Shown: positions 1 through 64,000 of the stretch, in pieces
Numbering within the stretch: the stretch's first letter is position 1
Layout of the letters: each line of letters begins with the position of its first letter
From: Rubripirellula reticaptiva
Lineage (GTDB): Bacteria > Planctomycetota > Planctomycetia > Pirellulales > Pirellulaceae
Length of the DNA: 64,000 nt
Assembly: GCF_007860175.1 (NCBI RefSeq)
Contig: NZ_SJPX01000001.1
Span: forward strand, 62,001-126,000
Reading direction: 5' to 3'
The notes under the pieces: model-generated
Told to the model about the DNA's origin: nothing
Seen by the model: the letters and a program-made list of their open reading frames with translations, nothing else
Database searches by the model: none
Position numbers and translations under genes: made by a program

Positions 1-927
1 ATGATCGAGGCAATGGACATGGGCCTAGCACGAGTGTTTCAGACGCTGAAGGACGAGGGCGTGTGGGAAAACACGCTGATCGTTTTCACCAGCGACAACG
101 GCCCAGTGCTCAGACCCGCCGCGGAACTCGGTTCGCAGATGCGATTCAACGGTGTCTTCTCTGGCCAGAAGGAGTCGGTATTAGAGGGAGGCATCCGAGT
201 GCCTGCCATTGTCGCCTGGCCAAGACATATCCCAAGCGGACGAGTCGAGTCCACTGCGGTGCATGGTTGCGATTGGCTGCCGACACTTTACAGCCTCACC
301 GGAGAGTCTGCGCCGGCCGGTGCTAAACCTTTTGACGGGATGAATCTGATGCCGTTGCTCGAAGGAAAGCCAGCACCCGCAGTGGCCGGGCGTTTCCTTT
401 CGTTCCAACGCAACCGCTACGCCCCCGTGCCGCACGTTAACGCGTCCATTCGCGATAGCCGGTGGAAACTGTATTGGCCCGGCCATGACGCATCGCTCAA
501 GAAAGACAGTGGTCGCGACAATCCCTCCTATCTGCGAGGCGTCGTGACGCCACATTGGGAGATGCCGCTTGACCGGCAACTCGACCCGCCCACCACCGCA
601 CCGCAACCCCCGCCACGCCTCTACGATCTCGACGCTGATCCCGCCGAGCAGCACAATCTGGCCGCCCAGCACCCCGAGATCGTGAAGTCGCTTGCCGCGA
701 AACACGATGCCTGGTTCAACGACGTAAACGCCGACTGGCGGCAATCGCGAGCCCACATCGTTGCGCAGGACCGAGCATACTGGAGTACCCGCACCGCACC
801 CGATCCCGCCGCCTTGTTCAAAGACTACTGGCAATGGAAGTCTGCCCCCAAAGGCACTGACCCCAAGACTGCTGATCCGCTGCAGGTCTTCCGAGGCTTC
901 TGGAATAACGCTCTAACAGACCAATGA
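1..927 (+). CDS. Sulfatase, C-terminal part (gene truncated by window start)
   Basis: This is the C-terminal 308 residues of an arylsulfatase-family enzyme, which hydrolyses sulfate esters on glycans. Visible family features are the TLIVFTSDNGP strand-turn near residue 25 and the LEGGIRVPAIVAWP motif near residue 61, typical of the second half of the S1 sulfatase core, and a C-terminal subdomain with RLYDLDADPAEQHNLA near residue 206. The N-terminal half with the formylglycine C/S-x-P-x-R site lies upstream of the window, so the ATG at base 1 is an internal methionine and not the start. The gene is followed 13 bp later by the propeller-esterase gene, so the two are probably co-transcribed. 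The family is clear; the substrate is not. Confidence 0.9.
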   Translation: MIEAMDMGLARVFQTLKDEGVWENTLIVFTSDNGPVLRPAAELGSQMRFNGVFSGQKESVLEGGIRVPAIVAWPRHIPSGRVESTAVHGCDWLPTLYSLTGESAPAGAKPFDGMNLMPLLEGKPAPAVAGRFLSFQRNRYAPVPHVNASIRDSRWKLYWPGHDASLKKDSGRDNPSYLRGVVTPHWEMPLDRQLDPPTTAPQPPPRLYDLDADPAEQHNLAAQHPEIVKSLAAKHDAWFNDVNADWRQSRAHIVAQDRAYWSTRTAPDPAALFKDYWQWKSAPKGTDPKTADPLQVFRGFWNNALTDQ

Positions 928-940
928 AAGCTGCCACGCG

Positions 941-2899
941 ATGAACCCCACCTTCATGCTACTTGCTTCCCTGCTCCTCTCGCGGTTCGCCACGCTGCAC
1001 GCTGATGAGCCCGCAACACTCTGGGACAAGCGTGCGTCTTTGCTCAAGACAGCCGAAATACCAGTACTTAAGGATGTGCGTTTCTCGGTGATCAAGCCTT
1101 ACGAGTTTGAAAGCGACGGTTATCGATTCCTGCATGGTGCGGCAATTTGTTTTCACAAGGGGCGGCTCTACTCATCGTTTGGTCACAACCAGGGCGGCGA
1201 GAACACCGACACGGAGGAAGCCAGGTTTTGCGTAAGCGAAGATGAAGGCGAGAGATGGAGCAAAGTGAGCACGATCGACAAAGGCAAAGGCCCAATCGGC
1301 GTGAGTCATGGCGCATTTCTTTCGCACAACGGAACACTCTGGGCTTTTCAGGGAGCCTACACCGGTACGATGAGCGGCGTTCATACACGGGCTTATCTTC
1401 TCGATGAGGCCAGCGCTCAATGGCAGCCGAAAGGCACTGTCATCGAAGACGGTTTCTGGCCCATGCAGGAACCTCAAAAGATGGACGACGGCAACTGGAT
1501 CATGGCCGGGCTCAAGGTCGGTGACAGCAACCCGGCCATCGTTGCCATCAGCCATGCCGATGATTTCACCAAGTGGGATTTGGTGCCCATCCCGCAATCC
1601 AAGAACCTCAAGAAGATGTGGGGCGAATCCACTGTCATCGTCAGCGACAAACAGATCACAAACATTTCTCGCTACGGCGATAAAGCGGAAGCTCTTGTTG
1701 CAACCAGCGAAGACTACGGTCGCACCTGGAGTGAGATGCGTCCCAGCAATCTGCCGATGACCACCAGCAAACCAATCGCTGGTACGTTGAGCACCGGTCA
1801 GCGTTATCTCGTCTGCACCACCACAGCGGACAGCGGCAAGCGACGTTCGCCCTTGACCATCGCTGTCAGCAGATCAGGCGAGACCTTGTTCAGCAAAGTC
1901 TTCGTCATTCGCCATGCTGAATTCACCGATGGCCCCGGCGAGTCGCATCCAAAAGCCGCGCTCTCTTATCCGTATGCAATCGAGCACGACGGAAAGCTCT
2001 ACGTCGGCTACTCAAACAGCGGCGACAAGTCGGCCCGCATCGGCACCGGCCGCGAGCTTTGGAACAATAACAGCGCCGAACTGGCCGTCATCCCGATCGA
2101 TCAATTGCGTACCGACGAAGGCTCGCTTTCGCCAACGGAGCCGACCAACGTTAACGAAGCAGCTGCGATGAAGGCTCGCGAAGAAGCGGAACTGGACCAG
2201 AAGTATCAAGCTTGGGTGGCAAAGCTGACGCCCGCCCAGCAGGCGTGGGAGAAAACACTGCAGGCGGAACTTGGCAGCTTCTATCTGCCGATTCATAAGC
2301 GTGAGAAGGTTGCCGGGAAACCCAACGCCTGGGACTTCGTCGAAGACGATCCCGTATTGCCCCGAGTCCTTCTCATTGGCGATTCGGTCTCACGCGCCTA
2401 TACGCAAACAGTAAGAAAAAAGCTGGCAGGAATTGCCAACGTGCATCGCGCTCCCGCCAACTGCGGCTCAACGTCCACCGGTTTGAAAAAGATTGACGTA
2501 TGGCTAGGCGATAATAAGTGGGATGTCATCCACTTCAATTTTGGAATCCACGATAGAGCGACACCGCTGGCGGATTACACGAATCGGCTTGAACAACTTG
2601 TCGAACGAATGCAGCAGACTGGTGCAAAGCTGGTTTGGGCCAGCACAACACCGATACCCGACGTCGCGGACAAGTACACCGCTGAGTCGATCGTTGAACG
2701 CAACGCAGCAGCCGCTGAAGTGATGCAACGACACTCAGTCATTATGGATGATCTCTTCACTGCAATCACGCCACGGTTAGCCGAATTGCAAAATCCCAGT
2801 GATGTACACTTCACCGGGCCGGGAAATGAATTTCTTGGTGAGCAGGTAGCGACGTTCTTTAAATCAATGATTCCGATTGTGTCCGCGCCAAGACAATGA
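941..2899 (+). CDS. Exported sialidase-like propeller fused to GDSL/SGNH esterase
   Basis: A 652-residue two-domain protein with a signal peptide (cleavage near residue 21, after LHA). Residues about 30-400 form a sialidase/BNR-like beta-propeller with Asp-box-like strands (SEDEGERWS, SEDYGRTWS). After a charged linker, residues about 475-650 form an SGNH hydrolase: block I GDS with the candidate nucleophile Ser482, and block V DVHF with Asp621 and His623. Block III reads FNFGIHD instead of the usual GxND. SGNH enzymes remove acetyl or acyl esters, and a sialidase-like partner suggests de-O-acetylation coupled to recognition or cleavage of the same glycan; this is inference. It starts 13 bp after the sulfatase and is followed 62 bp later by a true sialidase gene. 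Whether the propeller is catalytic is uncertain. Confidence 0.8.
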   Translation: MNPTFMLLASLLLSRFATLHADEPATLWDKRASLLKTAEIPVLKDVRFSVIKPYEFESDGYRFLHGAAICFHKGRLYSSFGHNQGGENTDTEEARFCVSEDEGERWSKVSTIDKGKGPIGVSHGAFLSHNGTLWAFQGAYTGTMSGVHTRAYLLDEASAQWQPKGTVIEDGFWPMQEPQKMDDGNWIMAGLKVGDSNPAIVAISHADDFTKWDLVPIPQSKNLKKMWGESTVIVSDKQITNISRYGDKAEALVATSEDYGRTWSEMRPSNLPMTTSKPIAGTLSTGQRYLVCTTTADSGKRRSPLTIAVSRSGETLFSKVFVIRHAEFTDGPGESHPKAALSYPYAIEHDGKLYVGYSNSGDKSARIGTGRELWNNNSAELAVIPIDQLRTDEGSLSPTEPTNVNEAAAMKAREEAELDQKYQAWVAKLTPAQQAWEKTLQAELGSFYLPIHKREKVAGKPNAWDFVEDDPVLPRVLLIGDSVSRAYTQTVRKKLAGIANVHRAPANCGSTSTGLKKIDVWLGDNKWDVIHFNFGIHDRATPLADYTNRLEQLVERMQQTGAKLVWASTTPIPDVADKYTAESIVERNAAAAEVMQRHSVIMDDLFTAITPRLAELQNPSDVHFTGPGNEFLGEQVATFFKSMIPIVSAPRQ

Positions 2900-2961
2900 C
2901 GACAAAATCAGGGGCGACAGAAACAATCAAATGCATACTGACACTAATCTGAATCCTCTCT

Positions 2962-4119
2962 ATGAAAACTTTTATCGCGATCCTTTGCCTGTCTATGTTT
3001 TCGGTATCTTCTGCCGCCGAACCGCTGCGAGAAACAAGCGATGTTTTTCCGCCTGGATTCAATGGCGTTGCTCGCTATCGCATTCCCGGCATCGTCGTGA
3101 CTCCCAAAGGAACAGTACTGGCTTATTGCGAGGCTCGCCGGAACAACAGCTCCGATTGGGGTGAAATTGAAATCCATCTACGACGCTCACTCGATGGCGG
3201 CAGAACCTGGGAACCTGCCAAACACATCGCACACATCGGTGATCGGTTGCAAGGTAATTTCCACAAGAAGGAAGATGGTGAGCGTGAACAAACCGTGAAC
3301 AATCCAGTCGCCATCGTTGATCGCCAGACTGGCGCGATTGAGTTCCTGTATTGCATCAACTATGCCCGCTGCTATTCGATGCGCAGCACCGACGACGGTC
3401 TCACTTGGAGCGTCCCAGTCGACATCACGGCGACGTTTGAACCCTTCAGAAAACACTATGACTGGAAGGTCATCGCCACTGGCCCTGGGCACGGCATTCA
3501 GCTCAGCAGCGGTCGCCTCGTGGTGCCAATCTGGTTGGCTTATGGCAACGCGGGTGATCATTCGCCTTCCGCTGCCGCGACGATCTTCAGCGACGACCAC
3601 GGCCGGACATGGCAGCCGGGCAAACTGGCTGTGCCAAACGAAGGCGACTTCAATAACCCGAACGAGACCATGCTGGCGACCTTGTCCGACGACAGTGTCA
3701 TGCTGGTCACCCGCAGTGTCTCGAAACCAAATCGCAAGCTCATCACGATCAGTTCCGATGGTGCCACTGGATGGAGCAAGCCCGTCTTTCATGACCAACT
3801 CTGGGAACCCGTTTGCATGGCTGGCATGGTGGCGCATCCGTCACAGCCCGGCACGTTGATCTTCTCTAATCCGCACTCGCTTCCGCTCGATAAAGACGGA
3901 AACGAAAAACCTGCTGGGCGTGGCAAGCGTGAGAACCTGTGTATCAAACTCAGCCGCGACGATGGAAAGACCTGGCCTATCAACAAAGTGCTCGATCCCG
4001 GAAAAGCAGCCTACTCCGACCTCGCTGTGCTGCCCGATGGGACGGTGCTGTGTCTTTACGAAAAAGCCGACAGCATCGCCTGTGCACGCTTCAACCTAGA
4101 ATGGATCGGCACTCTCTAA
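2962..4119 (+). CDS. Exo-alpha-sialidase (GH33-like), exported
   Basis: A 385-residue protein that fits a compact bacterial sialidase, an enzyme removing terminal sialic (or related nonulosonic) acids. A signal peptide ends near residue 19. The F/Y-R-I-P motif is YRIPG (residues 39-43), whose Arg40 corresponds to the first arginine of the substrate-carboxylate triad. Four Asp boxes are visible (SLDGGRTW, STDDGLTW, SDDHGRTW, SRDDGKTW), marking the six-bladed propeller. The YSDLAVLPDGTVLCLYE segment near the C terminus matches the region carrying the catalytic Tyr/Glu pair. It lies in a same-strand run with the sulfatase and the propeller-esterase. The next gene follows after 294 bp, a stretch that contains only a short tandem repeat (CGGGTGTTCTTG at 4337-4348 and 4351-4362). 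Confidence 0.88.
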   Translation: MKTFIAILCLSMFSVSSAAEPLRETSDVFPPGFNGVARYRIPGIVVTPKGTVLAYCEARRNNSSDWGEIEIHLRRSLDGGRTWEPAKHIAHIGDRLQGNFHKKEDGEREQTVNNPVAIVDRQTGAIEFLYCINYARCYSMRSTDDGLTWSVPVDITATFEPFRKHYDWKVIATGPGHGIQLSSGRLVVPIWLAYGNAGDHSPSAAATIFSDDHGRTWQPGKLAVPNEGDFNNPNETMLATLSDDSVMLVTRSVSKPNRKLITISSDGATGWSKPVFHDQLWEPVCMAGMVAHPSQPGTLIFSNPHSLPLDKDGNEKPAGRGKRENLCIKLSRDDGKTWPINKVLDPGKAAYSDLAVLPDGTVLCLYEKADSIACARFNLEWIGTL

Positions 4120-4413
4120 GCCAATTTCCCCGCTTGTTCCTCTTGGCATCGTCGCTTAACTTTTGCAGCTCTGCAAGCGGCGACTTAGGAAGCTCAACGT
4201 GTGCCAAACCCGAGTTTCATGAGATCATCGCCAGGGAGATGTCAGTTGCCGAGCGAAGTTCATCGGGGTCTGCGAGCATTCAAGACAAAGACAATCAGTG
4301 GGTTACATGGCCGAATAAACCATTGATGACAAGCTCCGGGTGTTCTTGTTCGGGTGTTCTTGAATGAGCAATTGGGTTGGAACGTTTCCTGTCGATCATT
4401 TCACGAGAAATTT

Positions 4414-5247
4414 ATGAAACAAGTCATTCATCTGCTGACGTTGACCGCACTTTCGATCGCTGGGCTGTCGATTTTTTCACTCAATGCCTTCGCGCAGTCG
4501 CCCGATGGGTTGTTTCATTGCGACTTTGAATCCGACACTTGGTGGTCCGAGTGGGCCGTTAAACAGCGAGATCCGCACACCGATACGGTCGAATCCGACC
4601 CCTCCCGAAAATTCGAACCTCACAATGGCAAGGCTCTCCGCATTCGAGTCGACGAAGACGGACACTACGGTGTGAGTCTGGAATTTCAGTTTAAAAAGCG
4701 AACAGGCTCTGAGCCGGAAGAGATTTTCTTTCGCTATTACATTAGGTTCGCCGATGACTGGAAACCGGAACGCGGCGGTAAGCTGCCAGGGATTGGTGGC
4801 ACGTATGGCCGGGCGGGTTGGGGAGGGCGACCGGTCAACGGTCAAGACGGATGGTCCGCGCGGGGATTGTTCGACGGACAGAAGGACAGCCATACGCCTG
4901 TTGGTTTCTACTGTTACCATGCCGATATGAAGGGCAAGTATGGCGACAACTGGGTGTGGGATCGCGGCGGCTTTGACGGACTGGAAAACAACCGTTGGTA
5001 TTGCATCGAACAGCAAGCACGACTGAACACGCCTGGGAAAAACGACGGGGTTCTGCGAGCCTGGGTCGATGATCGGCTAGTCTTCGAGAAAAGCGACGTG
5101 CGGATGCGGGACGTGGATAACCTCAAAATCGAAACCGTCTGGCTGAACCTCTACTACGGCGGCACCTGGACCGCCAAGTCCGACTACCACGTTTACATCG
5201 ACGACGTGGCAATCAGCAAAACGCGCATCGGCATGACCGATCAATAA
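4414..5247 (+). CDS. Exported PL14-like polysaccharide lyase / concanavalin-fold protein
   Basis: A 277-residue secreted protein. The ATG at 4414 was chosen because it begins a typical signal peptide (MKQVIHLLTLTALSIAGL, cleaved near AFAQ); an in-frame start 60 bp upstream would place extra polar residues before it. The body resembles the jelly-roll family that includes PL14 alginate/glucuronan lyases: FRYYIRFADDW, KLPGIGGTYGRAGWGG, WLNLYYGGTW and a final YHVYIDDVAIS strand. It could cleave a uronic-acid polymer or only bind it; catalytic residues could not be assigned by eye. It is the last plus-strand gene of the glycan locus. No clear terminator follows, and the 249 bp to the convergent gene show nothing recognisable. 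Confidence 0.7.
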   Translation: MKQVIHLLTLTALSIAGLSIFSLNAFAQSPDGLFHCDFESDTWWSEWAVKQRDPHTDTVESDPSRKFEPHNGKALRIRVDEDGHYGVSLEFQFKKRTGSEPEEIFFRYYIRFADDWKPERGGKLPGIGGTYGRAGWGGRPVNGQDGWSARGLFDGQKDSHTPVGFYCYHADMKGKYGDNWVWDRGGFDGLENNRWYCIEQQARLNTPGKNDGVLRAWVDDRLVFEKSDVRMRDVDNLKIETVWLNLYYGGTWTAKSDYHVYIDDVAISKTRIGMTDQ

Positions 5248-5496
5248 ATAGAATTTTGCGCAACATATCAATCAAAAATCAGACGACCGTTTCGACGGAC
5301 AACCGCACACAGACACTCGCTAGAAGAGAGCTGGACCTGGCGAAACGAAGCGCGTGCAACCCGGCATTCGAATAAGGGGATTGTCCCGCAATGACCTTCT
5401 TGCCTAACGTTGTTACGCAGCAATCTTCAGTCGCTTGCGCTACACAACCTGCTGCAAAAAACATTGTTGCTCTTCTTTGCACATACGGAAGATTAT

Positions 5497-8400
5497 TTAT
5501 TGTTTCGCTGCCTTCTCTTTGGCTTCCAGCATTGCCTTTACCCTTGCTTCTTCCTTCGCCAGAGCCTGGCCGGTCACAGGCATCGGTTCAAAGTAAGGTT
5601 CGGCCACAATGACTTCGTCTTGGGGGATTTCTCGCCAACGCAGGTTTCGAAACCAAACGTCCTGACCGTGGTCCTGCAACCAGAGTTGTCCCTTGCGTCC
5701 AGTCAGGTCGCCACCACGCGCTGCGAGCAACTGAATGTACCACTGCCACTTCGGATCAGCGTAATCAAAGGACAACACGCGTTCGCCGTTGAGCCAATGT
5801 TCGATCACACTTCCCTGGCAGATAATCCTCGCCGTGTTCCAACTTCCCATAGGCTGCGTGGCGTCTTTGGACGGTGCCATGCAGAAGAAGAGTGAAGCGG
5901 CGGCTTGTCGTGCATTCTCGCCGTAGGGACTGCCGACGTTGTCGAGCACCTGATACTCGACCTGCCCCGGACGATAGTAAACTCCGCTGTTGCAGCCTGC
6001 GGAGACCTTCCAGTCAAACCGCAATTCAAAGTCATCCGGCACCGCGGTCGCGGTATAGGTCAGGTTACCGCCGCGTGACTTTCGGTAGAACGCGCCGTGA
6101 TCGATAACCCAGTTCCCGGACTGTTCCCAACCGTCGAAGGTCTTGCCGTCAAAGATCGGTGTAAAAGCCGATTCAGGCTTCGCAAAGCAGGCGAGCGGCC
6201 GACTGATCAGAATCTTTCGTTTTGATTTCGAACCCTTCAGTTCTCTCGCCAGAATGTCGTCCTCCGTGAATCGAGCCAGCAGGATTTCACCGTCGGTAGC
6301 ACGGTTGCGATCGTACGAGATGTAGATCGTGCCATCGGGCGATTGAAAACCGTCGGGATAAGAAATGCCTTCGCGTTCGTCCAGAACAAGTCCACCTTGC
6401 CATGTCTTGCCGTCGTCATTGGAAAGCCAGGCACTGAGTTGCACTCGCCCTTGATGCGCGTCGATGCGATTACCGTGTTTGACCAACAGCAAGCGTCCGG
6501 ACAGCAGTCGCCGCACATGGAAACGCGCGTTCGGCTGACGAATGCCTTGCGGCTCGTTCGCCTCGCTCCACGTACGTCCACCATCGGTCGAAATCGATTC
6601 CATGATTCCTTTCGCAGTCCGAGCCAACATCCACAACGAACCGCCCCGCCGCTCGACAACCATGTGCTCGTGCCAGTCGGGATTCGGAAAGGTGACCATG
6701 CCTCGACGCTCCCAGGTCGTTCCTTCATCACTGGACACAAACACGTTCGCACCTCGCATCGGATCCAGCTCAGGGAAGCATCCTTTGAACGGCCCGAAAC
6801 CGCCCCGCTGGTCCAACGAGATCGGCAGCATCCACTCGCCCGTCGACAGAACAGTTGGCTTGTTTAGCGTCACGCCGTGCCAGATGCGGCGGGGAGTGGA
6901 CCAAGCTGGCTCATCAGCGTCCGGGTTCTCACAAAGCGTCGCCCAGACTCCGGCGCGACCGTCGAACATGTCCATCGATTGATCGAAGATCAACCACAGC
7001 CTTCCCAGGGGATCTGTCCACAGATTCCCCACCAGGATGCTGCGTTCACGCGGCAGGTCCTTTGAATGCGAGTCCAAGACCAATCGCGGCTTCGACCAAG
7101 TCTGACCGTCGTCGTCGGACGTGGCCAGCACAAAGTAGGCTGCCGGACTGTCACCACCCGCAACCCAGCAGGCCCATAATCGACCACTGGGTGTCCGTTC
7201 GATCCCGATCGTCATGCCGTAATCCAACATCTCGTAGTCGTACTCGGGCAGCGGCGATGTGTTCAACACCGGTGGCACGAGGGCGTGGTCCGCCACTTTT
7301 TCCATCGCCGCGATTCGAGCCGCTGTTTCCTCCGCAGTCTCTTGCTTTCGAACTTGTGTTTGCACGAGCTTCACCTCGAGCCCCTCACCCAGAACCGGGA
7401 AGGCGAGTTTCCTCATCGCAATCCGGTCGCCCGGCTTGAGTTGCCGATGCCACGTCGAAACGCGATTGATTTCACCGGGGAACAACTGAAACACGGGAGT
7501 ATCGATCTGCTCGAATTCTAGTTTTCGCAACGCGTCACCGCGATTGGATTCATGCGGCTTGCTGAGCGTCATGAGGAAGAGTTCGCCCGGCTTTGTGCAG
7601 ACAAGTTCGTACCCTTCGATGCCTGTGCGCAGAAACGAACGACCGATCAGGAAGTCCGGCGCTTCTGTGAGCCGATAACCACGATCGGTGAATAGAGTCA
7701 CACCAACCTTCATCACCGCCGGTTCCGCGGCAAGTGCGGGCCATTCGATGCGAGCGTGACCGCTCTGCGACTCAAACTGTCCGACCTCTTCCAGCTTGCC
7801 GAACATGATGCGTTCTTTGCGGCTTGCGTCTTTGTCTCCCTGCGTGACGGTCAGCCAGATCGCGCCGTTGTGCTCATGGAACGTTGGGTATTGAAAAGAC
7901 TTGGGAGTCTCAAAGCGATACTTGCGTTGCCAGTTCTTTCCATCGCGAGAGATCTCCACGTTGAATACGCTGCGGTTCGCTCCATGGATCTTCGTCGCTT
8001 CTTGCCAGCCGAGGTAGTAGGTGTCGCCGAACTTGTCGAAGGTGGGCTTCGAGTTGGCACCATTCGGAACGACAGGAAGTTCTCTTCCCACGCTCCACGA
8101 CTTGCCTTCAGAACTGGTCGTGAAGTGATAATTACCGCGATCATTGCGGCAGATGGCCATCCATGTCCCATCCGGCAAACGGTTGACTGCCGATTCGCTC
8201 AGCGCGGCCGACTGCGGTTCGTTGTAGTGGCCGAGGACCTCGAACGTCGCCAGATCGTCATGAACCATTGCCAGTGCATTCTGCTGGCCGGGGAAGTTGT
8301 TCAGAGCGATGTACTTCTGCCCGTCGAAGTCCTTGAATGAGTCGAACAGATACAGGCCAAAATCCTTTGCCGGTTTCTTGAACCCGCGTGCCGCTGCATC

Positions 8401-8988
8401 GTCGTGGAAGAAGCGAGGCTGCATGTCGACGATGCCTGCTGATGTCTTCAGCTTGGCCTTGTGGATCGACGCTTCAAACTTTCGCGTCATCAGATCGAAA
8501 TCGCGAAACCATGTTTGAGCCTGACGCTTGCCCGGTTGCTCGCTGGCGAAGTAGCACCGCAGTGACTGCTCATCTTTCTGCAAAACACGGGGAACGAAGC
8601 AGGCTCCCACAGGAAGTGTTTCGTTCTCAAACTTCTGTTCGCTGCGGGCGAAAGGAATGACATCTTCGAGCTTGAGCGTTTTCAGGTTGACGATAGACAA
8701 TGTGCAGTAGATCTCCGGCCACGCAGAGTTTTCTCCCGCCCGCGTGTCATTGACCTCGGCGACGATATAAGCACGATCGCCGACGCACACGAACTCAGCA
8801 TCGTGGGCACCTTTCACTTCCGGCCCCGTCACCTTCACGAGACCTTTAATCACTTCATCGCCCGCCAACGAAGCATCCCATGCTTCGGGAATGAGTTTCA
8901 GGTCATCCGACCGCACCGTATTGCACGGGACGATAACCGCCAACATCGCAACCGCTATGCAGAGTTGTTTGCTCAATTGCCAAATCAT
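5497..8988 (-). CDS. Giant sialidase-like propeller protein with C-terminal DUF1080 domain
   Basis: About 1163 residues, exported. The ATG at 8988 is preferred to a TTG two codons upstream; a hydrophobic signal segment ([15 protein letters not shown]) follows. Residues about 30-540 contain a first divergent propeller-like region ([16 protein letters not shown]). Residues about 570-930 form a sialidase/BNR propeller with clear Asp boxes ([36 protein letters not shown]). Residues about 955-1140 are a DUF1080 (3-keto-disaccharide hydrolase) jelly roll starting [15 protein letters not shown] and including [18 protein letters not shown]. The family is used by planctomycetes on extracellular glycans. 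It converges on the sialidase/lyase genes and is likely part of the same degradative programme. The exact substrate and whether both propellers are active are unknown. Confidence 0.8.
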
Positions 8989-9843
8989 ATTCAAGTACTC
9001 TCCACTTCACTAACCGACTCTCGACTGAAGCACGCTCGCAAAGAGTTCGAGACCCTGCAGGCACTATCCGATCCTGACCTTTGCACCCACGTGAGCGATC
9101 GATCATGGCCGTCTCGGGTGTCAACCTCAATTGCCAGAATGATTCAAAATGTTGCGTATGTTTGTCGAGTAAGCATTATCACACGGCGCATTATATCACC
9201 CGCGACTGGGCAACCAGTTGATCGTGCCAATGGCCCATCCACCGCACATGAATACCGAGATCGGAACGAGCGAGCGACTTGGCGGGCTACTTCGGTCGTA
9301 TTGCCGCGCGGCCTGAACTCGGCAATCTTTCCTGAATCACATTACCAATCAGTAACGATCGGCATCGAGACTATTGCGCCGATCCGCCGATTTGACTCAG
9401 TTTTTCGGTGCTTCTGTTGAATCTTGTCCCTGCCCAACACCGTCAACGGCCGCGACCCAATCAAAGAAGCCGACATCCGGCCCATCGCCAAGACGCTCGA
9501 CTGGAAACAGCAACGCAAAATGTGGCGAGCGATCAAGGACTCTCAAGCTGTTAACCCAAGCCAAACATGAACCGTCTGATTCGGCGGGTCGGAAGCAAAC
9601 GGCGTGGTAACAAGCAGCCACTTTGTGAACAGAGAACGCGATAGTTCGCAAAGAAAAAACCGCCCGGACGGACGCTGGCTCATGCGGATTCGGGGCAGCT
9701 AATTTCGGAGAAGAGGTCCGGGGCAAATCACCGGAATCTGAAAAACGCCCAAACACGGCGTTTATTGACCGGCCAGCTTGGCCGAAGAAGGACTCTCAAC
9801 CTGCGAACTGGCCGGTAGGGCCAATTCCGCAGATCGTGAAGAG
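8989..9843. other. Gene-poor intergenic stretch, possible gene remnant
   Basis: No convincing gene is seen in this 855-bp stretch. The only protein-like segment is about 50 codons at 9421-9570 on the plus strand. It is open from just after a stop codon, has no obvious start or ribosome site, and has a natural-looking composition (DWKQQRKMWRAIKD). It could be a decayed gene fragment. An inverted repeat, ACCGGCCAG at 9768-9776 with CTGGCCGGT at 9808-9816, lies just beyond the 3' end of the minus-strand tRNA. Confidence 0.4.
9768..9816 (-). terminator. Hairpin downstream of tRNA-Arg (possible processing/termination structure)
   Basis: A perfect 9-bp inverted repeat (ACCGGCCAG / CTGGCCGGT) with a 31-base spacer begins 27 bases past the 3' end of the minus-strand tRNA. 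There is no long U-run on the minus strand, so it is at best a weak terminator or a processing signal. Confidence 0.35.
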
Positions 9844-9917
9844 TACACCCGGCAGGATTCGAACCTGCAACCCTCGGTTCCGAAGACCGATGCGCTATCC
9901 AATTGTGCCACGGGTGC
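9844..9917 (-). tRNA. tRNA-Arg (anticodon TCG)
   Basis: Read on the minus strand this folds as a standard cloverleaf. The acceptor stem GCACCCG pairs with CGGGTGT (one G-U), followed by discriminator A. The D loop contains AATTGGATA. The anticodon stem-loop is TCGGT-CTTCGGA-ACCGA with anticodon TCG (plus-strand 9881-9883), which reads CGA arginine codons. The T arm is GCAGG-TTCGAAT-CCTGC. The CCA end is not encoded. It is the only tRNA found in the window. Confidence 0.95.
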
Positions 9918-10672
9918 TTTTGTTCCGATAGTTTAGCGTTCTTTCGATTAGGGTTCTAGAGGCCAAAACGGAGACGACTGGTTGAGTGGGGGGGGCTGGT
10001 GGCTGACAACGCTAATTCCCGTTGTTTTTAGCATCCTTGGGCACAATTTCGTTTACGAACAGCGGATTTTTGCGTCCGGGATTATCGGCCCGGGAAGGAT
10101 GGCGCGGGGGAATTGCTAGTTGTTTGAATGCGACGCTATCCCGTCGGCGGAGAAATAGACTGATGAAATCCCGGAATCTAACTCAAATTAGGTGGCGGGT
10201 GAGGATCCACCGGAATCCCCCAGGGATCAGTGGACATCATGTTTTCTCAACCGAAAAAGAGTTGAAGCCGGATTCGATCGTGGTGTGAGAGTCGGTTTAC
10301 GAGCACGCCGAATTTACTCAACTGGCACATTTGTTCGCTATGCCCAGTGAGGTTGCGTCGAGCGTGTTGATTGCCAATCTTCGCTAGAGACGGCTCCCTC
10401 ACGAACGATCTCCGGTGCAACTACCTGAACACACCTGCGGAACTCGTTTTCGCTGAGGAACTTCCCGGTACTCAATCGTGGCGAACCACTGAATTTGAGA
10501 TCAGCCTCCGATTTGGTTACTGATCTCTGTGTCGAGTGATCGTCAATGTGACACTTGAAGGCGTTCGGAATTGCCGGCAGGCATATCAGTGGACTCTCTA
10601 TTCGTAGCCGAATTGTTACAATCAGCCATTTGAATGACTGCAGAGCACCTGTTTGAACGCAAAGGATTTTTG
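9918..10672. other. Gene-poor stretch upstream of DinB-like gene
   Basis: About 755 bp with no gene I can support. A plus-strand open frame at 10022-10288 is rich in Arg and has no family likeness. Just beyond it a further in-frame run of about 32 codons (10289-10387) looks protein-like (EHAEFTQLAHLFAMPSEVAS) but has no start. The run of eight G at about 9986-9993 and AT-richer DNA towards 10620 are the only other notable features; the promoter of the DinB-like gene presumably lies near the end. Confidence 0.35.
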
Positions 10673-11194
10673 ATGTCAACAATCGGACCTATGTTTGCTG
10701 CGTCCGCCAACCTTGGTTTGGCCAATGCAGAACGCCTGTTGTCGGGGATCGCTGCGAGCGACTTTGGACGCTTCGCCCGGCCTGGCGGCCAGGCCATCGT
10801 TTCCAACCACCCGGCATTCGTATGCGGACACCTCAGTCTTTACGCGTCCAAGGTTTTGCACGACTTAAAACAGGACGCATCGGCTTTCGAACCGAGTGCA
10901 GCCTACCAAAATTTGTTCTCGAAGAATGCGACTTGTGCCGACGACCCTGATGGCACGATCTACCCTGGCAAGGATGAATTGGTCGAGCGTTTCCTAAGTG
11001 GCTATCGGGCTGTGTCGGCGGCGTTGATGACGGCGCCGGACGAGCTGTTCACTGCCCAGCTTCCGGACGAAGTGATGCGTGCGAAGTTTCCGACGGTGGG
11101 TGCGGCTGACTGCTTCTATGTCGGCGGTCACCTACTGTTGCATATCGGTCAACTCAGTGCTTGGCGGCGAGCAATGGGAATGGCGCCGGCCTAA
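10673..11194 (+). CDS. DinB-superfamily protein
   Basis: A 173-residue four-helix-bundle protein of the DinB/YfiT type, a fold of small cytoplasmic metal-binding proteins, some of which are thiol transferases. The ATG at 10673 is chosen because AAAGGA lies 6 bases upstream; an in-frame ATG at 10634 lacks such a site. Likely metal ligands are the histidines in the helix NHPAFVCGHLSLY (about residues 42-54) and in GGHLLLHIGQLSAWRRA near the C terminus, which matches the last conserved DinB helix. It lies 75 bp before the DAHP synthase gene, possibly in one transcript. The precise reaction is unknown. Confidence 0.7.
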   Translation: MSTIGPMFAASANLGLANAERLLSGIAASDFGRFARPGGQAIVSNHPAFVCGHLSLYASKVLHDLKQDASAFEPSAAYQNLFSKNATCADDPDGTIYPGKDELVERFLSGYRAVSAALMTAPDELFTAQLPDEVMRAKFPTVGAADCFYVGGHLLLHIGQLSAWRRAMGMAPA

Positions 11195-11269
11195 CCCGCG
11201 ACGCAATGATTAACTGCGGATTTAGCGGGTGGCGTTTTGATGAGGCACACACTTTGCACGAAATCTTTT

Positions 11270-12610
11270 ATGAGCGAATGGCAGCCATCGTCCTGGCGGA
11301 ACAAAACGGCGCTACAGCAACCGGTGTATGCAGACCAAGACGAACTCGGTCGTGTGATCGATGAACTGGCGACCCGCCCTCCGTTGGTCACGAGCTGGGA
11401 AATCGAACGGCTGAAGTCTCAGTTGGCTTCTGCGGCGGTAGGCGATGCGTTCTTGCTGCAGGGAGGCGATTGCAGTGAAAGCTTCGACGCTTGCCAGGCT
11501 GACCCAATCGAAATGAAGTTGAAGGTCTTGCTGCAGATGAGCCTGGTGCTGGTGTACGGGATGCGCAAGCCCGTAATCCGAGTTGGACGCATCGCAGGCC
11601 AGTACGCCAAGCCGCGGTCCAGCGACCTGGAGACTCGCGACGGCGTTAGCTTGCCGTCGTATCGCGGGGACTGTGTCAATCGAAGTCCTTTCACGGCGGA
11701 CGATCGCTGTCCCCAGCCAAGCAATTTGATCGGAGCCTTCAACCGTTCAGCTCAGACGCTGAACTACTTGCGAGCTTTGACCGAGGGCGGATTTGCCGAC
11801 ATCAAGCATCCCGAAAATTGGGAACTGGATTTCGTGACGCAATCGTCTCGATCAAGTCAGTATCACCGGATGGTCCACGGCATCAGCGATTCGCTGGATC
11901 TGCTTGGGGTGATCGGCGGTGTATCGCGATCCGACTTGTCGCGAGTTGATTTTTACACGTCGCACGAAGCACTGCTGTTACCGTATGAGCAAGCGCTGAC
12001 GCGGCGAGCGATCGCAGGCGACGGTTGGTACAACTTGGGCACGCATTATCCGTGGATTGGCGATCGCACTCGGGCGATCGATGGAGCTCATATCGAGTAT
12101 TGCCGCGGGATCCGAAATCCGATTGGTATCAAAGTCGGACCGAGCATGACGCCTCAGGAATTGTGCAAATTACTGGACGCGCTGAACCCGTCTCGCGAGG
12201 CCGGCCGGTTGACTTTGATTTGTCGTTTTGGCACCAGCAAGATCGCCCACTGCTTACCCACGTTGATCGATGCCGTGGTCGCCGCGAAGCATCCGGTCTT
12301 GTGGTCCGTCGATCCCATGCACGGCAACACGATCACGACCGACGAAGGCATCAAAACAAGGCACTTTGATCAGATCCTGGACGAAGTCCGACAGTCGTTT
12401 GCGATTCACGCCGAACAGGGGACCGTGGTTGGCGGGATTCACCTGGAACTGACGGGCAATGAAGTGACTGAGTGCATCGGCGGTTCAGGCGGGCTTGGCA
12501 GTCGAGACCTGGCACGAGCGTACGAGAGCAATGTGGACCCGAGATTGAATTACGAACAAGCAATGGAGATCGCATTTTTGATTGCCGACCAAGCTCGTGA
12601 GTCGAACTGA
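11270..12610 (+). CDS. 3-deoxy-7-phosphoheptulonate (DAHP) synthase, class II
   Basis: This enzyme condenses phosphoenolpyruvate and erythrose 4-phosphate, the first step of the shikimate pathway. The 446 residues match the plant/actinobacterial type II family: MSEWQPSSWRNKTALQQPVY at the start, FLLQGGDCSESF, RVGRIAGQYAKPRSS, YPWIGDRTR, VDPMHGNT and GNEVTECIGGS, which carry the PEP/E4P and metal-binding residues. The ATG at 11270 is chosen because MSEWxPxSWR is the usual N terminus; a TTG/ATG pair about 30 bp upstream is possible. No other shikimate genes are adjacent. Identification is firm. Confidence 0.95.
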   Translation: MSEWQPSSWRNKTALQQPVYADQDELGRVIDELATRPPLVTSWEIERLKSQLASAAVGDAFLLQGGDCSESFDACQADPIEMKLKVLLQMSLVLVYGMRKPVIRVGRIAGQYAKPRSSDLETRDGVSLPSYRGDCVNRSPFTADDRCPQPSNLIGAFNRSAQTLNYLRALTEGGFADIKHPENWELDFVTQSSRSSQYHRMVHGISDSLDLLGVIGGVSRSDLSRVDFYTSHEALLLPYEQALTRRAIAGDGWYNLGTHYPWIGDRTRAIDGAHIEYCRGIRNPIGIKVGPSMTPQELCKLLDALNPSREAGRLTLICRFGTSKIAHCLPTLIDAVVAAKHPVLWSVDPMHGNTITTDEGIKTRHFDQILDEVRQSFAIHAEQGTVVGGIHLELTGNEVTECIGGSGGLGSRDLARAYESNVDPRLNYEQAMEIAFLIADQARESN

Positions 12611-12716
12611 ACGTACGATTCAGACAACCTTACCGGCCAATCGCTGTATTCGTAGAGAGACCGGTGTAGAATCGGTTTCTGCACTAAGACCGATCGCCCT
12701 TTAACCCCGCCCCGCT

Positions 12717-14390
12717 ATGAATTGCAGAATCCTTTTGCTGCCCTTGGTTGTTTGGATGATCGCTGCATCGTCGCCTGCCCAAGCTGAGCAGTCGCGTGAC
12801 AACGACCGTCCCAACATCCTGTTCATCATGTCCGATGACCACACAGCTCAGGCCGTCGGCGCCTACGCGACCTTGTTGAAGGAACTCGACCCGACCCCGA
12901 CCATCGACACCCTAGCGGCCGACGGGATTTGCTTTGACAACGCATTTTGCACCAATGCGATTTGCACTCCGTCACGGGCCTGCATCATCACGGGCCAGTA
13001 CGATCACATCAACGGCGTCTTTGACTTGAACGGCCAAATCAAGGGGCCAGACCAAACGTTGCCGATCGCAATGCGCGAAGCGGGCTACCAAACGGCCATG
13101 ATCGGCAAATGGCATTTGAAGGAAGAACCGAACTACGATTACTACAAGGTACTGCCAGGCCAGGGCAAGTATTTTGACACCGAGTTTCGTATCCAAGGCG
13201 ACAAGGCGTGGCCTAAGAACACGGTCGCGTATCCCGGCTCGCATTCGACGGACGTGATCACGGATGCGGCGTTGGATTGGCTGAAGAACAAACGTGATCC
13301 CAGCAAGCCGTTCTTTATGTCGCACCACTACAAGGCGCCGCACGACTATTTCGAAAGCAACCCACGCTACGACAGCTACTTGGCCGATGTCGAGATTCCC
13401 GAACCCAAGTCGCTGTGGGAACGGCCGGAAACTTGGGGGTCGATTGCGACGCGAGGCTATAACGACGAATTGACCCGGCACATTGGAACATCAATTGGCC
13501 GCAGAAACTTGCGACGGTCTTATGCGGAAGACTTGCCCAAACAGTTTCCCAAGGAATTCAAGTGGGACTTTAAAGACCCGAACCTGTCGGACGATCAGAT
13601 CAAGCACTTGGCTTATCAGGCATACTTGAAAAAGTACCTTCGCTGCGTCAAAGGCGTTGATGAAAATTTAAAGCGATTGTTCGACTACTTGAAGTCCGCA
13701 AACTTGTTCGACAACACGCTGATCGTTTATACCGGCGATCAAGGATTCTGGTTGGGCGAAAAGGATTTCCAAGACAAACGTTGGGCCTATGATCCGTCCG
13801 AGCGGATGCCATTCATTGTTCGTTACCCAAAAGCCATCCCGGCTGGAATTCGCAGCGACGCGATCATCGAGAACGTCGACTTCCCTGCGATGATGATGGA
13901 TTTTGCCGGGGCCGAAATTCCAGCATCGGTACAAGGCCAGTCGTTTCGTTCGATCTGCGAAACCGGCAAGGAACCGGCTGATTGGAAACAGGCGACGTAC
14001 TATCGGTATTGGATGCACATGGCCCACCACGACAATCCTGGTGAAATGGCGATTCGAACGAAGACTCACAAGCTGATTTTTTTCTACGGATGCGACTACG
14101 CAGGAGGCGACCAGACGCCGCCGGCGTGGGAACTCTACGACATGATTAAAGATCCCGAGGAACTCAACAACGTCTACGATGATGCCGCTTACACGACGAT
14201 TCGCGACGAATTGAAATCACAGTTTGCCGCGCTTCGCAAGCATGTCGGCGATGACGGCTCGCACTATCCCAAGACAGAAGCCGTAGTCCAAGAGTTTTGG
14301 GACTACGATGAAGCAGATCGTCAAAAGGCAATCGCGATCTCTGCCGATTTTCGCAAGCGACGCGAAGCAAGCTTGAAGAACAAAAAATAG
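12717..14390 (+). CDS. Sulfatase, exported
   Basis: A 557-residue S1-family sulfatase. The signal peptide is MNCRILLLPLVVWMIAASS, cleaved near AQA (residue 23). The metal site starts with NILFIMSDDH (residues 33-42). The formylglycine site is C83-T-P-S-R87, a cysteine type that needs oxidation by an FGE-type enzyme not encoded in this window. FMSHHYKAPHDYF carries the conserved Lys/His pair, and LIVYTGDQGFWLGEKDF the second metal motif. Its C terminus has YDMIKDPEELNNVYDD. It is followed 10 bp later by the pectate-lyase-like gene, which suggests joint action on a sulfated uronate-containing polysaccharide. The specific sulfate position is unknown. Confidence 0.95.
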   Translation: MNCRILLLPLVVWMIAASSPAQAEQSRDNDRPNILFIMSDDHTAQAVGAYATLLKELDPTPTIDTLAADGICFDNAFCTNAICTPSRACIITGQYDHINGVFDLNGQIKGPDQTLPIAMREAGYQTAMIGKWHLKEEPNYDYYKVLPGQGKYFDTEFRIQGDKAWPKNTVAYPGSHSTDVITDAALDWLKNKRDPSKPFFMSHHYKAPHDYFESNPRYDSYLADVEIPEPKSLWERPETWGSIATRGYNDELTRHIGTSIGRRNLRRSYAEDLPKQFPKEFKWDFKDPNLSDDQIKHLAYQAYLKKYLRCVKGVDENLKRLFDYLKSANLFDNTLIVYTGDQGFWLGEKDFQDKRWAYDPSERMPFIVRYPKAIPAGIRSDAIIENVDFPAMMMDFAGAEIPASVQGQSFRSICETGKEPADWKQATYYRYWMHMAHHDNPGEMAIRTKTHKLIFFYGCDYAGGDQTPPAWELYDMIKDPEELNNVYDDAAYTTIRDELKSQFAALRKHVGDDGSHYPKTEAVVQEFWDYDEADRQKAIAISADFRKRREASLKNKK

Positions 14391-14400
14391 GTAGCTAACG

Positions 14401-15849
14401 ATGCTTGGGCGAATTCGATTGTGGATGACGACTTCAATCCCAACCTTCCTGTGTTGGATGTCACTTTCAGCCATCGCAAACGCGGATGGCGATAATCGTC
14501 AACATGTGCTCGATGCCATGCATCGTGCGTCGACTTACTTTCACCAGCAAGTCGCTTCGCACGGCGGCTATGTCTATCATTACTCGCTCGATTTAACGAT
14601 GCGCTCGGGCGAGGGGGCGGCAACGAAGGACCAAATCTGGGTCCAGCCGCCGGGTACACCGACAGTTGGGATGGCCTACTTGGCCGCCTATCACGCAACG
14701 GGCGATCCGTTCTATTTGCAGGCAGCCCTTGATGCTGGGAATGCGCTTCGGCACGGACAATTAAAGTCAGGTGGTTGGACCAGTGCAATCGACTTTGACC
14801 CGCGAGGCACTCAGGTCGCCGACTATCGCAATGGCCACGGTCGTGGCAAGAACTATTCGACACTCGATGATGGAAAGAGCCAATCGGCAATTCAATTCCT
14901 GGCGAAGCTGGACGAGGCGACCGGATTTGCGAACGAAGCGATTCACGAATCCGTCATATTCGCGCTCAATGCATTGCTAGGTGCCCAGTTCGCCAATGGC
15001 GGGTTCCCTCAAGCATGGCCAATGACGACCGGCACCAAGCCGCCAGAAAATCTAAAAGCAAGTTACCCCGAATACGATTGGCGCACCGAACACCGCATCA
15101 AAGAGTATTGGTACTTAAGCACACTCAATGACAACTTGGCTCGCGATGTCGCCGAGACACTAGGCGAAGCCTATCGCGTTTACAAAGACCCTCGGTTTTT
15201 GGATTCGCTGCGCCGACTAGGCGATTTCCTGTTACTGGCCCAAATGCCCGAGCCCCAACCTGGTTACGCCCAGCAATACACGCCACAGATGAAGCCGGCT
15301 TGGGCTCGCAAATTCGAACCGCCAGCGATAACGAGCAGCGAGACTCAGTCTACTCTCTTCGCATTGATACTGATTTCGGAATTGACGGATGAAACGAAGT
15401 ACCTTGCACCGATCGAGCCGGCACTGAAGTGGCTTCAGCGGTCTCTGCTTTCCGACGGCCGTTTGGCAAGGTATTACGAATTGGAATCTAACCGGCCGTT
15501 GTACATGAAACGTTCCGGCGACGTGTACTCGTTGACCTACCAAGACGATGACTTGCCGGGGCATTATGGATGGAAAGTCAGTTCGAAACTTCCGCAAATT
15601 CGCAAAGCACTGGACCGCACTGAAGCAGGCAAGTCGATTAAGTCTCAGACATCGCTGAAGTCGCTGTCAAAGCAGGCGTCGTTGATCGCCGATTCACTGG
15701 ACGAATCGGATCGCTGGGTCGACATCTCCGACGGTTCGCGAATGGTGGGGCAGCTCAAGTTGCCCAGCGGCGAGCCATACCTGTCGAGCGAAACATTTAG
15801 CAAGAACATAACGATTCTGAGCGAGTTTCTTTCAGCGTCAAAGCCTTAG
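14401..15849 (+). CDS. Pectate lyase-like protein (PL10 type), exported
   Basis: A 482-residue protein with a signal peptide (TTSIPTFLCWMSLSAIANA, cleaved near residue 28). The alpha/alpha-barrel body matches PL10 polygalacturonate lyases, which cleave by beta-elimination: GKNYSTLDDGKSQSAIQFL, YWYLSTLNDNLARDVAETL, FLLLAQMPEPQPGYAQQY and PAWARKFEPPAI are all conserved family blocks. A C-terminal tail of about 90 residues (after about 400) is less conserved. The 10-bp spacing after the sulfatase indicates an operon, so desulfation is probably coupled to cleavage of an acidic polymer. The match to the family is strong; activity on pectin itself is inferred. Confidence 0.88.
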   Translation: MLGRIRLWMTTSIPTFLCWMSLSAIANADGDNRQHVLDAMHRASTYFHQQVASHGGYVYHYSLDLTMRSGEGAATKDQIWVQPPGTPTVGMAYLAAYHATGDPFYLQAALDAGNALRHGQLKSGGWTSAIDFDPRGTQVADYRNGHGRGKNYSTLDDGKSQSAIQFLAKLDEATGFANEAIHESVIFALNALLGAQFANGGFPQAWPMTTGTKPPENLKASYPEYDWRTEHRIKEYWYLSTLNDNLARDVAETLGEAYRVYKDPRFLDSLRRLGDFLLLAQMPEPQPGYAQQYTPQMKPAWARKFEPPAITSSETQSTLFALILISELTDETKYLAPIEPALKWLQRSLLSDGRLARYYELESNRPLYMKRSGDVYSLTYQDDDLPGHYGWKVSSKLPQIRKALDRTEAGKSIKSQTSLKSLSKQASLIADSLDESDRWVDISDGSRMVGQLKLPSGEPYLSSETFSKNITILSEFLSASKP

Positions 15850-15969
15850 CGTCATGAAGCGAGGCCGCCAAACGCACGTCGGTTGAAAATGATTCCGACG
15901 CCGGTTGCAGATAAACCACATCGACTAGAATGACGGGGAATCAACACCTAGCGGAAAGGCAGTGAACAC

Positions 15970-18147
15970 GTGAAAGTTGGCAGCGGCGGTGGATTTCGTG
16001 CGATTCTCTATACCTTCAAGAAGGGAAAAGAAGTCGGGGGAGTCTGGAAACTCTACAAAGCGCTTCGGTCTCGAAACTCGTGCAAAACTTGCGCGTTGGG
16101 AATGGGCGGCCAAAAGGGCGGCATGGTCAACGAGGCCGGACATTTCCCTGAGGTGTGCAAGAAGAGCATGCAGGCGATGGCCGCCGACATGCAACCTGGT
16201 ATCGACCCCAATTTTTGGAAGAAAACGTCCGTCGCTCAACTGCAGCAGATGACACCCTACCAATTAGAACGGCTTGGTCGGTTGATTCATCCGATCCGGT
16301 ATCGACAGGGCCGCACACACTTTGAAGTGATCACTTGGCAAGCAGCATTCGATGCAATCGCGGAAAAGTTCAAATCGCTGACGCCGGATGAATCCTTTTG
16401 GTATTTCAGCGGCCGCAGCAGCAACGAGGCTGGGTTCCTGCTTCAATTGATGGCGCGAGTTTACGGCACGAACAACGTCAACAATTGCAGCTATTACTGC
16501 CACCAAGCCAGCGGCGTTGGGTTGCAGTCAAGCGTCGGCAGCGGCACCGCGACGCTTGAACTGGCTGATTTGGAAAAATCGGATTGCGTGTTCTTGATCG
16601 GTGGCAATCCGGCCAGCAATCACCCGCGGTTGATGACAACGCTGATGCAGATTCGGCGTCGCGGCGGCAAAGTGGTCGTGATCAATCCGGTGCGAGAAAC
16701 TGGCTTGGTTCGGTTTCGCGTCCCCAGCGATCCGGTTTCATTGATGCTGGGCACCAAGATTGCTAGCCACTATTACCAACCGCACATCGGCGGCGATCTG
16801 GCGCTATTGTGGGGGATTGCCAAAGCCGTCAAGAAAATGGGCACGATGGACGAAGCGTTCCTGCGTGATCATTGCAATGGCAGCGAAGAATGGGCGATTG
16901 CAGTTGATACGTTGTCGTGGGAGGAAATCGAAGCCAAGTCGGGCGTGCCACGCAGCGAAATCGAAGAAATTGCCCAGGTCTATTCGGCGTCAAAACACGT
17001 CGTATTTTCGTGGACGATGGGAATCACGCACCACGACAACGGCGTCGAAAACGTGCAAGCAATCGCTAACTTGGCAATGTGCCGCGGCATGGTCGGACGG
17101 CCAGGTTGCGGTCTGATGCCAATTCGCGGGCACAGCAATGTGCAAGGCATTGGCAGTGTCGGCGTGACACCAAAACTGAAAGACAAGATTTTCGAATCAC
17201 TGCAATCAAAGTTTGGCGTGGACCTACCAACGACGGTCGGTAAAGACACACTGCAGTGCATGGAATCGGCTCACCTGGGCGAGATCAAGGCCGGGTTCTG
17301 CTTGGGAGGCAACCTGTACGGTTCAAACCCGGATTCGACGTTCGCGGAAAAAGCGTTGTCGAATTTAGAAATGAACGTGATGCTGAACACGACGATGAAC
17401 ACAGGACACGCATGCGGACTTGCCGCCGATACAATCGTATTGCCAGTGCTAGCTCGCGACGAAGAACCCGAACCGACGACCCAAGAGTCGATGTTCAATT
17501 ACATCCGGCTAAGTGACGGGGGACCACGGCGGTTGCCTGGCCCGCGCAGCGAAATCGAAGTCATCGCGGAAATCGGCGAGCGTTTGGTGCCGAACACCAA
17601 AGGCATCGATTGGGATGCGATGAAGAAACCGACGACGATTCGCGACTGGATCGGTGCGGTAGTGCCGGGTTACGAAAAGATCACCGAGATCGACAAGACA
17701 AAGCAAGAGTTTCAAGTCGAAGGACGGACTTTCCATCAAATGAAATTCGGAACCGACGATGGCCGCGCGATCATGCACGTCCACTCGCTGCCCGAATTGA
17801 AGGGCCGTGATGAGACCGAACTTCGCATGATGACGGTTCGCAGCGAAGGCCAATTCAACACTGTCGTTTACGAAGAAGAAGATCTGTATCGGAACCAAGA
17901 TCGTCGAGACATTATCCTGATGCATCCGGATGACTTGACGCGACTGGGACTGCAACATGATCAACGTGTCACAGTAAAGAGCGACACCGGATCGATGAAA
18001 AACATCCTAGCGCGAGGATACGAAGAAATACGTCCCGGCAATGCGTTGATGTACTACCCCGAATCCAATGTGTTGGTATCGCGGAAAGTTGACCCGTCCA
18101 GCAAGACGCCTGCGTTTAAGAACGTCGTTGTGACGATTGAAGCGTAG
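15970..18147 (+). CDS. FdhF/YdeP-family molybdopterin oxidoreductase
   Basis: A 725-residue cytoplasmic bis-molybdopterin-guanine-dinucleotide enzyme of the formate-dehydrogenase-alpha-like YdeP subfamily. The start is a GTG. The N-terminal cluster region shows Cys38-x2-Cys41 and Cys63, with no fourth ligand in the usual place, so an Fe-S cluster may be atypical or absent. Cofactor motifs include VFLIGGNPASNHPR, GMVGRPGCGLMPIRGHSNV, FCLGGNLYGSNPD, and a C-terminal MopB domain from about residue 610 (MMTVRSEGQFNTVVYEEED). Known relatives are associated with acid resistance or aldehyde/formate metabolism, but their substrate is not settled. No accessory subunit or chaperone gene is adjacent, so it may act alone. 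Confidence 0.9.
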   Translation: MKVGSGGGFRAILYTFKKGKEVGGVWKLYKALRSRNSCKTCALGMGGQKGGMVNEAGHFPEVCKKSMQAMAADMQPGIDPNFWKKTSVAQLQQMTPYQLERLGRLIHPIRYRQGRTHFEVITWQAAFDAIAEKFKSLTPDESFWYFSGRSSNEAGFLLQLMARVYGTNNVNNCSYYCHQASGVGLQSSVGSGTATLELADLEKSDCVFLIGGNPASNHPRLMTTLMQIRRRGGKVVVINPVRETGLVRFRVPSDPVSLMLGTKIASHYYQPHIGGDLALLWGIAKAVKKMGTMDEAFLRDHCNGSEEWAIAVDTLSWEEIEAKSGVPRSEIEEIAQVYSASKHVVFSWTMGITHHDNGVENVQAIANLAMCRGMVGRPGCGLMPIRGHSNVQGIGSVGVTPKLKDKIFESLQSKFGVDLPTTVGKDTLQCMESAHLGEIKAGFCLGGNLYGSNPDSTFAEKALSNLEMNVMLNTTMNTGHACGLAADTIVLPVLARDEEPEPTTQESMFNYIRLSDGGPRRLPGPRSEIEVIAEIGERLVPNTKGIDWDAMKKPTTIRDWIGAVVPGYEKITEIDKTKQEFQVEGRTFHQMKFGTDDGRAIMHVHSLPELKGRDETELRMMTVRSEGQFNTVVYEEEDLYRNQDRRDIILMHPDDLTRLGLQHDQRVTVKSDTGSMKNILARGYEEIRPGNALMYYPESNVLVSRKVDPSSKTPAFKNVVVTIEA

Positions 18148-18208
18148 GCATTGCAGGTTGTCGGCATGCGCAACGAGAATCATAAATGCCAGCAAGTCGA
18201 TACAAGGC

Positions 18209-18227
18209 TTGGCCGTTAGTCGGCCAA
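18209..18227. terminator. Hairpin between convergent genes
   Basis: TTGGCCG-TTAGT-CGGCCAA is a perfect 7-bp stem with a 5-base loop that overlaps the stop codon of the minus-strand methyltransferase and lies about 60 bp past the end of the oxidoreductase. It has no U-run. A role as a transcript end is plausible but weak. Confidence 0.3.
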
Positions 18228-18905
18228 ACGCAGCTGCATCACTCGAATCGGGTGCTCTGGGTCGTCAGCCAATTCAATTTTGTGCTCGGTATAGTCCCAA
18301 CCTTGACCTTGAATCCAATCGCGGAACTCGTTGGCGATGAAACGAAACGGATCACTCAACAGAACCTCGCCACCGTCGGCCAAGTGATCTCGCAAACACT
18401 GATCCAGTTCCGGCCATAGAGCACGCAGGTAAGTCACATCGCTGCCCAAAATCAGCGGAAACTTCGGATCGTCAAGCCGATCCAACCCGAACCTCAGTCG
18501 CTCGACACGGCAGCGATCAGCCACCGCAAGCGTGCTCATCCGGACCAACATCAACGGATCGTTTACTCCGTCGGTCAAGACAACGTTGGCGCCGCGCATT
18601 GCAGCGGCCAAACCGGCGTGTCCCGTTCCACAACCGAGTTCCAAGACTCGCATGCCGCTGAGATCGATACGCTCGAGGTAATGATCTAATCCCGATGCGG
18701 CGCGCCAGGTTGCGGCCCAAAACGGATCAATCACACCTTCTTCACCGGCATCCTGTCGCTCGCAGGCTTCGATTAGCATTCCATCGGGATCCGATGCTAC
18801 CGCCAAACGAGATTCCTGGCCGGCGATCATCGTCGGTTCCCAGTGCCATTTGATTTTTTCGTCGGCAAGTTTGGCCAGGCCCTGCATCACTGAATCGTCA
18901 CTCAT
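18216..18905 (-). CDS. Class I SAM-dependent methyltransferase (lysine methyltransferase-like)
   Basis: A 229-residue methyltransferase. Motif I is LELGCGTGHAGLAAAMRG and the post-II strand is LGSDVTYLRALWPEL, the D-x-x-Y form seen in the METTL/Methyltransf_16 group of protein lysine methyltransferases. The start at 18905 (MSDDSV) falls just after the hemB stop codon; an ATG at 18917 overlapping hemB by a few bases is also possible. The genes are therefore translationally linked with hemB upstream. The substrate cannot be told from sequence, and a small-molecule substrate is possible. Confidence 0.75.
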   Translation of the reverse strand: MSDDSVMQGLAKLADEKIKWHWEPTMIAGQESRLAVASDPDGMLIEACERQDAGEEGVIDPFWAATWRAASGLDHYLERIDLSGMRVLELGCGTGHAGLAAAMRGANVVLTDGVNDPLMLVRMSTLAVADRCRVERLRFGLDRLDDPKFPLILGSDVTYLRALWPELDQCLRDHLADGGEVLLSDPFRFIANEFRDWIQGQGWDYTEHKIELADDPEHPIRVMQLRLAD

Positions 18906-18909
18906 CGAA

Positions 18910-19938
<1,029 letters not shown>

Positions 19939-20140
19939 TCATGACAACTTCGTGAGTGCACGTTCACGGCCGACATATTAACAGTGTGTTCGAAAAGGGG
20001 TCAGTCGGGCGATTTTCACGAACTGAAGCCAAATTTTACCTCGCCGAGACGCAATCACCACAAAACTGGTATGCAACGAAGCGAGCACGGCAGGTTAACA
20101 TAGAGTTCCCGCCTCGATCCCCACCCAAGAGCCTGCCCGC

Positions 20141-23100
20141 ATGAGCCACCGTCGATCTGCCGCTGCCTGCCTGCTTGCCATCATCACCTGCGCGTCCATG
20201 TACGCGGACGGCCTGACACCTCGCGAAGAATTCTTCGAAAACCAAGTTCGTCCCCTGTTGGTCGAAAAGTGCATGGAGTGTCACAGCGAAAAGCTTCAGG
20301 AATCCGATCTGAGACTTGATTCGCGAGAATTGATCTTGCAAGGCGGAATCAGTGGCCCTGCTGCCATCGCGCGGAACATCGAAGACTCGTTGATCGTGAA
20401 AGTGATTTCTGGCGACGAAAATTTCGAGCGAATGCCGCCCGATGAACCACTTGATAATGACGAGATCAACATCTTAAAAAAGTGGGTACGTCTGGGGATG
20501 CCTTGGACGTCGGTCGAATCGTTCGCGGAAACCGAATCCGGAGACCAAATTCCCTTGGGCGATCAAGTGGCGATCGGAAAAGCGGCGCTTCGGCACTGGG
20601 CGTTTCAGCCAATCGCCAAAGTTTCACCGCCCGGCGACAGCAATGGATTGAACACGAATCCCATCGACGCCTTCATCACAGCCCGTTTAAAAACCGAAAA
20701 CCTGAAACCAAACTCGCCCGCCGAACGCACGGTTTTGGCGCGGCGGATGTACTTTGATCTGATCGGGCTGCCGCCGACACACGAACAACTCGATGCACTG
20801 GAGCACGACCAACGGGCCGACAAAGAAGTGCTTGATGAACTTGCGACTACGCTGTTGTCGAGTGAACATCACGGCGAACGGTGGGCTAGATATTGGCTAG
20901 ACCTTGCAAGATACGGTGACACCCGTGATTGGCAGGCCCAAGCCGAACTCCGCTATCCCTACGCCTACACATACCGCGACTATGTGATCGACAGCCTCAA
21001 CAGCGACAAACCCTACGATGATTTCGTACGTCAACAGATCGCAGCGGATTCGTACACCGACGATCCTTCATCCCCTGACTTAGCAGGCCTAGGCTTATTG
21101 ACCGTCGGACCGCAGTTTCGAAACAACAAACTGGAACAGATTGCTGACAAAATCGACGTGGTTTGTCGAGGCCTGATGGGGATCACGGTCAGTTGCGCCC
21201 GGTGTCACGATCACAAGTACGATCCGATTCCGACAGAAGACTTCTATTCACTTTACGGCGTGTTCGCCAGCACGCAGGTTCCCGATAGTTTTCCCGTGAT
21301 TCCGGGAAAAAACATACCGCCGAAAATCGAAGCTGAATTTCGCGATCAGTTGTCCGTCAAACAAGCGGAACTGGAAGACTACAAACAGGGGCTCAAGCGA
21401 ACAGCGGAAGCTGCCCTGAAGAAAGACTTCGCCATTTACATGGACGGGTTCGACATCATGACGATCCAAAAAAAGTCGGACATCCGTGGTACGGTCAGCA
21501 AATTGAAAGTGGTCGAAACGGCGATGACACCGCTGAACAACAAGCTCGCTCGAACGCTGACCGACAAGTCGTTGTCTGACGATTCAGTGCTGGGCCCCTG
21601 GTTTGACGGGCTATCAGTTTCAGACAAAGACTTTTTAGCCAAACGTGATACGTTGATTGCGAATTGGACGAGCAACCAGAATCTGAATCCGCGCATCGCC
21701 GCAGCTCTGAAACAAAGCCCGCCCAAGTCGAGGACAGATTTGGTGGTGATCTACCGAGACGTTTTCGATTCGGTCATCAATGCATGGGTCAAAGAATCAC
21801 GAACCAAAGCGAAATCAAATGCGAAACTAGACGATGCTGATACGGCGATCCGAAAGGTGCTGTTCGGGCCGACCGGTTGGCTGGATCTTGACGTCGACCA
21901 AGTTGTTGCGGCTTCGCGTTTGCTAGGCAAAGGACGCAAAGATCTTGGCGACCGTGAAAAGGCCATCACTGAAGTCGAAGCAACTCATCCGGGTGCCCCG
22001 CCCAAAGCCATGACATTGGTCGACTTGGAAAAGCCGATCACGCCGTTCGTGATGTTGCGAGGCGAACCGAATCGCCGCGGCGACCGGGTGCCCAGACAGT
22101 TTCTGCGATTGATCGCCGGAGACCAACGCAAACCGTTCAAGGACGGCAGCGGCCGCCGCGAATTGGCTGAAGCAATCGTTGCCCCTGACAATCCATTGAC
22201 CGCCCGAGTAGCCGTTAACCGAATCTGGTCACGTTACTTCGGCACTGGATTGGCAATGTCACTCGACGATTTCGGACTCCGAAGCGACCCACCAAGTCAT
22301 CCCGAATTGCTGGATTGGTTAGCGCGAGAATTCATGCAAAACGATTGGTCGATGAAGTGGTTGCATCATACGATTGTGACTAGCGACACCTATCGTCAGA
22401 GTTCAGCCGTTCATGACGACGGATTGCTTGCCGACCCGAGCAATCGGATGCTTTGGCGACAGAACCGCCGACGATTGGATTTCGAGGCGATGCGAGATTC
22501 AATGTTGGCGGTCGCTGGTTCGCTTGACCTAACACTGGGTGGCCGATCGGTCAAGCTGAGCGAGGTTCCCTATTCAAACCGCCGGTCAGTTTATGCTTAC
22601 GTCGACCGAATCGAATTAGATCCAATGCTGCGGACGTTTGACTTTGCCTCGCCCACAGCGTCGGCGGCGTCACGTGCGGAAACGACCATTCCCCAGCAAG
22701 CTCTCTTTGCGATGAACCATCCGTTCGTCGCACAGCTCTGCCGAAAAATTTCAGGCGATTTAAGACATCGTGATGCGGCCAACGATACCAGTCGTGACAT
22801 CGCAGCGGTCTATCGCCGCGTGCTGGGCCGAGAACCGTCGCCAGAGGAAGCTTCGGCATCGAGTCAGTTTGTTCGGATGGCCAACGATGTGACTAGCGGC
22901 GACGCGACAAGTAGCGGCAGTAACACGTCAACTTGGCGATACGGGTATGGACCGCTGGACGCCGATACGTTCACGCCACTTCCACACTGGACGGGGCAAG
23001 TCTATCAAACGAGCGAAGAATTCCCGGATCCCCAGTTCAAACACCTTCGCTTGACCATGGCCGGTGGCCATCCAGGCATCAACGAGGAGTTTTGTGCAGT

Positions 23101-23491
23101 TCGCCGCTGGATCGCACCGGGCGAAGGCGTTGTCCGAATCACGGGCACGCTCAAACACGCCCGCGAAGGCAGCGATGGCATCATTGCAATGATTCGCAGC
23201 ACCGATGTGACAGAAACGTTTAAGGTGCAACAAAGCAGCAAGGAAACCAAAGTTGGCCGGTTGGCCGTCAAACGAGGCGATGCCATCGATTTCGTGGTCG
23301 GTCCCGGCGCCACAACACGAGCCGACTCTTTCGCATGGGACGCCACCGTTGAAGGCATTGATGGCGAACTTAAAAAGCAGCGATGGAATTCGGTCAATGG
23401 TTTTCAGTCGCCACCTCCGCCGCCGCTTGACCCGCTTGCCCAACTGGCTCAAGCGTTAATGCTGACGAACGAATTTCTCTATCTGGACTGA
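20141..23491 (+). CDS. Planctomycete PSCyt1-DUF1549-DUF1553 exported protein
   Basis: A 1116-residue exported multidomain protein typical of planctomycetes. After a signal peptide comes a cytochrome-c-like PSCyt1 domain (about 28-127) with the haem motif Cys44-x2-Cys47-His48. DUF1549 follows (about 165-375) and has a second C-x2-C-H motif in CARCHDHKYDPIPTEDF. A middle region (about 380-640) includes charged helical segments, then DUF1553 (about 690-950, NRIWSRYFGTGL, LDWLAREF), and a C-terminal jelly-roll-like region with the Trp-rich WRYGYGPLD. It is followed 6 bp later by the DUF1501 gene, its standard partner. The pair is thought to act in extracellular oxidation or glycan breakdown, but the reaction is not established. 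Confidence 0.9.
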   Translation: MSHRRSAAACLLAIITCASMYADGLTPREEFFENQVRPLLVEKCMECHSEKLQESDLRLDSRELILQGGISGPAAIARNIEDSLIVKVISGDENFERMPPDEPLDNDEINILKKWVRLGMPWTSVESFAETESGDQIPLGDQVAIGKAALRHWAFQPIAKVSPPGDSNGLNTNPIDAFITARLKTENLKPNSPAERTVLARRMYFDLIGLPPTHEQLDALEHDQRADKEVLDELATTLLSSEHHGERWARYWLDLARYGDTRDWQAQAELRYPYAYTYRDYVIDSLNSDKPYDDFVRQQIAADSYTDDPSSPDLAGLGLLTVGPQFRNNKLEQIADKIDVVCRGLMGITVSCARCHDHKYDPIPTEDFYSLYGVFASTQVPDSFPVIPGKNIPPKIEAEFRDQLSVKQAELEDYKQGLKRTAEAALKKDFAIYMDGFDIMTIQKKSDIRGTVSKLKVVETAMTPLNNKLARTLTDKSLSDDSVLGPWFDGLSVSDKDFLAKRDTLIANWTSNQNLNPRIAAALKQSPPKSRTDLVVIYRDVFDSVINAWVKESRTKAKSNAKLDDADTAIRKVLFGPTGWLDLDVDQVVAASRLLGKGRKDLGDREKAITEVEATHPGAPPKAMTLVDLEKPITPFVMLRGEPNRRGDRVPRQFLRLIAGDQRKPFKDGSGRRELAEAIVAPDNPLTARVAVNRIWSRYFGTGLAMSLDDFGLRSDPPSHPELLDWLAREFMQNDWSMKWLHHTIVTSDTYRQSSAVHDDGLLADPSNRMLWRQNRRRLDFEAMRDSMLAVAGSLDLTLGGRSVKLSEVPYSNRRSVYAYVDRIELDPMLRTFDFASPTASAASRAETTIPQQALFAMNHPFVAQLCRKISGDLRHRDAANDTSRDIAAVYRRVLGREPSPEEASASSQFVRMANDVTSGDATSSGSNTSTWRYGYGPLDADTFTPLPHWTGQVYQTSEEFPDPQFKHLRLTMAGGHPGINEEFCAVRRWIAPGEGVVRITGTLKHAREGSDGIIAMIRSTDVTETFKVQQSSKETKVGRLAVKRGDAIDFVVGPGATTRADSFAWDATVEGIDGELKKQRWNSVNGFQSPPPPPLDPLAQLAQALMLTNEFLYLD

Positions 23492-23497
23492 TCGACG

Positions 23498-24946
23498 ATG
23501 AACAACGAAATCCACGCCCGGATGACGAACCGGCGGCAGATGCTGTCGCACAGCGGAATGGGGCTCGGCATGTTGGCGCTTGCCGGGATGATGGCCGACG
23601 AAGTCAAGGCCGACCAAGCAAACTCTTCTTCCGCGATCGCGACGGATGTCGCAGGCGGAACTTCGCTTAGCCCGCGTCTGCCACACTTTGCCGCAAGTGC
23701 GAAGCGTGTCATACATTTGTTCGCCAACGGTGGCCCGAGCCAAATCGATACGTTTGATCCAAAACCGGCTTTAGAGAAGTTGGCGGGTAAAACGCTGAGC
23801 ACCGAACTTGCGCGCGACAAGCGACTGGGCGGAGTCGCACATCCGTCAAAATTCAAGTTCGCCAAACATGGCCAGTCTGGAACCGAAGTTAGCGAACTGT
23901 TCCCTAACATCGCCAAACATGTCGACAAGATGTGCGTGATACGTTCGATGGTCACGGACGTGCCGAACCATGAACCCGGTTTGATGATGATGAACTGCGG
24001 TGACATCGTTCGGCCGCGACCAAGTGTTGGTTCATGGGCGTTATACGGGCTGGGCACCGAAAACCAAAGCCTGCCCGGATATGTCGTCATGTGCCCCAGC
24101 GGGTTACCGACCGCGGCGACTGCGAATTGGCGAAACGCTTTTCTGCCGGGCATCTACCAAGGCACGCACGTCGACACCAAGTACACCGACCCTGATGAAT
24201 TGATCGCGAACATTGAGAACAAATTTCTTGTTCATGATCAACAACAACGGCAACTCGACCTGGTCCGTCAACTGAACAAGTTCCATATTGACCGTCGTGA
24301 TGACGATCCTCAATTGGCAACTCGCATCGAGTCGTTGGAGTTGGCGTTTCGGATGCAAGACGAGGCTCACGAAGCGTTCGACATTTCGGATGAACCCAAA
24401 CACATCCAAGAAATGTATGGGGACTCGTTACAAGGCCGACAAATGCTGATCGCCAGACGTTTAAGCCAACGTGGTGTTCGCTACGTCCAGGTCTACCACG
24501 GCGCGGGACAACCTTGGGACTCGCATGCCGCGATCGAAAAAAACCATCCGCGTCTAGCAACCGAATGTGATCAACCGATCGCTGCGCTTTTGCAAGACTT
24601 GGAACAACAAGGATTGCTCGAAGATACGCTTGTGATCTGGGGCGGCGAGATGGGACGAACCCCAACGGTTCAATTGCCCGTCACCGCCAGTCCCGGCCGC
24701 GATCACCACAGCGATGGATTCACGATGTGGATGGCCGGCGGCGGCGTTCGCGGCGGGATGACGTATGGATCAACCGACGAAGTTGGATTGAAAGCGGTCG
24801 AAAATCGCGTTCATGTTCATGACTTGCACGCGACCATCTTGCACCTGCTTGGGTTTGACCACACTCGCTTGACGTACCGATACGCAGGTCGCGATTTCCG
24901 CTTGACCGATGTCCACGGAAACGTGGTCCACGACATCATCGCTTGA
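23498..24946 (+). CDS. DUF1501 protein, probable Tat substrate
   Basis: A 482-residue DUF1501 (alkaline-phosphatase-superfamily-like) protein. The N terminus TNRRQMLSHSGMGLGMLALAG is a twin-arginine-type signal, suggesting export in a folded, cofactor- or metal-loaded state. Family blocks are HLFANGGPSQIDTFDPKP, FPNIAKHVDKM, RSMVTDVPNHEPG, VIWGGEMGRTPT and GRDHHSDGFTMWMAGGG, with the His/Asp/Glu residues expected of a metal site. It lies 6 bp downstream of the PSCyt1-DUF1553 gene and almost certainly works with it. The reaction is unknown. Confidence 0.92.
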   Translation: MNNEIHARMTNRRQMLSHSGMGLGMLALAGMMADEVKADQANSSSAIATDVAGGTSLSPRLPHFAASAKRVIHLFANGGPSQIDTFDPKPALEKLAGKTLSTELARDKRLGGVAHPSKFKFAKHGQSGTEVSELFPNIAKHVDKMCVIRSMVTDVPNHEPGLMMMNCGDIVRPRPSVGSWALYGLGTENQSLPGYVVMCPSGLPTAATANWRNAFLPGIYQGTHVDTKYTDPDELIANIENKFLVHDQQQRQLDLVRQLNKFHIDRRDDDPQLATRIESLELAFRMQDEAHEAFDISDEPKHIQEMYGDSLQGRQMLIARRLSQRGVRYVQVYHGAGQPWDSHAAIEKNHPRLATECDQPIAALLQDLEQQGLLEDTLVIWGGEMGRTPTVQLPVTASPGRDHHSDGFTMWMAGGGVRGGMTYGSTDEVGLKAVENRVHVHDLHATILHLLGFDHTRLTYRYAGRDFRLTDVHGNVVHDIIA

Positions 24947-25019
24947 CGTATGATCGTCACTACCATGCTGCTAGACTCGTCTGAACCTCTTTTACTCCTT
25001 TCCTCGAATTGGTTGCCCC

Positions 25020-26555
25020 ATGTATCGATTCGCCAACTTGCTAGCTCGGACGACTTTGCTGTTCTTATTTGTCTTCATCGCGATCTCACCTTCGGTCGAT
25101 GCGGCTGATCCGGGATCAAAGCCAGGATCGAAAATCTCAGTCCTATTGATTGACGGCCAAAACAATCACAAGTGGCAAGAGACTTCGCCGATCATCAAAC
25201 AGACACTTGAAGCCTGCGGGCGTTTCGAAGTCGACGTGGTGACGTCGCCGGCAAAGGGTGGCGACATGGAAAGTTTTTCACCTGACTTTTCAAAATACGA
25301 TGTCGTCGTTTCGAATTACAACGGTGACCCCTGGAATGAATCAACTCAGAAAGCATTCGAAAGTTTTGTCGCTAGCGGCAAGGGATTCGTCAGCGTGCAT
25401 GCGGCAGACAACTCGTTCCCGAAATGGGATGGTTACAACCAGATGATCGGACTGGGCGGTTGGGGTGGACGCAACGAATCGAATGGGCCTTACGTGCGAT
25501 GGAAAGAAGACCTAAAGCGTTTTACTCGTGACACCTCCAAAGGCAACGGCGGAACCCATGGCAAACGGGTTCCCTTTGTGGTGGTTATTCGGGATAGCGA
25601 CCACCCCATCACGCGAGGATTGCCGGGTTCGTTCATGCAAACGGCGGACGAACTGTACGGCAAACTTCGCGGTCCGGCTTTGAACATGCACGTTTTGGCC
25701 ACGGGTTTCAGCGCCACAGAAACGGGCGGTACGGGCGAACACGAACCGCTGTTGATGACGGTTCAGTATGGGGAAGGACGCGTGTTTCACACCACACTTG
25801 GCCACGATGTCGCCGCGATGCAGGGCGTCGCATTCCAAGTCACCTTGCAGCGTGGGACCGAGTGGGCGTCGACTGGTTCGGTAACCCTACCGCCCGTCGA
25901 CCAAAAAACTTTATCGATGGACGAAGCGGCTGTCCGTGCCCCGGTTGATGCCACGGCTTCGAATTCCGAATCCATGCCCGACATCAAGAGTGACGGATGG
26001 GTTTCGCTGTTTGATGGAACGAGCCTAACCGGTTGGTCCACAAAAAACGGAACCGCGACGTACCGTGTCGAAGAGGGTGCGATTGTAGGAAAGACCGCCG
26101 AAGGAAGTCCGAATTCGTTTCTGTGCACCAACAAAACGTACAGCAATTTCGAGCTGACATTCGAGGTCTTCGACGACGTCGATTTAAACAGTGGCGTTCA
26201 AATCCGTTCACGAAGCACCGCCGAGTTTAAGGACGGGCGGGTTCATGGACCACAAGTGGAAATCGAAAAATCGCCAGGCGACAGTGGGTACATCTACAGT
26301 GAAGGCACGAACCGACAATGGATCTCGAAAGACCGCCCCATTGATGACGCTTTCGTCAACGGTGAATGGAATCGGTACGTGATCCGGGCCAACGGCGATC
26401 GCCTGCAAACTTGGATCAATGGGCGGGCGATCGCAGACATCCGTGATCCCGAATCGTTTCAAGAGGGTTTCATCGGACTGCAAGTGCACTCGGTTCCAAA
26501 GGAAAGCCCAACCATGACGGTGAAGTGGAGAGATGTGCGCATTCGCGAACTGTAG
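25020..26555 (+). CDS. Exported ThuA-like plus DUF1080 protein
   Basis: A 511-residue secreted protein. The signal peptide is followed by a ThuA-like glutamine-amidotransferase-fold domain (about 38-285: VLLIDGQNNHKWQETSPII, VSVHAADNSFPKWDGYNQM, GRVFHTTLGHDV). A DUF1080 domain (3-keto-disaccharide hydrolase-like, about 325-508) starts at WVSLFDGTSLTGWSTKNG and includes NSGVQIRSRS. ThuA-DUF1080 combinations are common in planctomycetes and are linked to breakdown of oxidised disaccharides. It lies 73 bp after the DUF1501 gene on the same strand and may be co-expressed. The end product and sugar are unknown. Confidence 0.88.
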   Translation: MYRFANLLARTTLLFLFVFIAISPSVDAADPGSKPGSKISVLLIDGQNNHKWQETSPIIKQTLEACGRFEVDVVTSPAKGGDMESFSPDFSKYDVVVSNYNGDPWNESTQKAFESFVASGKGFVSVHAADNSFPKWDGYNQMIGLGGWGGRNESNGPYVRWKEDLKRFTRDTSKGNGGTHGKRVPFVVVIRDSDHPITRGLPGSFMQTADELYGKLRGPALNMHVLATGFSATETGGTGEHEPLLMTVQYGEGRVFHTTLGHDVAAMQGVAFQVTLQRGTEWASTGSVTLPPVDQKTLSMDEAAVRAPVDATASNSESMPDIKSDGWVSLFDGTSLTGWSTKNGTATYRVEEGAIVGKTAEGSPNSFLCTNKTYSNFELTFEVFDDVDLNSGVQIRSRSTAEFKDGRVHGPQVEIEKSPGDSGYIYSEGTNRQWISKDRPIDDAFVNGEWNRYVIRANGDRLQTWINGRAIADIRDPESFQEGFIGLQVHSVPKESPTMTVKWRDVRIREL

Positions 26556-26662
26556 GCTGTCGGTAAACTTTGACGCCGGAGAGATACAATAAAATCGGTC
26601 GGGCAAACTTTGACGACCGCGACTTTGCCTACTATCCGGGTCGCCGGGTTTATCACGGATCT

Positions 26663-26678
26663 ATGCGTTTAAACGCAT
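26663..26678. promoter_or_regulatory. 16-bp perfect palindrome, candidate operator
   Basis: ATGCGTTTAAACGCAT is identical on both strands. Its symmetry and AT centre suit a dimeric helix-turn-helix regulator. It is 172 bp upstream of the first possible start of the downstream gene. No regulator gene is adjacent, so the assignment is speculative. Confidence 0.35.
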
Positions 26679-26739
26679 TGTTGGTTTTTGTCGGATTTGA
26701 AACCTCACCAGAGGGATCCCTTGCTTGTGCTCGTACATT

Positions 26740-26758
26740 GCGTCACCAAAAGTGACGC
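26740..26758 (+). promoter_or_regulatory. Stem-loop upstream of TPR-like gene
   Basis: GCGTCAC-CAAAA-GTGACGC is a perfect 7-bp stem with a 5-base A-rich loop, and two wobble pairs could extend it. It lacks a U-run, so it may be a 5' leader structure or a binding site for a dimeric protein. Confidence 0.35.
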
Positions 26759-26921
26759 GGTACGTCGATCTGGATCAGTGGATGTCCAAAGGCAGATCAT
26801 AAGGACGTGATCGCTTGAGGCATCATTCAGATACGGGACAGGCAAGTTCATGGAAGAAACAAGCCGCTATTTCCGCTCGACCATTCATTGCTGGGCCAAT
26901 CGTGGACTAAGCAAGGCTGGC

Positions 26922-28877
26922 ATGACGAAGCGGATCGCGATCGCCACACTGATTTGCTCGTGCTCGGCGACATTTACCGTCGCGGACCATCCAGCCACGA
27001 AGTCCGAGACATCACTGCGCAGCCTATTGGCACAGGGCTTTGGCGACACGTCGCCGCTCGTCCCGTCAACACCGCAAGCCGCAACACCGCAAACCGCAAC
27101 GCCATCTGCTGTAGCGCCATCTGCACTTTCGTTGCCAGTCGTTCACGAGAGCACGATTGCGGACGAGAGCCACAGTGAGGCGATCTCGTCACCTAAAGGC
27201 GAAATTGTTCCAGCCAATTCCCCAATTGCCCGTTCGATGCCAAGGCCGGTGAGTCAGCTCACACAACCAGCCAACCAATCGCAAACTGATCAGGACGATG
27301 ACACTCGAGAGACGTCGGCCGATGTCGCCAAGAATGCCCATCCGAATAGCCTAGCGGAACTGCTGCGTCGAAAAAACAATCTGATCCAAGTTCCGAAGTT
27401 GGCCGAAGTCTCAAAGCCAAGGGAGCAACCTTCGCCAACACAACCCACCATCACCAGTCGCCAAGTTGCTTCGGCAGTAGAGCCTCAAGTGGTTGCCAAA
27501 GCAGATCCAGTGACCGCCCCAGCCAAGGCTGAACGCAAGACGACGAACGAAGGTGCTGCGATTGCTAAAAAATTGCAGTCCACCGAGTCGAGCACTGAAA
27601 CCCACAAGGCCGAAGCTGTTCCAGCTAAGCCCCAGCGCATGCCATCGCATCCTGTCGCGTTTGCGAATCCGATCGAGTTGCCAGGCCCAACCATGTTGGA
27701 ACTGCTAGAGGCCGAAACGGCTGAACGACGCGCCGAATTGGATGCAGAGTTCGCGAAACGGAACTTTGAACCTTTGACTGACGTTCCGAACACAGACGTT
27801 CCGAACACAGACGTTTCAAACATGGGCGGTGCAAACCAGCTTCAGCAGCCTCAAACAGTAGCCCAATCAACTGGCAAAGCTGTGATACCGGAATCGGCAA
27901 GCCATTCGCTGGCGAGCGACGCACTGATTCCACCGCCGTTGATCCCCGCCAATCAAGCGTTACCGACACCATCGCCAACCGCATTGGCGCACGCCAATCG
28001 ACTGCGTGAGATGGCCCACCAATCGCTTCAGGATGCCAAGGAAAGCCTCAATCGCAGCGCAACCCACTCAGCTCGCAAGCATGCAACCGAATCGCTGCGG
28101 ATGGCAGTCAACATGCAAGACGCGCTCGAAGGCAGCAATCACCATGCGAAGCACCTCGATACGGCACTTGATGCGATTCGTGAATCCAATGACTTCTCTG
28201 GACGATTTGGATTGGTCGACACTCGCGTGTTAGAGCGAATGGTCTCCGTTCACGAAACCGAAGTGCTGAAGAGCCGCGACCTTAGCAGCGTTTCGGCGAT
28301 GCGGGCGACGGAAGCTTACCTAAGCATTGCCAAGGACAACTTGGTGGCCGCCACGGGTAGTTCAAACGACGCTTGCGATGCACTGGTGATGCTAGGCATT
28401 ATCGAAAAGCAGTTGCACGACGGCAATGAATCACACGCTGGTGAGGTCGCCATGACGTTACAGCGAGCAGCGATTGAGATTGCACCTACTAGCGCCGTCG
28501 CCCACCGCGAACTTGGCATCACGCTGTTGGAACAAGGCCTCGTGCCGCAAGCAGCTTGGGCACTGACACAAAGCGTCCAGCTGCGACCATCGCGAGAAGG
28601 CTACAACAGATTGCTGGAAGCATCGCGTCGCATGGGTGATGCCAATGCTTCCCAAAAGTGTTTGGCAGCGTTGCAAGATCCGACACTGCCTAGTGGCATT
28701 CCGGTAAAGACACTTGCACCGGATGCATTCGCGGCGAGTTATCGTCCGAATCCGGCGGCAATCCAACCGACGCCGCCAACAACACAAACCGCCTCACCCG
28801 AGGTCAACCCGACACGTCCGGCAAAAACCGAAACGCGTGTCTCTACCCGTTCTTTGTTTCCGTTTGGGCGGCGATAG
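26922..28877 (+). CDS. Exported low-complexity protein with TPR-like C-terminal half
   Basis: About 651 residues and not recognised as a named family. The start at 26922 (MTKRIAIATLICSCSATFTVA) gives a signal peptide; an in-frame ATG at 26850 adds 24 unlike residues. The first 350 residues are rich in Pro, Ala, Thr, Ser and Gln and contain short tandem repeats, including a 15-bp unit repeated at 27780-27809 with a degenerate third copy. From about residue 355 the protein is helical; the last 200 residues (about 430-600) read like TPR helices (HRELGITLLEQGLVPQAAWAL). It is followed 100 bp later by the polysaccharide export gene, suggesting an envelope-assembly role; this is inference. Confidence 0.65.
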   Translation: MTKRIAIATLICSCSATFTVADHPATKSETSLRSLLAQGFGDTSPLVPSTPQAATPQTATPSAVAPSALSLPVVHESTIADESHSEAISSPKGEIVPANSPIARSMPRPVSQLTQPANQSQTDQDDDTRETSADVAKNAHPNSLAELLRRKNNLIQVPKLAEVSKPREQPSPTQPTITSRQVASAVEPQVVAKADPVTAPAKAERKTTNEGAAIAKKLQSTESSTETHKAEAVPAKPQRMPSHPVAFANPIELPGPTMLELLEAETAERRAELDAEFAKRNFEPLTDVPNTDVPNTDVSNMGGANQLQQPQTVAQSTGKAVIPESASHSLASDALIPPPLIPANQALPTPSPTALAHANRLREMAHQSLQDAKESLNRSATHSARKHATESLRMAVNMQDALEGSNHHAKHLDTALDAIRESNDFSGRFGLVDTRVLERMVSVHETEVLKSRDLSSVSAMRATEAYLSIAKDNLVAATGSSNDACDALVMLGIIEKQLHDGNESHAGEVAMTLQRAAIEIAPTSAVAHRELGITLLEQGLVPQAAWALTQSVQLRPSREGYNRLLEASRRMGDANASQKCLAALQDPTLPSGIPVKTLAPDAFAASYRPNPAAIQPTPPTTQTASPEVNPTRPAKTETRVSTRSLFPFGRR

Positions 28878-28894
28878 CGATGCACCGTGCATCG
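28878..28894. other. Short hairpin between TPR-like and export genes
   Basis: CGATGCA-CCG-TGCATCG is a 7-bp perfect stem with a 3-base loop, immediately after the stop codon of the upstream gene. It has no U-run and its role is unknown. Confidence 0.3.
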
Positions 28895-28976
28895 TCAATC
28901 GTGACGAAATCCAATCGTGTTTAAGTTCCTTCCTGATGGACCGAATCTTCGCGTCTTGAAACTGCGAGTGACCGTG

Positions 28977-30332
28977 ATGGCAATGACTTCCAACCGAATA
29001 GCTTGGTCTTTGATGCTGACTTGCCTGATGATGGCTAGTTCAGCAGTAGTGCGAGCCGTGGAAAATGAATCGGTTCCGAAAGCGCCGAAATCAGCTCTCG
29101 AGGATCCGGAAATCAAGCTCGGTAAAACCAAGAAGGCCGAGGAACCAATCCCGTCGGCACCGTACTATCCAACGGCTGCCGAATACACCGTGGCGTCTTT
29201 GCCCGTTTCATCGGGACCGATCATTTCAAGCCAGTGCGGATGTGGCCAATGCCTAAAATGCGTTGATCGCACCGACGGCACAATGATCGGCGGCTTGGGA
29301 ATGAAACTCGGCGTTGGACCATGCCCCGCGGGACACCAGTGCTGGCAATGTCCCTATGACGCGCCGTTCAACATCGTTGGACCTGGCGAGTACGCTGGTC
29401 CCGCCCGCACCCACCGCCTACCCGAATATCGCTTGCGGACGGGCGACACACTGCAACTGACCTTCATGGTCGCTCCGATGGCTACCGATGGCCCGTATCG
29501 ATTGGTGGTCGGCGACGAACTGTTGATCGAAGCCGAGGCCGATGAAGACCTGACTCGCGGAACGCTCGAGAAGGGCTTGAAGATTCAACCCGACGGAACG
29601 ATCACGCTGCGTTTGATCGGCCAGGTTCACGCCGCCGGACAAACGATCGACCAACTTCGCGAAGTGTTGGAAGACAAGTACGTTGAGTTTTATCCAGAGC
29701 CTTCCATCGATGTGACACCGGTCAATACAGGAACCGCTGCTCGTCAAGTTCGCGAAGCGATCAGCGGTGCGGGTGGATTCGATCCTCAACAAATTCAACA
29801 AACGTTGACACCATCAGGCGAAATTCGTTTGCCTAAGGTTGGCAGCGTTCAAGCCCAAGGTTTGACGTTGGACGAATTGAAGCGTGAAATTAATCTTCGC
29901 TATGACGATGCAGTGGGCGGCTTGGAAGTCGAACCATCGCTGATCTCACAAGCCGCTCACAACGTGTTCGTCTTGGGCGAAGTCGGCCAACCTGGCCGTT
30001 ACGACATGAACAACACGCCAACAACGGTACTGGGTGCCATTGCAATGGCTGGCGGTCACCGTACCGGTGCCAACCTTCGCCAAGTGGTTGTCTTCCGCCG
30101 CGGCGACAACTGGGAACTGATCTCGACGACCTTAGATCTTCGCGGAGCCATTCTTGGCCGCGAAGCTCATCCTTGCGACGAAATCTGGGTGCGTGACGGT
30201 GACGTAATCATCCTGCCTAGCAGCCCGATTCGATTGTTCGACAACTTCGTTCGACAAGTCTTCACCGAAGGACTCTACGGCGTCCTGCCGATCTCGGGGT
30301 CTTACAACTTCGGCGGCAGTTTCAACAACTAG
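28977..30332 (+). CDS. Polysaccharide export protein (Wza-like) with N-terminal Cys cluster
   Basis: A 451-residue exported protein. The ATG at 28977 opens a good signal peptide (RIAWSLMLTCLMMASSAVV); a GTG at 28917 would add 20 residues. A Poly_export domain begins at YRLRTGDTLQLTF (about 145) and is followed by SLBB-type repeats (IRLPKVGSVQAQGLTLDEL, VFVLGEVGQPGRYDM), the architecture of outer-membrane polysaccharide exporters. Unusually, residues 87-125 hold seven cysteines: C87, C89, C92, C95, C116, C122 and C125. Wza proteins have instead one lipobox cysteine, which is not seen here. The cluster may form disulfides or bind metal. Its stop codon overlaps the stop of the convergent gene (CTAG). 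Confidence 0.88.
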   Translation: MAMTSNRIAWSLMLTCLMMASSAVVRAVENESVPKAPKSALEDPEIKLGKTKKAEEPIPSAPYYPTAAEYTVASLPVSSGPIISSQCGCGQCLKCVDRTDGTMIGGLGMKLGVGPCPAGHQCWQCPYDAPFNIVGPGEYAGPARTHRLPEYRLRTGDTLQLTFMVAPMATDGPYRLVVGDELLIEAEADEDLTRGTLEKGLKIQPDGTITLRLIGQVHAAGQTIDQLREVLEDKYVEFYPEPSIDVTPVNTGTAARQVREAISGAGGFDPQQIQQTLTPSGEIRLPKVGSVQAQGLTLDELKREINLRYDDAVGGLEVEPSLISQAAHNVFVLGEVGQPGRYDMNNTPTTVLGAIAMAGGHRTGANLRQVVVFRRGDNWELISTTLDLRGAILGREAHPCDEIWVRDGDVIILPSSPIRLFDNFVRQVFTEGLYGVLPISGSYNFGGSFNN

Positions 30333-31603
30333 GCTTTGCCGAGGATTGCATCGGCCACCCGGATACCGCTATTCATCGCACCCTGGATGCTTGGCGTTTC
30401 GCAGTGGTCGCCGCAAACCAGCATGCCTGCCGGGCCGTCATAATCCGACGCTTGAATCGATCGCATGACCGGTTCAAGCGCTCGACGGGGTAGGGCGTAC
30501 GGAACTTGATAAACCGCTAGACGATCCCAGTTTTTAACAGTCTCGCCGAACCAACCCACTAGCTGTTTCCGAACGCAGTGATCGAGCTGCTCCAAGTCGT
30601 TTCGATCCAGTTCAGGCCCCAGCGGACCAAGACTGATCGAGATCAAGGCTTTTCCAGTCGCCGAATACTCGGGCGCCACATCGGACATCACCGCGACCGT
30701 CTGTACCGGTCCCGTGTCGTCCCCACGCAACATCAACTGCTTCCGTTGATCGGGGGACTTGTCCGCTGCGAAATACAGCGTGGTGGTTTGATTCCACTGC
30801 GTCGCAATCTTCGCCGTCCCCAGCAATCGAGCAGCGGCAGTGCTTTCGGTCGCGACGACGATCTGTTCAGCCCAAAGGATCTCTCCGCTGCTCAGGTGCA
30901 AGCAATCGCTATCGACTCGGGTCACACTTTGTTGCAACCGGACGGATCCGCGTGGCAATCGATCGGCAAGTTGACGCGGGATCGCCGCCATGCCGTCGGC
31001 CGGTACAGCGACCTTGCCTTGGGCAAACATACGAAATACGAACTCGAACAATCGACTCGATTGAGTAAGTGATTCGTCTAGAAAGATACCACCGAGAAAC
31101 GGCCTAAAAAACTCGTCGATCATGGACTGCGAAAAACCAGCCTGCTGTAAAAAATCGATCGTCGGTTGGTCGTTACGATGGTAAAGCTCATCCAGTGTGC
31201 CAGAACGAGCCTGGCGCCGGAGCTTAGCGATCGACAGCTTTTCCGACAGACTGCCAACCGGATTCAGCACCGTCGCAATCGCTTGGCTGGGCCGTTGCAA
31301 GGGATCGCTTAGAACACGAAACCTTCCTTGTTGACGAATCAACAGACTGGGTTCAAAGAACCGCAACCGCAGCGCGTCGTAGTCCAACATTCGCTGGCAT
31401 GCCGGATAAGCGGTCAGCATCGATTGAAGTCCATGGTTCATCGTGAATCCGTCAACGACGTCAGTTCGCAGACGACCACCGAGCCGGTCCGTTGCTTCCA
31501 ACACCGTCACGCGGCGTCCAGCATCGGCTAAAAGAACTGCACAAGTCAGCCCAGCCAATCCGCCGCCAATGATCGCGACGTCGAGTTTTTCTTGAGATTC
31601 CAT
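30329..31603 (-). CDS. FAD-dependent oxidoreductase (amine oxidase / phytoene desaturase-like)
   Basis: A 424-residue flavoprotein. The N terminus has the FAD dinucleotide-binding motif AIIGGGLAGLTCAVLLADAG followed by VLEATDRLGGRLRTD, the GG-doublet motif of the amine oxidase superfamily. The C terminus has the FAD-contact block GMLVCGDHCETPSIQGAMNSG. It could oxidise an isoprenoid, amine or protoporphyrinogen-like substrate; no neighbour decides between these. It lies 41 bp downstream of the MBL-fold nuclease gene on the same strand and converges with the polysaccharide export gene, sharing overlapping stop codons. Confidence 0.85.
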   Translation of the reverse strand: MESQEKLDVAIIGGGLAGLTCAVLLADAGRRVTVLEATDRLGGRLRTDVVDGFTMNHGLQSMLTAYPACQRMLDYDALRLRFFEPSLLIRQQGRFRVLSDPLQRPSQAIATVLNPVGSLSEKLSIAKLRRQARSGTLDELYHRNDQPTIDFLQQAGFSQSMIDEFFRPFLGGIFLDESLTQSSRLFEFVFRMFAQGKVAVPADGMAAIPRQLADRLPRGSVRLQQSVTRVDSDCLHLSSGEILWAEQIVVATESTAAARLLGTAKIATQWNQTTTLYFAADKSPDQRKQLMLRGDDTGPVQTVAVMSDVAPEYSATGKALISISLGPLGPELDRNDLEQLDHCVRKQLVGWFGETVKNWDRLAVYQVPYALPRRALEPVMRSIQASDYDGPAGMLVCGDHCETPSIQGAMNSGIRVADAILGKA

Positions 31604-31644
31604 TAGACGATTAAGCGATCGATCGAGTACAGGATTTGTCTGAA

Positions 31645-32979
31645 TCAGATGACATTAAAACCTCGTTCAGTGAGTTCTTCGGCAAACACCTGTTTGGGTT
31701 GATACTCGCCGTGGACCAGCCGAATTTGTTCAGGGGGACTGGGCATCGTTTCGACAAAACGAAGCAAGTCGGCTTGATCGGCATGTGCCGAATAGCCATG
31801 GATCTGATGCACTTTCGCAGCCACATCGAAGCGTCGCCCATTGAGCCGAACCCATTGGCTGCCGCGGCTGATAATATTGCCGGGCGTGCCACCGGCTTGA
31901 TATCCGACGAACACGATATCCGTGGTTGGATCACCGATAAAGCGTTTCAAGTAGTTGACGACTCGCCCCCCCGTGCACATCCCACTGCCCGCGATCACGA
32001 TTGCCGGCAGTCTACGATCAGCTAGGTAATTGACGGTATCACGGTGCTCGCGATGATCGCCAACCGTCGTCAAGTTTTCAAAAACAAGTGGCTGGTCATC
32101 CGTTTCTAATTTTGCCTTCGCTTCGATCCCCCAAAACTCTTTCATGTCACGATAGAGTTCGGTGAAACGCGATGCCAAGGGTGAGTCAACGATCACATCG
32201 ACTTGTTTCATCAACGATCTTCCTTCAGTCGATTGAATGCGTTCGAAGATCGCGTTCATTTCGTACAGAATGGATTGTGTACGCCCCAGGCTAAACGCCG
32301 GGATGATCGTAACTCCTTTGTCATCAAGTGTGCGCCGCAGGATCGTTTCCAGCGTGTGTTGCCGATCAGCGGTCGACGGGTGCAGCCGGTCGCCGTAGGT
32401 ACTTTCCAAAATCAATAAATCGGCACGTTCGGGACAGACCGGATCACGCAACAGCGGATCGTTCCCAGTCCCCAAGTCACCTGAGAACACCACTCGCTTG
32501 CCGTCGGGCAAATCAACTTCAAACAAAGTTGATCCAAGCACGTGACCGGCTGTGCGTAGTCGGATTTTGATTCCGCCTGGCACATCGTGCCAAGCGTTAT
32601 AAGGCAGCGGACGTATCAGTTGTTGGATTTTGCTTTGGAATCGCTTGATCAGATTTCGCGAGCGCGTGAATCCAATCTTTAATGAGTCCGCCATCACGAG
32701 TGGCAATAAGCGAGCGGTTGGAATGCTGCAATAAATCGGTTGCTCGAATCCCGCGGCGATCAAATATGGCAATCGTCCAACATGGTCGGCGTGAACGTGA
32801 GTCAGCAACATGCCAACGACGCCCTCGATCGAAAACTCGATTTCCGGGTTTGGGTGTTTCGCCGCGTCGTCACCTTGAAAGATCCCACAGTCGACTAGCA
32901 CGCTTTGGTTCTTTTCCCAAAACAACTGGTGGCACGATCCCGTCACACCATGCTGAGCGCCGTGATGGATCAGTTTCAT
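31645..32979 (-). CDS. MBL-fold beta-CASP RNA nuclease (CPSF/YSH1-like)
   Basis: A 444-residue metallo-beta-lactamase-fold hydrolase with a beta-CASP domain and C-terminal RMMBL region. The zinc motif is H61-x-H63-x-D65-H66 in LTHVHADHVGRLPYL. Further ligands are in TAGHVLGSTLFEV and FSGDLGTGNDPLL, the beta-CASP region includes GSGMCTGGRVVNYL, and the final motif is IHGYSAHADQADLL. The family cleaves RNA; a role in RNA processing or decay is likely. The ATG at 32979 is chosen because it begins the usual core; an in-frame ATG 75 bp upstream would add a CxxC-containing stretch of unclear reality. Confidence 0.9.
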   Translation of the reverse strand: MKLIHHGAQHGVTGSCHQLFWEKNQSVLVDCGIFQGDDAAKHPNPEIEFSIEGVVGMLLTHVHADHVGRLPYLIAAGFEQPIYCSIPTARLLPLVMADSLKIGFTRSRNLIKRFQSKIQQLIRPLPYNAWHDVPGGIKIRLRTAGHVLGSTLFEVDLPDGKRVVFSGDLGTGNDPLLRDPVCPERADLLILESTYGDRLHPSTADRQHTLETILRRTLDDKGVTIIPAFSLGRTQSILYEMNAIFERIQSTEGRSLMKQVDVIVDSPLASRFTELYRDMKEFWGIEAKAKLETDDQPLVFENLTTVGDHREHRDTVNYLADRRLPAIVIAGSGMCTGGRVVNYLKRFIGDPTTDIVFVGYQAGGTPGNIISRGSQWVRLNGRRFDVAAKVHQIHGYSAHADQADLLRFVETMPSPPEQIRLVHGEYQPKQVFAEELTERGFNVI

Positions 32980-33216
32980 ACCGGGGCCAATCGGGGGTAA
33001 GGATTCAGGGAATGGAACGATAAATGACCGCTGACAGACGGCACAAATTAACATTCACCGGCCGGCCTGCCGACCGGGCCAGCGGATGCAGTAATCCGGC
33101 GAACGGATGACGGACCAGACTTGTCACATCCCTGGGCGATGATATTGGTACCGCCGGCAAAGGACCTTTGCCGAATTGCAAACAACCTTAACCTCCAACA
33201 TCGTCGGATCACAATC

Positions 33217-33540
33217 ATGGCTAAATTCTACGTTCAATCTGGTACCGTCCGCACCATCGTTCAAGCCGAATCAAGCCGCAAGGCAGCCCTGTGGGCCGTC
33301 CACCAAACGATGCAACAAGTTTTGCCGGTTGCCGACGACATGGACCAAACCGCGGCCAGCAAGACCGACAAAGCCAATCAGCAAGGTTTCACGGTATTGG
33401 CGTCGCAGGTCAACGTCAGTGAACGTGGCTTTGATCGTGCCGACGGTGTCACGATGCCGACGATTGAAGTGGTAGCAGAATGGAACCAAATGGTGACGAC
33501 TCTCGATCGCTTGGAACGAATGCTATACCAAGCGGCGTGA
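33217..33540 (+). CDS. Small conserved-looking protein of unknown function
   Basis: A 107-residue soluble protein starting MAKFYVQSGTVRTIVQAES. It has no signal peptide or membrane segment and shows alternating strands and a C-terminal helix (WNQMVTTLDRLERMLYQAA). I recall similar short proteins in other planctomycetes but cannot name a function. The ATG at 33217 is preferred; an upstream in-frame start at 33121 runs into sequence with no protein character. It diverges from the MBL-fold nuclease gene. Confidence 0.7.
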   Translation: MAKFYVQSGTVRTIVQAESSRKAALWAVHQTMQQVLPVADDMDQTAASKTDKANQQGFTVLASQVNVSERGFDRADGVTMPTIEVVAEWNQMVTTLDRLERMLYQAA

Positions 33541-33737
33541 AACCGGAATGTCAACGACACGCGAACGACAAACAACAATCGCGTCCGGATTCACCTTGAT
33601 TTCAGTGACGCGGGTTCAGTACAAGGGATTTGCTCACCAAGAGTCCCTCCTAAGCCTGCCCGAGTCGCTTCCTGCACCGTCGTTTCCAACGGCAAGTGAT
33701 GATTGCGGCTCTCGGTCCCTTCGCCATTCATGCTCTG

Positions 33738-35090
33738 ATGACCTCACCTATCGATGACCGGTCGGTTTTACGCGCGCCAACCGTACGCGCGATCCCAATT
33801 GCCGCGTTGCTGTTGTCATTCAGTTTCTGCCTTTTGCAGTCGTCACCGGCAACGGCGGACCCTCACAGCAAGTACTCATTTGAATCGATTGCCCAATCGA
33901 GCGGTACGACGTTCGTTTCTCAAAAAAACGATATCTTGATCACGAGCGAATTCGCGGGTGGGCGAATGAACCGCTGTGATCAAATCAGCGATGATGAGTT
34001 CGCGATCACGATCGAGCCAGAACGCAATCAGATCAATGATAGTGCGTGGTACGCGTTTCGAATCGAATCGACCGCCGCGGAATTGTCGAACACTCACGAT
34101 GTGACCATTCGATTGAGCTATGTCGGTGGAACCCACCGGTATGATCCCAAGATAAGCCGTGATGGTCGGACTTGGGAAACCGCTGCGCACCTCGTCACTC
34201 GCAGGCATCCGGTCGGCAAGGAAGTCGAAATGCGGATTCCATTAGACGGAAAACCTATTTGGGTTGCGGGCCAAGAACTGCTCGACAGCGAAACGCTGGA
34301 TGTGTGGGCAGACCATCTAAGCGAACAGCCACATGTTAGCCGCAGCGTCATCGGCAAATCGGTCCAAGGCCGCCCCCTGCATCGCTTGGACATCACCGAA
34401 TCCAAACGCCCCGACTATGTCTTCATCATTGCTCGACAACATCCGCCGGAAGTATCTGGCGCAATCGGCATGATGCATTTTGTCGATGCGATCGCAGGCA
34501 AGAGTGAACTTGGCAAACAGTTTCGCGATCGCTACTCGACCGTCGTTGTGCCCATGGTCAATCCCGATGGTGTCGCGCACGGTCATTGGCGATGCAATGC
34601 AAACGGAGTCGATCTGAATCGTGACTGGTCTCACTTTAGCCAACCGGAAACGCGAGCCGTGATGGATCAGTTGGTCAAGTACCGCACGCTTGAAGACAAC
34701 GATCGTGACGAACAACGTCTGTGCCTGTTCATCGATTTCCACAGCACGTTCGACGACGTTTTTTACACAACACCTCGCAAGTCAAATCTGTTCCCCAAGG
34801 ACTTCACCCAAGATTGGCTCGGCGCGATCCAAGGTCGGTTTCCCAAGTACGAAGTCAATCAGGTCGCAGACCACAACGTACACCGTGCCACTAGCAAAGC
34901 CTGGGTCGCCCAGACGCTTGGCGTCACCGCAATCACGTATGAATTCGGTGACGAAACCAACCGTGACACCATCCGATCGGTTGCCACAGGTGCAGCCGAA
35001 GAAATGATGCGTTTGCTGATCGACTTGCCGAGCAAACCAACCCAGGGAGCCCGGGTCGCGACCACCAATGCGAAGCCAATCTTAAAGTAA
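33738..35090 (+). CDS. Exported M14-family zinc carboxypeptidase
   Basis: About 450 residues. An N-terminal beta-rich domain (about 40-200), of the kind found in cytosolic-carboxypeptidase-like M14 enzymes, precedes the peptidase domain. Zinc ligands are visible as H235-P-P-E238 and H335 in FIDFHST. NPDGVAHGHWRCNANGVDL carries the substrate-binding Asn/Arg. Glu402 in TYEFGDETNRD is the candidate catalytic glutamate. The start is uncertain: ATG at 33738 is followed by a signal-like hydrophobic segment (IPIAALLLSFSFCLLQ); a GTG at 33696 is also possible. It removes C-terminal residues from a peptide or peptidoglycan-like substrate; which one is unknown. It converges on the propeller gene downstream. 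Confidence 0.85.
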   Translation: MTSPIDDRSVLRAPTVRAIPIAALLLSFSFCLLQSSPATADPHSKYSFESIAQSSGTTFVSQKNDILITSEFAGGRMNRCDQISDDEFAITIEPERNQINDSAWYAFRIESTAAELSNTHDVTIRLSYVGGTHRYDPKISRDGRTWETAAHLVTRRHPVGKEVEMRIPLDGKPIWVAGQELLDSETLDVWADHLSEQPHVSRSVIGKSVQGRPLHRLDITESKRPDYVFIIARQHPPEVSGAIGMMHFVDAIAGKSELGKQFRDRYSTVVVPMVNPDGVAHGHWRCNANGVDLNRDWSHFSQPETRAVMDQLVKYRTLEDNDRDEQRLCLFIDFHSTFDDVFYTTPRKSNLFPKDFTQDWLGAIQGRFPKYEVNQVADHNVHRATSKAWVAQTLGVTAITYEFGDETNRDTIRSVATGAAEEMMRLLIDLPSKPTQGARVATTNAKPILK

Positions 35091-35109
35091 GCCTGAGGCG
35101 TTTCCCCAT

Positions 35110-36378
35110 TCACTCGAAACAGTAAACCGTTTCTTTGGCGCGGATGATCAAGCGTCCGTCGGCGATTGCGGGTGAACCTAAGACACCGTCGTCGAGCGTG
35201 ACTTCGCTAATCACTTCGGCGGACTCGCCTTGGTCTTCTACAACGACACCGTTTCCGGATTGATCGAACGCATAGATCCGATTGCCGGCGACGACTGGAG
35301 TCGCCCATCCGCTGCCGATCGAACCGAGCCGTTCTTGCCAGCGCATTTCGCCATCACGAAGCGTGCCACCAACCAAAACCGATCCCTTCAGTGCATAGAC
35401 GCGGTCTTCGTAGGCGACAACGGATGCGTTCTTAGGACTGAACTTGCTGCTACGCCATGCTTCAATGGGTGAGGTTTTGTCTGCCCCCTCTTCTTTTTCG
35501 CTTTGAACCGAATCGCTGCCGACCAGATCGAGCACCAACAAATCATTGCCCGGCAACATCAACAATCCACCGCTCGACGTCGGCGACGGGATGGTAGCTC
35601 GCCCCTCTTCGATCTCCCAGCTCGTTACACCGGTCCCTGGATGAACCGCCAATACACTTTCGCCGCTTTGCATGACCACTTCTTGGCTGCCGTCACCTCG
35701 GCTAATCAACAGTGGCGATGACCAGTTCGAGCTTTGTGGCCGATCGATCCGCCAACGCGTGACCCCAGATTCCAAGTCGATGCCCGCGGCGAATGAGTCA
35801 CCCTTGGATTCGACCTGAACCACCACCACGTCACCGGCAATGATTGGCGATGAGGCCATGCCGACGTCATTGCCTGCCTTGGGATATTCGAACCCAAGTC
35901 CGCGATACCACATCAGGTCGCCCGCTGTATTTAAGCAAACCAAATCGTTGCTACTGAAGAACGCGACGATTCGTTTTCCGTCACTCGCCGGAGTCGGTGC
36001 CGCATTGGCACTCGACGAATGACAAAAAGGTCGTCCGGTCGCGTCAAAGGATTGTTCCCATGTTTTGATTCCGGACTTCAAATCTAGCGCGGTCACGAAG
36101 ATCTTCTCACCGTCCGGCCCCGCCGAACTGGTCGTGATGACTTGACCATCAACTACGATCGGCCCGGCAACGCTCTTGCCGGGCATGTCGGCTCGCCAAG
36201 CCAAGTTACCGTTTTCGCTAGCGTCCAATTTTGCAGGGCCAGCCGAAACGCCACCGCTTCCATCACCTCGAAAGGCCAACCAGTCGTCGCCCATCGACTG
36301 TGCGGAAGTGAACGAAACAGTTGCCGCTGCAGCGACAGAGAACAGAATCGTCGCGAGACGTCGTTGCTTAATCGCCAT
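35110..36378 (-). CDS. Exported PQQ-type beta-propeller protein
   Basis: A 422-residue secreted propeller. The ATG at 36378 begins MAIKQRRLATILFSVAAAA, a signal peptide; an upstream in-frame GTG is less likely. PQQ-like blades are visible as repeated strands with Asp/Gly-rich turns (VTALDLKSGIKTWEQ, AGIDLESGVTRWRID, AVHPGTGVTSWEIE). Such proteins are either PQQ dehydrogenase-like or structural scaffolds (BamB-like); no catalytic residues can be assigned. It lies 13 bp downstream of the companion exported gene, an operon with that protein. Confidence 0.8.
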   Translation of the reverse strand: MAIKQRRLATILFSVAAAATVSFTSAQSMGDDWLAFRGDGSGGVSAGPAKLDASENGNLAWRADMPGKSVAGPIVVDGQVITTSSAGPDGEKIFVTALDLKSGIKTWEQSFDATGRPFCHSSSANAAPTPASDGKRIVAFFSSNDLVCLNTAGDLMWYRGLGFEYPKAGNDVGMASSPIIAGDVVVVQVESKGDSFAAGIDLESGVTRWRIDRPQSSNWSSPLLISRGDGSQEVVMQSGESVLAVHPGTGVTSWEIEEGRATIPSPTSSGGLLMLPGNDLLVLDLVGSDSVQSEKEEGADKTSPIEAWRSSKFSPKNASVVAYEDRVYALKGSVLVGGTLRDGEMRWQERLGSIGSGWATPVVAGNRIYAFDQSGNGVVVEDQGESAEVISEVTLDDGVLGSPAIADGRLIIRAKETVYCFE

Positions 36379-36391
36379 ATGGCGTTGCTGT

Positions 36392-37555
36392 TTAGTTACC
36401 ACTGGTGAGTCCCTTTCCGTTGAGGTCGGTCAAGCGAAACTGGAATTCCCATTCCTGTGCCCAGCCTTCGGTTTGTTCGTTTTGACAGTTCTTGATCAAG
36501 ATCGTGTTCTCGCCCGCCTTCAATTCCACCTGAGCGATGTATTGGTCCAGCGCAGTACCTGAGTGATAAATCTTGTTGGCGATCAATTCGTCCCCGTTGA
36601 TCCAAACTTTGTTCGCAGCGATCGACCCGAGACGAGCCTGGGCGGTTTGCGCGGCCGGTGAATTAAACGTTGTGTAGACATAAGCTACCGCACCTTTCTC
36701 TTTGTCGAACGCCGTCGCCAAATCGACATTGCCGGTGTCGCCGTCCGCTTTAATGTCCTGCCAACTCACTTCGCCTTCTTTTCCATCGGCCGCTGGGTTG
36801 AAATTGATAGCGGCCGTTCTCACATAATCTTTTTCGACCGAGTACGCGGTATCGAAACCGACACCACCGACGTTATCGAAGGGGCCGATTGTTTTCCAAT
36901 GTTTGATCATCGCAAACGCTTCCGCGATGCTGGCTGTTTCGCCAAGGCCCTTCAGCGCGGCCACAGCACCTTCGAGTTGCCTTGGCTGGCGAGCCGAAAC
37001 GAGTGCCTGGCGATACAGTTTTTTGGCGACCGCTTCGTCACCGTCTTGTTTGGCTTGTTCAGCACGACCAAGCACTTGTGCGACTGCCATTTCTCGCAGC
37101 GGCAAACTCGGATCGTCCAGGCATTGGCCGATGCGTTGGGCCGCTGGCTCCGGTGCATCCAATTGAAACATTTCCATGGCAAGACCACGTCCAAACATGT
37201 TCTTCGAACGGTCCATCGCATAGTCTTCTAGCATGTCAGTTGGCGACAGCGACGTTCTTCGCTTGATATCAAACGCTAGCCCGCGGATCCAGTTACGCGA
37301 CACCGGATCGGCGCCAGCCATCGCGTCGAGCAAATCTGGCAAGCGATCAGCGGGCAATTGCCGCAGCGAAGTAACGGCCGTAGTTGCTTTACTTAACCCC
37401 GCCGCATCGGGCGATACGGACGAGACCGCTGCGAGAGCATCTTCGACAGACAGGGGAGAAGCCGATATTGCCGGCATCCCATCAAACAACAGAGCTGCTG
37501 CGGCAATCGCTAGCGAAAAGCGGCGCGAACAAAAAATCAAATCGATCGGTGTCAT
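36392..37555 (-). CDS. Exported protein of unknown function, operon partner of propeller
   Basis: A 387-residue protein with a signal peptide starting at the ATG at 37555 (MTPIDLIFCSRRFSLAIAAAA). The first half is helical and HEAT-like, with repeated short helices (REMAVAQVLGRAEQAKQDG). The C-terminal half (about 225-385) is a beta-rich, galactose-binding-like region ending in ENTILIKNCQNEQTEGWAQE. It was not recognised as a named family. It is the first gene of a two-gene operon with the propeller protein and may deliver or bind the same polymer. Confidence 0.7.
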   Translation of the reverse strand: MTPIDLIFCSRRFSLAIAAAALLFDGMPAISASPLSVEDALAAVSSVSPDAAGLSKATTAVTSLRQLPADRLPDLLDAMAGADPVSRNWIRGLAFDIKRRTSLSPTDMLEDYAMDRSKNMFGRGLAMEMFQLDAPEPAAQRIGQCLDDPSLPLREMAVAQVLGRAEQAKQDGDEAVAKKLYRQALVSARQPRQLEGAVAALKGLGETASIAEAFAMIKHWKTIGPFDNVGGVGFDTAYSVEKDYVRTAAINFNPAADGKEGEVSWQDIKADGDTGNVDLATAFDKEKGAVAYVYTTFNSPAAQTAQARLGSIAANKVWINGDELIANKIYHSGTALDQYIAQVELKAGENTILIKNCQNEQTEGWAQEWEFQFRLTDLNGKGLTSGN

Positions 37556-37675
37556 AGAATCACCAAAGAAAGCGGACGACGAAGTACACCCCAAGAGTGT
37601 ACCCGGATCGACAAGCAGCGACTTCCCATCGACGTGCCGCCGCCTCAGAACTTCCCAATCAACAGCCGACGAGGG

Positions 37676-38080
37676 CTACTGCTTCGACTTTAAATAGCCG
37701 GCACTGGTTTGAAAGTACCGAGTTCGGCGACGATGGGGTTGGTCATCCGGTGTTGCCGCCGCTTGCAGGTCCGCCAGATTGGCGGCGCAGTAACGGCAAC
37801 CGACGGTTTCGACATGAAACCGAATATAACCCGAATGATCAGCTTCGAGGGCGCCAAGCAGATGCTGGCCCATCTCGTCCCGCGTCGGGCACGACAATCG
37901 CGAGCGACGCCAAATCCCGCCGATCGTGTGCAAACCGGCGGCTTCGCGACCGCGCACTTCGATCAAACGATTCCGCAGCTCAGTATCGCTGCGAAGATCC
38001 TGTTCCAACATGGATGACCGATTCGCGGGAAGGGCTTCGTCGAGGAAAGCGGCCAGTTCAGCGTCGGTATAGAAGCTCAT
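37676..38080 (-). CDS. Small protein of unknown function
   Basis: A 134-residue soluble protein beginning MSFYTDAELAAFLDEALPA. It contains SCPTRDEMGQHLLGALEADHSGY and a late HVETVGCRYCAANLADL. The spacing H-x5-C-x2-C is close to, but not the same as, the H-x3-C-x2-C zinc motif of anti-sigma factors, and no membrane segment follows. An anti-sigma or adaptor role is only a guess. It lies 13 bp after fabF on the same strand, so it is co-transcribed with the fatty-acid genes. Confidence 0.65.
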   Translation of the reverse strand: MSFYTDAELAAFLDEALPANRSSMLEQDLRSDTELRNRLIEVRGREAAGLHTIGGIWRRSRLSCPTRDEMGQHLLGALEADHSGYIRFHVETVGCRYCAANLADLQAAATPDDQPHRRRTRYFQTSAGYLKSKQ

Positions 38081-38093
38081 GATTGGATTTCAC

Positions 38094-39377
38094 TTAACCT
38101 TCGAAACGGCTCAGACACAGCGAGACATTCTGGCCTCCGAAACCGAAGCTATTATTCAGGGCGTATTTGACTGAGGCTTCACGTGCAACGTTGGGCACGT
38201 AGTCCAAATCACAAAGCGGATCCGGATTTTCGTAGTTGATCGTTGGTGGCAACACCGAATCTCGGATCGCCAGCAAGCAAACGATCATTTCGGTAACGCC
38301 AGCTGCTGCGATCAAGTGCCCCATCATGCTCTTCGTGCTGCTGACAGGAGTATTGGCAGCGCCCGCGCCAAAAACTTCGCGGCACGCCAACGATTCAACT
38401 TTGTCGTTCACCGTCGTGCTGGTTCCGTGTGCGTTGACATAGTCAATTTCCGACGGCGTGATCCCTGCGTCTTTGATCGCCATTCGCATTGCTGCGATAC
38501 CGCCGTGACCATCGGGCGGAATGTCTGTGATTCGGTACGCGTCGGCGGTAGTCCCATATCCAGCAACTTCGCCATAGATCGTCGCGCCACGTGCCTGGGC
38601 GGCTTCCAACTCTTCCAGCACGACCATTGCCGAGCCTTCGCCAAGAACAAAGCCATTACGAAGTCGGTCGAACGGGCGACTCGCCTTGGTTGGCTCGTCA
38701 TTGCTTTCCGACAGCGCCGTCAACAGGTTGAACCCCGTCACACCGAACGGGTGAATCATGCTGTGCGTGCCACCGGCTAACATCACATCGGCATCGCCTC
38801 GGCGAATGATTTCGGTCGCTTCGCCAACCGCTTGGCTGGACGCCGCACAAGCGGTCAAGCAATTCAGATTAGGGCCTTGCGCGCCGAACATCGTTGCCAG
38901 GTGGGCGGCCGGCATGTTGGGTTCTTGCTCGAGTTCTTTTTCGGGGTTCAGCAGTTCCAAACCCGCGGCAATGAACTTCGACGCCTCGTAGCTACCACTT
39001 TGCAGTGCGGCCGCCATCATCTTGCTGAAGGTGGCAAAGTCTTGGTTGCCTTCGCCGCTGCCCAAGTAGATGCCGAAGCGGACACGATCCTTGATCGAAT
39101 CCATCACGCCGCTGTCCGCGATTGCTTGCTTGGCAGCTCCGACGGCGAACTTGGTGTGACGACCGCGGTTGACCCACAATTCGGCGGGCTCACCACAGTC
39201 CGTGATGTCCCAGTCTTTGACCTCGGCACTGATCTGGGTCGGAAAGCCCGTTGCGTCGAACAGAGTGGTTCTGGCAACGCCGCTTTTTCCCTCTTTCAGT
39301 CCCGACCATACAGTTTGGGCGTCGTGCCCCATCGGGTTGATCATGCCGATTCCGGTAACGACGACGCGACGACGCAT
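38094..39377 (-). CDS. fabF: Beta-ketoacyl-ACP synthase II
   Basis: A 427-residue thiolase-fold condensing enzyme that elongates acyl-ACP with malonyl-ACP. The catalytic triad is visible: Cys177 in NCLTACAASSQ, His317 in VNAHGTSTTVND and His354 in MMGHLIAAAG. GFGGQNVSL near the C terminus is the usual closing block. The start is the ATG at 39377 (MRRRVVVTGIGMINPMG), the usual N terminus. It sits in a minus-strand run dehydratase-ACP-dehydratase-like-fabF-small protein, a dedicated fatty acid or polyketide-like elongation set. No fabD, fabG or fabI is present in the window, so it needs other modules from elsewhere. Confidence 0.95.
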   Translation of the reverse strand: MRRRVVVTGIGMINPMGHDAQTVWSGLKEGKSGVARTTLFDATGFPTQISAEVKDWDITDCGEPAELWVNRGRHTKFAVGAAKQAIADSGVMDSIKDRVRFGIYLGSGEGNQDFATFSKMMAAALQSGSYEASKFIAAGLELLNPEKELEQEPNMPAAHLATMFGAQGPNLNCLTACAASSQAVGEATEIIRRGDADVMLAGGTHSMIHPFGVTGFNLLTALSESNDEPTKASRPFDRLRNGFVLGEGSAMVVLEELEAAQARGATIYGEVAGYGTTADAYRITDIPPDGHGGIAAMRMAIKDAGITPSEIDYVNAHGTSTTVNDKVESLACREVFGAGAANTPVSSTKSMMGHLIAAAGVTEMIVCLLAIRDSVLPPTINYENPDPLCDLDYVPNVAREASVKYALNNSFGFGGQNVSLCLSRFEG

Positions 39378-39475
39378 GGACTTACTTTGCGAGAAGGGAG
39401 AAAGAGCAGGAAACAAAAACGCAACTTAAAAGTGACTAGCACCAGCGAGATTTGACACCTCGAATTCGAGCGCAG

Positions 39476-39988
39476 CTATAGATTCTGGTAAATCGGAACC
39501 GGTTTGCCAAAAGCATCCACGGCGACATGAAAGAAATTCATCATCCGCAGCATGCCTTCCAAATCACCGGGTGCGAACAGCGGCCCGTCGGTAAACCGAT
39601 TGTCGCCTTCTTCCAGGAACGCGAACATCAGGTCGATTTCAGCCTGCGGTTTGCCATCACAGAAACTAGCGCTGGTGACCGTTGCACCGTGATCTTGAAC
39701 CGCGTCAAGATTGACCTGATAGGTCAATTGGTCGCCCGCCCGGGCAGGCTCGAAAAATTCAGCCCGACCGACTTTGGCCAACACCACTCGCTTTTCGAAC
39801 TTGAAATGCTCGGCCACCAGAATACCGCCCAATTGGGCCATGCCTTCGATGATCAGCGTTGGTGGTAACATCGCGTAACCGGGATAGTATTCGTCAACGA
39901 CTTCTTCAGCCAACGAGATATTCTTGATCCCGTGGGCATGAGAACCGCTAACGAACTCGGTAAATCGATCGACCCAAAACCAACGCAT
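39476..39988 (-). CDS. FabZ-like hot-dog dehydratase with missing catalytic His
   Basis: A 170-residue hot-dog-fold protein related to 3-hydroxyacyl-ACP dehydratases. The fold block LPPTLIIEGMAQLGG is clear and keeps Glu48, but the catalytic-His motif (GHFPG in FabZ) reads EYYPG, so Tyr34 stands where the catalytic His should be. The N terminus MRWFWVDRF is typical for the family. Either another His (H17 or H19 nearby) substitutes, or it is a non-catalytic or different-substrate member. It is preceded by the ACP gene and followed by fabF (98 bp). Confidence 0.85.
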   Translation of the reverse strand: MRWFWVDRFTEFVSGSHAHGIKNISLAEEVVDEYYPGYAMLPPTLIIEGMAQLGGILVAEHFKFEKRVVLAKVGRAEFFEPARAGDQLTYQVNLDAVQDHGATVTSASFCDGKPQAEIDLMFAFLEEGDNRFTDGPLFAPGDLEGMLRMMNFFHVAVDAFGKPVPIYQNL

Positions 39989-40023
39989 CTGAAATCCTGG
40001 TGGGGGCTAAGCGAGACGGGCGA

Positions 40024-40413
40024 TTACTCGCCGACCTTGCTGCCGACGTAGTTGCAAAGATCGCCAACGGTCAACAGGTTGCCGAAGTCTTGCACGCGCG
40101 GGTTCTTTTCGAACTCGGCCAAGTTCGCCCACGGCATCCGACGCTTCAGTTCGGCCATTCCGTCGCCGGTGACGACACCGTCTTGGACATACTGGCTATT
40201 GGTCAAAATGTCTTCGGGCGACAATTCTTCGCGAGGAATCGTAATGTCGAACGCTTTTTCGAGCTTGAAAACGATGTCCAAGAAATCGATCGATTCAGCA
40301 CCCAGGTCACCGACCAAAGTCGCGTCGCGATTTACTTCGTCGTCATCAACGCCCAGAGCATCAACCAAAGCGGCTTGAACCTTCTCGAAAATATCTTCTT
40401 GCGACTGGGCCAT
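40024..40413 (-). CDS. Acyl carrier protein, C-terminally extended
   Basis: A 129-residue carrier protein. Ser41 in DLGAESIDFLDI is the phosphopantetheine attachment site, and helices 1 and 2 fit the ACP fold. It is longer than a standard 75-80 residue ACP, with an inserted/extended region (SPEDILTNSQYVQDGVVTGD and MPWANLAEFEKNPRVQDF, about 64-108) before the last helix-like NLLTVGDLCNYVGSK. A strong ribosome site (AAAGGA) lies just upstream. It probably serves as the dedicated carrier for the neighbouring dehydratases and FabF. Confidence 0.9.
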   Translation of the reverse strand: MAQSQEDIFEKVQAALVDALGVDDDEVNRDATLVGDLGAESIDFLDIVFKLEKAFDITIPREELSPEDILTNSQYVQDGVVTGDGMAELKRRMPWANLAEFEKNPRVQDFGNLLTVGDLCNYVGSKVGE

Positions 40414-40510
40414 CGGAAATCCTTTGTAGAAATTTGTCTCGGGTAAATTGATTTAAGGTTTGCGTTTTAGGGTCGCCGACGTAGTGGCCTCCCGATTGAA
40501 GCGGCTGGCT

Positions 40511-40993
40511 TCAAGCGGAAAGAGTAACATCGCCGAACAGTTCACGGAATTGCGTTTCGGCCTGCTTTCGCACGTCCTCGTCCGTTCCGAGGCGTTCCGG
40601 ATCGTTACTGTGGCACTTTTCTAGCACCAAACGGGCGGTCACGGTGACTCGGTCGCCCTTCATGGCGTTTGCCTTCACAGTCACCCGATTTCCGTCTTCT
40701 TTTAGGATTTCTGCCGTAATTGTCAGTGTTTCGCCCGGTGCCAGGAAGTCACCAAACTTGACGCCTTTGGCTTCCCGCAGCAGTACCAGTGGGGTTTTGA
40801 AGTCCTCGCTCACTCGAATCAACCAAATGGCAGCCTGGTGCAAGGCTTCCAGCATCATCACGCCTGGCATGACAGGAAAACGCGGAAAATGATCTTCCAA
40901 ATACTGCTCTTCCGCTCGCAACGTCCGCTCGGCGGTCAAAACCTTGCCAGGCGTCAGCGAGGTGATCCGATCGAGCTGGCGGTATTTCATCAT
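40511..40993 (-). CDS. 3-hydroxyacyl-ACP dehydratase (FabZ-type)
   Basis: A 160-residue hot-dog-fold dehydratase. The active-site motif is YLEDHFPRFPVMPGVMMLEA with His35 and Glu49, the standard catalytic pair for removing water from 3-hydroxyacyl-ACP. The ATG at 40993 (MMKYRQLDRI) is preferred over one four codons upstream. It is upstream of the long ACP on the same strand and is the first gene of the fatty-acid set. Compared with the other dehydratase in the cluster, it keeps the His; the two may act on different chain lengths or as a pair. Confidence 0.88.
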   Translation of the reverse strand: MMKYRQLDRITSLTPGKVLTAERTLRAEEQYLEDHFPRFPVMPGVMMLEALHQAAIWLIRVSEDFKTPLVLLREAKGVKFGDFLAPGETLTITAEILKEDGNRVTVKANAMKGDRVTVTARLVLEKCHSNDPERLGTDEDVRKQAETQFRELFGDVTLSA

Positions 40994-41148
40994 CAGGCGA
41001 AACAATCAACAGAGGATAATCCAGGGGAGACACTAAAATAGAGTGTCTGAAAAAATGCCTCAACCATGCTAAGAACCGGTTTGCGAGGTATTCCGTGCCG
41101 GGGGACGAATCGTCCAGAGGTAGGGATGGCTTGATCAAAGCACTCGGT

Positions 41149-41682
41149 TCAGCGAGCTTTCACCTCGGCTTTGACCATTTCGCGGTCGATCGCCTGCTGT
41201 TCAGATCTTTTCGCGTACACGATTAGTGCTAATCCGGCTAGCAACAATGCGGCTCCGGCCAAACGGGTCGGCGATGCAGCGGCTCGATGATTGCCCAGCC
41301 ATCCAAAATGGTCCAGCAACACGGCCGCGACGACTTGCCCGGTCATGATTGCGGCAAACCATGGCAGCGAGCCAATTCGAGGCACCAGAATCAATGAACT
41401 TGTCACCATGAACACGCCCATCGCTCCGCCACACCAAACCCACCACGGCATCGCCAATAGCGAAACATTAAAACGAGGCGGAAAGACTCCTCCGACTACG
41501 GTCATCACCAACAAAATCGCTGTGCCGCTAGCAAACGAGACCAAGGACGCCTGTAAAGGGTGAACGGCATACCTCCCCAACTGCCCATTGACGCTAGGCT
41601 GGATCCCGACCAACGCTCCGGCGGCGAGTCCGAACGCGATCGCAACAACAAGCAACCCGCTGCCGCCAATTGCGCCAGTCAC
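41149..41682 (-). CDS. DMT-superfamily membrane protein (DUF606/YdcZ-like)
   Basis: A 177-residue membrane protein with five hydrophobic segments (for example GLLVVAIAFGLAAGALVGIQ and LAGAALLLAGLALIVYA), matching the short DMT-family DUF606 proteins, half the size of EamA transporters and often working in pairs. It starts at a GTG that overlaps the stop of the receiver gene (GTGA), so the two are translationally coupled. The transported compound is unknown. Confidence 0.82.
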   Translation of the reverse strand: MTGAIGGSGLLVVAIAFGLAAGALVGIQPSVNGQLGRYAVHPLQASLVSFASGTAILLVMTVVGGVFPPRFNVSLLAMPWWVWCGGAMGVFMVTSSLILVPRIGSLPWFAAIMTGQVVAAVLLDHFGWLGNHRAAASPTRLAGAALLLAGLALIVYAKRSEQQAIDREMVKAEVKAR

Positions 41683-42065
41683 TTCTTCTTCCGCTGGCCC
41701 AAGTACGGTTCCAGCAAAGCTTGCGTGGCATCATCGCCGATCGACAACTTCCCGAAGCCACGAACGCAACCTTGCTTGACCGCGTCGTCTTGGTGTTCCT
41801 CATAATTGGTCACCAACATCACGGGCACGGACTCCAGTTCGGGATCCGCCTTAATCGCTTTGATGACCTCCATCCCGTCGGTGTAATCACGATCAAGTTT
41901 CCGGTTCACCGTGACCAAATCAATCGTTCGCTCGCGAAGCATTGCCAAAGTGTCTTCGGTGCCGTGTGACTGTACCACGGAAGCATTGAAGTTCGACGTC
42001 ACCATTTGACGAATCGAGTTGAAGTCGGGACCACAATTGCCGCAGTCCAAGAGCGTTTTTGACAT
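41679..42065 (-). CDS. CheY-like receiver domain protein, atypical
   Basis: A 128-residue single receiver domain. The fold is clear: PVMLVTNYEE with the switch Thr86, and GFGKL with the conserved Lys106. The phosphoacceptor Asp is replaced by Asn54 (DLVTVNRKLDRDYTDG), and the usual N-terminal acidic pair is reduced to one Asp after a CGNCG stretch. It therefore probably works without normal phosphorylation, as pseudo-receivers do. It overlaps the DMT transporter gene by GTGA. No histidine kinase is adjacent. Confidence 0.82.
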   Translation of the reverse strand: MSKTLLDCGNCGPDFNSIRQMVTSNFNASVVQSHGTEDTLAMLRERTIDLVTVNRKLDRDYTDGMEVIKAIKADPELESVPVMLVTNYEEHQDDAVKQGCVRGFGKLSIGDDATQALLEPYLGQRKKK

Positions 42066-42126
42066 ATTTATCGAAACAGGGGGAACGAGCGTCGGATTAG
42101 AAATCTCTCTACCACAAACTCACTTA

Positions 42127-42163
42127 CGACTGAAGAATTGAAACGACTTCAATTCTTCAGTCG
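42127..42163 (-). terminator. Strong hairpin after large propeller gene
   Basis: A perfect 16-bp stem with a 5-base loop, starting CGACTGAAGAATTGAA, lies about 35 bp beyond the stop of the minus-strand propeller lipoprotein gene and before the receiver gene. There is no long U-run on the minus strand, so it is a likely but not textbook terminator. Confidence 0.55.
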
Positions 42164-42198
42164 CGTGAAATTCGTGGCGGAATCTCAAAGCAAAAGAG

Positions 42199-44370
42199 TT
42201 ACTCAGTCTCACCGATCGAGAACAACTTGTCTTTGGTGCTGATGAAAATCGATTCATTGGCGGCGACCGGTGTGCTGTACACGCTGCTGCCCATGTTAAT
42301 CTCGTCCATCGGCTCATTGTTCTCAGCGCCGAATTCGAAAATCGCAACGTCGCCGTCTTCATCACCGATGAAGACTCGCCCGTCAGCGATCAACGGACTG
42401 CCCCAACTCTGGGCCAGCATGTCATAGGTGAAGTGAACGACCGGCTTGCCGTCTTTGGTGCCTTTGGCATCCAAGCAGTGCACCAATCCAGAGAAGTCGG
42501 CAACGTAAAGAACATTGTCTTTGATCGCACAGGTACCGATCGAACGGTGCATTTCTTCTTCGAAGTCGATTTCGTCATCCTTATTGGAATCGAACATCGA
42601 GTAGTGCCACACAACGGCCGAGTTTGGGTTATCGACTTCGACCTCGCCCTTTTCAGGTTCTACCGCTTGAATGCGTCGATGTTCGATCGGCACTCGTTTG
42701 CCGTCTTCCAACTTCATCGCCAAAGTTGGTGACGTATCACCTCGCTTGGTAGGATCGATGCACCAGAAGTGGCCCTCGCCTTCGCCGTGTTCGGGGTCTT
42801 GCCCGACCGCAATGTAAACCAATCCATCGTAGGCCACTGGTGTTGCGATCAAGTTGTTGCGAGTCCCTTCGCCGCCCAATTTCCAAACGGTGGTCTTGGG
42901 GTTGCAGTCGAACTTCCAAAGCAATTCTGGCTTGCCGTCTTTGCCACGATTGGCAGCAAAGCTGTACAGGATTCCGTCGCCGCCACAGAACAATGCTTGA
43001 GGAACGCCGCCCAGTTCGGCAACTGCGGGGCTAGACCATTGGCCGTGCAAAATATTTCGTCCCGGCGATGAATCGGTCCAGATCACTTCGCCGGTGTTCT
43101 TGTCCATGCAAATGAAGCTCGGCGCGTCAGGTGCTGGCAAGTTGATGTGCGATTCGTCCAAACCGTTGGATGTGTTGACGAACAGCAAGTCACCATAGCT
43201 GGTCACGCTGCAGGCACACATGTTGTGCTGGCTGACGCCCATTTCGGGCCCCATCATGTCAAACACCCAAACCACGTCGGCGTCACGTTTGTCGTCGACC
43301 CCCAGTGCTTTGACGAACATGATTCGTGGGCCAATTTGCTTGATCGTGATATCGCGATCGACGCCGCCAAAGTTGCCGGTCGCCTTCCAGACTTTGCCAT
43401 CGGTAACCGTCGTGACCACGACGTCGCCGTCAAGCGGCTCGTCAGCTTCAGCCAGCTTAGCTTTTGCGGCGTCTGACAATTTACCTTCGGCAAGTGCCGC
43501 CAGCGTGTCTGCGTGAGCTTTCGCCGCCGGACCCGCGTTCATGATCTCGGCGACGTTAGCAGGTTCGTTGGTGACCGGACCATCATCTTCGCCGTCGTAG
43601 AATCCCTTGGTGTCCAAGCAGCGAACTTCGCCGCGGTTGGTCACGAACCACAAGCGGTCGCCCTCAACAAGCGGCGCACAGCAAACACCTTGCAACGGCC
43701 AGTCATGGACGCGGCCAGTGATCAACTTTTCGCTGCTGTGTTGCCACAAAAACTCGCCATCTTTTTCGTTGAATGCCAACAAGCATCCCAGGTCGACTTC
43801 CGATGGGTAACGCTTGATGTGACCCGCACCGTTGTTGGTGCCAACATAGACATGTCCGCCAGCGACCACGGGGTTACCGTACGTTTGGCTGCCCAAGTTC
43901 GCGTACCAACGAATGTTCTTGGCCTTGCTGCTGTCCCAGTCACCGGTACGGCGATCGAACTTGCCGATATTCCATTCCTCGGGTAATCCAGTCACGCCGG
44001 GCGTGTTATTACGTTCGCTGGTTCCGCCCCACTGTGGCCAGTCGCCACCGGATTTGCGAACCGCATCAGGTGATGCGGTGAGAGCAACATCGGCCGCCGG
44101 TGCCGCAACCAACTTAACCGCTGGCTCAGTGCCTGGCTGGGCTTCCGTTTTCGCCTTTGACACAGACTCATCCGCCGGCATCGGCGTTTCCACTGCTGCC
44201 GATGGGGCACCGCCGGTGACGTTGCTGTCGACCGGACTATCGATGGTGGTTGACGTGTCAACGTTGACTGGCGGGGTAGGCGTACATCCACTTAGTGCGA
44301 CCGTAGTGGCGCTGCCGAGCAATGACGCGCAAAGCAATGACGTCCAGGTCCAGATTTCTTTTTTAAACAT
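42199..44370 (-). CDS. Lipoprotein with PQQ-type propeller and EF-hand
   Basis: A 723-residue lipoprotein: the signal ends in the lipobox VALSGC, placing it in a membrane. A Thr/Pro/Ala-rich linker (about 30-110) precedes a large propeller made of PQQ-like blades (WPQWGGTSERNNTPG, GGHVYVGTNNGAG, GVPQALFCGGDGILYSF, VAYDGLVYIAVGQD). Within it, an EF-hand-type calcium loop D594-S-N-K-D-D-E-I-D-F-E-E is clear. The gene follows another large propeller on the same strand by 110 bp; the two probably belong together. Its enzymatic role, if any, is not evident; BamB-like scaffold or alcohol-dehydrogenase-like are both possible. Confidence 0.85.
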   Translation of the reverse strand: MFKKEIWTWTSLLCASLLGSATTVALSGCTPTPPVNVDTSTTIDSPVDSNVTGGAPSAAVETPMPADESVSKAKTEAQPGTEPAVKLVAAPAADVALTASPDAVRKSGGDWPQWGGTSERNNTPGVTGLPEEWNIGKFDRRTGDWDSSKAKNIRWYANLGSQTYGNPVVAGGHVYVGTNNGAGHIKRYPSEVDLGCLLAFNEKDGEFLWQHSSEKLITGRVHDWPLQGVCCAPLVEGDRLWFVTNRGEVRCLDTKGFYDGEDDGPVTNEPANVAEIMNAGPAAKAHADTLAALAEGKLSDAAKAKLAEADEPLDGDVVVTTVTDGKVWKATGNFGGVDRDITIKQIGPRIMFVKALGVDDKRDADVVWVFDMMGPEMGVSQHNMCACSVTSYGDLLFVNTSNGLDESHINLPAPDAPSFICMDKNTGEVIWTDSSPGRNILHGQWSSPAVAELGGVPQALFCGGDGILYSFAANRGKDGKPELLWKFDCNPKTTVWKLGGEGTRNNLIATPVAYDGLVYIAVGQDPEHGEGEGHFWCIDPTKRGDTSPTLAMKLEDGKRVPIEHRRIQAVEPEKGEVEVDNPNSAVVWHYSMFDSNKDDEIDFEEEMHRSIGTCAIKDNVLYVADFSGLVHCLDAKGTKDGKPVVHFTYDMLAQSWGSPLIADGRVFIGDEDGDVAIFEFGAENNEPMDEINMGSSVYSTPVAANESIFISTKDKLFSIGETE

Positions 44371-44480
44371 GTCTTGGTTTCGACTTGAAATTTAGAAGGT
44401 TGTTTTGGTTTTAAACCAGGACGAAGCCTGGGAAGAATTTGAATCGCGTCTGCCAAGACATTGCTTGGCCTCGGTTTGCC

Positions 44481-46766
44481 CTAAGGCTGGTCCGTATTCG
44501 CCGAAACTTCGATGTTATCGAGGTACAGCTCAGCGACTTTCGCGTTGCCGTACAGACCTGGGCTGGCGTTCAAGTTCGGCGATTCGTCGCGAGCGGTGAT
44601 CGTCCATTCCTTGGGCTCCGGTTCATCCTTTGGCCATACCTTTCCTCGCAACACTGCGACCGCGGCCGGCGGTTCGCTTTCGATGTCTGCTCGGAACTTC
44701 ATCCGATACCACGTGTTTTCCTTCCACGGGAAATCGATCGTTTCAGCCATTCGCAGTTGAGCCGACCAGGTTCGAATTTGCAGTTGTTGACTCTCGCCCA
44801 TCAAATCCAAAACATAACCGTGGTTGGTCAGCCCGATGTCGGGCAACTGATCACTCATTCGTTTGCCCATCGCATCGGCGGCAATGGTGTATTCCGCCAA
44901 ATCACTTGGCCCCATCCAAGCACGGCTGCGTGCGCCTTTGGGAATCGTCGTGATTTTTGTTAGCGCTGGCGAACCGTCGACTTCCTTGATGATGTGTCGA
45001 TAACGAGCCCCAACCCATGACAACGGAGGATCCTGCAGGCCGTCGAAAGTGAACTTCCACGGCAGTGGTGGAACGATTCGCACCCGTGCTTCGCCGGTGA
45101 CGTCACCGACTTTGGCAGTGATCACCGCGCCAGTGTGGGACGCATCCGAGGATGCGGTGAACGTTGTCCCGCTGATCGATCCAGGCCCCTCGACACTGAA
45201 CGTCACATCGCCATTTGTGTTTTGGACCGCTTGGCCGAGCGAATTGAAGTAGTTGACTTTCAACTCGACCGATTCGCCAGGCTTGACCAATGATTCGGTT
45301 GGTACCAACTGAACCCATGCCACGCTTGTGTTTTCCGACACCGGTGTCTCGGCCCCCATCGACTCGGACATCGTGACCGACTCTTGTTTGCCGTTCTCGG
45401 TACCGACGCAGTAAAGCGTTTTCGAACTTGGGAAGTACAGCCGTCCGTCAGACACTATCGGCGATCCGGCGAAGCCGACGCCTCGGACACGGCCTTTGTT
45501 GAGCACTTCGAATCCGTCTTCGGTTGGCTTCACCGTGGCCCAGCGACCGTTTTCGGTTAGGACATAAATTTTGCCATCGGCATGCAACAGTGCAGCCCGC
45601 TGGCGACTGCCGACAAACGATTCTTGTTCAACGATAGCCTCGCCCGTTTCAGCATCGAAGATCCACATCTTGCAACGATCGTCGACCAGATAAAGTCGGT
45701 TTCCGATCATGACAGGTTCGCTGTAACCGGAAACGACTTCCAATTGCTTCCAAAGCTCTTTGACCTTGGTATTGTCGCCCGTACCGGTGATTTCCAGTCC
45801 GACGACTCCGCCCATGACATTGTTGCTAGGCGAGACGTTTTCTTCGCTGTGACTGGCGAAGACTTTATTGCCGACGACCAACGGAGTAGCGAAGATGCCT
45901 CGCATCGAAAGATCGTAATGCCATAGCGGTTTGCCAGTGCGTGGCTGGAAACCCCAAATCGCTCCGTCACCGCCACCGATCACCAATTGTCGTTGGCCGT
46001 CGACGGTAACAATGCTAGGTGCCGAATAAGTCGTGTCGTATGGCAAGTCTCGCGTGCCGCTGAACCAACGCAACTCGCCGGTCAATTTATCCATCGCCAG
46101 CAGTCGGTGATTTGGCTTAGCCTTCTCGCCCCAGTTGATGATGATTCCGCTGATGATGACCAAGTCTTCGTGAACGACGGGAAAGTTGGTGCGTCCCCCG
46201 TAGGTCGACAACATTCCGTATTGCTCATGCAGCGGGATGCTCCAAACCGTTTCGCCGGTTTCACCGTTGATGCACATGAAAATGTCGCAGGAACCGAGCG
46301 CATAGATGTTGCCCGAATCCGGATCGGCGACGACGCTGGACCAACCGATACGTTCCGCTGGAACGTCCGACAGCCAAACGTTGTAGCGATTCTCCCAAAT
46401 CGTTTCGCCCGTCTTAGCGTCCAAACAGACGACTCGTTCGGCTTCGCGAGGTGTGCCGGCATCGGCACGCTGAATCGTGTAGAGCCGATGGTTCATGACA
46501 ACGGGCGTACAAGGGCCGCCGATATCGTCGCGGCTCCAGATCACATTGCTGCCTTCACCGCCATCGGGATCCCAATCGTCCGGCAATCCACTTGCCACCG
46601 CGGTGCCGTCAAACTGTGGCCCTCGCCAATAAGGCCAATCCGCCGATGCAAACTTCGGTGACGCAGAAATCCACAAAACCGACAGTGCGAATAGACCAAC
46701 GATTCGTACTGTTCTCTGCATTTGCAGAGCGGTTGCGGGAAAAATATTCCGTGGACTCAGTTTCAT
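44481..46766 (-). CDS. Exported PQQ-type propeller protein
   Basis: A 761-residue exported protein. A signal peptide (VGLFALSVLWISASPKFASA, cleaved near residue 42) precedes DWPYWRGPQFDGTAVASGLP, the typical start of planctomycete PQQ-like propellers. Blade repeats follow (VVCLDAKTGETIWENRYN, CINGETGETVWSIP, AMDKLTGELRWFS, WGFQPRTGKPLWHYD, WIFDAETGEAIVEQ). From about residue 490 it carries an Ig-like beta-domain (VELKVNYFNSLGQAVQN) and a C-terminal jelly-roll-like region with YRMKFRADIE. It is upstream of the EF-hand propeller lipoprotein on the same strand. Its function is unknown. Confidence 0.82.
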   Translation of the reverse strand: MKLSPRNIFPATALQMQRTVRIVGLFALSVLWISASPKFASADWPYWRGPQFDGTAVASGLPDDWDPDGGEGSNVIWSRDDIGGPCTPVVMNHRLYTIQRADAGTPREAERVVCLDAKTGETIWENRYNVWLSDVPAERIGWSSVVADPDSGNIYALGSCDIFMCINGETGETVWSIPLHEQYGMLSTYGGRTNFPVVHEDLVIISGIIINWGEKAKPNHRLLAMDKLTGELRWFSGTRDLPYDTTYSAPSIVTVDGQRQLVIGGGDGAIWGFQPRTGKPLWHYDLSMRGIFATPLVVGNKVFASHSEENVSPSNNVMGGVVGLEITGTGDNTKVKELWKQLEVVSGYSEPVMIGNRLYLVDDRCKMWIFDAETGEAIVEQESFVGSRQRAALLHADGKIYVLTENGRWATVKPTEDGFEVLNKGRVRGVGFAGSPIVSDGRLYFPSSKTLYCVGTENGKQESVTMSESMGAETPVSENTSVAWVQLVPTESLVKPGESVELKVNYFNSLGQAVQNTNGDVTFSVEGPGSISGTTFTASSDASHTGAVITAKVGDVTGEARVRIVPPLPWKFTFDGLQDPPLSWVGARYRHIIKEVDGSPALTKITTIPKGARSRAWMGPSDLAEYTIAADAMGKRMSDQLPDIGLTNHGYVLDLMGESQQLQIRTWSAQLRMAETIDFPWKENTWYRMKFRADIESEPPAAVAVLRGKVWPKDEPEPKEWTITARDESPNLNASPGLYGNAKVAELYLDNIEVSANTDQP

Positions 46767-46879
46767 AGTTTTGGTTCTGTTGAGACGGATGGAGTCGGGG
46801 GGAGGGGCGATGTGTCGAGTTCAGTTTTGGAAGTCGCATTCTTCAAATGGCGAGCGAATGCTCGGTCAGATAAGTCAAC

Positions 46880-47302
46880 TCAGTCAAAAAACTCGTCGGC
46901 GGGATCAAAATTCGGAGTGCATACGATCATCACGGTCATTTCACCGCAGGCACGGTGGCGGACACCGGGTGGGATCAGCACGGCAGTTTGCGGCTTGACC
47001 GCAGTGGCGACGCCATCCAGTTCAATGCAAGCATTAGGCTGACAAGAAAGGACGACATAAACCTCGGTGTGCTCGCGATGGTAGTGCTGGCGAGCGTCTT
47101 TTGTGATTTGGGTTAAATGAACGGTTCCGGGAAACTCATCTCGATCAGCAAACGCTCGACGAGCAATCCCACAAGGGCAGGGTGTTGGTGGCAAACGCGT
47201 CAAATCAACAACCTCAGCACTGGCCCCCGTAAATCTGCCAGTCTTAGGTTTTGCAAAATTCAGTTCAGCAAACTTTGCTTCGTGTTCAATTCCAGCTCCC
47301 AA
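46880..47302 (-). CDS. Cupin-domain protein, start uncertain
   Basis: A small cupin. The metal-type motif HYHREHTEVYVVL and the second motif IPPGVRHRACGEM match cupins; ligand histidines are in both. No ATG begins it well. A TTG at 47302 preceded by AGGAAAAGGA is the best start and gives 140 residues; the open frame continues upstream to 47575 but reads as noncoding. It is downstream of nothing obvious on the same strand and upstream of the large propeller gene by 113 bp. Confidence 0.6.
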   Translation of the reverse strand: MGAGIEHEAKFAELNFAKPKTGRFTGASAEVVDLTRLPPTPCPCGIARRAFADRDEFPGTVHLTQITKDARQHYHREHTEVYVVLSCQPNACIELDGVATAVKPQTAVLIPPGVRHRACGEMTVMIVCTPNFDPADEFFD

Positions 47303-47995
47303 CGCTGAGTCCTTTTCCTGACTCGATTCAGGTCTCGTTTTCGGATCAGGTTGGCCAGCGTTCAAACGATCAATTTTCCTTCGATTGGTACGCCAAAACA
47401 GCGAACCCCTCACAAGAGGTGCGAGATCACCACATTTGGCCTGATGGAAGCAGTTTATACCGGTCGCAACGAATTCGCCACGCGCACGATCGTTGGAATG
47501 ATCAGACGACGAATATTTGGCTATTTTCGCCCAGGCCGCAAAGCTTAGCAACAGCCCGAAAATCCCCCAGAACACTGATTAGACGCCCGCTCAACGTCGA
47601 TACGCTTAGTGACCCGCAAACAACACAACGCCGACTCGTGGTCGACGAACCTGCTGTTTGCGACTGACCCAGAAAGGCGATGACATTGGATGTCGTCGTC
47701 TTGTAGCACCAGAAAAACGCAAAGAGGCTGCCCCAAAACCCGCTGTCAATCACGCGGAGCATGGGGCTCTTAGGCCAAAGTAACCAGAGAATATGGCGAA
47801 CAGAGCGAAGTCGACGGGCCGGGTGTCCGCACCCGGCTTGCGAGTGTTCGCTTGGGAAACTCGAGACCTGTCCGACGGCGACTTCGTCCGTCGAACATGC
47901 CTCCGCCCAGTTCTAAGGTGACTTTGAACCAAATTCTCTCAGCGAAATTCGACGGCTGCGAATATCGATCGCACAAAGATTGAGATTAGGGAGAC
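47303..47995. other. Intergenic stretch upstream of Cys-rich gene
   Basis: About 690 bp with no supported gene. It contains a perfect hairpin, GCCGGGTG-TCCG-CACCCGGC at 47818-47837, 168 bp before the start of the cysteine-rich gene. The promoter of that gene must lie in this region; no clear -35/-10 pair was read. Confidence 0.45.
47818..47837 (+). promoter_or_regulatory. GC-rich hairpin upstream of Cys-rich gene
   Basis: A perfect 8-bp stem with a 4-base loop, 168 bp upstream of the start. It could be a leader structure or a binding site; there is no U-run. Confidence 0.35.
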
Positions 47996-48004
47996 GTGGC
48001 TCCA

Positions 48005-49093
48005 ATGAAGCGGACTATCATGACTTTGACCATGGTTCTTGGCTGCACGCTGTGCACTCAGAGCTTTGGCTTTGACCTTCTGGATCGTATGCTCGGTATC
48101 AAGGGCTGTGGCAGTGCCACTAGCTGTTGCGACACCGGCTGCGAAGCCCCATCATGCGGCTGTGAGACGGCGTCGTCTTGCGGTTGCAACGCAGAACCAG
48201 CTTGTGGCGCCGAAGCCGCTTGCGGTGGATGCGGATCAACTAGCTGCCTCGGCGGTTGCGGATTGCTATCAAAGCTCCGCGGCAACGACTGCGGTTGCTC
48301 AGAACCTGCGTGTGGATGCGAAGCACCTGCTTGCGGATGTGCAATGGAAGCTCCGGCTTGCGGTTGCTCGGCTGAACCTACCTGTGGTGCTGACGCCTGC
48401 GGTTGCGGAAAAGCTGGCTGTGGTTTGCTAGCCAAGCTCGGCGGCAATAACTGCGGTTGCTCGGAACCAGCCTGCGGTTGCGAAGCACCTGCTTGCGGTT
48501 GCTCAGCAGAACCAACCTGCGGTGCTGACGCCTGCGGTTGCGGCAGCTCGGGCTGCGGATTGCTGTCCAAACTCGGCGGCAACAGCTGCGGATGCTCGGA
48601 ACCAGCTTGCGGTTGCGAAGTCGCAGCTCCTTGTGGTTGCGAAGCCATTCCATCTTGCGACAGCGGATGCGGTTGCGGATCGAAGAAGCGTTGCGGCGGA
48701 TTGCTGTCGAAGATGTTCAGCAGCACCGGCTGCGGATGTGACGCTGGTTGTGACATGGGCTGCGAAGATCCGACTTGCGGATGCGAAATCGCATCTTGCG
48801 ACAGCGGTTGCGGATCGTCTTGCGGAACCGGTCACGGCAGCCTGATCAGCAAACTGTTCGGCAACTTGCGTAGCAAGGCTGGCTGTGGCTGCGACAGCGG
48901 TTGCAGCAGCTGCTCGGCTCCTGCAGCACCGTCATGCGGTTGCTCAGGCAGCAGCATCAACTACTCGGCACCTGTTGAAACTCATCAACACATCGAAGCC
49001 GCTCCTATGCCACCAGCACCGATCGTTGATCCAAGTGCTAGCGTGACTCAAAAGCGTCGCGTCGTTCAGGCCAGTGCCGTCTTCACCCGCTGA
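48005..49093 (+). CDS. Exported cysteine-rich repeat protein, probable wall/envelope protein
   Basis: A 362-residue protein not matched to a named family. The ATG at 48005 starts a signal peptide (MKRTIMTLTMVLGCTLCTQS); a GTG three codons upstream is possible. The mature chain holds about 60 cysteines, mostly as CGC and PxCGC, with Gly, Ala, Glu and Ser between. A hydrophobic-basic block (GLLSKLRGN, GLLAKLGGN, GLLSKLGGN, GLLSKMF, SLISKLFGN, with a first degenerate LLDRMLGIK) recurs six times between cysteine linkers. The last 45 residues are free of cysteine and Pro/Ala-rich. Planctomycete walls are known to be protein-based and rich in cystine; a disulfide-linked wall role is inferred. It has its own terminator. 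Confidence 0.75.
   Translation: MKRTIMTLTMVLGCTLCTQSFGFDLLDRMLGIKGCGSATSCCDTGCEAPSCGCETASSCGCNAEPACGAEAACGGCGSTSCLGGCGLLSKLRGNDCGCSEPACGCEAPACGCAMEAPACGCSAEPTCGADACGCGKAGCGLLAKLGGNNCGCSEPACGCEAPACGCSAEPTCGADACGCGSSGCGLLSKLGGNSCGCSEPACGCEVAAPCGCEAIPSCDSGCGCGSKKRCGGLLSKMFSSTGCGCDAGCDMGCEDPTCGCEIASCDSGCGSSCGTGHGSLISKLFGNLRSKAGCGCDSGCSSCSAPAAPSCGCSGSSINYSAPVETHQHIEAAPMPPAPIVDPSASVTQKRRVVQASAVFTR
48254..48627 (+). repeat. Tandem repeats in Cys-rich gene
   Basis: Three in-frame units start at about 48254, 48416 and 48551. The middle one is 135 bp (45 codons: GLLAKLGGN block plus the CGCSEP, CGCEAP, CGCSAEPTCGADACGCG linkers); the first carries a 27-bp insertion and the third is partial. High similarity at the DNA level suggests recent duplication or slippage. 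Confidence 0.7.
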
Positions 49094-49138
49094 TAAAGCG
49101 AAGTGAAGTCCCACTGATACCTATCAGACGTGACCGCA

Positions 49139-49180
49139 AAACGACCTGCCGAGGGAAACCTTGGCGGGTCGTTTTTTTTT
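49139..49180 (+). terminator. Intrinsic terminator of Cys-rich gene
   Basis: The stem ACGACCTGCC (49141-49150) pairs with GGCGGGTCGT (49163-49172) with one G-U pair and a 12-base loop, followed by nine T. It lies about 45 bp past the stop codon. This is the clearest terminator in the window. Confidence 0.9.
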
Positions 49181-49347
49181 GCTCCATCAGAGCCCCAAAC
49201 AGGCAATGCTATCAATTACCCATTGATGCTGTTCCCTGTCGACTGTCACCGATTCCCCACTCGGCGTTGACGTCTGATCCCGATTTCTATTACCGATAGA
49301 CGACGAAGTCTCGTAATTTCCACGCGAACTCGGACTGACCGTCTGTC

Positions 49348-50571
49348 ATGCCCAAAACCATCTTCTTTTCCGTCGGCGAACCCAGCGGTGACCAGCACGC
49401 TGGGCGACTGATCCAAGCGATCCGTAACACCGATCCATCGATCCAGATCCGCGGTTTCGGCGGACAGTCGATGAAAGACGCGGGCTGCAGCGTCGACTTG
49501 GACCTGACCCAGCACGCGGTCGTGGGATTACTCGAAGTCCTGCCCAAGCTTCGCCAGTTCTTTGCCTTCGCCGATCAAGCCGAAGAAGTTTTCCAAACCG
49601 GTGATGTCGATGCCGTTGTGCTGGTCGACTTTCCCGGATTCAATTGGCACATCGCTAAACGAGCCAAGCGGTACGGCATTCCGGTCTACTATTACTGTCC
49701 GCCACAATTGTGGGCTTGGGGCGGATGGCGGACGAGAAAAATGAAACGCACCGTCGATCATGTACTGGCCGTGCTTCCGATCGAAGAAACCTACTTTGGC
49801 GGCGCCGGCATCCCATCGACCTATGTCGGGCACCCGTTCTTTGATGCGGTCGAGCACACTCAATTGGACTCGCGCGTCGTCAATCGCCTGCAAGCGATTG
49901 AACAAACCGGTGCGCCGCTGGTCGCGGTGCTGCCGGGATCTCGTGACCACGAAGTCCACCGCAACTGGCCGATGATGTTGGAATCGATCCGACGCCTGCA
50001 CGCCAAGCATCCAACGGCCAAGTTTATGGTCGCGTCGTACCGCGATCGACAATGCCTGTGGTGCCGGGACCAAATGGCGGCCGCCGATGCTGAATTGCCG
50101 ATCGAGTTTTTTGTTCAGCGAACCAGCGAAGTGATCGAGGTTGCCCGCTGTGCGATGATGGTCAGCGGCAGTGTTTCCTTGGAACTGATGGCCCGACGGA
50201 CTCCCGCGACTGTCGTCTATCGTGTCGGCCGATTCCTGTACACGGTCGGACGATTGCTAGTGAAAACCAAGTCGTTGACGCTGCCGAATCTGATGAGCGA
50301 CCGAGCGATCTTCCCCGAAATGGTTTCCGTCGGATCCGAAGAACCGGCTATCGAGTTTCTGACCGCATCGATCGATGCCATGATCGGTGACGAATTCTAC
50401 TACCAATCGATCCTGCGACAATTGGACAAACTGCGAGCCGTGCACGCTCGATCCGGAGCCTCCAAGCGTGCAGCCCAGTGGATCTGCGAATCACTCGGCA
50501 GCAGACGATCGACCAAGGTAACGACACCGCCGAAATCGCTCGACCACACCCCAATCCGCCGCGCCGCCTAG
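49348..50571 (+). CDS. lpxB: Lipid-A-disaccharide synthase
   Basis: This glycosyltransferase (GT19) condenses UDP-2,3-diacylglucosamine with lipid X in lipid A synthesis at the inner membrane. The 407 residues show the N-terminal VGEPSGDQHAGRL, VVGLLEVLPKL, VDFPGFNWHIAKRAK, YYYCPPQLWAWGGWR, YVGHPFFD, LLPGSR-like VLPGSRDHEV and SGSVSLELMARRTP. All are conserved LpxB blocks. A perfect palindrome (CCGCCTAGGCGG, 50564-50575) spans the stop codon. Its presence supports an outer membrane with lipid A. No other lpx gene is adjacent. Confidence 0.95.
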   Translation: MPKTIFFSVGEPSGDQHAGRLIQAIRNTDPSIQIRGFGGQSMKDAGCSVDLDLTQHAVVGLLEVLPKLRQFFAFADQAEEVFQTGDVDAVVLVDFPGFNWHIAKRAKRYGIPVYYYCPPQLWAWGGWRTRKMKRTVDHVLAVLPIEETYFGGAGIPSTYVGHPFFDAVEHTQLDSRVVNRLQAIEQTGAPLVAVLPGSRDHEVHRNWPMMLESIRRLHAKHPTAKFMVASYRDRQCLWCRDQMAAADAELPIEFFVQRTSEVIEVARCAMMVSGSVSLELMARRTPATVVYRVGRFLYTVGRLLVKTKSLTLPNLMSDRAIFPEMVSVGSEEPAIEFLTASIDAMIGDEFYYQSILRQLDKLRAVHARSGASKRAAQWICESLGSRRSTKVTTPPKSLDHTPIRRAA

Positions 50572-50814
50572 GCGGGCAAGATCGCCGATTGCATGTTGCT
50601 GCACCTCGCCGAGTCGTAGCAACAAGAATCAAATAGCTGGATAATCGCCGCCAATTTCGCACTGGTCCGTCATTGCGGACAAATTCGGCCTCCGACTTCT
50701 GACGTCCGCACCAAACCTTTCCGGCCGATCGTGCGTAGCAAACCGCTACAGGCGGCATGTCGATCGAACCGACAGCCCATCCCCCATCTCCCTCGATTCG
50801 GTTTTGACGTACCC

Positions 50815-51654
50815 ATGACCTCGGATTCGACCACCGACTCAAAGCCCGAAAACACTCCCTCGGCATCTAATTCGTCCGAAACACTCAGCCCGATGGGACA
50901 GGTGCCGCAGATGCACGCCGAGACGGGCTATGACGAGTCCGAGCTAATGGCGCCGCTGCGTTTTTCTGGATACGTCTGCCTGATCCTCGGATTGATCAGT
51001 CCGGTTGCGCTACTTGGCCTTCCCGCGTTGGTGGTCCCAGCACTGGCGATTTTCATGGGCCTGATTGCATTGCGTCCATCAAGCGGCCCTGTGCCAGCCG
51101 GACGCATGCCCGCCCAGATTGGAATCATCTTGGCGATCGGCTTTGGCATCTGCGGCTTCGGCATAGTGTCGATGAAAAAAAACACGCTCGGAACCCAAGC
51201 CAAATACTACTCGCGTGAGTACATCAGTTTGGTCGCCAATGGTCACAAGGAGCTGCCAATTGAATTGAGCAAGAGCTTCAACAATCGATTCAGCGAGTCG
51301 ATGCCGCTGAAAGAGTTTTATGAAAACCAAGAAAAGGAATACGCCGAAAGACAGGCCGACGGACAAGGCGGTGGAGGAGGCGAAGGTTCCCCAATGGAAG
51401 AGTTTCAAAACAACGCCGCCCATACTGAAATCATCAGGCAGGGCCCCGACGCCGAGTGGAAACTTGCAACTCCGATCGAGATCTATCATCAATTTGGTAT
51501 CGATCGCGCCATCGTCAACTGGAAAGCGCCCGGCAGCGAGCAAGTCGTCCAGTTCATGATGCAATACCTGATTGACGGTGAAGACGTTGGCCAGTGGCAC
51601 GTCGACATCATCCAAATCAAACGCGAACGCTTGGTCGCCGAATCAATTCTGTAA
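50815..51654 (+). CDS. Membrane protein of unknown function
   Basis: A 279-residue protein. The ATG at 50815 is preferred over a GTG 84 bp upstream. A polar Ser/Thr/Pro-rich N terminus of about 55 residues precedes two membrane segments (YVCLILGLISPVALLGLPAL and QIGIILAIGFGICGFGIVS). The remainder is soluble and mostly alpha/beta, with a glycine patch (GQGGGGGEG) near residue 185. It is not recognised. It lies on the plus strand 243 bp downstream of lpxB with a clear intergenic gap. Confidence 0.65.
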   Translation: MTSDSTTDSKPENTPSASNSSETLSPMGQVPQMHAETGYDESELMAPLRFSGYVCLILGLISPVALLGLPALVVPALAIFMGLIALRPSSGPVPAGRMPAQIGIILAIGFGICGFGIVSMKKNTLGTQAKYYSREYISLVANGHKELPIELSKSFNNRFSESMPLKEFYENQEKEYAERQADGQGGGGGEGSPMEEFQNNAAHTEIIRQGPDAEWKLATPIEIYHQFGIDRAIVNWKAPGSEQVVQFMMQYLIDGEDVGQWHVDIIQIKRERLVAESIL

Positions 51655-51711
51655 TGACTTGGGTCCGGTTTCGTCCCCGTGCATTCTCGGAATGGGGAAA
51701 GCAAGCGATTA

Positions 51712-52336
51712 TCAGCGACGCAATCGAGCAAACTGGTATTCACGTTGTTGAAACACGGCAATAACGATTAAGACCGGAATCGCGGACATGGTCGCAGCCA
51801 TCAATAGGCTACCAATGCCGAGCGGCATTGAGAATTCAAACGTGGCCCGGCAAATGATTGTCTGTGTGAACTGTGCGATGAACATCACAACGAAGACGAT
51901 CGATACCGAAACAATCCAACCACCGTGTTTGTCCCACCACGCGATGCTGCCGACAGCGAATAACAACGGCCAAAAGTTCAGGATGATGGGGACTGGAAAG
52001 TAGGCAACAAACCACTCCGTTGGCCGGCCGTAAAACCCAGCCAGATGAGCCATCTGCCAAGGGGTCCATCCAACGCAACGATCGATTCGTCATGGGATAG
52101 AGCCAAACGACTAGCAGGGCTGACGCAACAGTCATGTGCTTCACCAACGACAGCAACAGTGGCAGCGGCCAGATTGTCATCGCTACCAACGTTTCGAACA
52201 ACTAGATCGCGATCACAAATTGCCAACCGTTGATGACCAGCCCTAACAAGACCGGTATCACGATGACGGCGATCAAAATCGATTGCTCCTTTCGCCGTTG
52301 GTGTGAGCCTGCGGGCTCGGGCGATGATTCACTCAC
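51712..52336 (-). pseudogene. Disrupted multi-spanning membrane protein gene
   Basis: Reading on the minus strand from a GTG at 52336 (with a GGGAAG ribosome-site-like stretch upstream), 44 codons with a hydrophobic segment (LIAVIVIPVLLGLVIN) run to a TAG at 52202-52204. The same frame then continues through two more hydrophobic segments (VASALLVVWLYPMTNRSL). Near 52050 the coding character shifts to another frame, which has no stop until 51712 (AHLAGFYGRPTEWFVAYF and three further membrane segments). The simplest reading is one gene broken by a stop and a frameshift. Two separate small genes or sequencing errors are alternatives. Confidence 0.55.
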
Positions 52337-52464
52337 AGCCAGCTTCCCTAGTTAAATATTGCTTTGATGGCATGAGTCTTGGCCGAGTAAGTCTGATCGT
52401 AGAGTCGCATGTATACTAGTTTTTACTTCCAACTTTTCTCTTCACACAAAAATCGAACCTGAAT

Positions 52465-53343
52465 ATGAAACGTCGTCAATTTCTTGGTGCTGTTGGTGCT
52501 GGCGCTACGTTGGTTTCCGCTCCCCGTTTGCTGCTCGCGCTGGATAAAGACAACGCGTACCGACAAAACATCGGCATCCAACTTTACACGCTGCGAAACG
52601 AAATCAACGAAGACGTCCGCGCGACCGTCAAAGCCGTTGCCGACGCCGGTTACAAGCAAGTTGAACCGTACGGATTCCCCAACGCCGCCCCGATGATCGA
52701 AGCTGCGAGAGACTTTGGACTCGCCATCAACTCGTCGCACTTCAACAGCGACTCGATCGTCAACAACGATGCTGGCGACGACGAGTACTTTGAGACCGTC
52801 TTGGAAAAGGCTTCCGACGTTGGGCTGAAGCACTTGGTGATCCCTTACCTACCCGATCAATTTCGAACATCGTTAGATGACTACAAGCGGGTTTGTCAAA
52901 ACTGCAACCAAGCAGCCGAAAAAGCGAAGTCGGCCGGCATCCAATTGTCCTACCACAATCACGCGTTCGAATTCGAACCACGCGAAGGTGGTATGAGCGG
53001 CTATGACGTGATGATCGATGAATTTTCTCCAGACATGAAGTTCGAAGTCGACGTGTTTTGGGTCGTCGTCGGCGGCAAGAATCCTGTCGAACTGATCGGC
53101 AAGCTCGGCAATCGTGTCTCGCAATTGCACTTGAAGGATCTTGATGCCTCGGTCGAAGTCCCTAACTACGGCGGGATTCCCAAAGAAGCGTTCAAGGAAA
53201 TCGGCAACGGTGTCATCAACATCGAAGCGATCATTGAAGCCGCCGGTAAAGCGGGCGTAGCCCATTGCCACGTCGAACAGGACCAATCGCCAAACCCATT
53301 GGCAAGCATCAAGCAAAGCATGAAGTCGCTGAAACAAATGTAG
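52465..53343 (+). CDS. Tat-exported sugar phosphate isomerase/epimerase-like TIM barrel
   Basis: A 292-residue AP-endonuclease-2/xylose-isomerase-like TIM-barrel protein. The N terminus MKRRQFLGAVGAGATLVS is a twin-arginine signal. Barrel blocks include IGIQLYTLRNEINED, AGYKQVEPYGFPNA, LSYHNHAFEFEP (metal His/Glu), FEVDVFWVVVGG (Asp ligand) and VSQLHLKDLD (His ligand). The family isomerises or epimerises sugars or inositols; in planctomycetes many copies are exported. The substrate is unknown. It converges with dnaE2. Confidence 0.85.
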   Translation: MKRRQFLGAVGAGATLVSAPRLLLALDKDNAYRQNIGIQLYTLRNEINEDVRATVKAVADAGYKQVEPYGFPNAAPMIEAARDFGLAINSSHFNSDSIVNNDAGDDEYFETVLEKASDVGLKHLVIPYLPDQFRTSLDDYKRVCQNCNQAAEKAKSAGIQLSYHNHAFEFEPREGGMSGYDVMIDEFSPDMKFEVDVFWVVVGGKNPVELIGKLGNRVSQLHLKDLDASVEVPNYGGIPKEAFKEIGNGVINIEAIIEAAGKAGVAHCHVEQDQSPNPLASIKQSMKSLKQM

Positions 53344-53406
53344 CCCGACGCCAGCTCTCAAACATTCGGCCTTCCACCGAACCGGAGGCCGCGGTGTCGC
53401 GGTTGG

Positions 53407-56400
53407 CTACCGAAAGTCTCTGGAACGTGGCATCTTCTGGCCATCATCATCGGTGCCGAAATCTACCTCGTCGTTCAGATCGATCAGTCGTCCTACAATC
53501 ACGTGGATCACGCCTTTCCGGTTTTCCAATTTCCCGTCGACGAGCCAGGAATTGCTAGTCTTGGCAATGCGGAAAAACCGTTGCCAGACAGCCTGAAACA
53601 ACACAAGATTGATCGATCCGGTTTCGTCTTCAAGTGTCACGAAAACGATCCCCTTAGCGGTCGACGGCTGCTGTCGCAGCAATACCAATCCTGCGACTCG
53701 AACCGCGCGCCCGTCGCGAAGGCTGGCCAGGTCACCGGCACAAACACACCCGAGCGACTGCAGCTGATTGCGCGCAAACGAGATCGGGTGCGCCTTCAAA
53801 CTCAGCCCCGTTGTTTGATAGTCAGCAAACACTTCTTCCTGTGGCGACATCGGCACCAACCCCTCCGGTGCATCGTCTTGGTCGTCAATCTCATCAAACA
53901 ACGGTGTACCACCGGGACTGTTCTCTTGACCCAGCGATTGCCAAACTGCCGCACGTCGATCCGTTGCCAGTGATCGCATCGCATCAGCATCGGCAAGCCG
54001 TTTCAACAGCCCCTTGCCGGCCTTGGTTCGTCGCACCAATTCATCCATGCTTCGAAAAACGCCGCCGCGAACACGCTCGTCTACCAAATCACGACCGGAC
54101 AATTCGGCCAGACCACTGATCGTCCGCAGCCCTAGCCGAATCGATGGACCAGGCCGGTTCCGATCCGGTTCCAACGTCGAATCCCAATCGCTGTGATTGA
54201 CGTCGACGGCTCGAACGCGAACACCATGTTTGATCGCATCGGCAATCAATTGAGCCGGCGCATAAAACCCCATCGGCTGGCTATTCAACAGCGATACACA
54301 AAAAGCCGCAGGATAGTGACACTTCAAATAACACGATGCGTACACCAACAACGCAAAACTGGCCGCGTGCGATTCAGGAAAACCATATTCGCCGAAGCCC
54401 CGAATTTGATTGAAGACATGTTCGGCAAACTCAGCCGTTAACCCGCTGTCTTTCATGCCCGCCAACAACTTGATGCGAAACGTATCGATCACTCCTGGCC
54501 GTCGCCATGCTGCCATCGCACGCCGCAACTGGTCCGCTTCGCCCGGCGTAAACCCCGCCGCAACGACCGCCAATCGCATCGCCTGTTCTTGAAAAATCGG
54601 CACGCCCATCGTCTTTTCCAACACTCCACGAATCGCGTCGTTGGGATACACCACCATCGACGGATCCTGGCGAGCCTGCAGGAACGGATGAACCATGTTT
54701 CCCTGAATCGGTCCGGGGCGAACGATCGCAACTTCGATCACCAAGTCGTAATAGCAACGCGGGCGAAGTCGTGGCAGCATGCTCATCTGAGCTCGGCTTT
54801 CGATTTGAAAAACGCCCGTCGTATCGGCCAAACAAATCATGTCGTACGTCGCCACATCATCCGGCGGAATATTCGACAGGGACAACGCGTCGCCATGATG
54901 CTTTTCGACCAATTCAAAGCACCGGCGGATGGCTGACAACATCCCCAGCGCCAACACATCGACCTTCAAGACGCCAAGCTCGTCCAAATCGTCCTTGTTC
55001 CACTGGATCACCGTGCGACCGGGCATCGATGCGTTTTCAACCGGGCATAGCTCGCAAAGGTTGCCCGCCGTCATCACCATTCCGCCAGTATGCTGGGATA
55101 AGTGTCGAGGGAACCCTTTCAACATTTTGACCAAGTAAACAAATCGCTTACCCGTTTCGCTGGTCGTATCCAAACCGGCCGACTCGCAGCGCTGTTCGAA
55201 CTCTTGACCGCTTTGACCAAGTTTTGAAATCGCGTCGATTGCATCGGCCGAAACCCCCAGCGACTTTCCGACTTCGCGGACCGCGCTGCGAGTCCGATAC
55301 GTCGTCACGACCGCAGTCATGCCGGCTCGATCGCGACCGTACTTTTCGTACAAATACTGGATCACTTCTTCGCGTCGTTGGTGTTCGAAATCGACGTCAA
55401 TATCGGGGGCTTCATCACGTTCTCGACTGACAAAGCGTTCGAACAACAGGTCCGTTTGACTGGGGTCAACACTGGTCACACCCAAGCAATAGCAGACAGC
55501 CGAATTGGCGGCCGAACCGCGACCCTGGCACAAGATCCCGCGTGACCGAGCAAACCGGACCATGTCCCAAACGGTCAAAAAATACGCTTCGTAATTCAAT
55601 TCTTGGATCAGTCGAACCTCATGACGAAGCTGATCCAGCACTTTGTCGGGTACCCCACTGGGCCATCGCTGCTTGGCACCCTCCCAAGTCAAACGTCGCA
55701 GATGCTCCATCTGACTCATTCCCGACGGCGCAAGTTCGGCGGGGTATTCGTATCGCAGATCGGCCAACGTGAACGTGCATCGATCGGCAATCTCGATCGT
55801 CCGGGCGATCGCGTCGGGCACATCACGGTAAAGAAGTTTGATTTCGTCGAGTGTTCGCAAGCAACGTTGGCTGTTGGCGAACCGCTCGCTGGCAACCGCG
55901 TCGATCGTCGTGCCTCGGCGAATGGCGGCAACCAAGTCGTGCATTAGCATTCTCGCCGGCGTGTGATAGTGAACGTCACCACCGGCCACCAAGGGGACAT
56001 CACAACCGATCGCCAATCGCTGAAGCCGTTGAACGTACAGCCCGTCGTCGACGCCGCGATGCAGTTCGCAAAAGACATAGCCGCGGTCGCCAAACGTGTC
56101 GCGAAATTTCGTTCGCAAAAACCGAGCCAATTTGGTCGGCTTGCCGTTCTCTGCTGCAACGACTTGTTCAACACTTGGCACCACCGCGGCGATGATCCCG
56201 TCACTGAGTTCGGCAAGATCCGCGAATCGCAGTTCACACTCACCTTTTTCCGCTCGCAAGCGCCCACGAGAAATCAAACGACACAGCCGCCCGTAGGCCT
56301 GGCGGTCGGTTGGCCAAACGACCATCGGCGGTGCATCGGCCAAGTGCAATTCCGAACCGACGATGTACTTGATGCCGCGTTCTTTGGCCGGCGTCCAGCC

Positions 56401-56547
56401 ACGCACGACGCCAGCCAAGGAAGCTCGGTCGGTCAGGGCGATCGCGTGGTAGCCAAGATCGGCTGCCCGCTCGACCAATTCGTCGGGATGCGACGCACCC
56501 TCGAGAAACGTAAAATTGCTTTTGCAGTGCAGTTCGGCGTACTGCAT
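53407..56547 (-). CDS. dnaE2: Error-prone DNA polymerase III alpha subunit (DnaE2/ImuC)
   Basis: A 1046-residue C-family DNA polymerase used in damage-induced mutagenic repair. The N-terminal PHP domain begins QYAELHCKSNFTFLEGAS, where the usual Asp-His pair is Asp-Arg in ALTDRASL, as common in this group. The polymerase palm has D382-I-D384-V-D386 in PDIDVDFEHQRREE. Other DnaE blocks are CQGRGSAANSAVCYCLG and HLSQHTGGMVM. The C-terminal OB-fold region (about 930-1030) ends the protein. Its usual partners imuA and imuB (or lexA) are not within this window; neighbours are a sugar isomerase and a TM2 protein. Confidence 0.95.
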   Translation of the reverse strand: MQYAELHCKSNFTFLEGASHPDELVERAADLGYHAIALTDRASLAGVVRGWTPAKERGIKYIVGSELHLADAPPMVVWPTDRQAYGRLCRLISRGRLRAEKGECELRFADLAELSDGIIAAVVPSVEQVVAAENGKPTKLARFLRTKFRDTFGDRGYVFCELHRGVDDGLYVQRLQRLAIGCDVPLVAGGDVHYHTPARMLMHDLVAAIRRGTTIDAVASERFANSQRCLRTLDEIKLLYRDVPDAIARTIEIADRCTFTLADLRYEYPAELAPSGMSQMEHLRRLTWEGAKQRWPSGVPDKVLDQLRHEVRLIQELNYEAYFLTVWDMVRFARSRGILCQGRGSAANSAVCYCLGVTSVDPSQTDLLFERFVSRERDEAPDIDVDFEHQRREEVIQYLYEKYGRDRAGMTAVVTTYRTRSAVREVGKSLGVSADAIDAISKLGQSGQEFEQRCESAGLDTTSETGKRFVYLVKMLKGFPRHLSQHTGGMVMTAGNLCELCPVENASMPGRTVIQWNKDDLDELGVLKVDVLALGMLSAIRRCFELVEKHHGDALSLSNIPPDDVATYDMICLADTTGVFQIESRAQMSMLPRLRPRCYYDLVIEVAIVRPGPIQGNMVHPFLQARQDPSMVVYPNDAIRGVLEKTMGVPIFQEQAMRLAVVAAGFTPGEADQLRRAMAAWRRPGVIDTFRIKLLAGMKDSGLTAEFAEHVFNQIRGFGEYGFPESHAASFALLVYASCYLKCHYPAAFCVSLLNSQPMGFYAPAQLIADAIKHGVRVRAVDVNHSDWDSTLEPDRNRPGPSIRLGLRTISGLAELSGRDLVDERVRGGVFRSMDELVRRTKAGKGLLKRLADADAMRSLATDRRAAVWQSLGQENSPGGTPLFDEIDDQDDAPEGLVPMSPQEEVFADYQTTGLSLKAHPISFARNQLQSLGCVCAGDLASLRDGRAVRVAGLVLLRQQPSTAKGIVFVTLEDETGSINLVLFQAVWQRFFRIAKTSNSWLVDGKLENRKGVIHVIVGRLIDLNDEVDFGTDDDGQKMPRSRDFR

Positions 56548-56803
56548 GGGTGTCTACAACCTGAGGACAGAAGTGGCTTTTTGTCCACGTTAACGCGCCG
56601 AGCTCGGCACCGGTAGGCTAGCGGCCCCGAAGCGACGACAAAGTCTTGACGCCCAGAACTTTTTCACTGTCGCCCCAAGATTTCGGTTGCCGCGACGAAT
56701 CCAAGACAGTGCGTTTGCCCGATTCTTGGAAATCACGATGCCTACCGCTTCATTTCAACCATCCTTCACCAACCAGCAACCCATTAACCACCGACACACG
56801 TCG

Positions 56804-57202
56804 ATGTCCTCTGAAACCGCGCCGACTCATCCAGCCCTCGTTGGATACTTATTTTGGATTCTGGGATTTGTCGGCGCTCACCGGTTCTACTTTGGGAAAC
56901 CGTTGACGGGAATCTTGTGGTTCTTTACGGGCGGCCTTTTCTTGGTCGGCTGGATCGTTGACCTATTCCTGATTCCCTCGATGGCTGACGAAGCCAACCG
57001 CCGATTCCATCCCGGCGAAGTGGACTACACCCTGACCTGGGTGCTGCACACATTCCTTGGCCTGTTCGGTGTTCACCGTTTCTACATGGGCAAGATCGTC
57101 ACGGGCGTCATCTACCTGCTAACCGGCGGACTGTTTGGCATCGGCTACATCTACGACACGTTGACGCTGAATGAACAGATCGACGAGATCAACGTTAGCT
57201 AG
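56804..57202 (+). CDS. Tandem TM2-domain membrane protein
   Basis: A 132-residue protein with two TM2 domains. The first is LFWILGFVGAHRFYFGK plus GGLFLVGWIVDLFLIPSM, the second LGLFGVHRFYMGKIVTG plus GGLFGIGYIYDTLTL. Each has two membrane helices joined by the HRFY-G turn. The start at 56804 is preferred; in-frame ATGs at 56738 and 56687 add polar sequence. The role of TM2 proteins in bacteria is not established. The stop overlaps that of the convergent lipoprotein gene (CTAG). Confidence 0.85.
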   Translation: MSSETAPTHPALVGYLFWILGFVGAHRFYFGKPLTGILWFFTGGLFLVGWIVDLFLIPSMADEANRRFHPGEVDYTLTWVLHTFLGLFGVHRFYMGKIVTGVIYLLTGGLFGIGYIYDTLTLNEQIDEINVS

Positions 57203-58266
57203 TGAGAAGTTGCGTACGCGTCGGCCTTTAACATCCGTTCGATTTGCCGTGCGACTAGTGACAATCGAATGCGAATCGAGTCCTCGTCGTCGATCGCGCA
57301 AGCATCAACCGCATCGCTTGCCGCCCGAACGAACTCCCATGCCTTCTTGGCATCACCACGCCCAACCCAGACACGTGCGACTCGGTTCAGCCGATCAGCC
57401 GCCTCCCTTGGCATTCCGGCTTGCTGATACGCGGCCGCCGCCAACTCCAATGCGCCGGGCACTTCACGGAAATTACCCGCCATCCGCAGATACTTTGCTT
57501 CGCGATCAAAATGCCAGGCCGCCTGCAGGTACTCTTCTTTGGCCACGTGAATCAGCGCCGCGACGTTTTGCAATTCTGCATGCAGTTCGTACGAACAAAC
57601 ATCGCTTATCAGTTCACAAGCACACTGAAAGTGCTTGCCGGCGGCCGCCAAATCAAACTGCTCGGCTGCCAACCGAGCCCGCGTCAGATGGATCTGAGCG
57701 GTGAAACCATCGCGGCAATCTTCCTCGGCACGTTTTGCTTCCAAACGACGCCCGACACAGGGTACGCAATCGAGTGGACATCGCTTGCAGCCCTCAGAGG
57801 TCGGACATTCACACGTCGAATCGCCAACCGCGCAGGGCGGCGTCGCACACGCACTGGCATCCAGATAACGCGCCGCAGCAGCGAAACGCCCATCATCGAT
57901 CGCGATGCGCGACTCTAATAACCAAACGTTACCGATCGATTCGCCGCCACGTGTTAGCTCTGCACGCGCATCAGCCAACCAATCGCGGGCGACCCCGTTG
58001 TCGCCGTCGGTCACCATGCAAGCAGCCAAGTTATACGCCCCGTTGCCCGATTCAGTGGGGTCGTCCATCGCCCATGCTCGCAGCACAGCCGATTGGTACT
58101 TCTTGATTGCCGCTTCAACATCACCTTCGGCAAACAACTCGCGACCGTCGTCCGCCAATCGCCGAACACGAGTGTCTTTAGCAACTTCACCAACCGACGA
58201 ACTGCGACATCCGCTGACCACCAGCAACGTCAAGAAAACGAATCCGAAACTAAACCGTACAATCAT
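57199..58266 (-). CDS. TPR-like lipoprotein with cysteine cluster, in mla operon
   Basis: A 355-residue lipoprotein with lipobox VVSGC (Cys20). Helical, TPR-like repeats run from about 40 to the C terminus (GDVEAAIKKYQSAVLRAW, YQQAGMPREAADRLNRV). Between about 137 and 170 lies a cluster of eight cysteines (C140, C145, C152, C154, C160, C163, C167 and C170); more single cysteines follow. It is the last gene of the MlaE-MlaF-MlaD-type operon and overlaps the MlaD gene by ATGA. It may be the lipoprotein partner of the transporter, but it does not look like PqiC or MlaA. Confidence 0.78.
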   Translation of the reverse strand: MIVRFSFGFVFLTLLVVSGCRSSSVGEVAKDTRVRRLADDGRELFAEGDVEAAIKKYQSAVLRAWAMDDPTESGNGAYNLAACMVTDGDNGVARDWLADARAELTRGGESIGNVWLLESRIAIDDGRFAAAARYLDASACATPPCAVGDSTCECPTSEGCKRCPLDCVPCVGRRLEAKRAEEDCRDGFTAQIHLTRARLAAEQFDLAAAGKHFQCACELISDVCSYELHAELQNVAALIHVAKEEYLQAAWHFDREAKYLRMAGNFREVPGALELAAAAYQQAGMPREAADRLNRVARVWVGRGDAKKAWEFVRAASDAVDACAIDDEDSIRIRLSLVARQIERMLKADAYATSH

Positions 58267-59369
58267 CGTGCGAAGCCTCCCCGCACCGTCGATGGCGAAA
58301 TCTGTTCACTCGACGATGCCCGGTTGCTTGATCGACGCAGCAACCAATGATCGCGAATCTCACCAACCAAGTCCTGCGTCTCGCTAACGGTATCGTTGAC
58401 GCGAGCGGTCGTGCCGGGCAAGTCATCAGCTTCGCGTCGAACGATTCGCACAATCGCGCGAGTTTCTTCGGCCAACTGGGCGACTTGTTCTGCGGCCTGC
58501 TTTAGCGTCGCCATCGTGTCGGCAACATCGTCGCCCACTTCGACCGTGGTCGTGTTGGCCGTCTTGGCGGCTGAACTAATGTCGTCGCTTGATTGACGAA
58601 CATCGGCAAGCGTCGACTTCAAATCATCGTCGAGCAACTTTTCAATTTTTGCAGTCAACACACCAACCTGCGACTGCAACTCGGTCGTCGCTTCGCGGAT
58701 CACACGCAATGTTTCAGATGCTTCCGGACGCAGTTGCTCGTTGCTCTTCAAGAACGACTCCGACGCCACGCGAGCCTGGTCAAAGGATGGATTCACCGAA
58801 CTATCAAATGACTCGTTCAAGTGATCCGAGGTCGTTTCAATCGAATCCAATGTCGGCATCATTCGTTGTTGAATCAAGCGTACCGAATCGCTAACGGTTT
58901 CAACTTCGCGCGCCATGCGTTCGATCCGATCATCTTCGCTACGGAACGTCGCGATGCGACTGCCATCGGGCAACGGAACCGGCGAAGTCTCGGGGCCTGA
59001 TCCCCGGCGAATGTTCAGCACTGGCGTGCCCACGCCATACTTACGTGCCGGAACAATGACCGAGTTATCGAAGATCTGATCACCTCGGTTCGCGTCGATT
59101 TCTAAATTGACGCGTACACGATCGCTGCCGTTGACGTAATCGATGCCGCTAACTTGACCCGCTCGCTGCCCCAGAATTACCACTTCGATTCCAGGATGCA
59201 GATCCTGGACTTCTTCTTGGCCAATTTCGAACCAGTATGATTTTTTCTCCGCGAAATAGTCACTCGCTCTCAGCAACAATAACGCAAGCAGAATCAAAAA
59301 CAGCAACAGCACCAATAGGAAGGCGCCGACAATTTGGTTGGTGTATCGCAAACGAAAAGGCTGGTTCAT
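58263..59369 (-). CDS. MlaD-family (MCE domain) lipid transporter subunit
   Basis: A 368-residue inner-membrane-anchored MCE protein. One N-terminal membrane helix (GAFLLVLLLFLILLALLLL) is followed by an MCE domain (about 40-130: SYWFEIGQEEVQDLHPGIEV, YGVGTPVLNIRRGSG) and a long coiled-coil region (about 150-330) rich in Asp/Ser/Thr/Glu. MlaD proteins carry lipid between membranes with MlaE and MlaF. Overlaps ATGA with the genes before and after. The coiled coil is longer than in E. coli MlaD, as in needle-forming relatives. Confidence 0.88.
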   Translation of the reverse strand: MNQPFRLRYTNQIVGAFLLVLLLFLILLALLLLRASDYFAEKKSYWFEIGQEEVQDLHPGIEVVILGQRAGQVSGIDYVNGSDRVRVNLEIDANRGDQIFDNSVIVPARKYGVGTPVLNIRRGSGPETSPVPLPDGSRIATFRSEDDRIERMAREVETVSDSVRLIQQRMMPTLDSIETTSDHLNESFDSSVNPSFDQARVASESFLKSNEQLRPEASETLRVIREATTELQSQVGVLTAKIEKLLDDDLKSTLADVRQSSDDISSAAKTANTTTVEVGDDVADTMATLKQAAEQVAQLAEETRAIVRIVRREADDLPGTTARVNDTVSETQDLVGEIRDHWLLRRSSNRASSSEQISPSTVRGGFAR

Positions 59370-60094
59370 AACGTTGCCTCCGGACCTGCAAGACTAAGAT
59401 CCGCAATCGGCTGTAACGATGCCGACACCAGTCGAAAATGAGCAACCGGCGGGATCAGTTCGGCGCTCGCTTCGGACGAATTGCCCGCGAACCACAACAC
59501 CGCCGCCCCACGCTGGCGAAGTCGGTTGACGGCGGCCACCAACTTTGGCAACCACAACGGTGGGACTGCCTTCATCGGCCGCTCCAAAAGCAACAGCGAT
59601 GGATTGCCGATCATGGCACGGACCCACTGGTACATTTGCAAACGCGTGGAATCGACAAAGGCAGGCCGTTCCCAAGATGGTGGGTCAAGCGAAAGCTGTT
59701 CGGACAATTCGGTCACTTCGGCACGAACTTCGTTGAGATCGCGACCATGGTGTTCGCTGGCTAACATCACGTTCTCGGTCATGTTCAAGTTTGCAAGCCA
59801 CGCCTGATCATCGAACACGCGTCCGATCTTACTGCGCATTTTGAAGTGGCGTTCAAAGTCGCTCCCTTTCCAATCAGATTCCTGAAACAGAACTTCGCCG
59901 AACCTCGGTTGTTGGAGTCCTTGGATCATCGAAGCGATGTCTCGCGCGCTTTGGGATCGGTCCAAATGCACCATCAGTAATTCACCCTGACGAAGCGTCA
60001 GGCTGACGTCGGCAAGGACGAGCGAGCGTTTTGCGTTGCCTTCGAACGAGACATTGCGAAGCTCTAAAACGGCTGGAAGATTATTGGGTTCCAT
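59366..60094 (-). CDS. MlaF-like ABC ATPase homologue lacking catalytic motifs
   Basis: A 242-residue ABC-ATPase-like protein in the place of MlaF. The overall layout is kept: LELRNVSFEGNAKRSLVLAD, a GEVLF strand, FDDQAWLANLNMTENVML (with the Q-loop Gln97), and a Walker-B-like LLLLER at 167-172. But Walker A (GxxGxGKS/T) is replaced by MVHLDRSQSAR (41-51) with no GK, the signature LSGGQ by FVDSTRLQM (147-155), the Walker B Asp-Glu by Glu-Arg, and the switch His by WFAGNSS. It is thus unlikely to hydrolyse ATP in the normal way. It lies 3 bp after mlaE and overlaps mlaD by ATGA. Confidence 0.85.
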   Translation of the reverse strand: MEPNNLPAVLELRNVSFEGNAKRSLVLADVSLTLRQGELLMVHLDRSQSARDIASMIQGLQQPRFGEVLFQESDWKGSDFERHFKMRSKIGRVFDDQAWLANLNMTENVMLASEHHGRDLNEVRAEVTELSEQLSLDPPSWERPAFVDSTRLQMYQWVRAMIGNPSLLLLERPMKAVPPLWLPKLVAAVNRLRQRGAAVLWFAGNSSEASAELIPPVAHFRLVSASLQPIADLSLAGPEATL

Positions 60095-60097
60095 CGC

Positions 60098-60970
60098 CTA
60101 CATGATCTTAAAAACGAGTAGGCGACCGTAAATCAGCACCGACAGCACGGCCGACACTGCAAACACGGCCGTCAGTGCCCGGATACCACTGCGACTGGAA
60201 ACTCGCGGCACGTCTGTCATCGTGCCGCGAACATTCAATCCATCAATGCAGCAAATCGCGCCGGCAAACGCACCCGCAATGATGGTCTTGGGAACAAAGA
60301 ACAATAGATCCAACGAGTTGAATTGGCTGACGATCCCATCCAGGAACGTTGACCAAGAGTCGCGTATGGCATCCATTCCCCATCCGATCGCATAGCCAGT
60401 GACCACCATCGACGTCGCGATGATGATTGCCAAACAAAACACACTGACCACAACACTGATGATTCGCGGCATGACCAAACAAGTCATCGGATCGATTCCC
60501 TGTGCATCCAAGACCTCAACCTCGCCACCCACGACCATCGTCGCAAGTTCAGTCGAGATCGCGATTCCGCTGCGCCCGATCACCACCAAACAGGCCAGTA
60601 GTGGCGCTAGCTCGCGGACAATTGCTTTCCAAAGTATGGGCATGATGATGTCAGTGGTAATCCCGAGCGCGTCGATCCAAAGCGCGGCCTGTACAATGAT
60701 CAACACACCAACGGCGGCTCCGAATCGGACGCCCACGAATGCAGCGTCGACGCACGTGAACATCAACTGCCGTGCGAGCACCTGGCGGACCGGACGAGTC
60801 CATGAGGTCGGCCGGATTGCCAATATCGCCGTCGCCCACAAAATGGCCAGGATTGACGCCAGCGTCGCACAACGCCCGAGGAACTGGGCGCCGATGAACT
60901 CAACCGCCCAAAACACCCGATCCTTGAACGCGCCGCGAGATCGAGTAGGGGTAAGGGATGTCGAAGACAC
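60098..60970 (-). CDS. MlaE-family lipid ABC permease
   Basis: A 290-residue permease with five to six membrane segments. The family motif RELAPLLACLVVIGRSG and the helix FVGVRFGAAVGVLIIVQAAL are present, followed by GGEVEVLDAQGIDPMTCLVMPR and a C-terminal cytoplasmic-then-membrane tail. MlaE forms the membrane core of the lipid transporter with MlaF and MlaD. It is the first gene of the operon and is 3 bp from the MlaF homologue. The start at 60970 fits; the upstream 190 bp hold the promoter. Confidence 0.88.
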   Translation of the reverse strand: MSSTSLTPTRSRGAFKDRVFWAVEFIGAQFLGRCATLASILAILWATAILAIRPTSWTRPVRQVLARQLMFTCVDAAFVGVRFGAAVGVLIIVQAALWIDALGITTDIIMPILWKAIVRELAPLLACLVVIGRSGIAISTELATMVVGGEVEVLDAQGIDPMTCLVMPRIISVVVSVFCLAIIIATSMVVTGYAIGWGMDAIRDSWSTFLDGIVSQFNSLDLLFFVPKTIIAGAFAGAICCIDGLNVRGTMTDVPRVSSRSGIRALTAVFAVSAVLSVLIYGRLLVFKIM

Positions 60971-61161
60971 GGATCAAAATCGCTGGGACATGCGGATACG
61001 ACGGACCCGCGAAACCCTCGCCGGCACCATCGATACGTTCGGCAACTTCCCAACCGCACTGCCAGCAAAACCCCGTCAACCCGAATTGCTAGCAATTCAA
61101 GTACCGATGCAACGGTTGCAACCCGCATAATCGGCCCTGTGTCATACCTGTAGTCGCTGCC

Positions 61162-62724
61162 TCACACGACAGTGGGACGAACCAGCACTCGGGCACCTTG
61201 CTTGCCAATCACGGTCACTTCGGTGCCACTGTCGACGAAATCACCTTCGGTCGCCACATCCACCGTAATGTCGCCTACCTGAATACGACCGCTTGGACGC
61301 AGCGGTGATACCGTCCGCCCTACGTCGCCAACGCTGACACGCTGCCACCCGGGCAACATCGAATCCATCGGCGCCTCGTCCGTCATTCCACCGGCCATTC
61401 CGCCAGCGCCAGCCAACACGGGTGGCTGCAATGTCAATCGACTCAGCCCCGGAATATCGCCGATGTAGTGAGACAGTAAAAACAGCCCCACCAAGAACGC
61501 ACCGAACGCCCCCATCACCGTCAACACGTCGCTGCCGAGGCCGTCCCACTGCTGTGCATTTTCAGGAATCAACACACGCCGCGACGCCATCACGAGCGAC
61601 CCTAATAGCAAACCGATCCCGGCCAACCCAGCGATCCCAAAACCGGGAATCACAAACAACTCGCACGCAATGAAGACAATCCCCAATGCGAACAACATGA
61701 CTTCCAACCATCCAGACGTACCCGCCGCAAACCGGCTCCAGAAGAACAGCCCAAAACACAACAACGACATCAACCCACCCGCGCTAATCCCCGGCGCGCT
61801 GAGTTCCACCACCAGAGCAAGCAAACCGACCGCGATCAAAAAGAACGTCATCCAACCCGTGTTCAGAAACCTTGCAATTCGCTCGGCCCAGGTCGGTCCA
61901 AGCGTTTCGATGGGTTCGGCGACGTCCAGTATTTCGCCCAATTGGTCTCGGCTGTCGAACGTTTGGTCGGCCACGCCCAATTCAACAAGTCGGCGACCGT
62001 TGGCGATGAAGAACATTTCTTTGCCGCCTTCGCGAATCGGCTTGCCCCGTTCCCATTTTTCGCTGTCCTCAAAGGCGTCCCATTCCTTGTCCGAAAAGTA
62101 CTGTTGCTCGCCAGTTTCCTTTTCCGTGGCCGAAAAAACCACCATGTCTTTGTCCGTCATCTTCTCGGCCAGCACTGGTGGTCGGCCTGTCGCGGCAGCC
62201 GTATCACGTGCCTTCTGGGCGACCATGCTGCGGCTCTTTGCTTCGGCATATCGAAACTCGCCACTTATCCCCAGCACGATCACGCCGGCATCGCCCAAGC
62301 GAGCCCCCGGCTTCATGATGATCTTGTCGCACGCCAACGCAAACAGAGCCGCACCGCTGATCGCATCGCGTTCGATCATGGCTACGGTTTCCACGTTGTC
62401 GGCTTCCAACAACATGTCCATCAATTCGAACGTCACGTCGACGCGACCGCCCGGGCTGTTGATGTCAAAAATCACAACATCTGCGCCGGAATCAACCGCT
62501 TCTTTGAACTTGCGTGACAAGATCGCACCGCTCAGCGGGTTCAAATCCTCATGCAGCTCGATGATGACCGCCGTTCGCTTCTCGTCCTTTTCGCGTTTGA
62601 ACACCTGCGCGGTCAAAGGCGACGCCAGCATGCCGATCGACAGCACGGAAAGGACGCACGCAATGGCGAGCGACAAAGTATTGAGTGAGAAGGCATTCAA
62701 GTTTTTCGTGTACATCTGAGGCAT
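61162..62724 (-). CDS. NfeD-type membrane serine protease (SDH + NfeD domains)
   Basis: A 520-residue membrane protein. The N-terminal part after a signal/anchor is a ClpP-fold, serine-dehydrogenase-proteinase-like domain (about 50-270) with S90-P-G-G and Ser123 in the DAISGAALFALACD helix, the position of the nucleophile in NfeD1b proteases. Five or so membrane segments (about 280-450) include WMTFFLIAVGLLALVVELS. The C-terminal NfeD OB-fold (about 455-520) starts SVGDVGRTVSPLRPSGRIQV. Such proteins are linked to stomatin-type membrane partners, not seen next door. It lies 190 bp from the mla operon. Confidence 0.88.
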   Translation of the reverse strand: MPQMYTKNLNAFSLNTLSLAIACVLSVLSIGMLASPLTAQVFKREKDEKRTAVIIELHEDLNPLSGAILSRKFKEAVDSGADVVIFDINSPGGRVDVTFELMDMLLEADNVETVAMIERDAISGAALFALACDKIIMKPGARLGDAGVIVLGISGEFRYAEAKSRSMVAQKARDTAAATGRPPVLAEKMTDKDMVVFSATEKETGEQQYFSDKEWDAFEDSEKWERGKPIREGGKEMFFIANGRRLVELGVADQTFDSRDQLGEILDVAEPIETLGPTWAERIARFLNTGWMTFFLIAVGLLALVVELSAPGISAGGLMSLLCFGLFFWSRFAAGTSGWLEVMLFALGIVFIACELFVIPGFGIAGLAGIGLLLGSLVMASRRVLIPENAQQWDGLGSDVLTVMGAFGAFLVGLFLLSHYIGDIPGLSRLTLQPPVLAGAGGMAGGMTDEAPMDSMLPGWQRVSVGDVGRTVSPLRPSGRIQVGDITVDVATEGDFVDSGTEVTVIGKQGARVLVRPTVV

Positions 62725-62810
62725 CCGATCATCCGGTTCGCGGCGCCCACACTTTGAAAAGAACGGGCCGTTCGTATTGTAGCCGTGTTCAATCTAGGCA
62801 CGAAAAGGGA

Positions 62811-64000
62811 TCAAATACGGCGCCAAAATGATGGGAAAATCAGTACTAAAACGCTAAAAACTTCCACTCGCCCCAACATCATCAACCACACAAACAACAA
62901 TTTAGCGCCCTGGCTGAACCCTGCGTAATTTTTTGTTGGGCCAACCACGCCAAAGCCCGGGCCGATGTTATTGAGTGTTGCCGCAACGGCGCTTGCCGAA
63001 TCAAGCAACTTTTCATCCAACGTGTTGCGCCTCACCTGTTTTTCGATCGCGTCACCACTTGTTTCGACTTGCCCCGCCGTCGCCGCCTCGGTCACGCCCC
63101 ACGTACTACTAGGTTCAAAGGTGATCAACAACAACCATGAAAAAACGAAAATTGCCAGGATCATGGAAAAGTAGACCACGATCCCATTGGCCAAGTTCGG
63201 ATCGTCGACCGCCGTGCCACCGATGCGAATAAAACGAATCACGCGAGGCCGATGCGACTTTTCGATTTCTTGACGCAAGATTTTGTAGAACAAAATGTGG
63301 CGGATCACTTTCATGCCACCACCAGTACTGCCGGCACATCCGCCCACAAACATCAACAGCAACAAAATACCGCGGCCAAAGTTATTCCAGTGATCAAAGT
63401 CAGCGGTTCCGTATCCGGTTGTCGTCAAGACTGACACGACCTGGAACATTCCGTTCCGCAGTGCATCAAAGAACGTATCAAAACCTGCATCACCGGATCG
63501 CATTCCAAAGAAAATCACTCCGCCGGTCACTAATGTGATGATGCCGATGAAGGTCCGGAATTCAACGTCACGAAACAGTCGCTTGGGACTGTCCAATAGC
63601 GAAAGGTAAAGCAACGTAAAATTCGTGCCCGCCAAGATCATGAACAAGATCGTCGTGAAGTCGATCACGCTGCTGTTGAACTGTCCGTGACTAGCGTTGT
63701 AAGTGCTGAAACCACCCGTCGCCATCGTCCCAAACGCATGACACAGTCCATCAAACCACGACATGCCTTCGATGACATAGACGAACGTTAAAATCACGTT
63801 CAAGCCGACATAGATCGCGGCAAAGGCCCATGCCGTCGCTTGCATCCGCGGCATGCTGCCTTCTTTGGTGGGCCCCGGCATCTCGGCCCGCATCATCGCT
63901 TTGCCGGCCGACCCTTGCCCAAGAATTGCGACGAACAAAACGACGATTCCCAGACCGCCAAGGAAGTGAGTCCAAGATCGCCAGAACAAAATGCAGTGCG
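62811..64000 (-). CDS. TrkH-family potassium transporter (N terminus beyond window)
   Basis: A potassium-channel-like membrane subunit of the Trk/Ktr family, partial: the reading frame stays open to the last base (HCILFWRSW) and the ATG-like start visible near 63989 is internal, since TrkH proteins have about 90 more residues before [17 protein letters not shown]. Selectivity-filter loops are visible as [12 protein letters not shown] and [12 protein letters not shown], and the C-terminal part has [15 protein letters not shown]. It needs a TrkA-type partner not seen here. It ends 87 bp from the NfeD-type gene. Confidence 0.9.

Follow-up and report, generated by a model that had tools for sequence, protein, structure and literature searches.

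The chlamydial proteins OmcA and OmcB are exported, cysteine-rich components of the outer-membrane complex and are thought to stiffen the envelope by disulfide bonds. In planctomycetes, the closest described systems are the YTV proteins (PF07639). According to published reports, YTV proteins were named the major constituents of Gemmata obscuriglobus walls boiled in 10% SDS (PMC5287468), the top-scoring proteins of a Tuwongella immobilis wall preparation were two cysteine-rich YTV proteins (PMC8567305), and a YTV protein belongs to the essential set of Planctopirus limnophila (PMC10632474). In the T. immobilis fractionation, S3, an SDS-soluble fraction, was the only one to yield these two proteins (PMC8567305), and this weakens the view of them as SDS-resistant. 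The wall of Rhodopirellula baltica is described in another report, citing older work, as a protein sacculus with disulfide bonds (PMC2754498). The work that reported peptidoglycan in planctomycetes included this species (PMC4432640), so protein need not be the load-bearing layer.

The gene compared here with these systems lies in the window, that is, the whole 64,000-nucleotide stretch of Rubripirellula reticaptiva DNA that was analyzed (Table 1), and its product belongs to what we call family A. The 362-aa product contains 62 cysteines (17% Cys), 60 of them in the mature protein, and 19 CGC motifs. The original prediction had described a signal peptide, about 60 cysteines in CGC/PxCGC linkers, six short hydrophobic-basic blocks, a cysteine-free tail, and a strong intrinsic terminator, and all of these were recovered. 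The signal peptide and its cut site were read by eye rather than with a predictor; signal peptidase I would probably cut after G22, which is invariant in all 31 aligned members. The six blocks are five of the GLLSKL type and the one at the mature N-terminus, and three of them sit in an 86-nt DNA repeat of three copies, which are 84% and 73% identical to the reference copy. The gene also contains a 135-nt tandem pair with 85% identity. These repeats indicate that the extra blocks of the window protein arose by in-gene duplication, which would be why it carries six.

Table 1. Positions of the features at the family A locus, numbered from the first nucleotide of the window
Feature	Position	Strand	Remarks
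Motif CGAAGTCG, complementary to apical CGACTTCG of leader hairpin	47806..47813	+	
GC-rich hairpin CGGGTGTCCGCACCCGG	47820..47836	+	CGGGTG..CACCCG form in 13/31 loci
Conserved covarying hairpin, candidate leader RNA	47862..47905	+	27/31 loci; 44 nt
Shine-Dalgarno region GGAGACGTGGCTCC	47990..48003	+	GGAGA in 31/31 and CTCC in 24/31 upstream sequences, counted by eye
Family A gene, encoding the 362-aa exported Cys-rich repeat protein	48005..49093	+	ATG 48005, stop 49091-49093
Signal peptide MKRTIMTLTMVLGCTLCTQSFG	48005..48070	+	Probable cut QSFG/FDLL, read by eye
N-terminal block FDLLDRMLGIKG at mature N-terminus	48071..48106	+	
Cys-rich region, CGC / PxCGCE linkers	48107..48943	+	
Block GLLSKL, aa 86	48260..48277	+	
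Block GLLAKL, aa 140	48422..48439	+	
Block GLLSKL, aa 185	48557..48574	+	
Block GLLSKM, aa 232	48698..48715	+	
Block GSLISKL, aa 278	48836..48856	+	
Cys-free conserved tail, aa 314-362 (49 aa), ending PPAPIVDPSASVTQKRRVVQASAVFTR	48944..49090	+	P337, P339, D342, P343 invariant in 31/31
Intrinsic terminator	49138..49175	+	17 pairs and T-run
lpxB (PF02684)	49348-50571	+	Downstream of family A gene

A lipoprotein is unlikely, as the lipobox-like Cys14 is kept in only 18 of the 31 members (T, A, S, M, L, F or V in the others), in contrast to the invariant G22. The tail was also considered as a general sorting tag and this was rejected, with a single match in the R. reticaptiva genome at E up to 10. 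Fold prediction, one of the checks originally proposed, failed to help: AlphaFold2 with 8 sequences gave a mean pLDDT of 43, highest in the signal helix, and no usable fold, a result that is compatible with a disulfide-dependent matrix protein but is no evidence for one.

At a cut-off of E 0.001, 39 of the 60 genomes searched have a match, the R. reticaptiva genome included, and the open reading frame is therefore not a chance one. Named relatives come from Rhodopirellula europaea, R. baltica, other Rhodopirellula, TBK1r, Rubripirellula, and others. As the original prediction had stated, no family name fits: the window protein had no match in Pfam at E up to 10, in NCBIfam at E 10, or in the PDB, whether its sequence (E 1) or a profile (E 10) served as the query. 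None of the 31 members matched Pfam at E 0.01, and two NCBIfam families were touched by one member each (E 0.05 and 0.077). Judged from these searches, family A is a family without a name or curated model in Pirellula-type planctomycetes. By analogy it resembles OmcA and OmcB, in that its members would likewise be exported, cysteine-rich, and of the same PVC group; the Pfam searches gave no match for it.

The 31 aligned members have conserved ends and 28-73 mature cysteines, and the invariant residues include L25 and L26 in addition to G22 and the four tail residues of Table 1. Repeat number varies between species. A crude block count that may take the tail for a block (most members thus having three blocks besides it) gave 4 in 23 members, 5 in 3, 6 in 2, and 3 in 2, and the window protein had the highest count, 7. 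A second family, B, has a different signal peptide, mostly begins with FGLF(D)KLC, and lacks the tail; all 18 members counted have three blocks. The R. reticaptiva genome contains one such tail-less paralogue with three blocks (L090:3722-4267, at about 37.7-38.3 kb of contig C3). The mature cysteine number is odd in 28 of the 49 members of families A and B.

The relation to the YTV proteins rests on a shared module. Five YTV proteins above the curated cut-off are encoded in the R. reticaptiva genome; four have cysteine-rich stretches between or after the YTV repeats, and the fifth has 5 cysteines in its open frame. An R. baltica protein has eight YTV stretches (E 1.1e-76), and the same frame ends in a family-A-like stretch, ...CEPACGCGHKGGLLKKLFGGCKKSCCDVAPACGC... 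Family A and family B profiles were used to score the four own-genome stretches and the one from this R. baltica protein against 500 shuffles per stretch in which the cysteine positions were fixed and words such as PACGCE were not preserved. For three of the five stretches (two from R. reticaptiva and that from R. baltica), none of the 500 shuffles reached the real score with either profile; the profile A scores were 42.4, 68.4, and 76.5 bits vs shuffle means of 23.5, 25.3, and 31.7, and with both profiles the real scores lay some 4.6 to 12 sd above the shuffle averages. Of the remaining two, the stretch at C4:773k was equalled by 1/500 shuffles with profile A but 104/500 with profile B, and that at C4:208k was marginal (16/500 and 14/500, respectively). 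By this comparison, some YTV proteins carry the CGC/GLL(K)KLF module of family A, beyond composition and cysteine spacing; the module is not among the curated features that define YTV proteins. The likeness thus consists of a cysteine-rich CGC stretch, a GLL(K)KLF block in some YTV proteins, and high codon bias, whereas family A is built of the module and its own tail, without YTV repeats (no Pfam family matched the window protein at E up to 10 or any of the 31 members at E 0.01).

The codon adaptation index (CAI) of the family A gene, 0.759, is the highest among the 36 ORFs of 200 aa or longer in the window (mean of the other 35, 0.655; sd 0.040; maximum 0.753). The YTV genes range from 0.697 to 0.787, the ribosomal-protein ORFs from 0.664 to 0.762, and the family B gene reaches 0.792, all relative to 15 ORFs of the ribosomal-protein cluster, in which L2 was confirmed by a model and the rest were recognized by eye. 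Compared with the same protein in background codons, the bias of the family A gene has a z of 3.2, and three other window ORFs exceed it (3.6, 4.0, and 5.7). The CAI therefore partly reflects amino-acid composition, and the codon bias resembles that of YTV genes.

Downstream, the terminator scan found 3 terminator-like sites vs a shuffle mean of 2.3, and the stem in Table 1 is by far the longest of the 3. Since this 17-pair terminator lies between the family A gene and lpxB on the same strand, the originally predicted one-gene unit is likely. lpxB adjoins the family A gene in 17 of the 31 loci. Five of the loci in which it was not found (L039-L042, L056) were covered with about 6 kb of flanking sequence; the nine others have short flanks only. 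In 26 of the 31 loci a cupin gene, which is divergently oriented in the window, lies close to the family A gene. The three neighbours examined encode LpxB, the cupin, and a PQQ-propeller protein.

Upstream of the gene, alignment revealed a hairpin with the core GGCGACTTCGTCC, about 98-129 nt before the start codon. It has ACTTCGTC in 24 of the hairpin-bearing loci and one change in three, and is absent in L035-L038. Pairing is kept in 90.7% of the cells of the alignment (21 distinct rows) vs 82.6 in shuffles, and 36 cells are changed on both sides vs 12.1 in shuffles (0/500 as high) and at most 10 when the structure is slid. The number of pairs with a double change, 7 vs 5.2, is unexceptional (49/500), and among the 17 pairs there are two that frequently fail to form (in 10 and 8 sequences). 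RNAalifold alone gave 13 pairs, 6 with compensatory changes. Because G-U pairs are frequent, an RNA read in the direction of the family A gene is favoured over a DNA operator; the hairpin model R1 scores 56.2 bits on the plus strand vs 21.2, in agreement with this, although the comparison is biased by its training on that strand. R1 has one match in each of the 22 genomes of the genus searched, own included. Outside the genus it matches 4 of 15 genomes of the family, and among 23 further genomes of the order it gives two weak hits (E about 1e-3) that are probably chance; many of the searched genomes also trained the model. Two loci outside the training set, L108 and L109, have the hairpin upstream of a family A gene. 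The hairpin was not found in Rfam, whose sole match above the gathering threshold in the window is a tRNA; four sub-threshold matches around the gene (E up to 1) were attributed to chance or to the terminator stem. We regard the hairpin as a candidate leader RNA of the family A gene, which may act as an mRNA stabiliser or a sensor.

The upstream region holds other elements as well. The motif CGAAGTCG is present in 24 of the 27 family A loci with the hairpin and in none of the 4 without it, and a pseudoknot between it and the apical loop is possible. The motif hardly varies and gave no covariation; in 26 of the 27 loci the pairing was equalled by at least 15 of 200 shuffles, and where the loop is altered, in the R. 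baltica group, CGAAGTCG shows no compensating change. CTCC follows GGAGA, and pairing of GGAG with CTCC could possibly form a small hairpin at the Shine-Dalgarno region; in L039 the spacer is changed and GGAGA/TCTCC can still pair. The whole leader as a single piece does not fold unusually well (z -1.16). A dispersed repeat as the source of the hairpin was rejected, as the 121-bp stretch has no other own-genome match better than E 0.23, and so was a regulon in which the hairpin would also precede family B or YTV genes, since R1 at E 1 matched none of the family B and YTV loci searched.

The distribution of the two families was compared at two levels. In 246 genomes of the order, taken by us to be Pirellulales, where NCBI taxonomy places R. 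baltica, the profile A1 of family A matches 181 and PF07639 matches 243 (E 0.001), and 181 is an upper bound since the cysteine-rich A1 can also catch family B or YTV linkers. Many of the A1 matches listed cover nearly the whole profile, and they are spread over many families of the order. One genome with an A1 match is YTV-negative (G067, 83% complete, 670 contigs). Because nearly every genome of the order has YTV, co-occurrence of the two carries little information. In a phylum sample of 159 genomes (E 1e-5), A1 matches the own genome only and YTV matches 9; family A is thus narrower in distribution than YTV, and since A1 is missing from 8 of the 9 genomes with YTV, not every such wall needs family A. 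The A1 profile also matches (E 1.9e-6) a DUF6666 (PF20371) protein of R. reticaptiva with a cysteine-rich segment before the DUF (L106:1084-2472, at about 958 kb of contig C5), which could possibly link the cysteine network to another envelope protein.

The resemblance between family A and the YTV linkers could be a coincidence of two sequences drifting independently toward Cys/Gly/Pro richness, and this would fit their low complexity, the weak or profile-dependent results for two of the four own-genome stretches, and shuffles that do not keep words. However, the hydrophobic-basic block is common to both as well, and three stretches stand far above the cysteine-fixed shuffles with both profiles, so that we consider such a coincidence unlikely. 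A place in a specialised structure of the cell surface (a holdfast, a crateriform pit, or a fibre) instead of the general wall would agree with the narrow distribution in the phylum sample and with a gene-specific leader hairpin that suggests special regulation, but the A1 matches in many families of the order and the module common to general wall proteins make this quite improbable.

Like metallothioneins, family A is CxC-rich, and its 17% Cys and 19 CGC motifs might be expected of a secreted, metallothionein-like sponge whose CGC/CC clusters hold Zn, Cu, or Cd outside the cytoplasm. Yet it differs from metallothioneins in its signal peptide, in a variable and often odd cysteine number, which is unlike fixed metal clusters, and in matching no family. 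Pfam, NCBIfam, and the PDB include metallothioneins, and none returned an entry for the window protein; no curated metallothionein family was matched at the cut-offs used. The module common to wall proteins and the identity of the examined neighbours also argue against metal binding, which we hold to be a distinctly improbable function. A wall protein is a stronger reading than either of these two, metal binding or a special surface structure.

We therefore favour as likely that family A is an abundant wall or envelope matrix protein, disulfide cross-linked with itself, with family B, and with YTV modules. The original idea of a disulfide-bonded envelope unit is supported indirectly, by the export signal, the YTV-like module and codon bias, and the lack of a match to any named family; on this basis, family A is probably a YTV-free disulfide-linked wall protein or cross-linker, with location and disulfides both inferred. 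The Sec system would export the protein and signal peptidase I would cut it, after which its CGC/PxCGCE linkers would oxidise outside the cytoplasm and cross-link with one another, with the tail-less family B, and with the like modules of YTV proteins as presumed partners, giving a stronger protein network in the wall. The GLLSKLF-type blocks may serve as packing or docking units or as spacers between the disulfide linkers, and the conserved cysteine-free tail as an end-cap or anchor. In the original prediction, the hydrophobic blocks may also contact membrane or each other. If the hairpin is transcribed, it may regulate or stabilise the family A mRNA as a gene-specific leader. A further idea, which we put forward only tentatively and regard as rather doubtful, is that families A and B form a second, YTV-free polymer in Pirellulales walls, made solely of the disulfide module and docking blocks, in which repeat number would set cross-link density and family A would be under its own leader RNA.

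The protein part of the planctomycete wall and its assembly beside peptidoglycan are an open question. Neither a YTV-free cysteine-rich wall family nor this hairpin appeared in the titles and abstract openings that our literature search covered, a range that leaves key subscription wall studies outside. Concrete, widely conserved proteins without a family model are now tied by a common module to reported wall proteins, and with the conserved gene-specific RNA hairpin upstream of them, both wall composition and its regulation become testable in cultured Rhodopirellula. If the second, YTV-free polymer is true, the leader RNA would be a regulatory RNA linked to the planctomycete protein wall.
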